From Blepharisma japonicum (taxonomy: Eukaryota; Ciliophora; Heterotrichea; Heterotrichida; Blepharismidae), in NCBI GenBank assembly GCA_949751835.1, contig CATKHK010000048.1, positions 248,001 to 312,000 on the forward strand: 64,000 bases of DNA, written 5' to 3'. The notes beneath the pieces were generated by a model, which was not told the origin of the DNA, ran no database searches, and worked only from the letters and a program-made list of their open reading frames with translations. How positions within the stretch are numbered: the stretch's first letter is position 1; the number at the start of each line of letters is the position of its first letter. This document shows, piece after piece, positions 1 to 64,000 of this stretch. The translations under genes and the position numbers were made by a program.

Positions 1-3000
1 AACCTAGCTCTTGAGCTCTTTAATAATGGCTATTTAGTTCCAGACGCAGAAATTATTAATGCTGTTCAAGCAGGGAAAGATAATTTAGCCCTTGAAATTA
101 TTCGTAAAAGAATGCATAATAATGAATATCGTGAGCTCGTTTTATGGTATTTAGCATATAAAGATTCGTTTTATGCCTTAGACGAATTTTTAATCCAAAA
201 TCAAGATTTAAGAATATATGCAATAGGCGGGATAACAATTCCAGAAGAAAGGAAAAAAATATATTCAGACCCTTCATTGGTATCAATTTCTCTTGGACAG
301 TCGATTTCTGCAAGCTTAGATTATGTAGCTTGCTATTTACTTATGCTGTCTCCATCATCGCTTACTATAAGCTCCTTTAATGAAGCTATTCAGAATTGCT
401 GCATGGGAGTCTTAAAAAGGTTATGGACAGGGGATGTCTATCAGTCTAATATTTCACTTATAAAGGCAAGGAAAAAGAAATCAGCAATTTGGAATTCGTT
501 GAAGAATCAAGCAGTTACAGTCGAAGAAAGGAAAATTTTATCAAGAGGGCTAAGACTTTCAAAAATCATTGATGCTTTGGCAGCAAAAAATAAGCTTCAT
601 GAGATGAAAGAGCTAGTTAATTGGCCCGGTGCAGCAAATGATGATGGAGTTATACAAAAGTTAATTAATTTAAGACAAGAAGAAATTGCAAAAGAAGCTG
701 CTAAAAAGTGCACAATTGCAAGCGCAAAAGATTTTGTTGTTGCATGGGAAGCAGAATATTACGATGTTTGTGTGCTTTGCTTGAAATCGGAAGGTTCAAT
801 AAGACAACTTGAAATAAATGAAATACAAGAAAAGCTTGTATCATTGCTAAATAAAGGAGAAACTTGCCTGCCTGCAATTAAAATGCTAAGCAGAATTACT
901 CCTATAGCCTGAAAATATAGCTTAACAAAAGATCTCTGCTTAAACATTCAAAACATAGCTAAACGTCACAACGAAATCATTTTCTGTCCAGCGCCTTTAC
1001 TTTTCTGTGCTCTTGCAGCTGAGTTTTTATCAGTTCTTGGGAGATCTTCTCTGCAATATGAAAACCGATGCTTCTCAGCAGCAGAAAATATAAAGGATTT
1101 AGGAGTGTGTATAGAAGAATCACTTAAGGATGAAAATGAATTAAGATATTTTCTACTACAAACTGACACTTTGGATAGGACAACACTAAATATAATTACA
1201 GTAAATGGTTTTACTAATATGCTGGAAAGTGATGAAATAGGAACCATTATTACAAAACTCTGGGTAGGGCCTAATAAAAATTATGGATTAATAGGTGCTT
1301 CAGGACTTTATACATCACTTAAGTCCCCTTCTGGGTCAGACGATGCAATGGGATTTTCAAGAAGCATGGACAAAACTAAGCCATATTTATTTCATTATAT
1401 ACAATGGATCGACTCATGCAGCTTAAGATTTAATTCCCAAGCCTTATCTACCGTTTGCCTTGTGGTTATTTATCAAATTTTGATTTACAGCGCAATTCAA
1501 GCAGACGCATTTACAGATGTCGCTAGTGATCCTACAAGTAAAGTTTTTTTAAGAATAGCTCAGTTTTGAATAGGAGGGATTCTTCTTGAGCATGTTTTGC
1601 ATTTTCTTTTTTCGTTTAAAACTGGAAGAGTATATGAAATGGGCTTTAAAGTATGGCTTGATATTTTTATGTTTATAGATATGATTTTGATAATAATAGG
1701 CTTTCAAAACTATTTGGCTGGGGATGGGAATAAATTAGACTATATAGATCCTGCATTGTGCAATGCATGCTTGCATTCGATAATGATGATACTGATCTGG
1801 ATAAGGTTTATGTCAATTTTAATTACTACGAAGACTTTTGGGCCGTTTTTAAAAATGCTGATGCTTATGATTGGAAGAATTATTAACTTTTTTGTTGTCT
1901 ATTTTTGCTTGATAGTCTGCTCAGCAGCCATTTTTACTGCGCTATTTAATGAATCCAACCCGAATTTTTTGAGTTTTTCGACATCAATTAGATCATTATG
2001 TGCAGCAGCGCTTGGAACTTATGATTTTTATGCATTTACAAAGCATATTGCGTTAGGAGGAGTTTTACTATCAATTTATCTTTTCCTATCACTTGTTTTG
2101 CTGCTTAATTTACTTATTGCAATATTATTCACCATTTTCTCGACCCTCATTACCCAAGCAGAAAACAAGCATAGGCTGACCTTGTCCTCATATTATGAAA
2201 AATATATTTGGGATGAAAAATATGGGGTGCTTATATTGTTGCCATCGCCATTAAACTATTTAACACTATTGGTTTCTCCATTGGTTCTTTTTACAAAAAA
2301 ACCAGTTAAATATAACAATATTTTGTGCAAAATTTTATTTATTTCTTTTGGCCTAATTATGTTCAGCATTTTTCTATCTGTCTCTATTTTAATGATTCCA
2401 GTTGTATTTGTAAAAGGATTTATAATTTATGGCAAAACTGGAAGATTGCTAAAGGAAAAGCGGCAAGTAAAAATTTTCAGTAATCAAAGCGGAGATCTTG
2501 ATGTTCAAGAAATAGAAAGATCAAAAATAACCAAATTCAGTAAATCAAAAACTTTTGCGTGGACTTTTATAGGCATCCCATGACTAATTTGGTCAGTTTT
2601 GAGAGACTGTTTTTATTTCTGGGCACTTATGTATGCAGATCCTGAATCAATAGTCGAAGAAAACGAAAAAGTAAAAATTGAAATGATTGTAAATCATAGC
2701 GCACTTAAAAGTATCCAAAAAGTACTAAAAAGAATCACATCACAAGACGTCAGTGTAACTTTATTCATTGAAAAATGGCTACCTATAGACAGAGAAATCC
2801 AAATTTCTACATCTTTAAGGGAAGATGTCCGTAAGCAATTGGCGTTTGAATATTTCATACAGTATGCAAATTCTTCAAGTGACCAAACAATTAATATTCC
2901 AAGGATGAGAAGATTGCTACCTAAAAAGCGAAATCATTTATATTCAGAAGAGTACTTAATAAGGACACGTCATATTAACATACCGGCATTATTAAAAGGT

Positions 3001-3261
3001 GTTAAAAAATATCAGCAGCAAATAGGGTCATTTTTTGCAACTATTTCTAATTCAGAAAAAAATAACCAAGAAGAAAAAGAGCAAGGCTTAGAACTTGAAG
3101 ACATAGAAAATCTTCAAAGCCTAATAGAAGAACTAGAAGTAAAATTCAGCAAAACCCTCACAGATTGTTTATCTCTAAGAACCGCTATGGAAGAACAAAG
3201 CAAAATCATGAGAAGACCCGAGCGGAAAAAGTCTACATTAATTGTTAAAGATATTTTATAA
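1..3261 (+). CDS. TRP-like cation channel, C-terminal part (5' end outside window)
   Basis: The frame is open from base 1 to a TAA at 3259-3261 once TGA at 910, 1567 and 2581 is read as Trp, giving 1086 residues of a protein whose start lies upstream. The first ~450 residues are helical and soluble. Residues ~465-740 contain several hydrophobic spans. A pore-like loop (SFSTSIRSLCAAALGTYDF) near 655-675 is followed by a long S6-like helix (VLLLNLLIAILFTIF) near 695-715, the layout of TRP/polycystin-type ion_trans domains. A charged, helical cytosolic tail of ~350 residues ends in basic residues. The role is probably a plasma-membrane or ciliary cation channel, possibly mechanosensory; that part is inference. 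No voltage-sensor arginine ladder was seen. Subfamily (TRPM, TRPC or polycystin) cannot be set by eye. The PGM2-like gene starts 38 bp downstream on the same strand. Confidence 0.75.
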
Positions 3262-3299
3262 TAAACCACTAGTTTTTCATTAATCCATATTTTTGTAAT

Positions 3300-5090
3300 A
3301 TGTACGTGGCAGGAAAAGGGATGCCTTTACCTCTAGAGGGTGAAGAAAGAAAAGCCAAGCTGCTAGAATTAGGGAATTATTGGTGCGAAATTGACTATAA
3401 CCCAACCACAAGAGAACAAATGAAAAATTTGGTTGAGGGTCTGGAATATAGTGAGCTTGAAAAATCATTAGTGAAAAGAATTGAGTTTGGAACAGCTGGG
3501 CTGAGAAGCAGAATGGCTGCAGGATTTGCATTTATGAACCATATAACGGTTCAGCAGGCAACTCAAGGACTAATTTTGTATTTGGAATCGCTTTATACAC
3601 CAGAGCAGCTAAAGCAAGGAGCTGTAATAGGGTTTGATTCGAGGTATAATTCAAAGAGCTTTGCTGAGCTTGCAGCGTCATTATTTATTTCTCATAATAT
3701 TCCTGTGTACCTTTTCAAGAAGAATAACCCAACGCCTTTTGTACCTTTTGCAGTTCTTTTAAAAAAAGCTATAATTGGTATACAAATTACAGCTTCACAT
3801 AACCCTAAAGACGACAATGGCTACAAAGTATACATGAGTAACGGTGGACAGCTAGTAGATCCTCACGACAAACTGATCCATCAATCCATCCTTAACAATT
3901 TAGACCTCTGGCTTATTGGAGGCTATGACTCATCATGGGTGAGAAGCAGGGTTACAGAAATTTATGAAGAAATTGCAGAAACCTATATACAAAGGTCATT
4001 AAGTTACTCAAGGTCAGGAAATGTCAATAGTAGTTCAGAGCCTATTGTATATACAGCTATGCATGGAGTTGGAGGCGAAACAATCAAATCTATGTGGAAA
4101 GCATGGGGATTCAGCCCACTCGCCGTAGTTGACGAACAAATTGATCCTGACCCTGAATTTCCAACTGTAAAATTCCCTAACCCAGAAGAAGGCCAAGGAG
4201 CACTTGCCCTTTCTATGAAAAAAGCAAGCGAAATTGGGGCAAAATTAGTAATTGCTAATGATCCTGACGCAGATAGGATGGGAATTGCAGAAATCCAAAG
4301 TGACGGGACTTGGAGAATTTATTCAGGAGACGAAATTGCTGTGTTTTTATTAGAGTGGGAAATTTCTCATTATACAGGTCAAGCACCAGCTGCAGTTGTA
4401 GCAAGCACAGTTTCTTCAAAAATATGTAAAGCAATAGCTGAGTCTATTGGAGCACGATTTGAAGAAGTTTTGACAGGCTTTAAATGGATTATTAATAAGT
4501 CTTTAGAACTGGAAGGGCAAGGATATAGGATGCTTTTTTCATTTGAGGAAGCAATTGGGTTTTGTGTAGGAAACCATGTAAGGGATAAAGATGGGATATT
4601 GGCAGCTTGTGTTTTTAATGAATTGTATCAGGAAAGATGTGCTAGTAAAGGAATTAGGCTCAGTGAACATTTGGAAAGGCTGAGAGAAAGGTATGGATAC
4701 TATTTGACGAGAAATAAATACTTCTTTTGTTATGAGCCTGCAGTCATAAAAAGCTTATTCGATAATATAAGGCAGGAATATCCGAAATCAATTGGTAGAT
4801 TTCCGGTTAAATATATAAGAGATTTGACTGTTGGGTATGATAATTCTCAGCCTGATAATAAGCCTATCCTGCCAATATCTCCTTCAACCCAAATGATAAC
4901 ATTTACATTTGAAAATGGAGCTATCATTACATTGCGAACAAGTGGGACGGAGCCTAAAATTAAATATTATTGTGAATATCATGGAAATACTCTTGAAGAC
5001 ACACGCGCAGAGCTCAATGAATTAGTAGATCAAATGATCGACCAGCTACTTCAGCCTCAAAGATATGGACTGACTCCTCCTAGTAATTAA
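3300..5090 (+). CDS. PGM2: Phosphoglucomutase/phosphopentomutase, PGM2-type
   Basis: A complete 596-residue alpha-D-phosphohexomutase, close to the usual ~600 for eukaryotic PGM2. All four signature sites are visible: phosphoserine loop TASHNPKDDNGYKVY with the catalytic Ser at ~166; metal loop DPDADR with Asp 321, 323 and 325; sugar-binding FSFEEAIG near 414-421; and phosphate-binding RTSGTEPK at ~546. The family interconverts hexose- or pentose-1- and 6(5)-phosphates in the cytosol, linking glycogen and nucleoside breakdown to glycolysis. PGM2 against PGM2L1 cannot be separated by eye. The first ATG gives MYVAGKG; a second in-frame ATG at 3321 is an alternative start. No internal TGA or intron is needed. 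It begins 38 bp after the channel gene. Confidence 0.92.
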   Translation: MYVAGKGMPLPLEGEERKAKLLELGNYWCEIDYNPTTREQMKNLVEGLEYSELEKSLVKRIEFGTAGLRSRMAAGFAFMNHITVQQATQGLILYLESLYTPEQLKQGAVIGFDSRYNSKSFAELAASLFISHNIPVYLFKKNNPTPFVPFAVLLKKAIIGIQITASHNPKDDNGYKVYMSNGGQLVDPHDKLIHQSILNNLDLWLIGGYDSSWVRSRVTEIYEEIAETYIQRSLSYSRSGNVNSSSEPIVYTAMHGVGGETIKSMWKAWGFSPLAVVDEQIDPDPEFPTVKFPNPEEGQGALALSMKKASEIGAKLVIANDPDADRMGIAEIQSDGTWRIYSGDEIAVFLLEWEISHYTGQAPAAVVASTVSSKICKAIAESIGARFEEVLTGFKWIINKSLELEGQGYRMLFSFEEAIGFCVGNHVRDKDGILAACVFNELYQERCASKGIRLSEHLERLRERYGYYLTRNKYFFCYEPAVIKSLFDNIRQEYPKSIGRFPVKYIRDLTVGYDNSQPDNKPILPISPSTQMITFTFENGAIITLRTSGTEPKIKYYCEYHGNTLEDTRAELNELVDQMIDQLLQPQRYGLTPPSN

Positions 5091-5135
5091 GCTTAAATAG
5101 AATTATTCCATAATTTATACTAATATCAAACAAAT

Positions 5136-5759
5136 ATGGACACCCTTTTACTTACGTCATTTGCAGTATTCTTTTCATTTATCCTTTGTGTAGCACCCTT
5201 TCCGAATATGATAAGAAGAGCAAAAGATCAAGAGATGCATTATATTCCAATTTATTTTTTGTGAATAAATCACTCTTGCAGAGTTGTATGGCTTTATTAT
5301 GGAATTCTGAAAAATATTGTCCCTTTCATTACTAATTGTGTTATGACCGGAATTGCTTCTATTTTGATGCTGATTTTGTACTATTTCTTTATCAGAAAAA
5401 TTTTGAAATTTATTATTTTCTATATGATTTTTTTGATAGTTACTTTTGTTTTTTCTGTCTGGGTTTTTCCAGTGACTTGAGTTGGAAATATTGCGACTGT
5501 ATTGGGAACTTTAACATATATAGTAACAGCTAAGAATTTGAAAGTTGCTATAAACACATTGAACCCAAAAATGATTGATTTGCCTATCACAATTGTGTCT
5601 TTTCTAAATTCACTAGCATGGGCATTTTATGGTCTAATAATTTTTGATTACCCTTTGATGATAGGTTGCGCTATTGGAGTGGTAGTTAGTATAGTTTTAC
5701 TAGTAAGTTATGTATGGATAAATTGCAAGAAATTTAAAAAAAAATTAATAAGTATTTAA
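5136..5759 (+). CDS. SWEET (MtN3/saliva) family sugar transporter
   Basis: 207 residues from the ATG at 5136 to TAA at 5757, with TGA read as Trp in YFLWINHSCRVVWLYYG and in PVTWVGN. The length and about seven hydrophobic spans, arranged as two three-helix MtN3 repeats around a linker helix, match SWEET uniporters. Signature-like features are the N-terminal Pro-rich helix (VAPFPNM), the Trp/Tyr-Gly pair (WLYYGILK) of repeat 1, and the second-repeat counterpart SLAWAFYGLI. SWEETs carry sugars down their gradient across plasma or internal membranes. The basic tail (KKFKKKLISI) is cytosolic in the family. It converges on the flippase gene with 13 bp between the two stops. Without TGA=Trp only fragments appear, so standard-code annotation would miss it. 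Confidence 0.85.
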
Positions 5760-5772
5760 TTTTTATAATAAT

Positions 5773-8700
5773 TTACGATTCAGGGCCAAAAGTCTGGAAT
5801 TTCCTGTCTGAGCCATCTGCAATATTGCTGCTTTCTGCTATGTTACTGCTATCTTCTAGCATTTTAGGGTTTACTGGTACAATTGCTGGAATATTTTTCC
5901 GCTTCTTCCTCTGTGCAAGAAATACATCGGTTGGGTTTGGGTGAAATAAATACATATAAGCTTTTACGACATAATCAGGGGTCAGGGCAATTAATGGAGA
6001 CAAAAATAAAATTATTCAAGCTTTTCCATTCCCAAGGATATTGAAAAAGACATAAGTGATTTCTGGCTGAAAAGCTTGAGAAACAGCAGTTGTATTTAAA
6101 ACTATAACAGTTAAGTAATAAAATACTATACTGCCTAGGGAAAAAGAAATAGTAAGTATATTTCAATACTGAGACTCCAAAAACAATTTATATGTAACCA
6201 AATGGATTACTAGTGTAAATGACAGTGTCGAAATCCATCATAGTCCTTGCAGCTCTCCATCAGAGTTCATTGCATATAATGACCCATACATAGGGATCCA
6301 AAAACACGTCATACCTTGCCACATAGCATAAAACACTCATAGCCAAAAAACTTTAAAAGTAAAATATACCCCTTTTTGACCTGCACCATATAGCTCAGGA
6401 TGTTCCATCGATTCTTTAGCATTTGCGTCTTGCTCAAATATAAAAGTTAAAGCACAAGGCCAGCTAGTTCAGAGAGAGTTATAAAGCATTGGCAACCATT
6501 CAAGAAAATATATTTGGCCACTAAAACCATTGAAAATTGCGAACCAAATTTCAGTGAAAACCACTGCAATATTTTTGTAAAAATAATAACAAATGAAAAA
6601 TGAAATTCTTCTATATCCTCATCTCCCATGCACCAGAACTAGCTTTTTGAGCATTTTAAATCTACAAATCGCATAATCCGAAGCTTGAACGGCCTGTGTT
6701 CCTTCTTTCCCTGCAATTCCGACCCCAATATGAGCTTCTTGTATCATACTTACATCATTCGCCCCATCTCCAATTGCAAGGGTGATCCAAGGACCATTTT
6801 CTTTAGCTAACTGTACAATTTGCATTTTTTGGGCTGGGGAAACTCTACAACAAATACAGCTTTCAGAAATATAGGCTAGCGAAAAAAATAGTTTCCTCAT
6901 ATCTTGGTTTTCTTCAAGAGCCCATGTCAAAGTAATGCCATTTATTACTAATGCAATGTTTTCTGATAAATCACTTTTAATTTGCCTTAATTGTTTTGCA
7001 GTTTTTTCATGAAGCTTAAACTCCCCTGCTAGAGAATGGATTTTTTCAACATAAGCGTCTCGAGAATCAGATGACAAAAGTAAAAGCTTCATATCAGGTC
7101 TTATTAAATTGCAAGATTTTCCGATTTCAATAGCAGTTTCTTGTTTATCGCCTGTAAGTACCCATACTCTAATGCCTGCTGCTATTAATAAATGTAAGGT
7201 TTCAGGGACTTCTTCTTGAAGTTTGTCTTCAATTGCACTGGCTCCTAATAGTTCTAAATCCTGCTCTATTTTTTCAGCACAAGCGTCCATTTTTTCTTGT
7301 TTATCATATGTGGAAGAAAGCATTAATTCTCGCCAAGCTATCATTCATTCTTGCAGTTCTAGTGCTTCTAAGCGTTTTTGGCAAGTCACAAGCGTTCTTA
7401 GCCCTTCTTTAGCGAAATCATCTAAATGCTGCTGTACAAGTCTTTGGTTGTATTGGTCCCTTCTTACCCTTGGGATCATAACTTGGTCAGCTCCTTTACA
7501 AAACAAGTAAACTTGTTTCGACCCAGTTTCCCTTACTATAATTGACATCCTTTTTCTATTAGAATTAAACGGAATTTCTTCAATAATTTCCCATTTTTGT
7601 ACAGAGTTGCCTACTTTTATATGCAAAAAGTTATTAGTTTTATTTTGAAGAATAAAGCCAAGCTTAGCGCAGCCACTAACTAAGGCGAGTTCATCAGGAG
7701 ATGAAGCGTGATATTTAGGGACTTCTTCATTATTTTCAGGTTCAGCAGGGAAAACTGTATGGCAAATAGATAGCATCAATAAAAATTTTTCAGCCGCAAT
7801 TCTATTAAAATCTGTCTCAGGGCACTCTTTTAGCACATGATTTAGCCTTTGGCAGTCTCATAACCCAGTCTCAGAGTTTCCATAAGCAATTCCATTAATT
7901 GAGCATTTTTTAAATTCCATCACGTTGCAAGTCAAAGTCCCAGTTTTGTCACTAAAAATAAACTCGACTTGGCCTAGTTCTTCTATTAAATCTGATGTCC
8001 TGGAGACAGCAGGTTTGTCTTCTGGTTCATAATAAAGCTCTATATCTTGAGAAATTAAATACGCCATTGATAATTTTACAATTTCTAAAGCGACATATAA
8101 AGAAATTGGAATCAGATGAGAATATGCCACTAAAAAGGTTAAAGCTTGTAGAAAAAAATCAGAAGCCTGAGGCTTGGAGTCAACACCTAAATACTCGTGA
8201 TCTTCTATATTAGATGTACCCCAACTTATACAGGATATGGCAAAAATTAAGCAAATTGCTCCTTGGAAAATGAAGACTGTGTAAAGCATTTTATTCATTC
8301 GCCTTAACACGTTACTGATTTTTGATGGGGCTTCTTTGGAGTTTAGCATTATTTTTGACTCTGAGCCTGTATATATAACAATACCAAATATATATTTGGT
8401 ATTCTTAAGGTAGCAGCCTCTCAGCAAAATTTGGTTCAGAGTAAGGGGTTTTCAGTCTCCCCCTTTGCACTGCATGTTGCAGTTGCACCTGAATAAAGAT
8501 ATAGTAGGGTTTTCACAACAAATGTGACAGATTAGGTCATGCAATTCTTCTTTTACTAGCTTTCTAGTTCCTTCTAACGCGATTTTTTCTTTCAAATTAG
8601 TTTCCCCATCAAGATTCATAGTGTTAACATAAGCAATTCCATTCTCATAAGATGAGGATAAATATACCATATCAGCAGGAAATGATTCCCCATCCTGTAT

Positions 8701-9210
8701 TTCAAGTAAGTCCCCAACATTTACTTCTGCTCATTTAATTTCTTCAAAATCACCAGTTTCAAAGTTAAGTCTTCTCGTTATAGTATTATTGATTTTTTCA
8801 TCTTGTTTATGTCTTTTATAATCTTCATAAGCTTCTTTTAACATAGTGAAAAATATGACACATCCAAAAGTTGCACCCATAGATCAAGGGTTTTTTGGAG
8901 AAAAAGGCATTGCTGTCAGGATTGAGATGATTAGAAAATAAATATTGGCTGCACGCTTGAATTGGATGAATAAACACTTGGGAGCTCACGTTAAAACAGT
9001 ATATTTGGAAGTTCGAATTGAATTTGGGCAATAAAGGACCTTTTCATGTGGGATATTTATTTTAATGTTTCTGACGCTTGAGCTGCCTGTCATGTGTCTA
9101 ATATACGAATCTCTCACTGTAGGTAAAAGTTCAAAGCTTGAGCGATCTGAACTGAATTTGCTTCCACGGAGGCTAGAACCACCTATAGAATTGGATGAAT
9201 GTCTTGACAT
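5773..9210 (-). CDS. P4-type ATPase, phospholipid flippase
   Basis: 1145 residues from ATG at 9210 to TAA at 5773, intronless, with about twelve in-frame TGA codons at Trp sites. Canonical order: N-terminal FIQFKRAANIYF before TM1; actuator loop NLDGETNLK (Asp 201-Thr 204); P4-specific TM4 motif PISLYVALE; phosphorylation site DKTGTLT with Asp ~421; TGDKQETA (Asp ~688); hinge GDGANDVSMIQEA (Asp ~815, ~819); then HGRWGYRRIS and the FNGFSGQ segment with six C-terminal TMs. P4-ATPases move aminophospholipids from the outer to the cytosolic leaflet, usually with a CDC50 partner (none in this window). The first ~65 residues are Ser-rich and basic, likely cytosolic and regulatory. All catalytic residues are present, so it looks active. 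Confidence 0.96.
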
Positions 9211-9796
9211 TTATTTATTATTATTCAAATTTATAACAGTTTGTCTAAAAAAATGTTGAAAAGTCTTTTATTTTCAAATTTATTAGAAGTTTTGTAGTGA
9301 TAAAGTTCAACTTTTTTTATATTTCATTAAATTTAATTTTTTTTAAGATAAATTGCATTATTGTTTTAAAAGTTAAATTTTGAGTATTGATTCATGATAT
9401 AAGACAATATTTGTGATATAAATTTATTAAAACTTTAAACTTTATACATTAAATTTATTTGATTTATTTTTTAATAGATTGAAATATTGTCAGATTGATA
9501 GGAGTATGAAGGAATAATTTAGTATTTATTAGGAAGATTTCTGTTTTGCCTAATTAAAATTAAAAAGGAAAATTGATCAGAATTTCTATAGCCACGTGCA
9601 ACTGAGCTAATCTAAAATAATTATGGCTAATTTAATTTTTTAAAAAATTGATTTAATTTATGATTTTTGTGAGATATCAATTTTTATTTAAAAATTGTCC
9701 TTTCAAAAAGTTAGTAATATTGAATTCTAATTTTTTAAATAAAAGTTAAATAGTGTCAGTATTTTTATAAATGAATATTAAATAATAAAATTTTAA
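9211..9796. other. Intergenic, divergent promoters of flippase and Pro/Thr-rich gene
   Basis: 586 bp of strongly AT-rich sequence between two divergent genes. No open frame with protein-like composition, RNA gene or repeat was recognised. It presumably holds both promoters. Confidence 0.6.
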
Positions 9797-10924
9797 ATGA
9801 ATAAAGACAACGCGTTCGATTTTTTGAGTGACAATAACCTTCAGTCAATTTTCAGCAAGTAATAGCTACACAGTATTGATAGCATCTTTAACAAGGACAT
9901 GTTCCAAATGCCAAACGAGCCTTTTCAGAAAAATGACAACTCAAACACAACAAATAATTTTTCATTCGAAAATAGTTTTGGAGATTTCTTCAAAAAATTT
10001 GAAAATAATACTGAAGCAAACTTTAATAATGCAGAGCCTGACCCTATTGGTGAAAACAATCCTATACAAGCATGGAAAAATAATGATATATTTGAATTAG
10101 GATTAAAGGAGAACCAAGATAAGCTGCCACAACCTAAAATTGAAACAAAAGCAGTTTTACCTGAAATAAATGCTCCCATTTCAACCAAAATAGATACAAA
10201 GCCAGAGCAAAAATCATTATTCCCTAAAAAGGACATCAAAACATTTTCGTTTACAAAAGAAAATGGCAAAAAAGTTTCCCCTCCAAAAATTTTCCATTTA
10301 AAAAGACCATTACGGCCGAAAGATGAAAACGAATCAAATACAAAAAGAATCAAATACGAGCCATCTACTCCTGGCCAGGCTATAAAACCTAAGCTAAATC
10401 CTCCTGAAATTAAACCAATCTTAAACACAGAAAAAAATCCTACTGCGCCTCCAAGAAATTCTAATCAGCTCATTGACTTAGACGTAAAAAAATCAAAGCC
10501 AGAGCCTCAAACTCCTGGACGCTCGATAAAACCTATGGCTCGTTCTTCTGAAAAAAGGCCATCGTTTGCAAGTAATAATTCTAACGAGAAATCAATAATC
10601 CCTAGAACTCCAGGACCTCAAAGACAATCAAAATCAAACTATCAAAAAGAGTTAGAAGAAAAAATCACTGAAATTAAGCGCTTTGATGAAGAAAAAAGGC
10701 ATTTAGAAGAGCTTAAAAAAACAATCGAAGCGTTAGAAGAGCATGGAGGGATGCCTTGTCCAAAAATAGGTTATGAGTGTCTTTTAGAGCTCAAAGAAAC
10801 CTTTATGAGTGTACAACTAAAGATTCTAAAAACAAGAGCTGACCAAGTATCAATTTTGAACCAATTTTTAGCAATTTCCACTCCAGATTTAGAAAGCAAG
10901 CTCAGCAAATTAAAAATTGTCTAA
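9797..10924 (+). CDS. Hypothetical protein with TPG repeats and C-terminal coiled coil
   Basis: Start ATG at 9797. The frame hits TAA-TAG within a 15-nt GT...AG unit (9859-9873); removing it joins SNIDSIFNKDMFQ in frame, so the gene is exons 9797-9858 and 9874-10924 (370 codons plus stop). The N-terminal ~100 residues are Asn/Phe-rich (repeated FFKKFENN-like and NPIQAW pieces). The middle is disordered, basic and Pro-rich with three related motifs: STPGQAIKP, QTPGRSIKP and RTPGPQ. Residues ~290-365 form a Glu/Lys coiled coil followed by a compact helical end. No family recognised. Basic Ser/Thr-Pro clusters suggest a proline-directed kinase target, for example a cytoskeletal or nuclear protein, but this is a guess. 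Its stop faces the ENTH gene stop across 46 bp. Confidence 0.75.
9859..9873 (+). other. 15-nt intron
   Basis: GTAATAGCTACACAG contains TAA and TAG in frame; removal restores the reading frame. A is at position 10. Confidence 0.88.
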
Positions 10925-10970
10925 ATTTACACATTTTTGATAATTTTCTTCTAATTTATTAAAGCATATT

Positions 10971-12563
10971 TTATTTTGAATCTAAGTTATCTAGGTTTAT
11001 TAAAGAATTCAGGTCAACTGGAGCTGTTATCGCTTGCTGAGGATCAATTTTTCTTGTATTTTGGTTGAATTGGGCATCAGGAATATTCATTTGGCCATCC
11101 ATATTATGCTTTACAGTTCTAGATTGTTGTGGCAGCTTATTGTAATTATAATTTGGCTGATTATTGTATGATGGCTGAGGATTTGAATAAATTTGAGGAG
11201 GCTGATTTGTTGGAGGAGTATAATATTGTTGATATGGGTTTTGCATGCTAGGATTATATTGAGGTGCAGGAGGGTTTGATGATTGTGGATATTGATTTTG
11301 ATTAACATTACGCGGTGAGTATGCAGGAGGAGCAAAAGGATTTGATTGAGGAGGGTAGGACTGTGGCTGAGAAGGATAAGATTGTGGCTGAGGAGGATAA
11401 GATTGTGGCTGAGGAGGGTAAGATGGAGGCTGAGAAGGATAAGGCTGAGGCTGAGAAGGATATGATTGAGGCTGAGAAGGATAAGGCTGAGGCTGAGAAG
11501 GATATGATTGAGGCTGGGAAGGAGGATAAGGCTGAGAATAGCTTTGAGGAGGATTTATATTAGTTGCTGGATATTGTTGATATTGTAACGAAGATGAAGG
11601 AGGCTGGAAAGATTGCTGAGGATTATTTTGAACTTGGCTTTCTTCTTGAGGTTTCTGCGTATAAGGCTGTGAAGCTTGTGGAAAATCCGGAACAAGAGCT
11701 TTCTGAGCTGGCTTATTTATAGCGGTTGGTGGATTTGTATAAATTGGTCGAGTTACTTGAGAAGGCTGAGCTGCCTGAGGAGGCTGATTAATCTGAGGAG
11801 GTTGACTAACCTGCGGAGGTTGATTTACTTGAGGAGTCTGATGTACTCGAGGAGGATTTGGATGAGAAACTGCAGGGTTACTCTGCCCTATATTAGTTGG
11901 CTGAGTTTGTGACAACCTTGCTGATCTTTCATTTTCAGTCTTTGCTTCATCATTTCTAATTCCAGGTGCAAATGAACTTTCTCCGCTACTTTCCTTTTCC
12001 TTGATTATTTTATTCTCCTCTCTCCTTGCGTTTCACATATAATTTTCATTCCTCCCCGTACCCCCAGTGCTTGATTTTTTCCCCTTAAATTCATCACTAG
12101 AAATTCCAACGAATTTTCCTCTTTGTTTTCTTGCATTTTCCCTTTCAGTTTCAATTAAAGAGAAATCTGATAAAATGCTTGTTAATTCTCTTGCTTTTTC
12201 GCTGACTTGAGTGACTCTGTTTCCTTCTTTATCAACTGCATAAAATTGGGTAAATCTCCGAAGCTCGTCAAGTCGGTCTCGAAGTTCTTGTACACATCGT
12301 GATGATCCGAATTTTAATAAAATTTCCATAGCTTGGAATGTTTTAAGAATTTTTCTCCATTGTTTATTTGAAGATTTCAGAGAATCCCATATGTATCTCA
12401 TAACAATTGGGTACTCGAAAGGCTCTGATGTCAATTCTGCTATCTTATATAGCGTACTTGAAGGAACCCCTACTTCTTCATCATTAATTGCTTCTTTAAG
12501 CAGCCTTTCTGTAGGTGTTAAGGTCAATTTATCACTTATTGAGGTAAGTGCTTTTTTGAGCAT
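10971..12563 (-). CDS. Epsin-like ENTH-domain endocytic adaptor with P/Q repeats
   Basis: 530 residues; one TGA (Trp in YMWNARREEN) links the two halves. Residues ~1-150 match an ENTH domain: LLKEAINDEEVGVPSSTLYKIAELT, then IWDSLKSSNKQWRKILKTFQAMEILLKFGS and a final helix ending in EKARELTSILSD. A charged linker leads to ~300 residues of Pro/Gln/Tyr/Ser low complexity, including tandem YPSQPQ(S/P) units. Short endocytic motifs are visible: NPF near 410 (EH-domain ligand) and a clathrin box LINLD at 521-525. Epsins bind PI(4,5)P2 and cargo and recruit clathrin at the plasma membrane or TGN. The ubiquitin-interacting motifs of animal epsins were not seen. The two C-terminal motifs support a working clathrin adaptor. 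Confidence 0.88.
11335..11540 (-). repeat. Tandem ~18-36 bp coding repeat (YPSQPQ/YPPQPQ units)
   Basis: On the + strand, near-identical blocks built from GGCTGAGAAGGATAAG-type units repeat about ten times, encoding alternating SYPSQPQ, PYPSQPQ and SYPPQPQ on the minus strand. The repeat keeps the frame, as expected for a disordered linker that expands by slippage. Its antisense frame reads as an acidic EAEKDK repeat and is a shadow. Confidence 0.8.
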
Positions 12564-12588
12564 GATTTTTATATTTAATGTTTTTTAT

Positions 12589-13068
12589 CTAAAGTAAAAT
12601 CAAAGCTAAATCTCTTGGGTCGCAATTTCTCAGCTGAGCCGCAAAACCTTCATTTGGGTCTACACAGGCTCGCTTTTCTTGGACATACTCCAAAGCTTTA
12701 TCAAAACTTAACAGTTGAGATGCCATGATGTATGCAGTTACAATAGCTCCACTTCTAGAAACCCCAGCGTTGCAGTGGACCAAAATATGAGTTTGGCTCA
12801 TAACAGCATCGTGAATGTACTTAATAGCATCAGGTAAAACTTCAATTATGCTTGAATTTGGATTGTCTTCGAGATAAATGAAGTGAATTTCTATAGATGG
12901 ATCATCTGCAGGGATCTCAAAATCTAATAATTGCAGGACTTTTTTTATGTTTAAAGATTGCAAAAGTTGAGCGTCGTCTAATGCACTTCTATTTCCAATA
13001 AATAAATAGTCGTTAATTTGATGTATTTTTGTGTGAAGTGCTCGGCCTATTCTATATTGATCCACCAT
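12589..13068 (-). CDS. Dual-specificity protein phosphatase
   Basis: 159 residues, a minimal single-domain DUSP. P-loop VHCNAGVSRSG gives catalytic Cys 99 and Arg 105; the likely general acid is Asp 68 in YLEDNP; HQINDYLFIGNRSAL is the DUSP entry strand. The residues after the P-loop (IVTAYIMASQ and AQLRNC near the end) also fit. The family removes phosphate from pTyr and pSer/pThr, often on MAP kinases. No kinase-interaction motif is present. The start chosen is the ATG at 13068 (MVDQYRIG); the codon at 13080 upstream is TTG. It ends in TAG at 12589, 25 bp downstream of the start of the tandem ENTH gene on the same strand. Confidence 0.9.
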   Translation of the reverse strand: MVDQYRIGRALHTKIHQINDYLFIGNRSALDDAQLLQSLNIKKVLQLLDFEIPADDPSIEIHFIYLEDNPNSSIIEVLPDAIKYIHDAVMSQTHILVHCNAGVSRSGAIVTAYIMASQLLSFDKALEYVQEKRACVDPNEGFAAQLRNCDPRDLALILL

Positions 13069-13568
13069 TTTACAAAACAATCATATTAGTAGATGATAGA
13101 TTAAATCTCTGGTAGAAAAAATTGGGGAGATTTGGGCCTGGAAATTTATGATTGCTTTTTGGCTTAATTAGTTCGGATTTTGGCTGAAGAAAATTATATT
13201 AGAAAATGTAAGCCTTTTTTAGCTGATTATTTTGATGTTGAAAGAAAATCAAAATAAATAGGTTTATTGCACTTTTGGCTAGTTTAATATTAGCATTAAT
13301 GTATGGCAAAATTTTATAGTGCTCATAATAAAGAAAATCTAAGTCTACTGAGATTTTCTAGATTTTATTTATAGATGGTGCTTGGTTATAATTTATTAGG
13401 CATATCAATAATTATTTGCAATAAATTGAAAAACCTCACCAAATTTCCTTATCATTAAGTTCCCACTCGGGCTATTTTTTACGTAAATTCTATCTAATAT
13501 ATCTAACTTAGTTTAATCGCCACTATATTGCAGTAATTTTTGGATAATAAAACCAGTCTTATAAAAAT
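13069..13568. other. Intergenic between divergent genes
   Basis: About 500 bp of AT-rich sequence separating the DUSP and the MGCG coiled-coil gene. No gene, RNA or repeat seen. Confidence 0.6.
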
Positions 13569-14780
13569 ATGGGCTGTGGTTCGAGTATGAATGACCCTGA
13601 GGTCAAGGCTTTATCTGACCAATTGAAATTATTCGTCAACGAAAAAAATCAGCTCCAAAGTGAAGTAAACGAAATCAAAGCCAGCTTGTCTAAGAAGTCC
13701 ACAACTCACGACGAAATCAAAGCACTGGAGCACGAGAACAAAAAACTGAAGCACGAAATAAAAGACCTAGAAAAAGACATAAAGGAAGCAGATCAAGACT
13801 CTAATACAAAAATCGCTGCCCTAGAAGCCAAAATCAAAGAAGTTGAAGAAGAATGGGAAAAGAAAAAAGTTGAGAGAAATGACGTCAGCAAGAAGCTCGC
13901 AGAAGTCAATGCAGAATCTTCAAAACTCACTGCAGAAGTCAAAGCTCTAGATGCTCAAAAAGCTGAAGAAGTGAAAAAGATCGCAGCTTTAAAGCAAAAA
14001 CAAGAAGAAAAGGTTAAATTAACCAAAGATTGTGACGAGCTCAAAGAAAAAATCGATGACTTAAAGGAAACTGTTGAAAAAAAGAACTCGCTCATTGCTG
14101 ACTTAGAAAAAGATTTGGCAGAAATAGCGACTGAAGGGACTGTACAAGGCTATGAAGCTGAATTAGCTGAAGCTAAAAAGGCAAATCAAGCCATTGTCGA
14201 CGAAACTGCTTCTCAAACCAAATTTTTACAGGACTGCAAGGCTGCTAATTATGGGAAAAAATTAGATGAAGCCAAAGACAAGCAAGCTGAGCTGCTTAAA
14301 CAGCTAGAAATAAAGAAAAGCGAAAGAGCTGCCTATGAAAACCAAACAAGAAGCAAGGAAGCACAACTCGTGACCTTAGCAGAAACCTTGAAAGCCAGAC
14401 TTGAAAACTTAAACCCTATAACAGAAGAAGACTTCAACCAGCAAATTGCAGCCCAAGAAGGCCTCAACGCAGAGATTAGCAAAGAAATCCAAACTTTAGA
14501 AGCCACAAAGCACGCTAAAAGAGAAGAACTAAAGCATATCATTGCAAACGACGACCAAAGCCAAGAAAATGAAGTCGCAAGACAAATTTCTGAAAAAGAG
14601 GCTGAAGTCCATACTTTAGAAGCTGACTGGAAAAAGAGAATTGCAGATATGAAGGAAACAATCCAGAGCTTGAGCAATGAAAGAAGAGCACTTAAAGAAG
14701 AAATTCATAAGCTGCATGAAGAGCACCATGAGGTCGAGAAAAAGATTAAGAAAGCTAAAAAGCACCACCATCACCATTAA
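13569..14780 (+). CDS. MGCG N-acylated coiled-coil protein with His-rich C terminus
   Basis: 403 residues, single exon. MGCGSSMN at the N terminus fits N-myristoylation at Gly2 and palmitoylation at Cys3, predicting membrane attachment. Everything from ~20 to ~395 is continuous heptad-like Glu/Lys/Leu coiled coil with few helix breakers (one PITEED near 280). The protein ends KKAKKHHHHH, five genomic histidines. No catalytic domain or family recognised. Codon use is richer in GAA/AAG/CTC than neighbouring unknowns, hinting at good expression. A membrane-tethered cortical or ciliary rod protein is plausible, since heterotrich cortex is rich in such proteins, but that is inference. It resembles the protein at 22085 only in its MGCG start and coiled coil. 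Confidence 0.85.
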   Translation: MGCGSSMNDPEVKALSDQLKLFVNEKNQLQSEVNEIKASLSKKSTTHDEIKALEHENKKLKHEIKDLEKDIKEADQDSNTKIAALEAKIKEVEEEWEKKKVERNDVSKKLAEVNAESSKLTAEVKALDAQKAEEVKKIAALKQKQEEKVKLTKDCDELKEKIDDLKETVEKKNSLIADLEKDLAEIATEGTVQGYEAELAEAKKANQAIVDETASQTKFLQDCKAANYGKKLDEAKDKQAELLKQLEIKKSERAAYENQTRSKEAQLVTLAETLKARLENLNPITEEDFNQQIAAQEGLNAEISKEIQTLEATKHAKREELKHIIANDDQSQENEVARQISEKEAEVHTLEADWKKRIADMKETIQSLSNERRALKEEIHKLHEEHHEVEKKIKKAKKHHHHH

Positions 14781-14826
14781 TTTAATTTCAATTGGATAAT
14801 TCTTCTTATCAATAGAAAAATTAAGG

Positions 14827-17697
14827 TTATTGAGATTCTTCGTCACTTGATAAACTGTCGGCTTGGTCAAACTCATAGTCATCAATTGGACCACTTGAAG
14901 TAAGCTTTTCACTGAGGGAGATCCATAAGTTGAACTTGGATTTCGATAGACTTGTCTGGGCATTGATAAAGGAATTGGCGACTTCTTCTTTGCGCCATCC
15001 TTCGATCCAGGAAAAGTAGTCAAAATTTTCGAATTTCTTTTCAATTGTTTTTAAGGATTCTGGAATTTCTTCTTTTTCGAATTCGTAGCTGTATTGGCTG
15101 TTATTTAAATCTTCGCAGATTTTATTTAAAGTTTGACTTACTTCAGAATTTTTATTAGGCTCATTTTCTGCTAACATTGAGGCTGATTTAAGCCTTCTTT
15201 GGAATTGCTCATAAAATGGGTTAGATTTTTCAATGTATTTTGATACTAAAAATGCTCCATAATTAGCGAGTTTAATGAGCCCATCATTTTTCTTGGATTT
15301 TAAGCATTTAAAAATGTGAGATGTGATTCTTAGTATTAATGCTTGGTTTAGCTTATAAATTTGATACAGATACTCTGATGGGTCGTCTTGGCCAAATGAT
15401 AAAATTCACGCTATTCCATGAGTTGCAGCTATTAAGTTTTCTTGTGCTAAATTTTCCATAATATAAGTGCAAAGTGTTGCTTGAAAATATGCCTTGTAGA
15501 ATGCTGCTTTTTCTCTTTCTAACGTTTGTTTATTTTCTTCATCTAAAACTACTATAAATGGAGGTTCTCTGATTACTTTAAGCTGCTTTTTTAGTCTTGC
15601 ATAAAGAATTTCATCTTCATTCAGCATTTCGAAGCTTCTTTTGTCTGGTGTGCAATCTTTTACTGATAAATCCAGTATAAACCATCGACTTAACTGCTCC
15701 TCACCTCTAACCTTGAGCCAGACTGCAAAATTAATTAGTTCATGCCTCGTGAATTCTTTCATTCCTTGTTTTTTGTTTCTAAATGAGAGAAATTGAGCAA
15801 AAGCTTGAGATTGTCTCATAGCATAAAAATCAGTGATTCTTCTTACGAGGCTTGAAACTTTAAATTCCATAAGTTCTGCCTCGTATTTTTGATTGTCTTC
15901 TTCAACTATTTGCTTAAGCTCACTAGAAATAAGGGATTTATAATGATCTGTGACAAGCTCTGTCTTACTGCTAAGTGTATAGCTCCTCAGCAGACCTTTA
16001 GGGATTTTTGGAATTAACGAATTGTCAATGTAAATTAAGCAATGAGCAGTGGCTTGATCTTTTCCACCAGTTGCGTACTCCATGACCTCTTTTTCAGTGA
16101 CATCATTTACATAAATATCATTGTATTTTCTTCATTGCTCATATTCTGCATCAAAAACATAAGCATAGTAATAGCTTGAGCCTAGTGATCCATCATGAAT
16201 TATAATAGAATGTAAATGGTATTGATGCTTTTTAAGGTCCTCAATATCATAAATGCTCTGAATTTGCATTGTTAGTTCTTCAAGCTGACGCTCCATATCT
16301 TTTACTTTTTCACTTACATTTGATGCAAGGATTGTCAAATATTCTTTTACTGGATTAACTTCATCAAAAAAATCAGGACTCATCCCTAAATTTTCAGGCG
16401 CCCAAAGCTGCAAGTCAGGGTAAGGATTTTCTATTTCATCTCGAGGGATAAATTGCTCTTCTAGCAGCTTCCCGGTTTCTTCAAAAAGTAAATCAAGGCT
16501 GACTCCACCACTTTTATAATTTTTAAATTTATCAATAGCGGCTTCGAGCTCTTTGCATTTTTCAATTAAATCAGACAAAATATTTTTCCTACTCATGCTT
16601 AGCTCTTTATTTTCTAGCAGAAATCTGTCTGGATAAATAATTTTTGGAAACGAAAACTGGTTATAGCATTTATACTTTTCCTTGCCTGAAATATAAGTTC
16701 TATTTATTTGAAATAGTAGCATCCCTGGGAGTTTTTCAATCCATTTTTCTTTTATAGCTGAAGTTTTGAATTCCTCAATCCAATATTCATCAGTTTTTGA
16801 GTAATTTAAAGTATCCCAAGCACTATATAAATTTTTCTCATATACACTTAACTCAATTTTTCCAAAAACTGAGGGTTTTCTGAGGTGAAATGGGCTTCCA
16901 TCTTCATTAGTAGCGGTTACTATATCTAGCTGTTTTGCATAAAATAGCTGAGAAACATATCCCTGGCTTGCTAGATTAGCTCCCATCATTGAGCTGAGCC
17001 ATTTTTTCATAAGTGTTTTTTCTATAGCCTCTGGCGCTTCAGTCTTTGCTGCAGCAGGTGGAAATTTTGCTTTTAATCCTTCTTCAATTCTTGCTACAAG
17101 AGTCATATTGAATTCCCCTATATCTGTATTCATCCCAATAAATACTTTTTGCCCAAAATCATCCACAATTGCATCTAATACACCTGCAGGGTCAACGTAT
17201 TTTTTATTACTTCTTATCATAAACGCAAACAGTTTTTGCAATTCTTGGACCAATTTTACACTTGTTTTCTTTATTTCTGACTCAGAATTTTCTCTAGAAG
17301 GATGGACTTTAAACTGAAGAATTTCTTGGACAAGTTTTGGGATCATAAAATAAGTTTGTATCAAAGAATTGAAAAAATAGGTGCTTCCTTTGTTTTTCAA
17401 GCCTACAGGAGTGCCTTCTTTACGCTGTCGCATCTCAGCGTTAAGAGGTTCATAAGAGTAGTTTTCTCTAGTACTTTTATAGTCGGTGAAGCCTGTATAT
17501 GAGGTGTAGGCAGATGCATCAAAGTTAGATGTGATGGTGAATGAAACTGCTTTGTTATTTGTGCTTGAGGATTTTATGTTGACTGGGAATGAAGAGAGCG
17601 CTGATACTCCTGCGTCTATAAAGTCAGCAACTGGCTCTCAGAGGTTGTTATTGATGTCGTCTTCCCATTCCATATCAAAACTGTCTCCTTTGTCCAT
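14827..17697 (-). CDS. USP25/28-like ubiquitin protease homologue, catalytic Cys and His replaced (pseudo-DUB)
   Basis: 956 residues from ATG at 17697; three TGA codons are Trp. The Cys box reads PVGLKNKGSTYFFNSLIQ, aligning with USP25/28 PVGLKNVGNTCWFS, but the catalytic Cys is Tyr 107 (TAT at 17377-17379). The His box reads GSLGSSYYYAYVF where active USPs have GHYWAY, so His is Tyr 509. The acidic-residue box WRKYNDIYV with Asp 528 is kept. Between the boxes lies a long, poorly conserved catalytic-fold insert; the last ~430 residues are helical like the USP25/28 C terminus. A USP fold without Cys and His is expected to bind ubiquitin or act as a scaffold and not to cleave. It ends 46 bp from the convergent MGCG gene. 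The annotation rests on box matches, not a full alignment. Confidence 0.82.
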
Positions 17698-18690
17698 GTT
17701 ATATATTTTGGTTTAATTTAGAGGAGTTAATAAGAGCTGAAAGGTAAAATAAGAAGACTTTGAAATAGAGGAAGGTGTTTATAATAAATAATAAGAGCTA
17801 AAACTAAATGTAAGGCTTGATGCACTTATGAGGGTTTTCTTCAGAGGAGAGTCTTTAAAATCGCCTAATTCTAAGAATTAATGCATTCATCAGCTTCAAT
17901 CAAAATTTTAATACTTTTGATAAACCACAAGCATGAGCTATTTTCTGAATATTTAAAAGGGAAATTTAATAAGTGGACATTTTTTACAATTAAAATTAAA
18001 GCTATTAATGATCTTTAATGTCTACGAGGTCTAAAGTGATTAAAACTTTGTTTAAACTTTATCTAATCATATTAATGATAATTTTTACTCAATATTTTTT
18101 TATTAATTATTAACTTTTCTATAACTTTATGAGCAAAGGAATAAAACTTAATAGAGTAGATTATTTGCTTTAAACTAAATTATAAAAAGAATATAATCAT
18201 ATAGTTGTGCGCTCAATTTCAGAAAATTCTAACAATAATTAAATTATGAGTGAATTTACTGAATTTCTCTAAGCCAAAAATATAACCGATTTAAAGGCTA
18301 TTTATATACTTTTGATGATATTGAGAAATTTTAGTCCACCATAAATTTATTACATGAAAAACAATTCTATTTTAGCTTTTCTGCCATAATGACTTTCCAA
18401 ATATCCATATTATCAACCATTTAATAATATTTCAATATTCGATTCTAGAATCCCTCTTCCATTTTAGTTGGCGGCTCATTCTACTCTTTTTCATTATTCG
18501 ACCACAACAACTTCAATTTCAGAATTCTTCACATGCTTCACTGAGTCAGTAAATATAAAAAATAAAAAAAAAAATTTACAAGCTTTTGAAATGTTAAAAA
18601 CAAGAAAAATCTAAGAAGATCTATATATTTATGGTCATAAAATTTTTTCAATTGATAAATAATTGTCATTCTTAAATTAGTTGTAAAAAT
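17698..18690. other. AT-rich gene-free stretch
   Basis: About 1 kb with no convincing open frame, RNA gene or repeat. A patch at ~18455-18540 is less AT-rich and reads as a short minus-strand open segment, too short to call. Confidence 0.55.
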
Positions 18691-19269
18691 ATGACGAAGT
18701 TTGAGGCTATGAGCCACATGTTGATCAAAAAAATTTCAAATCAAGTTTCAGAGGTCGATCATTTAGAAATATTTTCAGTAGAACGACCTTTATCAATCCA
18801 TTTGTTTGCCTATCTTGAATACATTCAAGATGAACTTGAATGCTGCGATACAGTTTTTGCGTTAGCATACCTGTATATTGAAAAGCTGCTTAAATACTTC
18901 CCCAGGTTCGTGATAAATGCTTCCAACTTATTTAGGCTTACTTTTACAGCCCTAATAATTGCCTTAAAGTTTACTGAAGATAAAAAATTTCCTTATGAAG
19001 ACCTTGCTAAACTTGGCCATATAAACGCCAAAGAGCTGTCAGTATTAGAAGAAGTTTTATTATCATCACTGAATTACGAACTTTGGGACGAAGAAATAGT
19101 AAGTAAATCCCAAGACCTATTAAATATATGAAATAATTTCAGTATATGCAGTGATACCGAATATGAAGAAGAATCAGAAGATGTAGGAAGTGAAAGTACA
19201 AATTTTACGGAAAGTTTTGACGATTTAAGTAACTTGTCAGAACTAAGTGCCTTTTTTACAGACATTTAA
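18691..19269 (+). CDS. Small cyclin (PHO80/cyclin-U-like)
   Basis: 192 residues from ATG at 18691; TGA at 19129 is Trp (LLNIWNNFS) and the true stop is TAA at 19267. Residues ~20-140 form a single cyclin box of the PHO80/P-U type: helix with LSIHLFAYLEYIQDELECC, then FALAYLYIEKLLKYFP, the typical FRLTFTALIIALKFTEDKKFPYEDLAKLG helix pair and ELSVLEEVLLSSLNYELW. The tail is short and acidic (EYEEESEDVGSESTNF). Such cyclins partner PHO85/CDK5-like kinases in nutrient or cell-cycle control. It stands alone between two AT-rich deserts of about 1 kb each. Confidence 0.8.
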
Positions 19270-20361
19270 TGATAAAATATATTCTTTAATTTTGACAGAA
19301 TTCTAAATATTGTTCAGTAAATTCTTTTATTTCCCATATATATTTGAAAATTAATATTATGGAGTTTAAGATAATTTAATATGCTATGATGTGGCTAAAA
19401 TTATTAATATAATTTTCTACTGGAGTTTAGAATATATTTAATTAAAATCTAAAGAAATATATTTTTAAAATAGGATTGTAAGCAGTGTAAATTATTTCGA
19501 AAATTTAAAATTTCAAAGACTAGCTTATCAATTTATTGATATTTAAAAATCTGATTTTTAATCTGTGTTTTTGCTAAATTACAAATAAAGAATATTTAGT
19601 TATTATTATTTGATGCAAATAAACATTTTTATATTTTAAAAAAAATTTATAAAAATAGCTTATAATGTTTGAAATAACTGATTCAATGCAAAAATCCTCT
19701 TGATTCCTAATATTTGGCTGTATTATGTCAATTTATTAGCATAATTCAAAATAGAATTTTAGGAATAATAAAAAATTTTTCAGAAATTAATATTGTTTTG
19801 AATTACTCCAAAATTATATTCAAATAGAAGTCTAATATATCAGCAGAATATACCTTTTATAAAAATTAATGGAAAAAATTTAGTTTCTGTCACCTTATAT
19901 ATTGAATTCATAGGTGCTAAAATTTATCAAAATATGAATTAAAGATTATGATTTTCTTTAAAGCTATATTCTAAAAATACTCTTTAATTGTTTAATTATT
20001 TAATTTATGTAGGATGATTTTTAAATTTTAAAGACATGACCTAAAAACTTCTTCCTTCCAGAAAGCTATTTTCATATTTTATAAATAACAAATATTAAAT
20101 CTATTTTACTATACTCAAACAAAAATCCAGCAGAAATAAAATTCTTTTCTTTTAATTATTTCAAAATAACATTCAAATTTCTTTCAAAACTCTTTATACC
20201 TTATAATTATTGTAATAAATTCAGCTCAAAACATTTTTAGATCATATTTTATTTATATATTTGCAAAGCATCATAAATTTTTATTCGAATATCAAATGCA
20301 GCTTCATGCATGCAAGCATAATATTAAGCAGTTAAAAGTATTGTTGTAAAACGACTTATAA
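19270..20361. other. AT-rich gene-free stretch
   Basis: About 1.1 kb of very AT-rich DNA with stops in all frames. No gene, structured RNA or clear repeat was recognised. Confidence 0.55.
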
Positions 20362-21771
20362 ATGGTAATGGCATCTTCCGACCCTAAAGAAAGGCAAAAA
20401 CTTTTAGGAAAAATAAACGAATTCACATCTTTAAAAGCAAAAAAGCAATCTCCATGACTGGAATTTACAAGCACGTTATTCATAATTGGACAATCTCATT
20501 TCGAGTTATTCTCAGTCTACATTATCAACATTTTACTCAGCTTGGACTACTACATATTGACAACCATGATACCACTTTATTTCACACAAGAGCAAGGCAC
20601 CTCTGACACCGCATCAGGGGTTATTTTTGGTCTAGTGGGAATTGTGATTGGGATTTTTGCAATAATTTTGGGCCCAATAATAAACAGATTTGGCTGCAGA
20701 AAATCTTTGATTTGTGCTAGCGCTTTCACTTTAATTGGTTTTTTAATGGTTTTGAGCACTAGAAATTTGATAGTAAACCTAATAGCAAATATTTTATTTT
20801 TGTCAGTTGGCTGCGCGATGTCTTGGTCCTCAGTTGAGCTTGGGGCAAAACTATTTACAGTCGAAAAAGCAAGAAATACCAGCAATTCTCTTCTTATGAT
20901 GGGGAATTTTTTTTCAGGAATTATTGCAGGGGTTTCGATTGATTGGATTTGGATCACAGATACAGATTTAGATCACGCATATTTTCTAATATATTTCACA
21001 GCTGCGGTGGCTGCTGGCTTATCATTAATTGTATCTTTTACAATAACTGATCCTACAGAAAGTATAGAAGAGGAAGAAACTGAAGAAGTGGAATTTTCTT
21101 TCGAGCTATTTAAATCAAAAAAATTTGTCAGATTTTCAGCCTTAATACTGTTAATTACAGTTCTCAGAAGTGGCTGTTTTGGACACTTAGATGCAACTTT
21201 TCCAAAATATTTAGTAAGGCAGTCTGGTGGTAAAGCTCATTTTGGGGCATATTTAGCATTGCATTCTATAACAATGCTGGTTGGAGCTTTAGGATTTACA
21301 CCTCTTGCATTTGTGCTTTCTAGTTATGCACTAATAGTAATTGGCGGCTTTATGGGTGCAATTGCTCCTTTGATTTTAGTTTTTGGAATGAATTCCATGT
21401 TTTGTATGATATTTGTGATAATCATTTCATGTGGAGAGTGCATATGAATTCCTAGACTTTTGGATTATACTGTAAAAATAGCTCCAAAAGGTGCTGAAGG
21501 GATCTATTTAGCACTTTGCAATTGTCCATTTTATTTTGCAATGATTTTGACAGGAGTTTTTTCTGGAAGTTTATTGGAGGCGTATTGCCCTGAAGACGAT
21601 AATTCAAACTGCTATAAAATGTGGTTTGTCATTGGACTTAGTACAATTTGTATCCCAATTATCTTGGTTATTTTTAGACCATGGCTAGAAGAGCCTGAAG
21701 TGAAAGCAGAGCCTGAATATGTGGTGTTTAAAGAGCCAGAGCTGAAATGTGATAAAGTTTCAATGGGTTAA
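20362..21771 (+). CDS. Major facilitator superfamily transporter
   Basis: 469 residues; in-frame TGA at 20455 (QSPWLEF) and 21445 (ECIWIPR) are Trp. About twelve hydrophobic spans occur in two six-helix halves, separated by an acidic cytosolic loop (ESIEEEETEEVEF) near 230-240. The loop after TM2 carries INRFGCRKS, the family's basic signature (G-x-x-x-D-R-x-G-R-R-like). A second-half counterpart is weak. The substrate cannot be read from sequence; sugar, organic anion or nucleoside are all possible. A short basic N terminus and a charged C-terminal tail (PEVKAEPEYVVFKEPE) face the cytosol. Two ATGs lie six bases apart at 20362 and 20368; the first was used. Confidence 0.8.
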
Positions 21772-22084
21772 TAATTTAAGAATTAATTTAAATGAAAACT
21801 TGTTCATATTAAATGGAGTAATTTTAAAAAAATAGGGACATACAACTTTTAGTTTTATTAATAATTAAATTATATCAAATAGCAAATTACTTTGATGGAA
21901 TTTGTAAAACTTATTTTTTTAGTAAAATGCTTATAGTTCAACTTTAAAATGTACTTAATCCTAATTATTTAATTAATTTTTATATGCGAGGATAATATAA
22001 ATCAGTACTTTAAATAATCTTTCGGATCTTTTGAAAAATACTTTATCCGTTATTTCTTTCTTTTTTCCCAAATAATTTTATAAT
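21772..22084. other. Intergenic
   Basis: 313 bp, AT-rich, tandem genes on both sides; nothing recognised. Confidence 0.55.
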
Positions 22085-25000
22085 ATGGGCTGCGGAAATT
22101 CATCAATATCACTTGTCAAAAAAAAGAGAGCCGAAATTGAAGAGTTAAAATTGCAATGCGCAAAAGATGAAGAAATCATTGAGCTTAGAAAACATGAAAT
22201 TGTGCTTGAAGAAATCGAGCCTGGCGAAAAATTAGAATTTTTAGCTTATCAAGAGCAATTAAGAGCAAGAAATTTTTTAGAGTGCTTAAATCATTATGTT
22301 TCACACTTGCCCGAAGGTACGGCACTGCTAACAGAATCAATGTCCCTTACAAATTCAACAGATCTAAACAGAGATTATATACAACTAAGACTCAAAGAGT
22401 CCATAGCAGAGAACAAGTATGCTAACATGCTAAATGAAACTTTAGAAGAGCTTATAGTAAAAAATGAAAAAATTAGATCAAAGATTCATGAACGAACCCA
22501 TGACTTAGAAAAAGAAATGAAGCATTTTCCGTTGCTTTTAGAAGCTATAAACGAAATAAGAGAAAGTGAAGACATGCTAAATGAAGACCCAGGAGATAAT
22601 TTGACAATTCTGACAAATAAATTAAAAGAAAGATGTGATAGGCTAACTCAAATAGAAATCATTCAAAGGATTTTTGACTATCAAGGGTGCATAAAATATA
22701 TTAAAGATAAAAAAGAAGAAATTGTTCAATTAGGACAAAAAATAGAGGATTTAACAGTTGAAAAAGAAGAACTTAAAATTAAATGTGAAGGGGTAAAATC
22801 TGGAGATATTTATTTTGAGCCTGAAGAAATCACATGGCTTAATGGCAAGATAAGCCAAAAAGAAACTGATATTTTAAAATACCAACAAAAAATTGAAGAC
22901 TTATTGAAATTTATTGAAGAAAATAAAGAAATCCACCAATTAAAAGAAGATTTATTGCTAAAAGATGTAGAAAACAAAAATAAAGCTGAAGAGCTAAAAG
23001 AAAACATCAAACAAATTGAAAAAGAAATCCAAGCAATCTCATCTAAAAATGAAATTCTTATAGATCTAAAACAAGAAGAAGGAAAAGCTCTCCAAGACCA
23101 GTCAAATCTTTTACTCGACATAGAAAACCAAGAAAAATCAAACCAAGATTCTCAGCTCCTATTAAACCAACAAATAAAGCTAATGCATGAAGAAATCTCT
23201 ATAAGGGATTTAAAAATCCTTGAAGCCAGAAACGAACTAAAATTGCTTGAAATCGAAAAACAATTTGAAAAAGAATTCACAGAAAATAAATTAAAAACTT
23301 TTATTATCAGCAGACTTTGCCAAGTCCAGCAGAAAATGCCTGAGCGAGCATTTAAGAGATGGAGATGGATGACTGAGGTGAAATGGATTGAAAAAGAAAT
23401 GGAAGAAATCGACGACTTTGAAGCTGTCGAGCAGATGGACGAAGGAGTTTTCTTGAAGGAAGAAATGCAGTATTGGATGAATAAAAACCCAATTTTAATT
23501 GCATTGAGAGATGCTGGGATGGATAAAGAAAAACCTATGACTCCGCTGAATCTAATGAAGTTTTTAGAAGATTTCATGGAGAAAAAGTATAAATCAGACC
23601 TTAAAGATATAGGCGACAGAAGAGAACCAAGACAAATGGCTGAATTCTTGTTGGAGCATTTACAAAGAGTATTTGGTATACAAAAACTAGCATTGAGACA
23701 GCTATCACAGATTATTCCGTCATTGAAAAATTTGTTTGATAATGAAAACCAGTATGCTACTTTCTATTGCAGATTGCTTCAGCTTTATCATCCTTCTCCA
23801 GTTCCTTATCAATTGGCTTTATTTTTAACTAAAGCTAGAACAATATTTGCACCTCTCATTGAAAAATATGAAAAATCGGTTTTGTTCAAAAATAAAAACA
23901 AGTCTGGTAAAGCAAAGGACAACCTCGAGTACATTTATGCAGGAGGTTATGCGCTTATTTCGGATGCAATAGATCTAATATACACTATGTTTAGCAACGA
24001 TAGAGAAAGCGGCACACAAACTTTAGAGCATCTAAAGCCTGTTAATGTTACTGACGAAGAATTTGTTATATATAAAATCTGTCATCGTATGTCTAAGCTT
24101 GGAAAAACACCTGAAGGCATTTTTAATATTCTTGATCGTGATGGTGGAGGTAGCATTGACTGTACAGAATTTGTAAGAGGTACCTATAGCGCTTTAGATT
24201 TATGGATTTCTCAGACCACTATTAAAAAGCTTTTTGAAAAAATTGACAAAGATGGCAGCGGAGACTTATCGAAAGAAGAATTTTGCAAATATATTAGTCT
24301 TAAATACATGCAGGACTGCAATAAAAGTGATAGATTTTTGATATCAAAGTCAACATTTTTGACAGCTTTAATTGAAGTTTATATGACGAGACAGAAAAAG
24401 GACACATTATTCTTAGACAAAGAAGTGCCAAAAGCTGAGACCTATGAGTTTGATGATTTTGAAGATATTATCAGGACTTATAGCCAAACTCTAACAGCTC
24501 AAAAACTCCAAGCCATTTATAATGACGCAAAAGCCATATGTAACGACCAACCCCTCAATAGAAACGCTATTATCAGAATCATGCTCAGAAATGGTATCGG
24601 AAAATATGGCCTTGGACCATTTATTCTCCCTGAGGTAGCAGCTATATATAATGAAGACAGACCTGCAAAGCAAAGCATTTTCGAGCTTATGGGTTATGGA
24701 GATCGAAAATCAGCAAAAAAGCCAACATTGAGGATGTCAGCAGTAAATTCAGGAGAAACAAGGTCTCCAAACGGCTCATTTATTATGCCAACCTCACTCG
24801 CTGGACTTGCATCAAAAGTATTATCTGGGAAAAATTCAAAAAATAACTCTGGAGAGTCAACACCAAAAGCTGATTTCGATAGCATTACAAGAAGCAGAGG
24901 AGCCACAATTAGAAGCCGCGAGTCTACACCTAATCAATCTTTTGTGTTTGATAGCCAACTTTCTACACCCAAACACTCAAATAATAGCGCATTGACAACA

Positions 25001-25231
25001 AGCTTTGGCGGGTTGGTAAGGAGAAAAACGAATGATAACAGAGCAACACCAAAAGCTGGCGTGCTTGAAGGGCTTAATAGAGCTTCAGAGAGGAGTACAA
25101 TCGGTCCAGGCTTACAAGCAAGTTTCAGTGAAATGGTAAAAAGCAACTCGGGAATGCTGCCACCTTTAAGACCAAGTGCAAGTGAAAAAGCTAGGCCGTC
25201 AAGAATTGGAGCACCACAGAAAAAAAAGTAA
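22085..25231 (+). CDS. MGCG N-acylated coiled-coil protein with EF-hand pair
   Basis: 1048 residues, single exon, no internal TGA. MGCGNSS predicts myristoylation plus palmitoylation. Residues ~15-440 are long coiled coil. A globular Trp-containing segment (ERAFKRWRWMTEVKW) begins near 420, and residues ~460-640 are helical. A pair of EF-hands follows: DRDGGGSIDCTE near 684-695 and DKDGSGDLSKEE near 719-730, both with full Ca-ligand sets. The C-terminal ~170 residues are disordered, basic and Ser/Thr-rich with repeated STPK-like sites (ESTPKADF, ESTPNQSF, LSTPKHSN, RATPKAGV). A Ca-responsive, membrane-tethered scaffold, perhaps at the contractile cortex, is an inference. No known named family was recognised. 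Confidence 0.85.
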   Translation: MGCGNSSISLVKKKRAEIEELKLQCAKDEEIIELRKHEIVLEEIEPGEKLEFLAYQEQLRARNFLECLNHYVSHLPEGTALLTESMSLTNSTDLNRDYIQLRLKESIAENKYANMLNETLEELIVKNEKIRSKIHERTHDLEKEMKHFPLLLEAINEIRESEDMLNEDPGDNLTILTNKLKERCDRLTQIEIIQRIFDYQGCIKYIKDKKEEIVQLGQKIEDLTVEKEELKIKCEGVKSGDIYFEPEEITWLNGKISQKETDILKYQQKIEDLLKFIEENKEIHQLKEDLLLKDVENKNKAEELKENIKQIEKEIQAISSKNEILIDLKQEEGKALQDQSNLLLDIENQEKSNQDSQLLLNQQIKLMHEEISIRDLKILEARNELKLLEIEKQFEKEFTENKLKTFIISRLCQVQQKMPERAFKRWRWMTEVKWIEKEMEEIDDFEAVEQMDEGVFLKEEMQYWMNKNPILIALRDAGMDKEKPMTPLNLMKFLEDFMEKKYKSDLKDIGDRREPRQMAEFLLEHLQRVFGIQKLALRQLSQIIPSLKNLFDNENQYATFYCRLLQLYHPSPVPYQLALFLTKARTIFAPLIEKYEKSVLFKNKNKSGKAKDNLEYIYAGGYALISDAIDLIYTMFSNDRESGTQTLEHLKPVNVTDEEFVIYKICHRMSKLGKTPEGIFNILDRDGGGSIDCTEFVRGTYSALDLWISQTTIKKLFEKIDKDGSGDLSKEEFCKYISLKYMQDCNKSDRFLISKSTFLTALIEVYMTRQKKDTLFLDKEVPKAETYEFDDFEDIIRTYSQTLTAQKLQAIYNDAKAICNDQPLNRNAIIRIMLRNGIGKYGLGPFILPEVAAIYNEDRPAKQSIFELMGYGDRKSAKKPTLRMSAVNSGETRSPNGSFIMPTSLAGLASKVLSGKNSKNNSGESTPKADFDSITRSRGATIRSRESTPNQSFVFDSQLSTPKHSNNSALTTSFGGLVRRKTNDNRATPKAGVLEGLNRASERSTIGPGLQASFSEMVKSNSGMLPPLRPSASEKARPSRIGAPQKKK

Positions 25232-25300
25232 TAAGTAATGATATAAATTATATAAATTTGGAATTTATTTAAAAAATAAGATAAATAATCTAAAAAAAGT

Positions 25301-25849
25301 TTATAAATTAAAATATCTCACAATAAAGGTATATTGATTTTGGCTCTCTACACATCGTTTATCTCTTTTTTTCCTAATAAACTTGACAGCTTCATGAGGA
25401 TTGCTAAAAACTCCTAGTCTTTTAAATAAGCATGCAGCAATTAGGCCAGATCTCCCAATTCCTCCTCGACAGTGGATATCAATAAATTTCCCTTCATTTG
25501 CAAAATTTATTATAGGGAATATTACTTGTTCATCCATACTTTCAAATGATTCAGGGATGCTCATTTCTATAATAGGATACTGTATAAGAGTAATGTCAAG
25601 CCTTTTAGCGGAATTTTGGTATACAGTTGGATTGACTCCTATTGATCTAAGCTCATAATTGTTCAATAAGCAAACAATTACAGAAACCCCACGTGCCTTG
25701 AAATTTTCTAAATCTTCTACAATGTTCCTTTGATGGACTTTTCCATCTCTTCCTTTTTTCAGATTTTTCCCTGGGCATTGAGATAATGCAAATTTCCCTC
25801 CGTTTTCATTTTCATGAAAAACACTTATTACAATCTGGGCATTTTGCAT
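25301..25849 (-). CDS. CDKN3-like (KAP) dual-specificity phosphatase
   Basis: 182 residues, single exon. P-loop IHCRGGIGRSGLIAACL gives catalytic Cys 127 and Arg 133, closer to CDKN3 (IHCYGGLGRS) than to ordinary DUSPs. The downstream IRKKRDKRCVESQNQYTFI matches the CDKN3 region that follows the P-loop. N-terminally FALSQCPGKNLKKGRDGKVHQRN and a CLLNNYEL strand also fit. CDKN3 dephosphorylates the activation-loop Thr of CDKs. A small cyclin sits 6 kb away, but no link is implied. The start ATG at 25849 is 102 bp upstream of, and divergent from, the ELMO gene. Confidence 0.85.
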   Translation of the reverse strand: MQNAQIVISVFHENENGGKFALSQCPGKNLKKGRDGKVHQRNIVEDLENFKARGVSVIVCLLNNYELRSIGVNPTVYQNSAKRLDITLIQYPIIEMSIPESFESMDEQVIFPIINFANEGKFIDIHCRGGIGRSGLIAACLFKRLGVFSNPHEAVKFIRKKRDKRCVESQNQYTFIVRYFNL

Positions 25850-25951
25850 ATTTACTATAAGTAAAACCGATTTTTGATTTTTCTAATAGATTTTTTTCTT
25901 ATTAATATTCTTAATATCCTTCTAACTAATAACCATATCTTAATATTATTT

Positions 25952-28912
25952 ATGACTACTCATACCACCTTTGAGGTAAAAATCCTATCAGAATCCAAAG
26001 AACCAGAAAACTTCTGCCTTGTCCCACCTTCAGCGAAGCCAAGAAACAAGTCCTCTCCTTCTCAAAGTGTTAACAGTTCAAGAGAGGTCAATAAAGAAGA
26101 CCTACTAGCTTTGTCAAGAGGCTTGAATCCTGTATCTGAGTCCGTTGAAAAATTTATAGCAAGTTCTCAGCATACAGAAGAATTGTCGAGCAGCGAATGA
26201 TCAATGCGGGAAACTAGATCTGAACGAGGAACCAGTGAAGATTCAAAAACGTCTAGATCCCATTTTAAAAGGCACAGATATATGAGCGTTCCTAAAGACA
26301 AGCTGAATATGCAGAAGTTAATGAAAAAATACCTTGAAAAAAATAAACTTGAAGAAGAAAAAGTCCCTGATTATAAAAAAATTGACAAAGAAAATGAAAC
26401 AATTAAAGCTAATACTCTTAGAACAATAGATGAGCGAGATGCAAATTTTGCAATAAATTCATTGATGGTAGTTTCAAAACCAGAAGGTAAAAAAATTTCA
26501 AATTATCCGACACCTAAAAGGGTGCAAAGCCCTTTTTATGAAATTGTTAATGTAGATGAAGACATACAACCTGTAATATCTCAAATTAATTATGACAAAA
26601 CCAATGAAGAAAAGATTTTAGAAGAATCAAAAGGAATAAATAATCATATAGAAAACCCACCTGGAAGCTCTGATACCTCACAAGATTTATTAGATGCATT
26701 ACAAAACTTTAGGCAAAGCTTGCAAAGTGCTGAAGAAACCAGCAGAGAAGACAGGAAAAGTTTGCCATCAATAGATGATTCATTGGAATTCAAAAAATCG
26801 AAAATTTTAAATATCAGCAATATAAATGAAAGTGATAGAGAAAGCTTGCCGAGTGTGAACACACCAAAATTTGCTTGCAAGCCAATAAGCTTTGAAGAAA
26901 CTCATAAAGAAGAGTCAATAATTGAGGAAATGCCAGAACTTATGCTAGAAGGAAGATTCACAGGGCAAAACTCTGAAGAAAATAGTGTATTTTTAGGGAT
27001 TGATAATAAGTTGCTGTTCGCAAGGCCAAAAACTCAAGGAAATTTGTATAAAAATACCAAACAAAACCTAAATGAAACACTTTTAAGAAGATCACTATCA
27101 GAAAGATCTCTGAATTTTGCTTTAAACCATATAGATGCTGGCAAAATAATTGAAATTAAAAACCCTGAAGAATTCACGTATGAAATTCCTGTTATCCAGC
27201 CTATAGAAAAGAAAAAAATTGAAAATCAATCACCTATAAGTTCAATAATAAGTTTTCCAGCAAAAAATGAAAATTCAAATGAGTCAGAATACTTTTCCTC
27301 AAGTGATTATGGCTCTTGTGATGAGGAAAATAAAGAAAATGCACAAGATTCCTCAGTGAGCCAAGCTAATGTAGAAAAATCAGCGGAAAAATTAAATGAA
27401 ATTGAGAGAGATTATACCTTTGAAAATATTCCAAAATCTGAGAATACTTCGGCTATAGAAGTAGATAAAGAAAACACTGAAAATATTCAAGAAGAGGCTA
27501 AATCTTTAGCAGAATCTTTTAGATCAGCAAAATCTTATGGCTCATATTTAGAAGAAGAAATCCCTACGCTTTATAAGCAAAAGTCAGCTGACTATGCAGC
27601 TGGGAGTGAGGATTGTAACCCTCCTAATGTATTTTTCTCAGAAACTCCGATTATCCATGAAATCGAATTCAACCTTCAAGATCCTAAAGAAGATTCACAA
27701 ATTTTAAATCTTTCTTCAGTTGACCACGAAGTGCAGCTAGATCAAGATCATTTAGATATAAGTCCTATAGCAATTGATCAAAAATCAATGATAGAATCTC
27801 TTAATAATTCATTTGAAGAGGAAAAAATACCCAGAAATTCTGTAAGTGATACAGAATTTTATACAGCAAAAACAGATTTTTATACTGCAGTTTCAACAAA
27901 AGTAAAAGAAGTAGATAATGAAAGCTATGAAGGCGAGCCTGAACGACAAATTTGGAATGTGAAAATTGCAGTATCTGATGAACCTACTGGTGAGCCAACA
28001 GAAAAATTTTCTAGCAATGAGGGTGTTAAATCTAACAAAAAAGCTAAACCAAAATATATGAGAATTCCAAGTCAGACTGAAAGCGAAGAAAACTTCAAAG
28101 AGCATGAATCGTTTAAGACAACTGGGACAATGCCGAAATACTTTGAAATCGAAGAGCATAAGGACAGTTTGGAAGAAATTCAAGAAACTTTAACCTATGA
28201 AGAAGCCTTAAAGCATCTATGGGGTATTCACATGGAATCAAATAGCCAGTTATGAAGGGAAAAAGACTGGATTACTAAGATGTTTGGATGCTGCATAAGA
28301 GCAGGTGCAGATTTATCAGATAAAGAAGAAAACCAATGTGAACAAATTTTGAAATTTTCAGCAATAAAATTCAATAAGCATGATCCATTTCATAAAGCGC
28401 TGCTTTATAGCTACTATATACTTTCTAGTGGAGACAATGATGGGACTATAAATATTGGGATTTGGAACTGCATAGGCTTTTCTTCATCATTCCCAGAAAA
28501 TGACTTATATACTGATTGTGGTGCTTTTGGGATTTTGCAGCTGCTTTATTTTTCTAGTCACTTTAAATCATGCTTAAGTGATATTTTGATTCATTCGAGG
28601 ATGCCACCTCACAATTTCTCACTTGTACGAATTTCTATCGAAATCTCAAAAATTTGTATAAATGAGCTGAAAAATAAAAAATTAAATACTTTGATAAGAA
28701 AGTCAAACAATGCTCCTGAAACAATTTTTTTATTTTACGCAGGAATCCTGCTTTCTTGGTTTGAGTTCTACACACATTATAACTTGACTGAAGAAGAAGT
28801 AAAATTGGCTTTTAAAAGTGCAAGTAATAAAGCTAGCAAAAAACCAGAAGAGCTTGTAAAATTAGCATCAAGAATGAAATCAAATGTAAAATTTATTAGA
28901 GATTCAGTTTAA
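25952..28912 (+). CDS. ELMO-domain protein with long disordered N-terminal region
   Basis: 986 residues from the first in-frame ATG at 25952. TGA at 26198 and 28253 is Trp, joining three blocks in one frame. Residues ~1-765 are acidic, Ser/Glu/Asn-rich and mostly disordered, with repeated DR(K/E)SLPS-type motifs (REDRKSLPSID, SDRESLPSVN). A near-repeat TEFYTAKTDFYTAVS lies near 635-645. Residues ~780-970 are an ELMO/CED-12 domain: HDPFHKALLYSYYILSS, then IWNCIGFSSSFPENDLYTDCGAFGILQLLYFSSHF, the diagnostic W-x-x-IGF...D...G-LGL-x-x-L-x-YF pattern. ELMO domains act as GAPs for ARL-family GTPases or with DOCK proteins in Rac activation. The ELMOD Arg in the conserved W-x-x-x-GFQ region could not be checked by eye. 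Confidence 0.8.
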
Positions 28913-28948
28913 TTTTAATATGATTCATAGAAGTAAATAGAAATAATT

Positions 28949-30100
28949 ATGGCGAAACTAATAAGCAGGATTGGAACGAACAAGGAAAAATTCATATATG
29001 AGATATGGATTCACTCTATAACTATGACAATTCCTTTAGATGCACACATAAAAGTTTCCTGGAAGAGAAGTAAAATTTATTTAGGAAACAAAATTGCTGA
29101 GACATCAGGAGAAGCAGTTATGCAGATAGACAGCAAGCTCATTCAAGTAAATGAGATGATTTCTATGATTAATACGCTCTACCAAAAAAGCTCAGGAAAA
29201 TTCCTTGAAAAAGAAGCAAAGCTTAACATTTTATCTGAAATTAATGGAAAATCCAAAATATTAGGACATGTGAAGCTTAACTTAGTTGATTATTGCGATA
29301 CTCCTATAAGGGAACAAGCCTATCCAATTATTGGCGCAAAAGATAAAAACGCTGAAATTTGCTTGTCTATTAAAGCAGAGCTTATTGACGATTCTTTATC
29401 TCCTCATAAGCATGAAAATGAAAGTTCTTCAAGTGAAGAGGAAGAAAAACCAATTAAAATTGAAGAAAATGAAGGAGAACTCGACAAAAAATTAGATGAA
29501 ATTAATGTCTTGGCTAAACAATTAGACGAGCTTAAAGAAGAATTAGACAAAATTAATAGTGAAAATGCATTATTATCACACCAACTTGATGATTTAACGA
29601 AGATTGATGAAGAAAAATCAAAAAAAGCTGCAGAAATTCAAGAGAAAATTGAAAAAGCTAAAAAAAAGAAAAAAATTCTTAAAGAAGAGTTTTCAGCACA
29701 AAAAAAAGCAACTCAAATACTTACAGAATCTAAGCACGAATTAACAGAAACTCAGTAAACTTTATTTAGTGAAAGTCTTTGTTTAATAAAAGAATGAAAT
29801 GACAAAGAAACTGAAAGAGAAGCCGAGTTAAAAGAAAAAATTATTGCCTTAGAAGAAGAAAAAAACACTGTATCTAAGAAAAAACAAGAAATAGACACAG
29901 GAAGAATAAAAGAAATTGATGAAATGTGCAAGTTAATGATTGAAATGAAGTAAAGTTTATGCAGCGTGGTGATTGAAAATGAAATTGCAAGACTAAAAGA
30001 AAAGAATTCAAAAAGAAAGGGGAATTTGCTTTCTGATGAAGAAAGAATGTCAGCTGCGAGAAGATTTACAGTGATGACTCCTAAAAAGGCAGATCCCTAA
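28949..30100 (+). CDS. NT-C2 (EEIG1/EHBP1-type) coiled-coil protein
   Basis: Three exons: 28949-29754, 29770-29949 and 29965-30100 (373 residues). Each intron is 15 nt and begins by placing TAA in frame. Residues ~10-145 fit an N-terminal C2 (NT-C2) fold: FIYEIWIHSITMTIPLDAHIKVSWKR, then EAKLNILSEINGKSKILGHVKLNLVDYC, the strand pattern of EEIG1/EHBP1/FAM102 proteins. A Ser/Glu acid stretch follows, then a coiled coil from ~175 to ~345, and a basic tail (SAARRFTVMTPKKADP). NT-C2 domains bind membranes or small GTPases of the Rab type. The gene lies 36 bp after the ELMO gene on the same strand. One TGA is Trp (KEWNDKE). Confidence 0.8.
29755..29769 (+). other. 15-nt intron
   Basis: GTAAACTTTATTTAG; in-frame TAA if retained; A at position 10. 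Confidence 0.88.
29950..29964 (+). other. 15-nt intron
   Basis: GTAAAGTTTATGCAG; in-frame TAA if retained; A at position 10. Confidence 0.88.
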
Positions 30101-30454
30101 TATCTAGTAATAAAACTTTAAATTAATTCTTGAAGTGAAACAATGAAGGGTTAAGAAAGCAAAACTTTGAAAAATCTAATGCCAAACCAAGTACAATATT
30201 CAATAATATTTAAGATTTTACTTATTACCCTAGTTAATAGTCTAAGTGGTGATTCAAAAAATTATTATTTCAATATACCACAAATCATTTTATAGCTTTT
30301 CAGCGAAAATAAGATAGCAGAATATGCATTGTTTTCTTAATTTGTCTTTATAAAATCAGAATCATAGTTTTCATTAGCAACAGCCAGGGATAACATGTTC
30401 ATCATCCATTTATTATTATTACCATATCAACCCTATTGGGTTTATACATTTAAT
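30101..30454. other. Intergenic, convergent genes
   Basis: 354 bp between two stops; unusually long for a convergent gap here. AT-rich, nothing recognised. Confidence 0.55.
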
Positions 30455-31360
30455 TTAGAAATTTTGCGCCCTTTTCCACGCTTTTATTAAATTTTTTAAT
30501 AGCATCGCAATTGTCATCGGACCAATTCCTCCAGGCACAGGTGTTATAAATTTCGTTTTTTCCTTTACTCTTGTGTAATCAACATCACCTACAATTAAAG
30601 ACTTTTCTCCAGCATTTATTTTATTAATTCCAATGTCAATAACAATGCTTCCTTCTTTAATCATATCTTCTGTAATTAAATTAGCTTTTCCTGCAGCAGA
30701 AACTAAAATGTCTGCTTGACTTGTTATTTGTTTTAGATTTTGAGTAGCTGTATGGCACAAGGTGACAGTTGAATTCGCTTTTTGAAACATACTAAACAGT
30801 GGAAGCCCACATAAATTGCTTCTTCCAATAATAACTGTATGCAGTCCTCTTGGATTGATTCCATAACTTTTGATTAATTCAAATACTCCTAGTGCAGTGC
30901 AAGGATAAAACAAAGGCTCAGAATTTTTCATGAAAAGCATTCCCATGTTTTTCCGTGTTAGGCCGTCTATATCTTTTTCTAAGGAAACCTTATCAAGAAT
31001 TTCAGATTCATCAACTCCTGGAAAAATTGGCAATTGAACTAAAATTCCATTTACTGTTGTATTAGCATTCAGATAATTTATGTGGCCATGTAATTCTGAT
31101 ATATCATTTTTTCCTATTACATCGTATCCTATTGTGTCGATTCCTATTGAGTGGCAAGTTTTTTCCTTTTTCTTATAATAAATAAAGGACCCTGTATTGG
31201 AAGAATTAACTAAATATCCTAAAGTTGGGACTGAGTTTGTGTAGTTTTTCATCTTTAAGCTTGCAATTTCATCTTTTAGCTCGCTCAATATTTTTGCTGA
31301 AATTGCTTTACCATCCATGATGACAAAAGAAAATGCTCTTCTCAATCCTCATATTTTCAT
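30455..31360 (-). CDS. MTHFD2: Methylenetetrahydrofolate dehydrogenase/cyclohydrolase (MTHFD2/FolD type), probably mitochondrial
   Basis: 301 residues if started at ATG 31360; the extension MKIWGLRRAFSFVI (Trp by TGA) is short, basic and hydrophobic, like a mitochondrial presequence. FolD hallmarks follow: catalytic Tyr/Lys pair in SFIYYKKKEKTC (Tyr 61, Lys 65), VQLPIF, KDIDGL, PCTALGVFELI, the dinucleotide-binding VIGRSNLCGLPL, ILVSAAGKANL, DVDYTRV and C-terminal PVPGGIGPMTIAMLL. The enzyme interconverts 5,10-methylene-, methenyl- and 10-formyl-THF in one-carbon metabolism. It lacks the formate-THF ligase domain of the trifunctional form. NAD against NADP preference cannot be told by eye. 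It is downstream of, and 31 bp from, the histidine-kinase gene on the same strand. Confidence 0.93.
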
Positions 31361-31391
31361 ATTAAATATTACTCAATAAAATTTATAAAAA

Positions 31392-33986
31392 TTAATAATT
31401 TTCTACTTTATTATCTCCAAGACTTAAAAACCACTTTTGCACGTGCTCAACAATATTTCTAACTTCTTTAACACTTGGAGGCTTGACCACTACATAAATC
31501 TTACAAAATTCGTCCATCCCTGAGTCTTTGCATCTATCTTTTAAATCTTTATCCCCTGATATTCCGCATATAAAGACTTTTTGTGCATGCATTTCTCTTT
31601 CAATTTCTCTGATTCTCTGAGTTGCTTTGTAGCCATCCATTCCTGGCATATAAACATCCATGAAAATGATTTGATAAGATGCATGATTTTCTATGCTACT
31701 TTTGTATAGCTGGACACCTTCTAATCCATCTTTTGCAAAATCTGTGCTTGTATCATAAATACCTTTTAATATAGCATCAAATATAGAACGTAAAGTAGCA
31801 TCATCGTCCACGATTAAAATTTTGAAAGCATCTCTCCAAATTTTTATTTTTGGAGTTTCATGTAGAATTGGCTCACATTTTTTAAAATCAGGCGAACCTC
31901 GAATTTTAATAGATTCTTTACTTGCCGAATGAAAAATTGGAGACAGCTCTTGGTTTATTGAATTTGTGGTTGCACTATAATTGGTCGAAATATGAGAAGT
32001 GCCAGTTAAAAATGGAGACCCTTCAGCATAAGATTTCATTTTATTAGAAACATCCGAATCTTCATCTGTTTCACTTGTGAGATGCTTAAGACCAGTCCTT
32101 GAATAAATAGGACGAATTGATAAATTTAAGCATTTCTCTACTATTCTATTGTCAGATTTACTTGATCTCCTGCTTCCTTTTATTGCTTTAATTTGTGCTT
32201 CTAATTTTTGAGACTCATCAATTGGCTTTTTCTCTTTATCTGGCTTCCATTTAGCAGTTAAAGGAGTTTCATAGACTGGTGGCGTGCTTAGCTGTAAAAC
32301 TTTATTTTTTGGTTTTTTTTGGTTAATAATATATGGGATTCTAATTGTAAGACTTTGCTTGAATTCTTTGTAATTATGGATACAAAAATTCGAGACGTAG
32401 CCTTTTAGCAATCTGAGTACAGAATCTAAAACAGCAATCCCAACACCATAAGTTTTAGAGAGATATAAAATCTCATCAAGAGTTTTCCTTCTTTCAGGGC
32501 TGTCTCTATCCTTGAAGATTAGTTCATAGTCAGATTGCTTGAATTTTTGGGATTTGTAGTTAAATGTGTAGGACACTGAAACTTCTTTTGCTACTGCAGA
32601 CTATATAAAACATACAGAAACTTCAACAATAAGCGAGATTTCACTACTATCTATTGCTTTATCTATAAATAAGCAAAGCATTGTCTGTAAAATGTGAAAA
32701 TTAATAGCTTGGTCTCCTGTGACTGCAGGAGGGATTCCTAAATCTCTTGTATAAGTAATCGTAATATTTTTCTTTGACGCCCTTGTATGGCATAATTCTA
32801 CTATATTATGGATTTCTGAATTTATATCAAAATTATCTTTATTCAATATAAGTGTGCTAGTGAATAATGTTTGGAAAAGTAAATTATCAATAAGGCATTT
32901 CTGAATGTAATTAAACATCAATAAAGTTTCTTTATTAACTGATTTTTTATGCTCAAATTCATATGCAAGCTCTTTGTTTAAGCTGTCTACAGGCAAACAT
33001 AAATTGCGATAGAGGTTGTTTATTAGAGATCGTATCATAACCTGGCTAGAAATATCAATGCAAGTCAGTCTGACACAATTTTCGGAATTTCAAATAACAT
33101 TGTCAGATTCTACCATACACCCAAGATTTTCTTTATATTCCATGCCTATTATTTGATCGTTTCCAAGAAACAAAAATTCGTCTTTACCTCTTATTCCTTT
33201 TATTGCGTTAGATATCAATAAATCAATGGAATCTTTATATCACTCTGAAAAAATATCACTAAATAGCCCTTCTGCTAATAAAGTTTCAGGCTTATTAATT
33301 CTTTTCAACAAATTTATTGCTTGTTTATTATATACAATGATCTTCCCAGCTGAATTTAGTATAAAAATTGCATTTGGAGAACTCATAAAAAAATAATGAA
33401 AAGCACTATGCAGCTTCTTATAAGTGTAATATAAAAGCCATAAATCTCTTGTATCCTTTTCTAGAATAGAGCTTGCAAATGTATAAGTCAAAATTGGCAC
33501 AACAATACCTATTGACATTCCTATTTTATATCATAAAACAACTCCTTCAAATATTCCAAAACTCATTGCTAAAGTTCATCTTTTTACCAATAAAAACGAT
33601 AAAAAAAAGCTAAAAAAAAAGCATCCAAGGCCTTCAGAAACTGACCCATCCCCAATATTTTCTCATTCAAATACCACGCATGAAAACTCCAAAAGCAGCC
33701 TTTTAGGCAGCCACGAAAGCCTTTTAAATATAGCAAAGGGTAATAATGATAGCACAATTGCTGTAATAAACATAGCCTGAATTTTACCGTAAACATATAA
33801 GGCCACTATCAAAAAAAAGAGACTAATTGCTGTGTAATTGAATGAAGTTGTTTGAAATTTAAAAATTTCCGATAAAAATCTTGATTCTAGCATTTGGTCA
33901 GTATATTCCAAAGAAGGATTCTGGAACACATTTTTATTTCTGCTAAAAATACTTGACCTTAAGGACCATAATGTTTGTGATTCCAT
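31392..33986 (-). CDS. Hybrid histidine kinase with degenerate kinase core and intact receiver
   Basis: Exons 33986-32616 and 32600-31392 (859 residues); a 15-nt intron at 32601-32615 and several TGA=Trp codons. The N terminus holds several hydrophobic helices (~40-165). A PAS-like segment follows (FFMSSPNAIFILNSAGKIIVYNKQA, ~190-215). The dimerisation helix shows NNLYRNLCLPVDSL where active kinases have SHELRTPL, so the phospho-His position is Arg 327. In the ATPase region the N-box Asn appears as Asp, DxGxG glycines are absent, but GVGIAV is kept. The receiver (~715-845) is canonical: DDD at 722-724, phospho-acceptor Asp 772 in IFMDVYMPGMDG, Lys 830. It may relay phosphate received from another kinase. 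Ligand and partner are unknown. Confidence 0.82.
32601..32615 (-). other. 15-nt intron
   Basis: GTATGTTTTATATAG on the minus strand; its TAG would stop the protein before the receiver. A at position 10. Confidence 0.87.
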
Positions 33987-34270
33987 AATTTATTTTCTGA
34001 TGCCATTAAATCAGATGGGTGTTTATTAAAAATAGAGAGGTGCACAGTAATCAGGCCAATACCCAAAAGATTATGATAAATTGATAAATTTTGCAGAATA
34101 GTTATGAATATAATAGAATTTTATAATAAATGATTAGATTGGCATCTTTTAGCTTTCATAATGAAATATAAATATGGATAAAAAGCTAAAATAATGCATA
34201 TCAGATTTTAAGCTTAAATTCAGCATAATCAATAATTTGCTAAACATTAAAAAAAATCCATATTTTTTAG

Positions 34271-35191
34271 TTAAGGCTTTTTCACAGGAGGACCAATATT
34301 ATAGCTTCCAGGCCCTGGCACCCATGAAGCATTTTTGGTTACTTCATCTGTAAATGATTTTGTTTTATAAGGCAAAATCACTGCCATTCTTCCTTTTTTC
34401 ATGACATGGAATTTTGCATATGCTAGCTCAGCATCAGGATAAGCACCAACTCCAGGTACATATTTTGTTTGCTGGGCACGTGTAGATAAAGCTCCAGTAG
34501 GCCTGCTTTTTGGCACTGAATAACTCTTTGTTGAAGGTGTGACTGCTTTTTTAATTGCAACTTCTATCCCATCATGATACACCCCAGGCCCAATTTTTGA
34601 TTTCTCTACCTTTTTTGGTGTTTTTGCTTTCCCTAAATTTCATTTTGGCCTTCTTTCTTCAATAAATTCAAAATTTGGCTTATATTTCCCACACTCAGGG
34701 ACTTCTTCTGCATAACTTTCCGTTGTGGTCAAAAAGTTAAGCCTTTGTCCTTTACTACATAGAAATTACTCAAATTTTCCTAGAGGGATTTCTTTGACTT
34801 TGTCAGAAACCTTTTTAGCGTCTTTAAAATAATGCCCAGGGGCAGGGACACTTTTGCTTCTTTTAACCATTTCATCAATGTCTGTTTTTCGTTTCCCATT
34901 TAAAAACTTCCCATTGGGCTTTTCCCAGTATCTTTTTAATATTTGCTCTTTAGTTTCTGCATATTTAGTAGGATCTGGGTCTTTGGACCTCTTAAGTGCT
35001 TCATCCAAGGCATCTTTCCTTTTGTCAGTTGGGAATTTGTGCTCTTTATTGATATAGATATGGTTTTTCGGAGCTATGTAGCCTTCAACACCCCATTCGC
35101 TTTGTTCAAGATGTGTGAGCTGGTACATTTCCTGTACAGAAATTGGCCTTGGAGGTTCCGGTATCGGTGTTTCAGATGACAAAACTGACAT
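34271..35191 (-). CDS. STPGR/SHIPPO-like Pro-Gly-rich ciliary protein
   Basis: Exons 35191-34770 and 34754-34271 (301 residues) around a 15-nt intron; one TGA is Trp (RRPKWNLG). Scattered Pro-Gly-x-Tyr motifs are typical of sperm-tail PG-rich (SHIPPO/STPGR) proteins: VPAPGHYF, GPGVYHD, VPGVGAYPD and VPGPGSYNIG. It is basic, has no membrane segment or enzyme domain, and carries repeated RSK-P and EKPNGKFLNGKRKTDID units. Proteins of this class bind axonemal or cortical microtubules, some as microtubule inner proteins. A ciliary role is inferred from the motifs and fits other ciliary genes in the window. It is divergent from the RIIa-GAF gene across 99 bp. Confidence 0.78.
34755..34769 (-). other. 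15-nt intron
   Basis: GTAATTTCTATGTAG on the minus strand; in-frame TAA if retained; A at position 10. Confidence 0.88.
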
Positions 35192-35290
35192 TAATTTATT
35201 TAAATAATAAATATCTAAAGAAAATATTATAACTAATTATATCATTATCGTGTGAACAATTTTATATCTATCTGATAATAAATAATATCA

Positions 35291-36559
35291 ATGGCCGACC
35301 CTTCTTCTTATTTCATTGAAAAGAACATTGAACAACTTTTCGAAACCCTGATGGAAGCAGTCGTAACTGCTAAGCCTGAAAACCCGCGGCAATTCTTAGC
35401 TGCACATCTTCAAGACAACCGATCAATTTCTTTTCACGACTTTTTAAGCCTTTTTAATTCAATATCAAAAATCTCAGCTGAGACAAATCCAAGAAATGCA
35501 TTTGACAGTATCATAAATGAGACATGTAAACTGTTGAATTGTGAAAGAGCAAGCTTATTTATTCATGACCCGACACAGAAGTGCTTAAAACTTATTGTAG
35601 GGAAAGGAGCAAAAGGATTGGTTTTATATGAAAATTCAGGGTTCACATGGACTGTGTTTAACACAAAACAATGTGTTAATATTGCTGATGTGTATTCTGA
35701 CCCAAGATTTGACTGCTCAGTAGACTTAACTACTGGCTTTGTATCAAAATCTATGCTAGGAGTCCCAATTCTAAATCAAGATAGAGAAGCGATAGGGGTT
35801 CTTTTGGCTTTAAACAAAAAAACGGGAGCTTTTCCTGAAAAAGATGAAGAAATTATGGCAAAACTCGCCCATCAAGCTGGAATCTCGATAAGAAATGCTT
35901 ATTACTATCAGCAAGCAATTTATAATGAAAATAAAACAAAAGTCTTGCTTCGCTTTATCAAGAATCTAAGCAAAGATAAGCCAGGCCAGCCTTTAGCACT
36001 AGAATTAGCCAAGCATGCAGGCGACTTAATTAACGCTGATAGGTGCCAGATATTTTTGATCGACCGAAGCGCAGAGAAACTTTTATTAATCGCTGCAGAC
36101 TCAGGAGTAGATTTTAGGCTTCCTTTAAACTCAGGACTTGTTTCCTATGCTGCTACTACAGGAGAAACCGTAAACATATCTAACGCATATGAAGACCCTC
36201 GAAACATCACAGATTTTGATGAAATTTTTAACTACAAAACTCAGTCCCTTATGGCAGTCCCTATAAAATGTGACGATGAAATTATTGGAGCAATCCAAGT
36301 CACTAATAAACATTACCACAATGTATTTGGGGACATTGAAATTTATGATACCTTTACAAAAGAAGATGAAAAACTCTTACAAGTTTTCAGCGAGGTTATG
36401 GGGAAAAAGCTAAAACACTCATTTAGACTGCTTTTAGACATCACACCAGTTACAGAAGATGTATCCAAGTTTGAAAGCAGCTTTGGAAAGAAAAAGAATT
36501 CATTTTCTGAAGACAGCTCAACAATGCAGGTGATTAAGGAAGAAAAAGAAACAGAATAA
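35291..36559 (+). CDS. RIIa (DPY30-like)-GAF-GAF protein
   Basis: 422 residues, single exon. Residues ~8-42 (IEKNIEQLFETLMEAVVTAKPENPRQFLAAHL) fit an RIIa/DPY30 dimerisation-docking domain, which binds amphipathic helices of AKAP- or radial-spoke-type partners. Two GAF domains follow (~65-205 and ~215-365), both of the PDE type: SLFIHD..LKLIVGKGAKGL, NIADVYSDPRFD, MLGVPIL and ALNKKTGAFPEKDEE in the first; CQIFLIDRSAEKLLLI, NISNAYEDPRN, SLMAVPIKCDDEIIGAIQVTNK in the second. No catalytic domain follows; the last ~40 residues are charged. This is a likely cyclic-nucleotide sensor docked to a ciliary or cortical scaffold. Ligand identity is not readable. Confidence 0.85.
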   Translation: MADPSSYFIEKNIEQLFETLMEAVVTAKPENPRQFLAAHLQDNRSISFHDFLSLFNSISKISAETNPRNAFDSIINETCKLLNCERASLFIHDPTQKCLKLIVGKGAKGLVLYENSGFTWTVFNTKQCVNIADVYSDPRFDCSVDLTTGFVSKSMLGVPILNQDREAIGVLLALNKKTGAFPEKDEEIMAKLAHQAGISIRNAYYYQQAIYNENKTKVLLRFIKNLSKDKPGQPLALELAKHAGDLINADRCQIFLIDRSAEKLLLIAADSGVDFRLPLNSGLVSYAATTGETVNISNAYEDPRNITDFDEIFNYKTQSLMAVPIKCDDEIIGAIQVTNKHYHNVFGDIEIYDTFTKEDEKLLQVFSEVMGKKLKHSFRLLLDITPVTEDVSKFESSFGKKKNSFSEDSSTMQVIKEEKETE

Positions 36560-36688
36560 TTAAAAATTCTTACATAAAATTTGCATTTATCTAATTAATT
36601 TAAATAAATTCGCTGAATTATATAATAAATTTTTATTTGCCAATTAAATCTATATTAGTTTTTCCTGATTAATTTTAATTAAGTTTAT

Positions 36689-37420
36689 ATGGCATTAATT
36701 ATGATTTGGTCTATCCTTTATCTTGCATATGCTTCAGCAATAAAATGTGAGGATGCTGCATTGGTATCTTGCCTCAACAACTCTCCTACATCTGAGTGCT
36801 TTAAAGAGCACTGCACTTTGGAACCTTCACAAAGCGAATTTTTCAGCGAAACTTTAAATAGTAAAGCAATAAACCTTATGCAAGTTCCAAAAGAAACTAG
36901 ATCTTGTGACCTATCATGTGTAAACTCATGCTCTGCCAATGGAAAAATGATGAAAGAATGCAGCGAGCTTTGTAACTGTTTTGCAAACAATAATGTTGGG
37001 TTCGTCAAGGCAGAAGATGTTTTGTCAAAAATGTCCTTTGAGATACCAAAAGAAGTATTTGAGGTTTCTAATAAAAAAACTGAAATAGAAGAAATTTTGC
37101 CTCAGACTGAAGAAGTTACGTTGACGTGGAATAAATTTGAGGATTTGCAAGATGTAGTTAACAGATTGAAAGTCACCAATAATTCCTGCCAAGAAAGATG
37201 TGTATTGAATTGTGGAAATAAATCAGGAAATTGTGTAAATGACTGCATTTCTGATGTCTGTGAAGTTGCTGAAAAACCTTATGGGTGGATGTTTTTAGCT
37301 GAAGTCCTTGCTGTTGGAGCAATTTTAATATTTGTTGCTAGAAGATTTTTGACTAAAAGAAGAAAACCAAGAATTTCCCTTGTTGAAGAAAGCGAAGCTT
37401 ACTATACAAGATTAGGCTAA
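36689..37420 (+). CDS. Cys-rich type I membrane protein
   Basis: 243 residues. The N terminus (MALIMIWSILYLAYASA) reads as a signal peptide, with cleavage likely near residue 18. The ectodomain contains about twenty cysteines, many as C-x3-C or C-x4-C (CDLSCVNSC, CQERCVLNC, CVNDCISDVC), implying disulphide-rich hairpins. A single TM (FLAEVLAVGAILIFVA) near 207-222 is followed by a basic stop-transfer and a short tail ending YYTRLG. No family recognised. It could be a surface or secretory-pathway receptor. Single exon without internal TGA. The zinc-finger gene starts 42 bp downstream. Confidence 0.75.
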   Translation: MALIMIWSILYLAYASAIKCEDAALVSCLNNSPTSECFKEHCTLEPSQSEFFSETLNSKAINLMQVPKETRSCDLSCVNSCSANGKMMKECSELCNCFANNNVGFVKAEDVLSKMSFEIPKEVFEVSNKKTEIEEILPQTEEVTLTWNKFEDLQDVVNRLKVTNNSCQERCVLNCGNKSGNCVNDCISDVCEVAEKPYGWMFLAEVLAVGAILIFVARRFLTKRRKPRISLVEESEAYYTRLG

Positions 37421-37462
37421 TAAATTAGGTAATTCTATAAAAATATGATAATTTTATAGATA

Positions 37463-38545
37463 ATGAAAAATATAATCGATTGTGATGAAAATTGCTTTTT
37501 ATGTGAAAAGAAGCAAGCCTGAAAAGTAAATTTCGCTCAATTTCATGGATTATGTGAGGATCATAAAGAATCTGTTGAAGAATCAAAAGATTATCAATGT
37601 ATTCATTGCGAGACAATAATTTTTACATGAAAGTTTACTTTTGTACAATGTGATTTTTGCTATGAAAATCCTAAAAATTACATACTTGGATGCAGCCATA
37701 ATATCTGTGAGATTTGCTTTAATGAAGCAAATTCTTGCTGCCCTTTGTGTAAATATAATTCCTCTCAAAGTGAAACAGTGAACGCTTTAAGTGAAAATGC
37801 TCTTATAGAGTCAACAAATGCCAAAATAAATACAGAAGAAAACGGAGAGGATAGCGATGAAAGTAGTGATTCAAAAGTAATTGAAGAGGAAGAATTAGAT
37901 ATATTATATGTAATCGAAGAGGTCGAAATGTCTCTAGAGGCATCTATAATTTTAGACATTCGCAGATCTTTCCAGTCAACCAGCGCTGATTCACAATCAC
38001 AAACAATAAAAAGTATAGAAATTCCTCCATCTCAAATTCCTGAGCAAACCTTCATATATAAAAAATGCCCAAGATGTGGTAATGGGTTGCTTATTGAGCT
38101 AGAGACCTATAAAGATATATACAAATGCTCAAGCTGTGACAAATTTTTTTGTGTATCTTGCCTTGATGAATTAAAAGCCCCTAAATCCGACCATGAGTGC
38201 ACTGGATCCACGAAAAAAATAATTTTTATGCCTCGCAAAAAATTTAATCGAGACAATAAAACACTAAGAAAAAAAGGCTTAATGTTGCAGGTATGTCCTT
38301 TTTGCATGAATATAAGAGAATATAGCATAAAAAAAGGATATTATATTTGCTGCGAAAATCCGAATAAATGTGGAATAATGTTTTGCTTATCCTGTGGAGT
38401 TGCAATTAGTGAGAAGGATGGAGAAGCATTTGCGAGGCATTTTATGAATGGCTCGAATAATCCTTGCATTGATTGTGAAATAGTTAAAAAAAAGCCAGAG
38501 CCTGTTATTTATCAACGTGATAGGCTAAAGATATTAAAATTATAA
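37463..38545 (+). CDS. RBR-like RING/IBR zinc-finger protein, putative E3 ubiquitin ligase
   Basis: 360 residues from ATG at 37463; two TGA codons (QAWKVN, FTWKFT) are Trp. A RING-HC module near 68-100 reads CDFC...CSHNICEICF...CCPLC. After an acidic linker comes an IBR-type set (CPRCGN...YKCSSCDKFFCVSCLDE...HEC) near 205-250, then a third set, CPFCMNIREYSIKKGYYICC...CGIMFCLSCG, like RING2. The RING1-IBR-RING2 order is that of RBR ligases, which pass ubiquitin through a RING2 Cys. The spacing of the third set is irregular and the thioester Cys cannot be fixed by eye. It might instead be a non-RBR multi-zinc protein. Confidence 0.72.
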
Positions 38546-38870
38546 TTATGATATTTAATTTTAATTATTGAAATATATTAAAATAAAATTAGAGGGAAAT
38601 ATTATTGCTATTTAGCTAAATAAATTATTATTACTCAACAAATCTTTCTCTCACATGATAATAGGCAATTTATTTTGGAATAAAATTCTCATAATATACT
38701 ATTTTCTTTGAATTTAATGTCATTTTTTGATACTTAATCTAATTAAAATATATTCAAGTGAAATTAAATAATTATTGATTTCTCATTATACCATCCTAAA
38801 CTTTATTTAAAAACACTAATCAGCTCCTATCGCTTTAAAATTAACCCCTACCAAAATTTACTAATAATAA
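38546..38870. other. Intergenic
   Basis: 325 bp, AT-rich, between tandem genes; no feature recognised. Confidence 0.55.
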
Positions 38871-39992
38871 ATGTCTTCTTTATTGTTCGCAAGCTTTCTT
38901 TCAGCAGCTCTTTCACAATACACCGATGATGATTTAGATATGGATTTCGATATTGTTGACACCAAAAAAGAAGAAGTCCTTCAAAACATGACTAAGCTTG
39001 AATATCAACCTCAACCTCACAATTTTTTCGTCGAGACCATCATGATTTCAATTTTATTTTTCTATGGAGTTAACTTTTTCATAGGAAAAGGCTCAAACGA
39101 AAAAATTGCAACAAGATGGATGTATTTGCTAAAATCCATTTTCCAAGAAAACTTCAGTCATGTAGGGATTGCTGAAAAAGAAGGCGAAGGCGAAATGCTG
39201 TAAACAATATATAGGAAAGATGGGTACCATGCATTTAAATACTACGCATCAGGAAGGTACAACTGTGCATATTTATTAGCAGATTTAGAACTCAACAGAA
39301 GACAAGATCTCGTTAATTTATTGATTGGGAATTTACTATGGAAAGAAAAGGACAGAATTTCTTATGAAGTCCCTATTTCTTCATCTACACAAAACCCAAT
39401 AGTGTTCGCTTTGGTCACAAATTCAGTATTAAAAAACATAAGAACGAAATATGAAGACTTAAAAACCCTAACACATGTAGTTAAAGCACCAGTACCAAGC
39501 CAATTCACAGTCCTCTCTGAAAGCCAAGACATTGTCGAATGACTCATCAATCCTCAAGTCCAAGCTATAATTGAATCCCTCGCCCCAACAATTGAAATGA
39601 TCTATATCACTGACCAAGTCATCGGAAAAAGCCAATATTCCATACATATGAGATGCGAATTTATTAAGCCAGACACTAAAAAAGAAGCAGAAGATATACC
39701 AAAACAAGCACAATTAGTCTTATTATTAACAGATTTAGTACACACACTTAAGTTATCAGCTTATGCAAAGGCTGCGGCTGATAAAGAAAGAGCTGCGATT
39801 GAAAAAGAAAAAATGAAGGAAGTCCAAGCCCAGAGAGAAGAAGAAAGACTGAAGAAAAAGATGGAACAGAAAAAGAAGGAGGAAGAAAAATTGCAAGGAC
39901 TGAGCAAGGAAAAGTTGAGGAAAATGGAGGAAAAACAATATAAGCAAGAGCTAAAGAAGAAGTCAATGAAGTTTAAGACAGTTAAAGCTTAG
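38871..39992 (+). CDS. CCDC47: CCDC47 homologue, ER PAT-complex subunit
   Basis: Exons 38871-39199 and 39215-39992 (368 residues); a 15-nt intron and one TGA (IVEWLINP). The N terminus MSSLLFASFLSAALSQ looks like a signal peptide, followed by a short acidic lumenal stretch, one TM (FVETIMISILFFYGVNFFIG) near 50-70, and a cytosolic domain matching CCDC47: YYASGRYNCAYLLADLELNRRQDL, then VFALV...VLSES and the SVHFSDQF-like IYITDQVIGK. The last ~90 residues are the basic Lys/Glu coiled coil ending MKFKTVKA, as in the human tail. In animals CCDC47 with Asterix forms the PAT complex that chaperones multi-pass proteins at the ribosome-translocon. The animal protein is longer because of its acidic lumenal region. 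Confidence 0.88.
39200..39214 (+). other. 15-nt intron
   Basis: GTAAACAATATATAG; in-frame TAA if retained; A at position 10. Confidence 0.88.
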
Positions 39993-40111
39993 ATAGTTAT
40001 TATTAGAAATTTAAATACGGCTTATTTGGATGTTTCTTATAAATTTAGGGTAAGGGATTTTATAAAAAAAATTAAAAATTCTCATATAAATAAAATACCT
40101 TTATTTTAAAA

Positions 40112-42159
40112 CTATACGTATCTATTAGTTCTTGACCTCATCAACTGCTTTATTTCTTCACTTTGAGACCCTACAGTAGACGCGACAGTTCTTTTTCTTA
40201 GATTATTTCTATCATTTTTAGCACTTTTCCTTATCAAATTTTTGGGAATTTCATGTCATGACTGATGTCTTTTGAGTTCTTCTGACAAGTCATTATCATT
40301 TTCCGTTGCATATTGGACAATAATTCCTAATGTTTCTCTAGCTAAATATCTGAAATCCTTTTCCTCCACAGTTATTATAGGTTCTACAGCTGCTGCTATT
40401 AATTTGCTTAAAACTCCTCTGGATAATAAAATATACCTCAAATTCTTTACATTTTTGCACTCAAACAAGTAAAACGCCAACTTTTTCATCAATGAGCATA
40501 AAATCGCATTAGTTTTATACACAAAAAGACAAGTAAATAGCTTATTCCAGCATTCTCTTTCTATTGCACATGCATTTTGTGGGGTAAGTTCAAGAATATT
40601 TGCAAGAGCTCTAAACAAGTTAAGTAAATAAAGATTTATCGGAATTTGTATAGCAAATGCATTGAGCTGAATTATTTTATTTTTCGTTGAAAGCTGGAAC
40701 CTCATGATTTCTCCTTGCAAACAATTAATCACATCAGGATTTAAAAATATCGAAATATGGGTGAAATTGTCGGTTTTGCATGCTTTTACCACTGTAATCA
40801 GAATGTTTAAATACTCGTTTTTTACTTCAAGCCATCTTGGGTGGTCAATTTCTTTTAAACTTGCTTCAATTAGCCCTTGCATTAAAGCAGTCCCATTAGT
40901 TACCAATAGCAGGCTTTTCAATACTTCAGCTTCTTTAAAAAGAGCTTTATTTTCAGCATCTCTAATTTCGTCCACACTAGAAAGGACTGGCACTGACAAT
41001 GCATCACTTAAAAGCTGCTCAAAAAATGAAGCAATTCCAGTTAATACATCAATTCCTTCATCTGTAATATTGGATAAATGATAAGCTTGCAGTTGTAGCA
41101 ATTCCTGAATAAATTTTGGCAAAAGTTCACCTACAATTCTATTTCTCCATTGAATTAATATTGAATGATTTGTTATTATAACAAAATGCAAAAAGTGCTG
41201 AATTGAGCCAAATTTTATATGAGTTATCATATGCTCACCTATTTCTAGTTCGAAAAATAGAGCAAGAGTCCTATTTTCGTCTTTTTTTATCCAAAAATCA
41301 ATTAGTTTGCAAGCCATCATTACTTTGACTTCTTCTACATGTGCTGAGAAGAATTCAGCGATATGGTGCATGGTCAGTTCAACTGCATCAAATTGATGGT
41401 ATTTATGGAATATTGAAGAGTTTTGAGGGTCGATATACGCTTTAAACGCCACTGTAGAACCGTTTTCATGCTTAAAAATGTGATCTAACAGTAATTGAAA
41501 ATTAAGTTGGTCAGCAAAAAATTCAGCCATAATAATTCCGTCAACATTAACCATTTCGCCATCATTTGTCTTCAAAAATGGGCCTTGAGCTAGCCAGTCA
41601 CCTATGAGTCTTACTTTATCTTCTGTATGAAAATCATTAAAATTTATTTTTTGGCTTCCCAATATATGGTTCGATGCTTTAAGCTCTGCTATTCTTTTTG
41701 ATAGTTTTGAGGTTATTGCTCTTTCTTGCAGCTTTATAAAAGCGTGCTCAAAACGATTTCTTAGGAGTTCTTGTTTATCTTTTGGTGCCTAGATATTTTT
41801 TACAGAATTTAAAACGACTTCAATAAAATTCAGGATTTTTGAAATTACTTGTTCATTTGTGGCTTTTAGAATTTCTTGTGTGATTATTTGTGAAACATCG
41901 AATCCTTCTTGAGAAAAAACTCGAAATAGGTCACAAACTAACCCATCAATCTATTTATTCTTACTTCTGGAAGCTGCATTGAGATATTTATCAGAGACGG
42001 AAAAATTGAGCTGAAATAGATTTTTAAGTCTTTCAGTGATTTTTCTGTTTGGATCGCTGTGTTGAATTGCTCTAGAAGCTGCATAAGGAGCCGAGGATTG
42101 AGATCATGGCTGGATTCTAACTTTCTAAGATTAGCAAGAATACTTGATACCTCAGCCAT
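40112..42159 (-). CDS. Hypothetical alpha-helical (HEAT/ARM-like) protein
   Basis: Exons 42159-41965, 41950-41804 and 41788-40112 (672 residues), stop TAG at 40112. The downstream 15-nt intron is standard; the upstream one can only be 14 nt if both exons are coding, because the frames differ by one. The protein is almost entirely amphipathic helices with repeats of Leu/Ile-rich hairpins, suggesting a HEAT/ARM solenoid, and a basic C terminus (NDRNNLRKRTVASTVG) after one TGA-coded Trp. SAPS, SMEK and Mo25 families were considered and not matched. The function is unknown. Its 3' neighbour CCDC47 ends 119 bp away, convergent. Confidence 0.7.
41789..41803 (-). other. 15-nt intron
   Basis: GTAAAAAATATCTAG on the minus strand; carries the TAG that would stop the frame; A at position 10. 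Confidence 0.85.
41951..41964 (-). other. Candidate 14-nt intron
   Basis: GTAAGAATAAATAG on the minus strand. Removing 14 nt fuses two frames that differ by exactly this amount (QLPE then IDGLVCDLF). A is at position 10, as in the 15-nt introns. A one-base sequence error in a true 15-nt intron would look the same. Confidence 0.6.
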
Positions 42160-42473
42160 TAATAAATTATTCGATTTGAGGTGGGAAATTTTAAATTAAA
42201 GATTTTTTATGGTTGAAAATAAGTTTACTTTGCTTTTCTACTTCGGGAATATATTAATGACTGGGATGCAACCAATTTTTATAAATATTATTATTTTTTA
42301 TTTGGTTTTATGGCACTTTGCTTGGTTTAAATATTATAGGTCTTAACTTTATTTTTGAAAAATTTAAAGATATGGCAGATTCTTGATTTTCAAATTTAAA
42401 TAGCAATATAACAAAAATTATTTTAAGTCCTATTTTAAGATTTTTAAAGCAACAAATAATTTAAATTAAATAA
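42160..42473. other. Intergenic
   Basis: 314 bp, AT-rich; no feature recognised. Confidence 0.55.
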
Positions 42474-44303
42474 TTAAGCTCATCTGATTTTTTTAGGTTT
42501 TAATACATTCATATCAGCTTTCAAATTGCTTAGTCAATTTGAATGCTTCCAAGCAAACTCTTTAGCTAAATCAACTTGCCGGTCAGATACTTTGAGCTTG
42601 ATTTCTGAGCTACGAAGTTGATTATCTGTAAAGTTTGAAGTTGAATGCAAAGGAAATTGCCTATGTTCATTTACGTATTCAAAATTATCAGGTTTTTCGC
42701 TTCTTCAGCTCTTAATTATTTCTTCTTCTGTATCTGTCAAACTATTTCTATCCCTTTTACGTTTTGGCTCAGGAGTTATCTCTTTAGATTTACTTGATGA
42801 TATTAAGCCGCAAAATGGGGATTTTCTTTTCTTTTCAGAGCTCAATAGTTCATTTTTAGAGCGCAGCTGATGGGTTTTCTTTGCACTTTTCATTAAAATG
42901 TCGTACTGTTTATTCATTTTGAAATATTTGCTGTGAAAAAATTCTATTTCTTCTTGAAGCTTTAATAAAGTTTCATTTTTTAGGTAAAGCTGATTATTTA
43001 CTAATTCTAACTCAATTTCCAAATTTTTCAATTTATCAAAAGCAGCTTTAGGCTCATATATAGGCTTTGAGGCAGTTTTTTTATATTTCTGAGCCTGCAT
43101 TAATTTTTCGAGCTTTTCTTTGTGCTCATTTTCTTTAGCTTTTCGATATACATTTATTTTTTTATATATATCATTTTTTACTTGCTCTTCTAATTTAATA
43201 GACAGCTCATCTAATGCTTTTTTCTTTTTATTTGGAATTTGGTTTATTAGATTTTGTTTGATTTCGTCAATTTCTTGTTGATAGCGTAATTTTATCTTAT
43301 TAATTTCATTATCATTCGCTTTTTGAAGTTCATTTTTAACTTCTGTAATTTTATTATTTCATTGCATTTCTTCATTTTTTAATTGCAAAATATCAATTTC
43401 TAAGGCTTTTAAAGAATTTTTATATTCCTTTTCAATTTTATTTTTAATTTTAATCTTTTCAGTTTCAAAGTGCTGGGTGCGTTCATACACATTTTCATAA
43501 AATCCATGAGTAATTTGTCGTTCAATATCTAATTCAGCTCTTAAATTGTCTAATTCTTTGTTTTCAGGCTCTACTACCATTGCTAAATCAATTTCTCTTT
43601 GTGTGTTTTCTTTAATTTTCTTTATTTCTCTTTCTTTAAAATTTTCGAATTTTTGGTTGATCTCATTTAAAATATTTTTTGTTTTATTTTTTATTTTTTT
43701 GATCTCTTCATCACAATTTGTTGCTATTTTTTCTTCATATGCAAAAACTTGCATTGTCTTTTTAGCTTTTAAGTACTCATATGTGTCTTTTTCTTCTTTT
43801 TCATTTTTGGCTCTTAATTCTTTTAAATCGTTTTCAAATTTTTCATTAATTTCTTTTGTATTTTTTTCGAGTTCAATATCATACTCTTCTTGGGTTAATC
43901 TTTTATTAGGAGGCTTATGATTAGGATTTGGCACTGCAAAAGGCAAATTATGACTATGAATCTTTTTTTGATCTTGTATCGGCAATAACCCATCTTTATC
44001 ATCATCTTTTCTCAGCTTGATTTCTTTTACTTCTTTAGCAATTATTTTATAGATCGAATCACAAGGATGCTCAAATGTTTTTTCCCCTGTTTCTATATTT
44101 AGATAATAAATATCGCCATCTCTGGCTTGAAAAGGTTTTCATTCTTTTGGTAGTGGGGCTTTTAATGCATCTCTTGCTATGTAAAGCAAGTTTTCATCTT
44201 CTGGGAGTATAAGACCAATATATTCTGCATATTCTCTTATTTCTGCATATGTAGGTTCGAAACTTTCATCAACATTCTCTTCAAGCATAAGACTCTTTTC
44301 CAT
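42474..44303 (-). CDS. CEP164-like WW-domain coiled-coil protein
   Basis: 609 residues from ATG at 44303 to TAA at 42474, joined through several TGA=Trp codons. Residues ~15-85 match the CEP164 N-terminal unit: PTYAEIREYAEYIGLILPEDENLLYIAR, DALKAPLPKEWKPF, then DGDIYYLNIETGEKTFEHPCD. This is a WW domain with Trp 55 (TGA), Tyr 66-67 and Pro 80; the second WW Trp is Phe 77. Residues ~130-430 are long Lys/Glu coiled coil; the rest is basic and disordered with a KKRKSPFCG and EPKRKRDRNSL stretch. CEP164 sits on distal appendages and anchors basal bodies to the membrane, recruiting TTBK2. Identity with the family rests on the N-terminal unit only. Confidence 0.8.
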
Positions 44304-44376
44304 TTTTATGAAATTTTAATTAAAGCGCTATCAAAAGTTTCAATTTTTTCTATTTATAACAAAATTCAGCTGAGGT

Positions 44377-44844
44377 CTATTTTACAGCCCTCTTAGTAAT
44401 TGCTGGCAAAGGAATTTTTTGATATTTTGCCATTGTGCTTTTGTATCTTTTATGCACATAATTCCCATTTCTTTCAGGACTTTTATTAGGAATTTTAGAT
44501 TTTAAAGTGATTTTATTGACAGGTGAAGGAGAAAAGAGAAATAAATGCTTGAAGGACTCAAAATCTTCAAGTTTTGATTTATTCATAGAGTTGCCTGATA
44601 AAGGCGCACTTCAAAATTCATTTTCACTGCTCCCATAATTTTCAGCGACTTCACTTCTTAATTTTCTAGCTTCTTTCATCAAAATTGATGGATCTTTAAA
44701 TGCGCCTCTCCTTAATTTAAATTTTAATGTCTCAATTTTATATTCTTTTTCTTGGAGTTTTCTTTTAAGACTTTTAATTTCTTTTTCTTGATTTTGGCAT
44801 CTGTCAATGAGTCCTTCTCTGGACAATGACAATATTTCATCCAT
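44377..44844 (-). CDS. Small coiled-coil/basic hypothetical protein
   Basis: 155 residues; TGA at 44608-44610 is Trp (NEFWSAPL), giving one frame from ATG at 44844 to TAG at 44377. Residues 1-70 are a charged coiled coil (QNQEKEIKSLKRKLQEKEYK). The rest is basic and disordered with SPSP, a KIPNKSPERNG stretch and a KRYKSTMAKYQKIPLPAITKR tail. No family recognised. It lies 73 bp upstream of the CEP164-like gene, same strand, and divergent from the CEP78-like gene, so a centrosomal or basal-body role is possible but unproven. The decayed duplicate lies in its 5' region. Confidence 0.68.
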
Positions 44845-44850
44845 TAATTT

Positions 44851-45053
44851 TTTAATTTAATCTTACCGTATATAAATGCAAAGCATGAACTAAAATTATC
44901 GAAAAGCTAATTCATCGATTAATTTAAAAATAACAATATTTCTCAGTCAAATCAAAGGTAATTTCTAAGAAAAATACTAAAATCGAAACATTTTTAGCTT
45001 GCTTACAATTTTAAAATTCTCTAAACAAAATGCTATTTGAAAGTTAATTTTGA
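44851..45053 (+). repeat. Decayed duplicate of the CEP78-like promoter and first exon
   Basis: This ~200-bp block is a diverged copy of ~45057-45313. Shared stretches: AATTTAATCTTACC versus AATATAATCATACC; AATTTAAAAAT, then TTTCTCAGTCAAATCAAAGG versus CTTCTCAGCCAAACCAAAGG with a following GTAA donor; and later AAATCG..GCTTGC..AAACAAAA..TTGAAAG. The ATG of the live copy is ATA here, and ~40 nt of the coding part are missing. It is a host-gene relic, not a mobile element. Confidence 0.75.
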
Positions 45054-45147
45054 TTTTTTTAATATAATCATACCTTATAGAAATGTTATTGCTGATTAAA
45101 ATTCATTGAATATGCTAAATTCATCTATTTGAAACTATAATTTAAAA

Positions 45148-46586
45148 ATGAAAAGCACTTCTCAGCCAAACCAAAGGTAAATTCTAATAAGAGACCTCGA
45201 AGCCCTTCTGGGAAAAAGCCAAAAACGGACCCAAAATCGCAGTACCTTGATCTTGCCAACAGATTTAAATGTCCTCCAAACAAAAATTTAGTTGAAAGGT
45301 AAAAATAAGGCAGTTTAACTGAAAATCAAATTGAGCTTTGTCTAGACGATATTTCAAGCCAAGAACTTCGGCATCTGCCTAATATCCTATCAAATATAAA
45401 GCAAATAAACTGTATAAAACTATGAACAAAAAGCTATGAGAAGAAAACTAAGGTAAAATCAGCAAACCGGAAAAATAAGCTTTCTGAGCCGAATGCAAAG
45501 CCTATCGCAGCGAATCCTTCAATTATGCACAGGTTTTCAAAGTTTTTGTGTAATAATTTGGCAAAAAACCAATGCTTGCAGCAGCTTTGCTTATTTGGGT
45601 TAGAGTTTCAAGAAAGTAGCTGGCAGCAGCTTGCAAGTGGCTTGATTTCTTCATCTGTGCTTTCACTAGTCATAAACCACTGCAAATTTTCAGAGCCGCA
45701 GCTGGAAATATTATTATCTGCACTCAGTAACCAAAATCAATTGAAAAGCTTAGACTTATCATGAAATGAGCTAGGTGAAAAATCAGGATACATGATATCA
45801 AGAATTATAGGAAAACAAGGTGAAAGACGAGACACTGAAACCTGAGCTCAAAGTTTAAGAGGCTCAATAGGAGGAAACTCTGAAGGCCTGGAAGAATTAA
45901 TAATAGGCTACAACCACATTGGCGACTACGGCTGGGAGCACATTTTAACTGCTTTGCACTGTGATATATGGCTTAAATATATCGATATCCGTGGTAACCA
46001 CCTAACCTCAAAATCTTTTAGAGAAACTGAAAGACTCTTAGACGAAAATAAATATTTACTTGTAATCGATATTCGTGACAACAAAGATTCAATGAATTTC
46101 TTAACAAGAATTCTCAATAAGCTTGTTGATAATTTTACATCATATCCCCATACAGCCCTTACTGATAAATATTCAATTTTATATGAACAAATATTAAATG
46201 ATCAGCAGCCTGACCCCACCTTTATTGTTTCAGCTTTTAAGGCAAGAAGAACTCTCACAGCGTCTTTTTCTAGGCCCAAAAATGACTCTTTCAGAAAAGC
46301 AAGCCCAGAGCCAAATTCATACGGAAATACCAGAAATAATGATAAATGTACGAATAGAGAATGCAATAAAATTATAGAAAATTTGCAAAGGGAATGCTCA
46401 AGGTTGTCAATTGAAAATGAAAGATTGAAAAGAAAACTAGAAAAAGAAAGCAGGAAGCCAACTTTTTCAAGCCAAGATGAAGAAGAAAGCGAGGAATATT
46501 ATGATAGCAATAGAAATATCCCAAGTGCAGAAGGACTGCTAAGCGAAGTTGATAATATTATAAAGCAGCTCGAGAGTTTTCCTTAA
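45148..46586 (+). CDS. CEP78-like leucine-rich-repeat protein
   Basis: Proposed exons 45148-45176, 45194-45298 and 45314-46586 (468 residues). The second intron is a standard 15-mer (45299-45313). The first needs 17 nt to keep frame with the long last exon; a 15-nt cut gives a frame that stops soon after. Residues ~145-320 are LRRs of CEP78 style: LCLFGLEFQESSWQQLASGL, LKSLDLSW, then WAQSLRG...GLEELIIGYNHIGDYGWEHIL, WLKYIDIRGNHLT and LLVIDIRDNKD, paralleling human W-x-x-SLR...IGD-x-G...WLKALDL...LDIR-NPL. A coiled coil (~405-430) and acidic C terminus follow. CEP78 is a centriole-wall protein acting in ciliogenesis. It ends 15 bp from the CDC14 stop, convergent. Confidence 0.78.
45177..45193 (+). 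other. Candidate 17-nt intron (or 15-nt with later frame problem)
   Basis: GTAAATTCTAATAAGAG. AG ends occur at 15 and 17 nt; only the 17-nt cut joins the ATG exon to the downstream coding frame. A at position 10. Confidence 0.5.
45299..45313 (+). other. 15-nt intron
   Basis: GTAAAAATAAGGCAG; contains an in-frame TAA; A at position 10. Confidence 0.8.
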
Positions 46587-46601
46587 TTTTAAAATTTTTA
46601 T

Positions 46602-47960
46602 CTAAATCGAAGCTTTTGCTCTAGTAATCGGGGTATGAGAAGGCAGCCTATAATTCTGAGGCCTTGACATAAAAATGTTCTGTATTGCATTGTTCCTATA
46701 AGATTTAGACTTGACTGAATCATAGGTAACGGATGCTGATCTCGTGGAGGGTGTATAAGCCTATATAAAGTTTACCCTATCCAAGCTTCTTCTCCTTTCA
46801 GGCGTTATTGATTGATTATTTTTTTTAGCGTTAACAAGCCTTTTAGCTTGTCCAAAATCCCCGAATTTTGCTATAAAAGTTTCTTCAGGTGTTAATTCTG
46901 TTTTTTCTAAAAACTCATCTTTTAATTTTTTTAATAAATTTGCGTTACTTTCACTGTTTCGCCAACTTTTACAAATTAATTCCATATCAATTAAAAATTG
47001 TTGTTGAGGTCCGAGAACGCTTCCAGGGCGGCAAATTCTGATTCAGCCAATAAAAGCGGCAGCTGAAATTTCATAATGTTTCATAGCATAGCAAGCTATA
47101 AGAGTCCCAGTTCTTCCTAATCCTGCTTTACAGTGCACTGCAATTCCCCCTGGCTCAGTTTCAGCGATTTTTATGAATTTTTTTACTATTTCTTCAGATG
47201 GGCAGCTTCCATCGAGAAAATAAAGCTCATAGTGATTTATTCCTTCAGCTTTAAATCGATTTGCTTCATAAGTCCTTTTATTCAGTCTTACTACACTAGA
47301 GATTCCTAATTTTTTAAAAACAGGGCAATAGTCTTCAGGCGTAAAGCATTTATACCCATCCCCATCAACAGTGTTTGGGCTTGGTGAGCTGAAAGCAAGC
47401 ATTTTTCCTGGGATTATTCAATTCATATCACCGTTTTCTATCCTTTGCAAATTTTCATACTCTTCAAAATTAAACGTTTTTGGGTTAAATCAATTAAGCT
47501 TCACCGCTCTTTCCAGCCCTTGAATGCAATGCAATATTGTACATTTATAGCTACACGTCCCAAACCCTGCATCTCTATAGTCAAGAAACCTTGGCAGCAC
47601 AGAAAATGGCATTCATGCTGCTTCACTTGTTTTATTAAGAAATAAAACTTGATACGCACACATTAAATAAGCCGCATTTGTTCTCTTTACTGGATCCAAA
47701 GCAGCATAATGAAAAATTTGGTGCTGAGATAATGAAGGGTTTTTAATAAGCTTGTCTAATTCGATACAAAACCTATATGTCATTCCTAGGTTAATTGGCC
47801 CGAAATCTTGATTAAAAGGCTCATAGGTAAGTTCCTATATATCTTTTACATTATCTATGCAGAAATATGATGAATTCGCTTTGTTACGGGGCGGGGATTT
47901 GTCACTTATTCAGTAGAGTCGGTTAGGGATGATTTCAATGGCATGATTGTAAGATAACAT
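46602..47960 (-). CDS. CDC14: CDC14-family dual-specificity phosphatase
   Basis: Exons 47960-47850, 47834-46776 and 46760-46602 (442 residues). The N-terminal half is the inactive DSPn domain (NELTYEPFNQDFGPINLGMTYRF, KRTNAAYLMCAYQVLFL, DYRDAGFGTCSYKCTI). Then come NGDMNWIIPGK (Trp by TGA) and LAFSSPSP, and the catalytic domain with HCKAGLGRTGTLIACY, Cys 272 and Arg 278, followed by WIRICRPGSVLGPQQ. CDC14 reverses CDK phosphorylation at mitotic exit and in many protists acts at cilia and basal bodies. The last exon is easily missed because the intron start reads as a stop; it adds a basic Ser-rich tail (STRSASVTYDSVKSKSYR). 126 bp divergent from the channel gene. Confidence 0.93.
46761..46775 (-). 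other. 15-nt intron
   Basis: GTAAACTTTATATAG on the minus strand, phase 0; its TAG mimics a gene end. A at position 10. Beyond it 52 more codons stay open to a TAG at 46602. Confidence 0.8.
47835..47849 (-). other. 15-nt intron
   Basis: GTAAAAGATATATAG on the minus strand; splicing restores CIDNELTYEPF, the CDC14 consensus (human SIDEELVYENF). A at position 10. Confidence 0.9.
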
Positions 47961-48086
47961 TAAGTAATAATGAAGTAAATTGCAAAATTAATTTGTTAGG
48001 CAGTGATTTAAAGGAATTTTTTTATTCAAGGAAGTGAATAGCTGGCAAAGAAATTAATTAGTCAGATAAATTTTTCTAAAAATAAA

Positions 48087-51000
48087 ATGATAATAAGAGG
48101 CTCAAGCATAAACCCTAGTTCTTTTATGAGAGTCGATAGCTATAATCCTGGCATTGAAAAACTGAGTGAAAAAGCACTTGGAACTGGCATTATCAAGAAA
48201 GAGAAAAATTTCAGAAAACATAAGAAAAAGCAGGATTTGGAAATGCAAACTTATATAAAATTAACGTCCACAAGTGAACATGATTTTCATACAAAATGAG
48301 CGATTCTAATCCTGATCGTAAATTTATACAACATTTTTACAGCAACTTATTTCTTAGGGATAAAAGGGTTTCCATCCTCTGTATGGCTTGCTATTGAGAT
48401 TTCTTTTGAAATTATTCTTTTATGTGATTTTATTTCAAGAAGAATTTTAAAAAATTTAGAAGTGTGGAGTCGTATGTGGATGCTTCATGAGAAGTCAACA
48501 TATTTGCATAATATTTGTTTATTAGTCTCGTCAATACCCTACTCGTTCTTTTCCTTGATTATGGCTGTAAATTTAGATGGCTGAGGTGTTGCTTTATTTA
48601 GGATATTAAAAACTTTAAGGTTTTTCCAATTTTTTACTTTTTTTGAAAATCAAGAAATTCTGCTCAAAAAAGCATATGGCGGCTTTCTTATGAAAGTATG
48701 CAAATACTTGATACTTTTATTAGTAATTTTTCAGTGTACAGGAATGCTTCTACTAGTTGTAGCAAGAATTGAAGTTGATAAAAATAATCCTCACAATTGG
48801 TTGCAGCCTTGAATTGACGGACACGCCCAAAATTATGAAATTTATACAGACGCTATTTATTGAGCAGCTAGTATGTTATCAAGAATTTCTTATAATAGCC
48901 CCATCCCAAATACCGCCGGAGAAAAAGTAATTTCTGCGATTATTATGATACTTGGGGTTTTTACATGTGCTTTTATTTGTGGATTGATTGTTCATATGCT
49001 AATTACAGTTAAAGCAAAAGATTTTGAGACAGAACAAAAGCTAGAAAGAGCAAAAAAATGGTGCAGACTGCGCCATATAAATTCTCATTTAAAAGTAAGA
49101 ATTTTGGCTTATTATTACTTTGTAAGGACACAGTTTTCGCATTTTATTGATTGAGGGTTTTTAGATGAGCTTCCTTTATCATTAAAAAGTGAAATTTCTG
49201 TATCAATACATAAAGATATGATTCCTAAAGTCGCAATTTTTGAGATGGCTGATCCTTCTTTTGTGCTGTCTATAGTAAGATGTCTAATCCCTAAAGTCTT
49301 TATGGCTGGAGACTATATAATTAGACAAGGAGATTATGCAGAAGATTTATTCTTTATTAAAATAGGAACAGTGGAAGTGATTGCAGCTGACTCTGAAACG
49401 ATTATCGCTTATTTAGAAGAAGGGGACTATTTTGGAGAGATTGGGGTACTATTAGACAAAAGAAGATCACTATCAGTGAGATCTTATAATGCCACCATGA
49501 TATCATCTATATCAAAAAATGACCTTATGCCTGTGCTTCAAAATTACCCTGAATATCATGAATTCTTAAAAAACGTAGCTGAGCAAAGACTAAAAACTAC
49601 AAATACTGAAGATATTGATTATTTATATGATCTACAAGTTGATGAGTCGGACTCTGATTCTTCAGACAGCTCTGATGAGAACACAGACCCAAGCTTCGGG
49701 ACTCATATAGACCATTCAGAAAAAAATTGCATCCAAAGGTTTATATCTGTTGCCAAAACCAACGATGTCCAAGGGTCCTACATTATTGATCCTTTTTCTC
49801 GATTTTTTTATATCTGGCTGCTTACCATATCAATTAGTTTTGGGTTTTATCTTTTTTATATCCCGTTTATAATTGCTTTTGAATATTCTGATTTTGATTT
49901 ATGGCTAGCGTTTGACATTGTTGCATATGTGATTTATATAATTGATATTGCTGTATGTTCGAATACATCTTTATATACAGAACATGGGACTTATAACAGT
50001 GATATTGATTCAATAAGAAAAAATTATTTGGAAAATTATTTATTAATGGATATAATATCGTCGATTCCTATTGATTTTCTCTTAATAGCATTCGACGCAC
50101 CTCAATATGCATCAGCATTTTTTAAGCTTGTGAGGTTTTTTAAAGTAAAAAGAATTTGGAATGTATTTGGATTTTTGCAGCAACATATGAAATCTTCTAT
50201 AATATTAATAACTCTTATTGAGTCAATAACGCTAGTTATATACTACGCACATTATGTAGCTTGCATTTCTTTTTATTTAGCGAAATTGCAGTACTGAATT
50301 AATCCTAACACTAGGTTTAATAAAGAAAATTTCATCAACCAGTTTTCTCTTAACAACTATTACGATCCTGATGACACAATTCTAGATATCCCAATTTTCG
50401 ACCAGTATGTAAACTTACTTTATTTTGGCTACTCTATAGTAACTCTAGGAGTCTACGGCGACGTCCCAGTCTGCACAACAGCAGAGAAAGTCTTAAATAT
50501 GATATTTCTAATCGCATCAACCGTTTTAGAAACATTTTTAATTAGCAGAGCCTGAAATCTTGCAACAAATTACCATAAAAACCACACAGACCACCTAGCT
50601 AAAGTCTCTATCATAAAACAATGAATGAGCCATTGCAAGCTTTCAACTGACCTCCAGCATCGTGTGCTAAATTATTATAATCTTCTATGAACTAAGCTTC
50701 AAGGCTGTGACGACGAAGAAATACTTTTAGATCTTCCTGAATCTCTCAGGACTGATATCAGATATTTCCTATTTGCTGGGCTAACCAAATCAGGGTTTTT
50801 CCCTGAAGATGAAAAAGGTGCCATTTTATCTATCATAAGGAGATGCAAGCTTTCTATGGTCTGTGGAGGAGAAAGAATAGTCACCGAAGGTGAACTTGGT
50901 TTAGAGATGTATTTTATTTTAGAAGGAGAAGTAGAAATTGTGTCATCTACAGGGTTTGTGTTTAATACCCTAGGTAGTGGCATGGTTTTTGGAGAAATTG

Positions 51001-54000
51001 CTCTACTTAAAATAGTTCCTTCTGTTAGAAGCGCAACAGTAAGGGCAAAAATTGACACAACATTGGCTATATTGTCTATGAGTGATTTTAATTTCGTTAT
51101 GAATAATTATCCTGATTTTTCTCAAAAAGTAAGAAGAATTGCTGCAGATAGAGAAAGAATGAATAGGGTTACTATGCAAAATAACAGCATGAAAGCACTA
51201 ATTGCATATCAAAATGACTCAGAAATGATTAAATTTACGTCAATAGAAAATAAAGAGGAAGAAAAGCCAGAAGATATATCAAATGACCAAGAAGACATGA
51301 ATGTAACACATGATGCATTGGAAACAAAAAATTTTGCACATGGAGATGTGCCTGTTTATACATTCCAATTTAACCCACTTCTGGTCAAATTTCATACCTA
51401 CAAATGGAAGAAGCTTGTGTATTTTATAGTGAATTTTTATAATTTTGTGTGAATACCACTTCAAATTGCTTTTGAGTACAAATATGAGCATTGGTCGATC
51501 AGCTTGGAAATCTGCTCAATGATGATTTATTTAATTTTTGCCATATATTATTGGATGCTATATGATGTGACATCCAAATGCCCGCATTCAGCTGTAAAAA
51601 AGAAATTTCCTAACGTCAAGCCTAAAACTGCATTTTGAAAGTCCGTTCACAATTTATTTTTGTTTCTTCCATTTGCTATGATATTTTCGCTAAGTGAGAC
51701 GCCAGAGCCAAGATGGATAATAACAATACTTTCAATAATAAGGATTACTGGAATTTATTGTGTTGTGGATCTTTTTGATTATTTAAAACATAAAATGAAG
51801 TATTTTATCTTTTTAAGGTTTTTAGAAGTAGCTGTGGTTTATTTTATGGCTAATCACTTATGCGCATGCTTTTTTATCGAAATTGGTAGGAGTGAAGATA
51901 CAGTTCACTCATGGTTTTATAAGATTTATTTATCAAAAAGCAACTTCAGTATACACGATTCACTTTCTAATTCCACAGTTTTGGTTCATGCTTACCATTG
52001 GGCCTCTATGGTTATGTCCCATGTAGGATATGGTTATATTACTAGTGTGTCTCCTTGGGAAAAAGTTTATAACTGTTTTATGTTTCTTATAGGATTTTTT
52101 ATATTTATTGTGCTATTCGGAGGTGTTTGCTCGCTGATAAAAGAGCTTATTTCTACTAGGAGATATAAGCTTAAAGATAATTATGAATACGTCAGAGATT
52201 TCATCAATAAGAAAAAAGTTGATCAACAATTTATGAAGCAAGTTAACGATTATTTTAATTATTTATGAAAGGCAAATAAAGGAATAATTGATCAAGATAT
52301 CCTCAAAAATCTGACCCCTACTCTTATGTCTGATATACAACTTTATAGGTATTGGGAAGCTGTTCAAAATTCTCAGTTGTTTAGGAAAAAAGATGGAAAA
52401 GTTCATGAACAGCTTGCAAGGACAATGTTTAGACTTTGTTATACAGAATTTTATTTAATTGGAGATCCAATTATGCATGGTGGTGAAAGGAATAATGATT
52501 TTTTTATCATGCTTGATGGCGAAGCTGATATTATTGATATCAGAGGTAAAGTTGTTGTAAAAACGCTTAAAACAGGTGACCATTTTGGAGAAATTGGGTC
52601 ATTTATTCCTGAAATTGCAGTGAGAACTGCTAGTGCAGTTGCAATTAAAATTTGCCAGGTAGCCAGGCTAAAAGCTGACCAGCTTGAAATGCTAATGGAT
52701 GCATTTCCTGAATGATATGAATCTATGCAACAACTAGCTGAAAAAAGGCTAAAAGAAACTTTTTGTGCAGAAAACGTTGAAGAAGCCATCTCACGATTTG
52801 ATAAAATTGCTAAAAAAATTTCAAACGACCCAAGCACAGCCAAAAAGTACCAAAAAAGAACAGAAAAATTAATGGCACCAAAAATTTCAAAAATACTATC
52901 AATAGAACCAAGCAATAGATGAATGAATTTAACTCTATTACATATGGCAACTCTAATATACACAGCATTTGCCCTTCCTCTTGAAGTATGCTTCAATATG
53001 AAACTAAACTATTTTCTTTATACAATGGAAGTTATTTGTGTTTCAGAATCAATCATATTTTTTGCAATAATATCAAAATACACCATATTTTCAAGGAAAA
53101 AGAAAAATGATGAAGAAATGGATATTGAGCATCATAAGCATTTTTTAATTTTCGACATATTGGGAATGTCTCCTTTTAACTTGATATTCGATCAAATGAG
53201 AATTGATCACCCATTTTACCTAATTATTTTGCTAAGATTATTAAGGATTGTTTCAGTGTTTAGGCTTCAATCATTATTTTCGAAGATGGAAATGCAGTGG
53301 AGGCATATATCGTTTATTTTAAATTGCATTAAAGCAACGGTTATTGCAGTCATTTTTATTCATTGGCTAAGCTGCTTGTGGTACTTTATGAATTGGCAAG
53401 AAGAAGGATATTCCTGGGCTGAGTCTAATCATCTCGAAGACTCTACAACGTGAAATAAGACCTCATTTTCTTATTTTTATATACTAAATATCCTCACCCT
53501 AACTGGCTATTCTTTTATGCAAGAAGCCAACGATACTGAAAGAGTCGTTACAATAATCCTGATTTTCATTGGAGATATGCTTATTGCTATGCTTTTCGGG
53601 TTCATGGCAACTGTCATTGAATCTCACAAATCTGAGCTGCAAGACTACATTAAAAAGCTGAGCTCTCCATTTAGTGTGACGAATAATTCTGAAAAATCAG
53701 AGCAGCTAATGAAAAAACTCAAGTCGTTTTATGCATTTTCTACATCTCTAAGTCAAGTGCATGGGCCAATTGATTTTAGTCAGTTGTACATGTATTTGCC
53801 ATCGAATATTGTAAATTCAATAATTTACGAATGTAATAAGTCAATTCTTAAAGAAGTGACATATCTTCAGCTAACAGATTCAACAGAGTTGTATGAAAGT
53901 TTGGCTATGCTGCTTAAGCCAAGATTATTTTTACCAGAAGATTATATCATTTATCATTATGATTTTGGCAGCGAAATGTTCTTTATTATAGAAGGATCTG

Positions 54001-54578
54001 TTGAAATACGGTCATTAGACGGCAAAAAAACAATAAAAACGCTCTCCAAAGGCTCTGTAGTTGGAGATATCGAACTAATTACTGATGAAAAGCCTTTTTA
54101 CTCGGTCGTTGCTAAAACTTTATGTTTAAGCTATTATGTATGTAAAACTGATTTTCATAAATTGGTGAGTCAGTTTCCTGATATTTCTGAGCAAATTCAG
54201 CAAGAAACAGAAAAACTGAGGAGGGAAAGAACAGATTTAAATGTAATTATTGAGCAAGATTCTTGTATAGAAGAAGATGGATCCCCAACTGTAAACTGCC
54301 AAGATGTTATCAATTCTATGACTATATATAAGTTAGTGAATTTCCCTATTATTCAAGAAGCAAGCGACACAAACTGAATTGGAGCTTATTCAGGCCTCAA
54401 AAACTTAAATTCGCAGACGATCAAAAAATCCGGCACACTAGCGATAACGAAAAAATTATCAAAAAGAAGACCGCATTATTCAAGAGAAAATAAGAGAAGG
54501 TTTAGCAGAGAATCTATTGGAAAAGAAATCATGATATCAGAGCTTTCATCAATTTCTATTAAAACAGATAAGCCTTAA
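48087..54578 (+). CDS. Four-repeat cyclic-nucleotide-gated channel (CNGK/tetraKCNG-like) in one polypeptide
   Basis: One frame of 2163 residues from ATG 48087 to TAA 54576, no introns, ~16 TGA=Trp codons. It contains four units of ~500-550 residues, each with about six TMs, a pore loop, C-linker and cNBD. Pore signatures: ISYNS at 267-271; GVYGD at 788-792; VGYGY at 1313-1317; TGYSF at 1806-1810. cNBD phosphate cassettes: FGEIGVLLDKRRSLSVRS (F449), FGEIALL...VRSATVRA (F968), FGEIGSF...AVRTASAVA (F1500), and a weak VGDIELITDEKPFYSVVA (V1992) lacking the binding Arg. S4-like helices carry few basic residues (RILKTLRFF; KLVRFFKVKRIW; IIRITGIY; RLLRIVSVFR). Sea-urchin-type CNGK is the known precedent: four repeats, K-selective, in sperm flagella. 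A membrane, possibly ciliary, pseudo-tetramer is inferred. Confidence 0.9.
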
Positions 54579-54824
54579 ATAGTTGAATTTTTTATATATT
54601 TAAATCTAAGAATTTATGATGGATATTGGGAATATACTATTAAATGTCCCTTGAAGTAAAAGCTTTAATAAATTAATTTAAGAAAGAAAATAATTTTTAG
54701 CATAGAAATTTCAGAATTATCCCTGATTTATATACAAAAAAGTAAAATAAATCAAATAATCTAAACCCGCTTTATTCAAAATTCACGATTTAAGTGATAA
54801 ACTCTCCATAACTGCCATTAATAA

Positions 54825-56270
54825 ATGGGAGGCAAAGGCAAAGGAGGCAAAGGAGCCAAAGGGGGTAAAGGCAAAGGAGGCAAAGGCAAAGGCAAAAAAG
54901 GTGGTGAAGCAGAAGCTCGCCGCAAGGCAGAAGCAGTCGAAGACATAGAAAGCGAAGAATACAAAACCAACCTCATGCTGGAGCTCGCAGAGCTCCAAGA
55001 AGAAGCCAAAACAGAGAACGGCTTTGCATCTCTTTACCAGCAAGAAAGAGAGCGCATCAACTACTTCTGGATGGCTGAAAAGAAGCTCCTTGAAGAGAAA
55101 CAAGCCGATTTTCGCAATAAAGAATGAAGCCTCCAAGAGCTTCGAGAAAAGCACGACATTGAAATCAACGTCTGCAAACAAAGGGTCAAGCACTTGCTAT
55201 TTGCATCTCTTGACAACTTAACTGAAGAGAAAACTCAAGCTGAAATGGGCCTGAAAAACTCAGAAGATGAGCATAGGCTAAAACAGAGAGAGCTTAAATA
55301 TGACGTAAGAGCACTTAAAGTACAAGAAAAAGAAAAAGAGGTCTGTCAAGATGATTATTTAAGATCACTTAAAAAAGATGAGGACAAAAAGAAAATGGAG
55401 CTAAGGCATGAGTTCGAAAGACAAGCTATTGACTTAAAAGACAAATACACAGAAAAAATGAACAGGCTTAGGATTGATATGGAAGAAAAAAAGAAAAGGA
55501 TCATTGAACAAATTGAAGCTAAAATGAATGCAGCCATCAAAGATTTGACCAAAACACACCAGCAAAAGCTGCTTGATATCCAAAATTACTACAAAAATAT
55601 AACAGACTCAAATATTTCTCACATAAAGCAGCTGCAAGAAGACGTGGTTAGGCTTAGAAAACTAGAGGTAGCTGACTTAAAAACCCTACACAAGCTTCAA
55701 TATGAAAATAAACATTTCGTGAACCCTCTAAAAGAAACTCAACTAAAAGTCGAAGAAAAGAAAAAGGAACTTGAACAATATTTAAAAGACAAAGAAGAAC
55801 TCCATACCACATTTAAGCGTATTACAGACATTGAAGAAGAAATCAGAAACTGGACCTGGGAATATGAAGTTTTACTACAAGAGCACGATTATATAATGAA
55901 AGAAAGAGACGAAATCTATACAAGATTCCAAGACTCCATATTAGAAGTTCAACAAAAAGTCGGCTTACGAAATTTAATTCTAGAAAAGAAATTAGAAACA
56001 ATCCAAGAAACACTTGAAGCTAAAAATGTTCAGCTTTATCAAATTTTGCAATCAGCCCAGCTTAGACCAGAAGCGATTGCAATGGTCACTTCTTCCTTAG
56101 AAGACGTAGAAAATTCTAAAAATGAACAAATCGCTGCAATTCAAACTGAGCTGAAGAAAATAAGAGAAGCACACAGCAATATGGTGAAAACTTATGAAGG
56201 GAAGCTTTTTGAGTTTGGAATTCCAGTTGAGGAGCTTGGCTTTGATCCTCTTGTCCCTGCTAATGTTTAA
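54825..56270 (+). CDS. DRC4: Dynein regulatory complex subunit 4 (GAS8 homologue)
   Basis: 481 residues; TGA at 55125 (NKEWSLQEL) is Trp. After a Gly/Lys-rich basic head (repeated GGKGKGGKG) the protein is continuous coiled coil with DRC4 landmarks: LQNYYKNITDSNISHIKQLQEDV (human [20 protein letters not shown]), ENKHFVNPLKETQ, the EVLLQEHDYIMKERDEIYTRF block, IQEVQQKVGLRNLILEKKLE and the C-terminal YEGKLFEFGIPVEELGF. DRC4 forms the nexin-dynein linker base plate on axonemal doublets and controls ciliary motility. Known DRC4 is ~480 residues, the same length. The Gly/Lys head is unusual for the family. It lies 246 bp after the channel gene, same strand. Confidence 0.92.
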
Positions 56271-56292
56271 AATAATTCTTGTTTAATAAAAA

Positions 56293-56904
56293 ATGAATTG
56301 GCCAGCATTAGAAAGCGATCCTGAAATTTTTACTCAATATTTTCGGACTATTGGACTTAGTAGTCAGTGGGAATTTTTTGAAATTTTTTCTTTTGATGAA
56401 GAAATAGAAGGAAGTGCGATACTTTTGGCTTATAAATTTTATGAGCAAGGCTCTATATTTGAAGGAGAGCCAATTCAATTGGAAAATTTTATAAAACAAA
56501 CATCTGTATTAGACAATGCGTGCGGGTTAATTGCAGCATTACATGGAATTTTTGCTGCAAATGCAGATCTTGAAGAAGGGAGCATATTATTTGAGATAAA
56601 ATCACAGATTGCTAATAAAAGTCCTTTAGAAGCTGCTGAGGTAGTTATTAATAATCAAGCTTTGCATGATATTCATTTACAGTTTGCAGCGGAAGGGCAG
56701 TCAGAAATAACTGACTGTCCAAATTATCATTTTGTAGTGGTTTTGCCTGGATTTATATTATATGATGGAATAAAAAATAGCCCGATTCGACTGCCATGTG
56801 AAGGGAGCTTGTGTATGGGATTTTTTAATTTAGTGAAACAGTTTATTGAAGCTGAAAGAATTTCTGAGGATATGAATATGATGGTTCTTAAAAGAATTAG
56901 TTAA
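56293..56904 (+). CDS. Ubiquitin C-terminal hydrolase, UCHL1/L3 (peptidase C12) type
   Basis: 203 residues, starting 22 bp after the DRC4 stop. N-terminal WPALESDPEIFTQYFRTIGL matches the UCH entry helix (human W-x-PLEANPEVFTKYLRQLGL). Active-site order: oxyanion Gln 69 in KQTSVLDNACG; nucleophile Cys 77; His 146 in YHFVVVLPG; Asp 158 in LYDGIKNSP. Between Gln and Cys there are two extra residues compared with UCHL3 KQTISNAC. The crossover loop lies around 135-145. These enzymes cleave small adducts from the ubiquitin C terminus. All catalytic residues are present, so it is likely active, in contrast to the USP homologue at 14827-17697. Confidence 0.9.
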   Translation: MNWPALESDPEIFTQYFRTIGLSSQWEFFEIFSFDEEIEGSAILLAYKFYEQGSIFEGEPIQLENFIKQTSVLDNACGLIAALHGIFAANADLEEGSILFEIKSQIANKSPLEAAEVVINNQALHDIHLQFAAEGQSEITDCPNYHFVVVLPGFILYDGIKNSPIRLPCEGSLCMGFFNLVKQFIEAERISEDMNMMVLKRIS

Positions 56905-57067
56905 AAATTTATCCCATAAAATTCCACAATAAAGATATTTAATAAATATTAATAAAATTTATTTATATAAATATAATTGAATTTCGTTTTTTATCAATTC
57001 CAAAAATGTCAAGGTTTTATTAACCAATCTATTTTTCACACAAATTTAAGTAAAAATCTTATTAGAA

Positions 57068-58216
57068 TTAGATCAAATTACCTCTTCTTTCTTGCTCTTG
57101 TTCCAATGATTCAAATAGGGCTTTAAAATTTCCAATTCCGAATCCATTGTTATTATGTCTTTGAATAATTTCATAAAACAGAGTAGGTCTGTCTTCTACT
57201 GGTTTTGTGAAAATCTGAAGTAAATACCCACGGTCGTCAAAGTCAACCAAAATATGAAGGTCTTCAATTCTTTTTAAGTCTTCTTCAATTTGTACCGCAG
57301 AATGCGCAAGTCTTTTTCTTAAGCTATCATAATATTTAGGAGGAACTTCTAAGAATTCCACACCTCTAGCCCTTAAGGTGCTTATTACTGAAATAATATC
57401 ATTGACTTTTAAGGCAATATGTTGTACGCCTGCTCCACCATAATATTCGACATATTCTTGGATTTGACTTTTTCTAAGTCCATCAGCAGGCTCATTAATA
57501 GGCATTTTGATCACTTCATCCCAATCAGCAACCACAACAGACCTTAATGCTGAATAATCGGTATGGATTACAGACTCATCAGCAGACCAATATCGATGAA
57601 ATTCTAGATATTTCTCATACCATTCTACTGTAGGAGTCATATCGCCACCAGGCTGATTTCCTACAACATGATCAATAATGTCATAATTTACCTGAGGAAA
57701 GGCAGAGTTTAATGGATCATCTTTTGTGATTGCTCTGAAGCCAGGCAAAAAGGGTCCTGTATAGTCGACATTTTGGACTAATGTGTGAACAGTGTCTCCA
57801 TAAGTCTGGAGAGACGCTATTATAACAGATCCAAATTGATCTTGTAAAACCTGTGGCTCACGGAAGCTTTTACAGCCTTTAGCTATCGCTTTCTCATACA
57901 TCCCTCTTGCGTCACTTACACTAAAGGCAATGTCTTGAACTCCATCACTATGCTTGCCAACGTGACGGTTCACTTCATTGTCTTCAGGAGTGAGAGCTGA
58001 GGTAAAAGCGATGACTACATGGTTGCTTCGGACGACATTGGTACAGAATTTTTGGTTTCCTGTTTCCAATCCTTCATAGGCAACCGGAGAAAACCCAAAG
58101 CGAGATGTGTAGAACGAAGCGGCTTGCTTTGAGTTGGAGACGTAAAAACGAACGTGATGGAAACCATAGAATTCGCCAAGATCTGGACGCGTTTCTTGCT
58201 TGTCGTAATAAGTCAT
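57068..58216 (-). CDS. HPD: 4-hydroxyphenylpyruvate dioxygenase
   Basis: 382 residues, single exon, near the usual length for HPPD (~390). Two vicinal-oxygen-chelate halves: GFHHVRFYVSNSKQAASFY and DGVQDIAFSV in the first; the second carries the iron ligands His 183 (IIDHVVGN), His 266 (GVQHIALKV) and Glu 349 (LFYEIIQR). The C-terminal gate helix (NNNGFGIGNFKALFESLE) is present. HPPD turns 4-hydroxyphenylpyruvate into homogentisate in Tyr breakdown. No other Tyr-pathway gene is in the window. Convergent with UCH across 163 bp. Confidence 0.95.
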   Translation of the reverse strand: MTYYDKQETRPDLGEFYGFHHVRFYVSNSKQAASFYTSRFGFSPVAYEGLETGNQKFCTNVVRSNHVVIAFTSALTPEDNEVNRHVGKHSDGVQDIAFSVSDARGMYEKAIAKGCKSFREPQVLQDQFGSVIIASLQTYGDTVHTLVQNVDYTGPFLPGFRAITKDDPLNSAFPQVNYDIIDHVVGNQPGGDMTPTVEWYEKYLEFHRYWSADESVIHTDYSALRSVVVADWDEVIKMPINEPADGLRKSQIQEYVEYYGGAGVQHIALKVNDIISVISTLRARGVEFLEVPPKYYDSLRKRLAHSAVQIEEDLKRIEDLHILVDFDDRGYLLQIFTKPVEDRPTLFYEIIQRHNNNGFGIGNFKALFESLEQEQERRGNLI

Positions 58217-58771
58217 TTTTTATTATAAGGCCCGAGCCATAAGATTTCTAGATTAAGATATAGAGCCATAAATGGGGTGAATATTTTAAAAATTAAGAAA
58301 ATAAGCTGGAAATTTGGGGAAATGTAAGCGAAAATAAGGATTTAAATGGAAAAATTGGAGAATTAAATGTAGATTTATTCGACAGATTGAATTATTAATT
58401 AAAAAATTTAGGTTATAAAAATAATTAATTTTGTGTAATTAATTAAAATTTGATGATTAAAGGTGAACGAGCAATAAAAATAGATTTTAAAAAATAAATA
58501 AAATAATTTATTTTATTTTAAATAAAGAATTATATATCTTAATCCATTTTAAAGATAATCTGAGGAAGCAATTTACATAATTTAAGATTTTATTGTCATA
58601 ATTTTCTTTTGATTGAGTATTTATCAAATTATATTCAATTATAATCAAATCATATCATTGTTAAATTGAAATTTTTATTTGGATTTGGATTTGATAAAAC
58701 AAAATTAAACTCCTAAATCATAAAATAAGTTTTACTAAATAATTTATTAATAGCAATATTAGCGCTCTTTA
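58217..58771. other. AT-rich intergenic
   Basis: 555 bp, strongly AT-rich, between tandem minus-strand genes; no gene, RNA or repeat recognised. Confidence 0.55.
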
Positions 58772-59800
58772 TTAGAGTCCTTTAATCTTCTCTTTTTGAT
58801 AATTCGATATAAATTCCCTTATATTGCTTATTTCTTTTACTGCTTTTTCTAAAGCCCTAACAGCAGAATCTGGTGACTGATTTGAATCAACGTGAACTTG
58901 ACACGTTAAGAGAATTGCGGCTAAACTTACTTCTCCTTGTGACTGAAACCAATTAATAAAGCTTGATAGCTGAGATAACTCAGATGCTATCTGAAATGAA
59001 TATTTCATTAGTTCTTCCATTCGAGTTTCTTTGATTTGATTTTTTAAGCTATCGTTTTCTTTTGTAAGTTGAGTATGAATGTCTTGGATTTTTGAAATCT
59101 GTGATTTAAGAAATGCAATTTCTAATCTCGTCTGGGTGTCATTGGTGAGCTTTTCGTTCATGTCTTCTTCGAGATTTAGCATTTGAAACTCAAACATTTT
59201 TTTTTCTTTGGCATAGCGAGAAGCTATTTCTTTTTCTTGGAGCTTAAGCTTATTTTCAAGTGCTTTTATTGTCTCATCTTTATTTTTTTCGCTCTTTTCT
59301 GAGCAGATTCCTTGATTTACGAGTAACTTATTGAATTGATTTTCATTTTCTTTTATTAATTTTTCTATGTAAACAATTTTTTCATCTTTTTCTCTAATTT
59401 CTTTCTTTAATTTTGATATAGTTAATCTCAAATTTGTGATTAAATCATTAGCTTCCTCTATTATAGCTAAGTGCTTGCAATCACAACTTGATGGATTTTC
59501 ATATGATTTCTGAGTCGAAGTTTCAGAATTTCCATCAAAACTATTTTTTTTTAGGCTATTTAAATTTTTCACAGAAATGGGACTCTCAAACTTAGAAAGT
59601 GCTGAGCTAAGAATTTTCATCTTTTGGATAGGGCTTAATTCGTTGCGACTCTTTATTTGTGGGCTTAGGTGAGAAGTCTTTAATGCTGACCCAGGAGGAG
59701 AATGAGGGTCATATTTGTTTGTGCTTTGGAATTTTGGTGAAAAGGTTAAACTTAAGTCAAGCCTTGTGATGTCCTTTTTAGGTTTATGAGCAGTAGTCAT
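58772..59800 (-). CDS. Hypothetical coiled-coil protein
   Basis: 342 residues, single exon, ATG at 59800. The first ~110 residues are basic, Ser/Pro-rich and disordered (LSPQIKSRNELSPIQK). A short Cys/His-containing turn (PSSCDCKHLAII) near 110 precedes a coiled coil of ~150 residues (REKDEKIVYIEKLIKENENQF, LQEKEIASRYAKEKK). The C-terminal ~80 residues form a compact helical part (FQIASELSQLSSFINWFQSQGEVSLAAI). No family recognised. Such architecture is common in basal-body or cortical proteins, but nothing specific supports that here. Confidence 0.75.
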   Translation of the reverse strand: MTTAHKPKKDITRLDLSLTFSPKFQSTNKYDPHSPPGSALKTSHLSPQIKSRNELSPIQKMKILSSALSKFESPISVKNLNSLKKNSFDGNSETSTQKSYENPSSCDCKHLAIIEEANDLITNLRLTISKLKKEIREKDEKIVYIEKLIKENENQFNKLLVNQGICSEKSEKNKDETIKALENKLKLQEKEIASRYAKEKKMFEFQMLNLEEDMNEKLTNDTQTRLEIAFLKSQISKIQDIHTQLTKENDSLKNQIKETRMEELMKYSFQIASELSQLSSFINWFQSQGEVSLAAILLTCQVHVDSNQSPDSAVRALEKAVKEISNIREFISNYQKEKIKGL

Positions 59801-60149
59801 TTTTAATATATGGATATAAATATTTTTAAATATGGGAAATAATTTCTTAATTAGCGAGTTTTAATACAAAACCTAATCTAAATATTTAGAAATAAACATA
59901 TTGCTTTTTTACTGAAATTCTTGTAGGTAATTATTGCATTTGCGTTTAATTAACAATAGATTCTGCTCTTATTCACAAATAAGTGAATTATTTTTAAAAA
60001 TTAATAATGGTCTTACTTCACAGGATATTTTACTCCTTTAATTATATATTTAACTAAAAACATGAATTATGCACTTTTGCATAAATTTTAAGCCTTTTTT
60101 TGTGAAATTTTATATATTCTAATTTATTAAATATAATAATTTACCCAAG
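59801..60149. other. Intergenic, divergent promoters
   Basis: 349 bp between divergent genes; AT-rich, nothing recognised. Confidence 0.55.
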
Positions 60150-61055
60150 ATGGACTCAATGCAAGATAAACAGCAAACAATAGACCGACGAAAGTGAACA
60201 GTTGTCTGCAAGCACTGGCTCAAAGGTCTCTGTCAAAAAGACGACAAGTGCGAGTACCTCCACCAATACGACCTTTCCAGAATGCCAATCTGCTCATCAA
60301 TTACCAAAGGACGTCCATGCACCTCAGAAGATTGTGTTTTCAAGCACATAGACCCGAACCAGAAGCGCTGCCCTCGTTACGAGCTTGGATTTTGCATAAA
60401 AGGTCCTCAATGCAAGGAAAGGCATGAAAGAACTAACGATCCGCCTACATATCTCCCTGATAAATATTTTGCTGAGATAATTAATCCAATGTTTCATTCA
60501 ATGGTGCCTATGAAAACTGATTCTTTATTTCTCCCTGCCGGGCAGGTCCAATTTCAAGGGACTTCCCGCTATTTTATTGCGTGCGGAACAACTGAGGCAG
60601 TTCAGACAGCCCTCATTCATTCTGCATGGGCTACTACAAATTCAAACCTAACTGTTTTGAGAAATTCTTTAAAACAAAGCGAAAATGTTGCTTTGATTTT
60701 TAGGGATGATAAATATTTTTATGGGTTTGCCAAAATCGTAGGAGATATTGACCCTAATTTTAAGCCAGGAATTTTTGGAGATGACCCTTCTATCGCTGCT
60801 AATTTTAGAATTAGATGAATTAAGAAATGCCGACTAGAACTAGACGCCACGAACCACCTAAGAAACCCATTTGATGGGATGCTAAGGGTTAGGATGGGAA
60901 AAGAAGCACAAGAACTTGAAGGAGAAGTCGCAGAAAAAATCTGCTCAATGATGGTTCCGCTACAAGATTACGAAGTTTTAGAGTACAAGAAATCCAAGCG
61001 GCAAAGAGAAGACGACAAAAACGGGAAGCATCCGGATAAAAAACACAGAAGTTAA
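60150..61055 (+). CDS. CPSF30-YTH: CCCH zinc-finger plus YTH m6A-reader fusion
   Basis: 301 residues, ATG 60150; TGA at 60195 and 60816 is Trp. Three CCCH fingers occur at ~20-93: CKHWLKGLCQKDDKCEYLH, CSSITKGRPCTSEDCVFKH, CPRYELGFCIKGPQCKERH, the CPSF30 spacing. A YTH domain follows (~135-285): GTSRYFIACGTTEAVQTA, HSAWATT, SENVALIF, YGFAKIVG, then FRIRWIKKC and NPFDGMLRVRMG. Cage Trps are 160 and 223, the latter TGA-coded. This fusion of a poly(A)-site factor with an m6A reader is known from plants and apicomplexans; it couples methylation to mRNA 3'-end choice. Its stop is 14 bp from the convergent CDPK stop. Confidence 0.9.
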
Positions 61056-61069
61056 AATAAATTTATGAA

Positions 61070-62638
61070 TTATTTAATTAATTGTTTCATAAATGCTGAG
61101 AATTCTTGATAACTTATAAGGTTATCGTGATTTTTGTCTAAGAGCTTTATGAATTCTTGAAGCTCTTCTTTTGGGATTTTTGGCATTGAGTATTGAAGCT
61201 CGGATAGATTTATAGATCCATCTCCTGAGATGTCATACAATTTAAATGCCTTTTTCAATTTTTCTTGCGATATCATTTTATTCCAATCAATAGCAGCTGC
61301 TAAAAATTCAGAGAATTCAATAGTCCCATTTCCATCAGCATCACAACTTTTCATAATCGCGTCTATATCAATATTTGAATCAATATCCACATGTTCATAT
61401 CCAGCTTTCAGCTCTTCTTTGCTTAATTTCCCGTCTTTATTAGTATCAAGCTGCTCAAATAAATCAGATAGTTGCTTTTCTTCTTCTCTTGTTAACGTAT
61501 TTGAGGCTATGAAGGTTAGGATGCATTTTTCAAATTTTGATTTTTTTCTGAAATCGTTTAGCTGAGTCAATGCACTTGAGTATAGAGGATTTGCACCTGA
61601 AGGAGTATTTAAATTAGACTGTATCCAAGGATGGTTCATTGCTTCAAATGCTGAAGGCCTTTCAGCAGGATTGAAAGCAAGAAGTTTCTTTAATAAGTCT
61701 AATAACGAGTCAGGATATTGAAGTCATTGTGGAGAATTTAAGCTCAGTCCTTTTTTGGTTAAAGCTAAGATATCTTGTTTAGTATTCCCTATGAATGGGA
61801 ATTTTCCTGTAATCATGATATGCAGAATAACTCCTGCACTCCATATATCACTTTTTTCATTAGATATCCCGTTTGAAGTCTCTGGAGCTTTATAATACAT
61901 CTAAGTTACCATTACATCTCGAACTGTAGTTTTTACACTTTTTCTCCCATATAAATATCTAGAAAGGTCAAAATTCGCAATTTTTAGATGAGAGTCTGAT
62001 GATTTGGCTTCAAAAAATAAATTTTCTGACTTCAAATGTGAATGAATAATCCCTCTTTGATGACAATAATTTAGCCCATTAAACATGTCATACATGCATT
62101 GACTCGCGATAGAGTCACTCAAATATGAATCACTTATGATTTTTTGTAATAACTCGCTACCATTAAAATATTCCGAAGCAATATAATAGCATGAAGGAGT
62201 TTCAATTGATTCATAAGTTTGTTGAATATTTGGATGAGCCTGCATATTTTATACCATTCGCTTTAGAATTTCAACTTTTTCTAAAAATAATTCGCGAACT
62301 TCTTCATCATTGTTAGGTCTTGGGTATTTTTTCAAAACTCTTTTGGCTTGCGTCCTTTTATCTATGGCAATTAGAAATTCTTTATCTGTGCCTTTGCATT
62401 CAATTTTAACAGTTTGGTAATATTGCTTGAGAGGTCCTTGCAAATTATTTGTAATAACTGGCTCTATTATATCGCTAGAATTTGTATTGTGCTTCATTGA
62501 GGGTTTTCTTGATAGAACGTGTGTGCGAGAATGCTTGATAGGATTTTGCTTTATGGACTGAATTAGGGATTCTCGGTTTTTTTTTGATTCGTCGTCAGCT
62601 TTCGTTTCTTGTTCAGGCCTCGAAGCACAACAGCCCAT
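61070..62638 (-). CDS. CDPK-like protein with degenerate kinase domain and four EF-hands
   Basis: Exons 62638-62255, 62239-61916 and 61900-61070 (512 residues). MGCCASRP predicts myristoylation/palmitoylation. The kinase domain (~72-328) keeps the subdomain II Lys 103 (RVLKKY), YKAPE and DIWSAGVILHIMITGKFPF, but the glycine loop is absent, HRD is HSH at 194-196 and DFG is NFD at 217-219, so both catalytic acidic residues are missing. The four EF-hands look sound: DTNKDGKLSKEE (388), DADGNGTIEFSE (423), DISGDGSINLSE (459), DKNHDNLISYQE (491, Gly replaced by Asn). It is probably a Ca-responsive membrane-bound pseudokinase scaffold; that conclusion is inference from the missing residues. Confidence 0.9.
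61901..61915 (-). other. 15-nt intron
   Basis: GTAATGGTAACTTAG on the minus strand; splicing gives TTVRDMYYKAPE, the expected kinase APE region. A at position 10. Confidence 0.85.
62240..62254 (-). other. 15-nt intron
   Basis: GTATAAAATATGCAG on the minus strand; splicing gives ILKRMAHPNIQ, the kinase consensus ILK-x-x-x-HPNI. A at position 10. Confidence 0.9.
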
Positions 62639-62935
62639 TATAAAAATATAGTATCATATTTAAAAGCAATGAGGATGATGGAAAACGTATAAGCCATTTA
62701 TACAAAATAATATAGATCAGAAAATTAAACAAAATAATATTTTCAATATTTTTAAAAAATAGTCATGCGTTTTGGATTATTTTTTCAATGTATGAATAAT
62801 TTATGTATCAATAAAGCTTTTAATTTTTTTTTACTGAAAATAAACTATTTATATTATCCAAGTCATTCTTTTTATTATGAAATTACTCAAAAAGTCTTCA
62901 AAAATGCATATTTTTATTATAACTAATGAACATTT

Positions 62936-63439
62936 TTAATGAACCAAATTTCATCTTTTTTCGTTTTCTTTTTTTACGCTTGATCTTCTAAGAATTATTT
63001 GAGGAGAAAGGACCTTAGTTCTTATCTTAAATCCTGTAGATAAATTTATAAGCTCTTTCTGGTTTTGGACTTTATTTGTTTGTTTTGAAACCCTGCTCGC
63101 TTTTTTCACTGGCTGCTGCTTTTCTTTTATCTGATCTTTTGTGTGCTCCATCAGTTCAACAAGATCTCTAACTAATGAATCTTCTTCTTCACAGAAATTG
63201 TTTTCGCAATTAGAATTGATTGGCTCAATATCCAAGTTGCTACTAAACCCCTTATTTTTAGAAGAAGAATTAGAAGCATCTTCCCAATTTTTGTTGATAG
63301 GGCTATTTGGGCTGCTCGGGCTTCTTTGTACGAACGTAAACCTTTTTATTACAGGCCTTTCTATTTGGCCTAAGTTTGAAGTTGAACGACTAGCTCTTAA
63401 GCCGAGCGTGTCTAATTGAAACTCTTTTCTTTTATGCAT
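62936..63439 (-). CDS. Small basic Ser-rich hypothetical protein
   Basis: 167 residues from ATG at 63439; TGA at 62951-62953 is Trp and the true end is RWNLVH then TAA at 62936. Basic, mostly disordered, with clustered Ser-Pro sites (RSPSSPNSPINKNW), a central acidic patch (ENNFCEEEDSLVRDLVELMEH) and a basic second half (KKASRVSKQTNK, IILRRSSVKK). No domain or family recognised. Ser-rich basic segments suggest phosphorylation, nothing more. Confidence 0.65.
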
Positions 63440-63606
63440 TTTTATCTTATAATATTTTAGTAGTTATTTATAATTTTTTGGCAATTTTTACTAAGAGTGC
63501 ATAATAATCCGAAGATCAGATAGCTACCATATATTTTTATAAGAGAGAATATAGAAAACAGTGAATTTGGCAAATTCATAGCAACAGTAAATGACTCATA
63601 TAATTT

Positions 63607-64000
63607 TTAGTATAAAAAAACTAGCATTATTGCATTCTTGAAATAGTGTAATTTCTTCATCATCATACTGGAATGCTGCGCAAAACGCTTGTGAATCCAA
63701 CAGATCTCATAATTTCAGCCTTTTCCATCAATTATTCTTATGTATCTACTCACAAGAATTTCTCGTAATTGCCTCTTGAAATTTTAGGTCAAATGACTCC
63801 ATCATTTATATCAAGTATATTCACAGTTATGGAGCCTCTGACTGTATTTGATTTTCTAATCATTCATACAAAACATTTATTAAATGCTAGCTTCAAATAA
63901 CCAAGAATTCCTCCATAATCAACTCTTCTGTTTCCTTTTATAGGTTGAAATATAGGAAAATTATAAGAAGGTTCCATCTTAAATTTTGAAACCCAAAATT
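63607..64000 (-). CDS. 3' end of a gene running off the right edge, unknown product
   Basis: Entering from base 64000, a minus-strand frame is open with TGA=Trp (KCFVWMIRKS, GVIWPKIS) down to ~63754. A TAA then follows within a GT...AG unit. Cutting 17 nt (63737-63753) gives KFLIIDGKGWNYEICW and a stop at 63607; cutting 13 nt gives another frame, open to ~63530. No 15-nt choice works. The visible segment (RVDYGGILGYLKLAFNKCF, RGSITVNILDINDG) has beta-strand-like patterns, reminiscent of a C2-type or other beta-sandwich, but nothing is recognised. Exon structure and end are uncertain. Confidence 0.45.
63737..63753 (-). other. Candidate 17-nt intron
   Basis: GTGAGTAGATACATAAG on the minus strand; one of two ways to bypass the stop in the edge gene. 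Weak. Confidence 0.35.

Follow-up and report, generated by a model that had tools for sequence, protein, structure and literature searches.

The locus analyzed here raises the question of whether a ciliate, Blepharisma japonicum, encodes in a single gene four successive and mutually unlike CNBD-channel units and, if so, whether their common chain belongs to a known family of four-unit channels. The closest published architecture is CNGK (tetraKCNG), a four-repeat channel of metazoans and choanoflagellates according to the available text of PMC7576140. Among animals it occurs in marine invertebrates and fish, and it is known as a potassium channel of sperm. The presence of such a channel in a ciliate, with filters that differ in all four units, would imply either that the architecture is far more ancient or that units were fused a second time; moreover, as one chain fixes the order and stoichiometry of its units, each unit's share in gating and selectivity would be separately testable. 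"The window" refers throughout to the whole stretch of DNA that was analyzed (64,000 nucleotides).

Open reading frame, genetic code and introns

The gene (48087..54578, plus strand) consists of one ORF of 2163 codons if TGA is read as Trp. The ORF contains neither TAA nor TAG, an absence with a chance probability of approx. 5e-57 given the base composition of the window, and is bounded by an in-frame TAG upstream (at 48039) and a TAA at the 3' end. With TGA as a stop, the listed plus-strand pieces of 48087..54578 are at most 359 aa long.

The ORF contains 16 TGA and 21 TGG codons. When the channel units were aligned with 24 relatives, 15 of the 16 TGA codons fell within aligned parts, and at four of these (aa 71, 259, 868 and 1394) most relatives carry Trp (18, 22, 22 and 22 of 24, respectively). 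At the remaining 11 of the 15 aligned TGA codons the relatives show mixed residues or gaps, as they do at many TGG codons. W occupies 92 of 306 alignment cells at TGA positions and 119 of 427 at TGG positions, as compared to 1.2% at non-W positions. As W is enriched at TGA positions much as it is at TGG positions, UGA most likely represents Trp in this gene; the alternative readings as stop or Cys were dropped, since the W content at the aligned TGA positions favours Trp.

An intron scan of the window identified 31 candidate frame-restoring short introns, 10 of them 15 nt in length; the clearest candidates (e.g., 34755-34769, 39200-39214, 61901-61915 and 62240-62254) start with GTA and end with AG. 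Inside the channel ORF, on the other hand, the motif GTA-N9-YAG was found 0 times, with 1.5 occurrences expected, and GTA-N10-YAG was also absent. An in-frame intron hidden within the ORF is therefore unlikely, and a concealed 15- or 16-nt GTA...YAG intron was rejected. The four plus-strand rows that the intron scan placed within the ORF (two near 48476, the others near 49200 and 50958) were attributed to chance, as each joins another frame to the open one. In its short introns, its use of UGA as Trp and its mean AT content (approx. 68%), the window resembles Blepharisma stoltei, which according to the available text of PMC9942806 has introns of 15 and 16 bases, an AT content of 66% and a code in which UGA is Trp; these features point to a Blepharisma-like heterotrich. 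Overall, these data bear out three claims of the preliminary description, i.e., that the gene is a single frame, that UGA is not a stop in this organism and that the genome is of a ciliate type.

Four diverged channel units in one predicted protein

The predicted protein holds four successive, strongly diverged S1-S6/C-linker/CNBD units, all on the plus strand: unit 1 at 48087..49739 (aa 1-551; S1-S6, C-linker and CNBD), unit 2 at 49740..51269 (aa 552-1061), unit 3 at 51270..52859 (aa 1062-1591) and unit 4 at 52860..54575 (aa 1592-2163), the last with a basic C-terminal tail. Pfam searches with the whole protein matched PF00027 in four stretches (E 9.6e-59) and PF00520 in four stretches (E 2.3e-25). 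When the units were searched separately, PF00027 was above the cut-off in all four, PF00520 (Ion_trans) only in unit 4 and PF07885 (Ion_trans_2) only in unit 3; the remaining membrane parts were assigned from hydropathy and from PDB sequence matches that extend from S1 to the CNBD. NCBIfam gave CNBD-type matches only, all far below the cut-off.

The PDB searches covered the best 60 of 196, 202, 144, 106 and 111 matches, and the top match of each unit was a CNG-type channel (LliK, CNGA3, SthK and LliK for units 1 to 4, respectively; E from 3e-27 to 1e-40). Among the matches listed, unit 1 scored highest with LliK (143 bits, pore to CNBD) and CNGA3 (139 bits, S1 to CNBD), unit 2 with CNGA3, TAX-4 and HCN4 (130, 128 and 119 bits), unit 3 with SthK (99 bits, pore to CNBD) and EAG1 (75 bits, S1 to CNBD), and unit 4 with LliK and SthK (100 and 89 bits). 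Extra searches with S1-S6 of units 2 and 3 returned the GORK sequence and, again, CNGA3 and SthK. Judged by PDB matches and PF00027, the layout of the CNBD-channel superfamily (6TM pore, C-linker, CNBD) is present in 4/4 units. AlphaFold models of units 1 and 4, built on 4-row alignments, were of low confidence (mean pLDDT 58.0 and 50.7) and are too poor to inform on pore geometry. Fold searches with these models placed CNGA1 first for unit 1, and LliK followed by SthK for unit 4; the fold matches listed had TM-scores of approx. 0.25-0.46 and added little.

Identity between units ranges from 18.9 to 21.7% (BLAST), with phmmer scores of 50-66 bits. The earlier claim of four unlike 6TM-CNBD units is thus upheld by PF00027 in 4/4 units, a separate PDB match for each unit and mutual identities of approx. 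19-22%.

Selectivity filters

None of the four filters has the consensus sequence. Where T-V/I-G-Y-G-D would be expected, unit 1 reads RISYNS (48882..48899, plus strand, as are all filters); unit 2, placed as against GORK, reads LGVYGD (50445..50462); unit 3 reads HVGYGY (52020..52037), the sole GYG among the four units; and unit 4 reads LTGYSF (53499..53516). HMMER alignments gave the same placement (unit 1 against LliK, unit 2 against GORK, unit 3 against SthK and unit 4 against LliK), except that the alignment of unit 2 with CNGA3 was shifted and set VYGD on TIGE. The reading of the unit 2 filter is therefore the least sure from these alignments; it is not T-x-G-Y-G-D under either placement.

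For comparison we used 21 bacterial rows (19 fetched sequences plus LliK and SthK), which also served for the PBC counts below. T-x-G-Y/F-G-D is present in 21/21 of these rows as compared to 0/4 units, and the shorter motif G(Y/F)GD also occurs in 0/4 units. The usual Thr is replaced by Arg in unit 1, Leu in unit 2 (a residue that depends on the alignment), His in unit 3 and Leu in unit 4. The central Tyr is found in 4/4 units under the main placement, while the Asp that follows is found in unit 2 only. CNGA3 and TAX-4, with TIGE filters, also depart from T-x-G-Y/F-G-D. Both conduct although their filters lack GYG, which indicates that a CNBD channel can conduct without this motif; plant CNGC filters depart from GYG as well, yet these channels conduct. 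Large departures from TVGY/FG are rare outside metazoan CNG channels, as stated in the available text of PMC7576140. As the filter is asymmetric, the pore of the window protein is probably not classically K+-selective, and, as all four filters are off consensus, conduction itself is putative.

CNBDs and S4 segments

PF00027 matches define the CNBDs of unit 1 (49293..49547), unit 2 (50868..51110), unit 3 (52452..52700) and unit 4 (53925..54173), all on the plus strand. The phosphate-site (PBC) Glu and Arg, which are present in 21/21 bacterial rows, are kept in 3/4 units, i.e., as Glu and Arg in units 1 and 2 and as Glu and Arg-Thr in unit 3. Unit 4 has lost the ligand site, with Asp in place of Glu and Pro in place of Arg. 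How far such motifs predict gating can be seen in CNGK: the available part of PMC4749565 reports that one cGMP on the third CNBD opens the sea urchin channel, and that zebrafish CNGK is pH-gated rather than nucleotide-gated despite its four CNBDs. Intact CNBD motifs are therefore no proof of gating.

The 29-residue stretches around S4 contain 3, 6, 3 and 4 Lys/Arg residues in units 1 to 4, respectively, and manual counts for the S4 core are 3, 5, 1 and 3. A charge-rich S4 of the HCN type (at least 7 basic residues) was found in 0/4 units.

Relationships among the units

Pairwise scores did not single out one pairing. With phmmer, units 1 and 2 were the top pair (66 bits) and units 3 and 4 were each other's best match (61 and 58 bits); BLAST scores were highest for units 1 and 2 (89 bits), followed by units 1 and 3 (82), 2 and 3 (76), 1 and 4 (67), 3 and 4 (62), and 2 and 4 (61). 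The pair of units 2 and 4 was thus the weakest with both programs.

A tree was built from 28 rows, i.e., the four units, 19 bacterial channels and five PDB pieces, a sample without CNGK or ciliate single-unit sequences. One bacterial CNBD-channel relative, whose frame is interrupted by a single in-frame TGA, was excluded. The units grouped together with the three eukaryotic rows, outside the bacteria (support 98/97). Unit branches were very long (2.4-4.4), and 45% of 200 bootstrap trees united the four units. The pair of units 2 and 3 received a support of 88/45 and may represent long-branch attraction. Approximately unbiased (AU) tests did not reject the four units as one clade (P = 0.57), nor did they reject any of the pairs 1+3 (P = 0.45), 2+4 (P = 0.39), 1+2 (P = 0.42), 3+4 (P = 0.45) or 1+4 (P = 0.52).

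No CNGK chain was found in the PDB among the best 60 of 196, 202, 144, 106 and 111 matches. In viral contigs, a scan with the protein yielded 1 stretch that matched the pattern and a scan with the unit alignment yielded 87, of which 0 were confirmed in either scan. A GTDB scan confirmed 32 loci among 169 stretches; in all of them the match began no earlier than query residue 327, covering C-linker and CNBD, and they were left out of the tree. Six of the genomes with these loci yielded 34 matches, all from model position 322 on.

A probable asymmetric cation channel and its alternatives

From the sequence features above, we consider it fairly probable that the gene product is a cation channel gated by cyclic nucleotides, asymmetric and made of a single chain, whose filter is altered and probably not classically K+-selective. 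By analogy with CNGK, Nav and Cav, the four units of the chain would fold around one pore as a pseudo-tetramer. Binding of cGMP or cAMP to the CNBDs of units 1 to 3 would be relayed to S6 by the C-linkers, while the CNBD of unit 4 would have a structural role. Voltage would act weakly at most, as the S4 segments are charge-poor. Rather than classical K+ selectivity, the likelier property of the pore is weak selectivity for cations, or a cation path that is self-restricted or modulated, and a cyclic-nucleotide signal would in this way reach the membrane potential and, from there, ciliary beating. A channel whose dissimilar units share out their tasks in this manner would be reminiscent of NALCN or Cav more than of CNGK.

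As for the origin of this channel, we tentatively propose, as a possibility somewhat short of an even chance, an independent fusion in the ciliate lineage, with units specialised in the manner of NALCN or Cav domains, i.e., with Arg, Leu, His and Leu at the base of the filter, ligand sensing by three of the CNBDs and a structural role for the remaining one. We know of no earlier asymmetric four-unit CNBD channel; if the independent-fusion reading is true, the protein would be the first known one and could be an effector through which cGMP signals shape the behaviour of heterotrichs.

It is rather unlikely that the protein is instead a fast-evolving ciliate CNGK, inherited from an early eukaryote or acquired by transfer, which would still be a K+ channel and would hyperpolarise the cell on cGMP. 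The shared architecture of four units with four CNBDs, at least one of which looks non-functional here as in CNGK, agrees with such membership, and so does the reach of the family to choanoflagellates (PMC4749565, available text). CNGK repeat 1 is near repeat 3 and repeat 2 near repeat 4, as given in the available part of PMC7576140; neither of these pairings was rejected by the AU tests for the window protein, and units 1 and 3 were the second-best BLAST pair, but units 2 and 4 were the weakest pair by phmmer and BLAST. Also against membership, the G(Y/F)GD motif that CNGK pores carry (PMC4749565, available text) is missing from all four units, and the units are approx. 20% identical, whereas CNGK domains are described in the available text of PMC6259924 as nearly identical and without obvious specialisation.

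A second reading that we regard as improbable is that of a non-conducting or near-non-conducting sensor, in which the pore has decayed (as the Arg in the unit 1 filter might indicate) but signalling by CNBDs or voltage sensors persists. The pore of HCNL1 is not known to conduct, and the departure of all four filters from T-x-G-Y-G-D would fit a comparable loss. HCNL1 provides a proton path via its voltage sensor, as described in the available text of PMC11700363; the few S4 charges of the window protein, however, disfavour a path of this kind. The central Tyr in 4/4 units, pore regions that can still be aligned with working channels and the conduction of metazoan CNG channels with filters off GYG also argue against a sensor without conduction. 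Finally, a gene-model artefact, in which paralogues were joined during assembly or the units belong to different genes or transcripts, is highly improbable given the long frame free of TAA and TAG, the stops just upstream and at its end, the lack of a hidden in-frame intron candidate, and a unit identity of approx. 20%, which is too low for a collapsed repeat.

Neighbouring genes and cGMP signalling

Directly downstream of the channel gene lies a gene for a GAS domain protein (54825-56270, plus strand; PF13851, E 2.6e-53), which we take to be probably a GAS8/DRC4-like ciliary subunit; as a hint at a ciliary use of the channel, this neighbour is suggestive at most. Elsewhere in the window, a gene cut by the window edge (1-3261, plus strand) with Ion_trans and PKD_channel matches represents a second, TRP/PKD-like channel. 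A locus on the minus strand (31392-33986), in which two frames are joined by a likely 15-nt intron (32601-32615), has a PF00072 response-regulator receiver in its downstream part and no Pfam match in its upstream part, and may encode a ciliate hybrid histidine kinase. A candidate sensor of cyclic nucleotides is encoded at 35291-36559 (plus strand): this protein has two GAF domains and a sub-threshold RIIa docking match, and none of its Pfam hits is a catalytic domain. A calcium-dependent protein kinase, with a kinase part and four EF-hands, is encoded at 61070-62254 (minus strand) and contains two of the likely 15-nt introns listed above (61901-61915 and 62240-62254).

Light avoidance in Stentor, another heterotrich, is said in the available text of PMC4588039 to be governed by cGMP, and a channel for this pathway is worth seeking. 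Little on cGMP in Blepharisma was found among the papers listed.

Comparison with known channels

Among the listed titles and beginnings of abstracts of openly available papers, we found no report of a four-unit CNBD channel in ciliates; an unremarked database entry for such a protein is likely to exist. Likewise, no tandem CNBD channels were identified in ciliates by a 2020 survey, as far as its available text goes (PMC7576140). The same text describes two-repeat CNBD tandem channels in dinoflagellates and oomycetes, so that CNGK is not the sole fused exception for which the preliminary description had taken it. Like the window protein, these tandems are fused CNBD-channel units in protists (alveolates and stramenopiles); they have two units as compared to four here, a comparison made by description only.

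CNGK remains the nearest four-unit architecture, as had been proposed, since in both cases one chain carries four 6TM-C-linker-CNBD units, and in both some CNBDs are apparently not ligand-competent. The suggested CNGK reading, on the other hand, is supported in part, as the likeness extends to the architecture and not to the pore. The window protein differs from the CNGK of PMC4749565 (available text) in having G(Y/F)GD in 0/4 units, from the near-identical domains reported in the available text of PMC6259924 in the approx. 20% identity of its units, and from a family of metazoans and choanoflagellates in its ciliate host. For the CNGK pairs 1-3 and 2-4 the scores speak neither way: phmmer pairs units 1-2 and 3-4, BLAST pairs units 1-2 and then 1-3, and AU tests rejected none of the pairings tested.

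Metazoan CNGA and TAX-4 and bacterial LliK and SthK are the top single-unit matches among the matches listed. CNGA and TAX-4 share a non-GYG filter with the window protein; unlike it, all four have one unit per chain, with filters that are either TIGE or TxGYGD.

According to the available text of PMC6259924, asymmetry arose only in the Nav/Cav/NALCN line, a claim to which the four unlike filters described here run counter. In NALCN, Cav and Nav, filter residues and sensor charges are likewise split unevenly among four linked units, but these channels differ from the window protein in lacking CNBDs and in having another filter chemistry; the likeness, drawn from general knowledge and PMC6259924, is one of analogy and implies no kinship.
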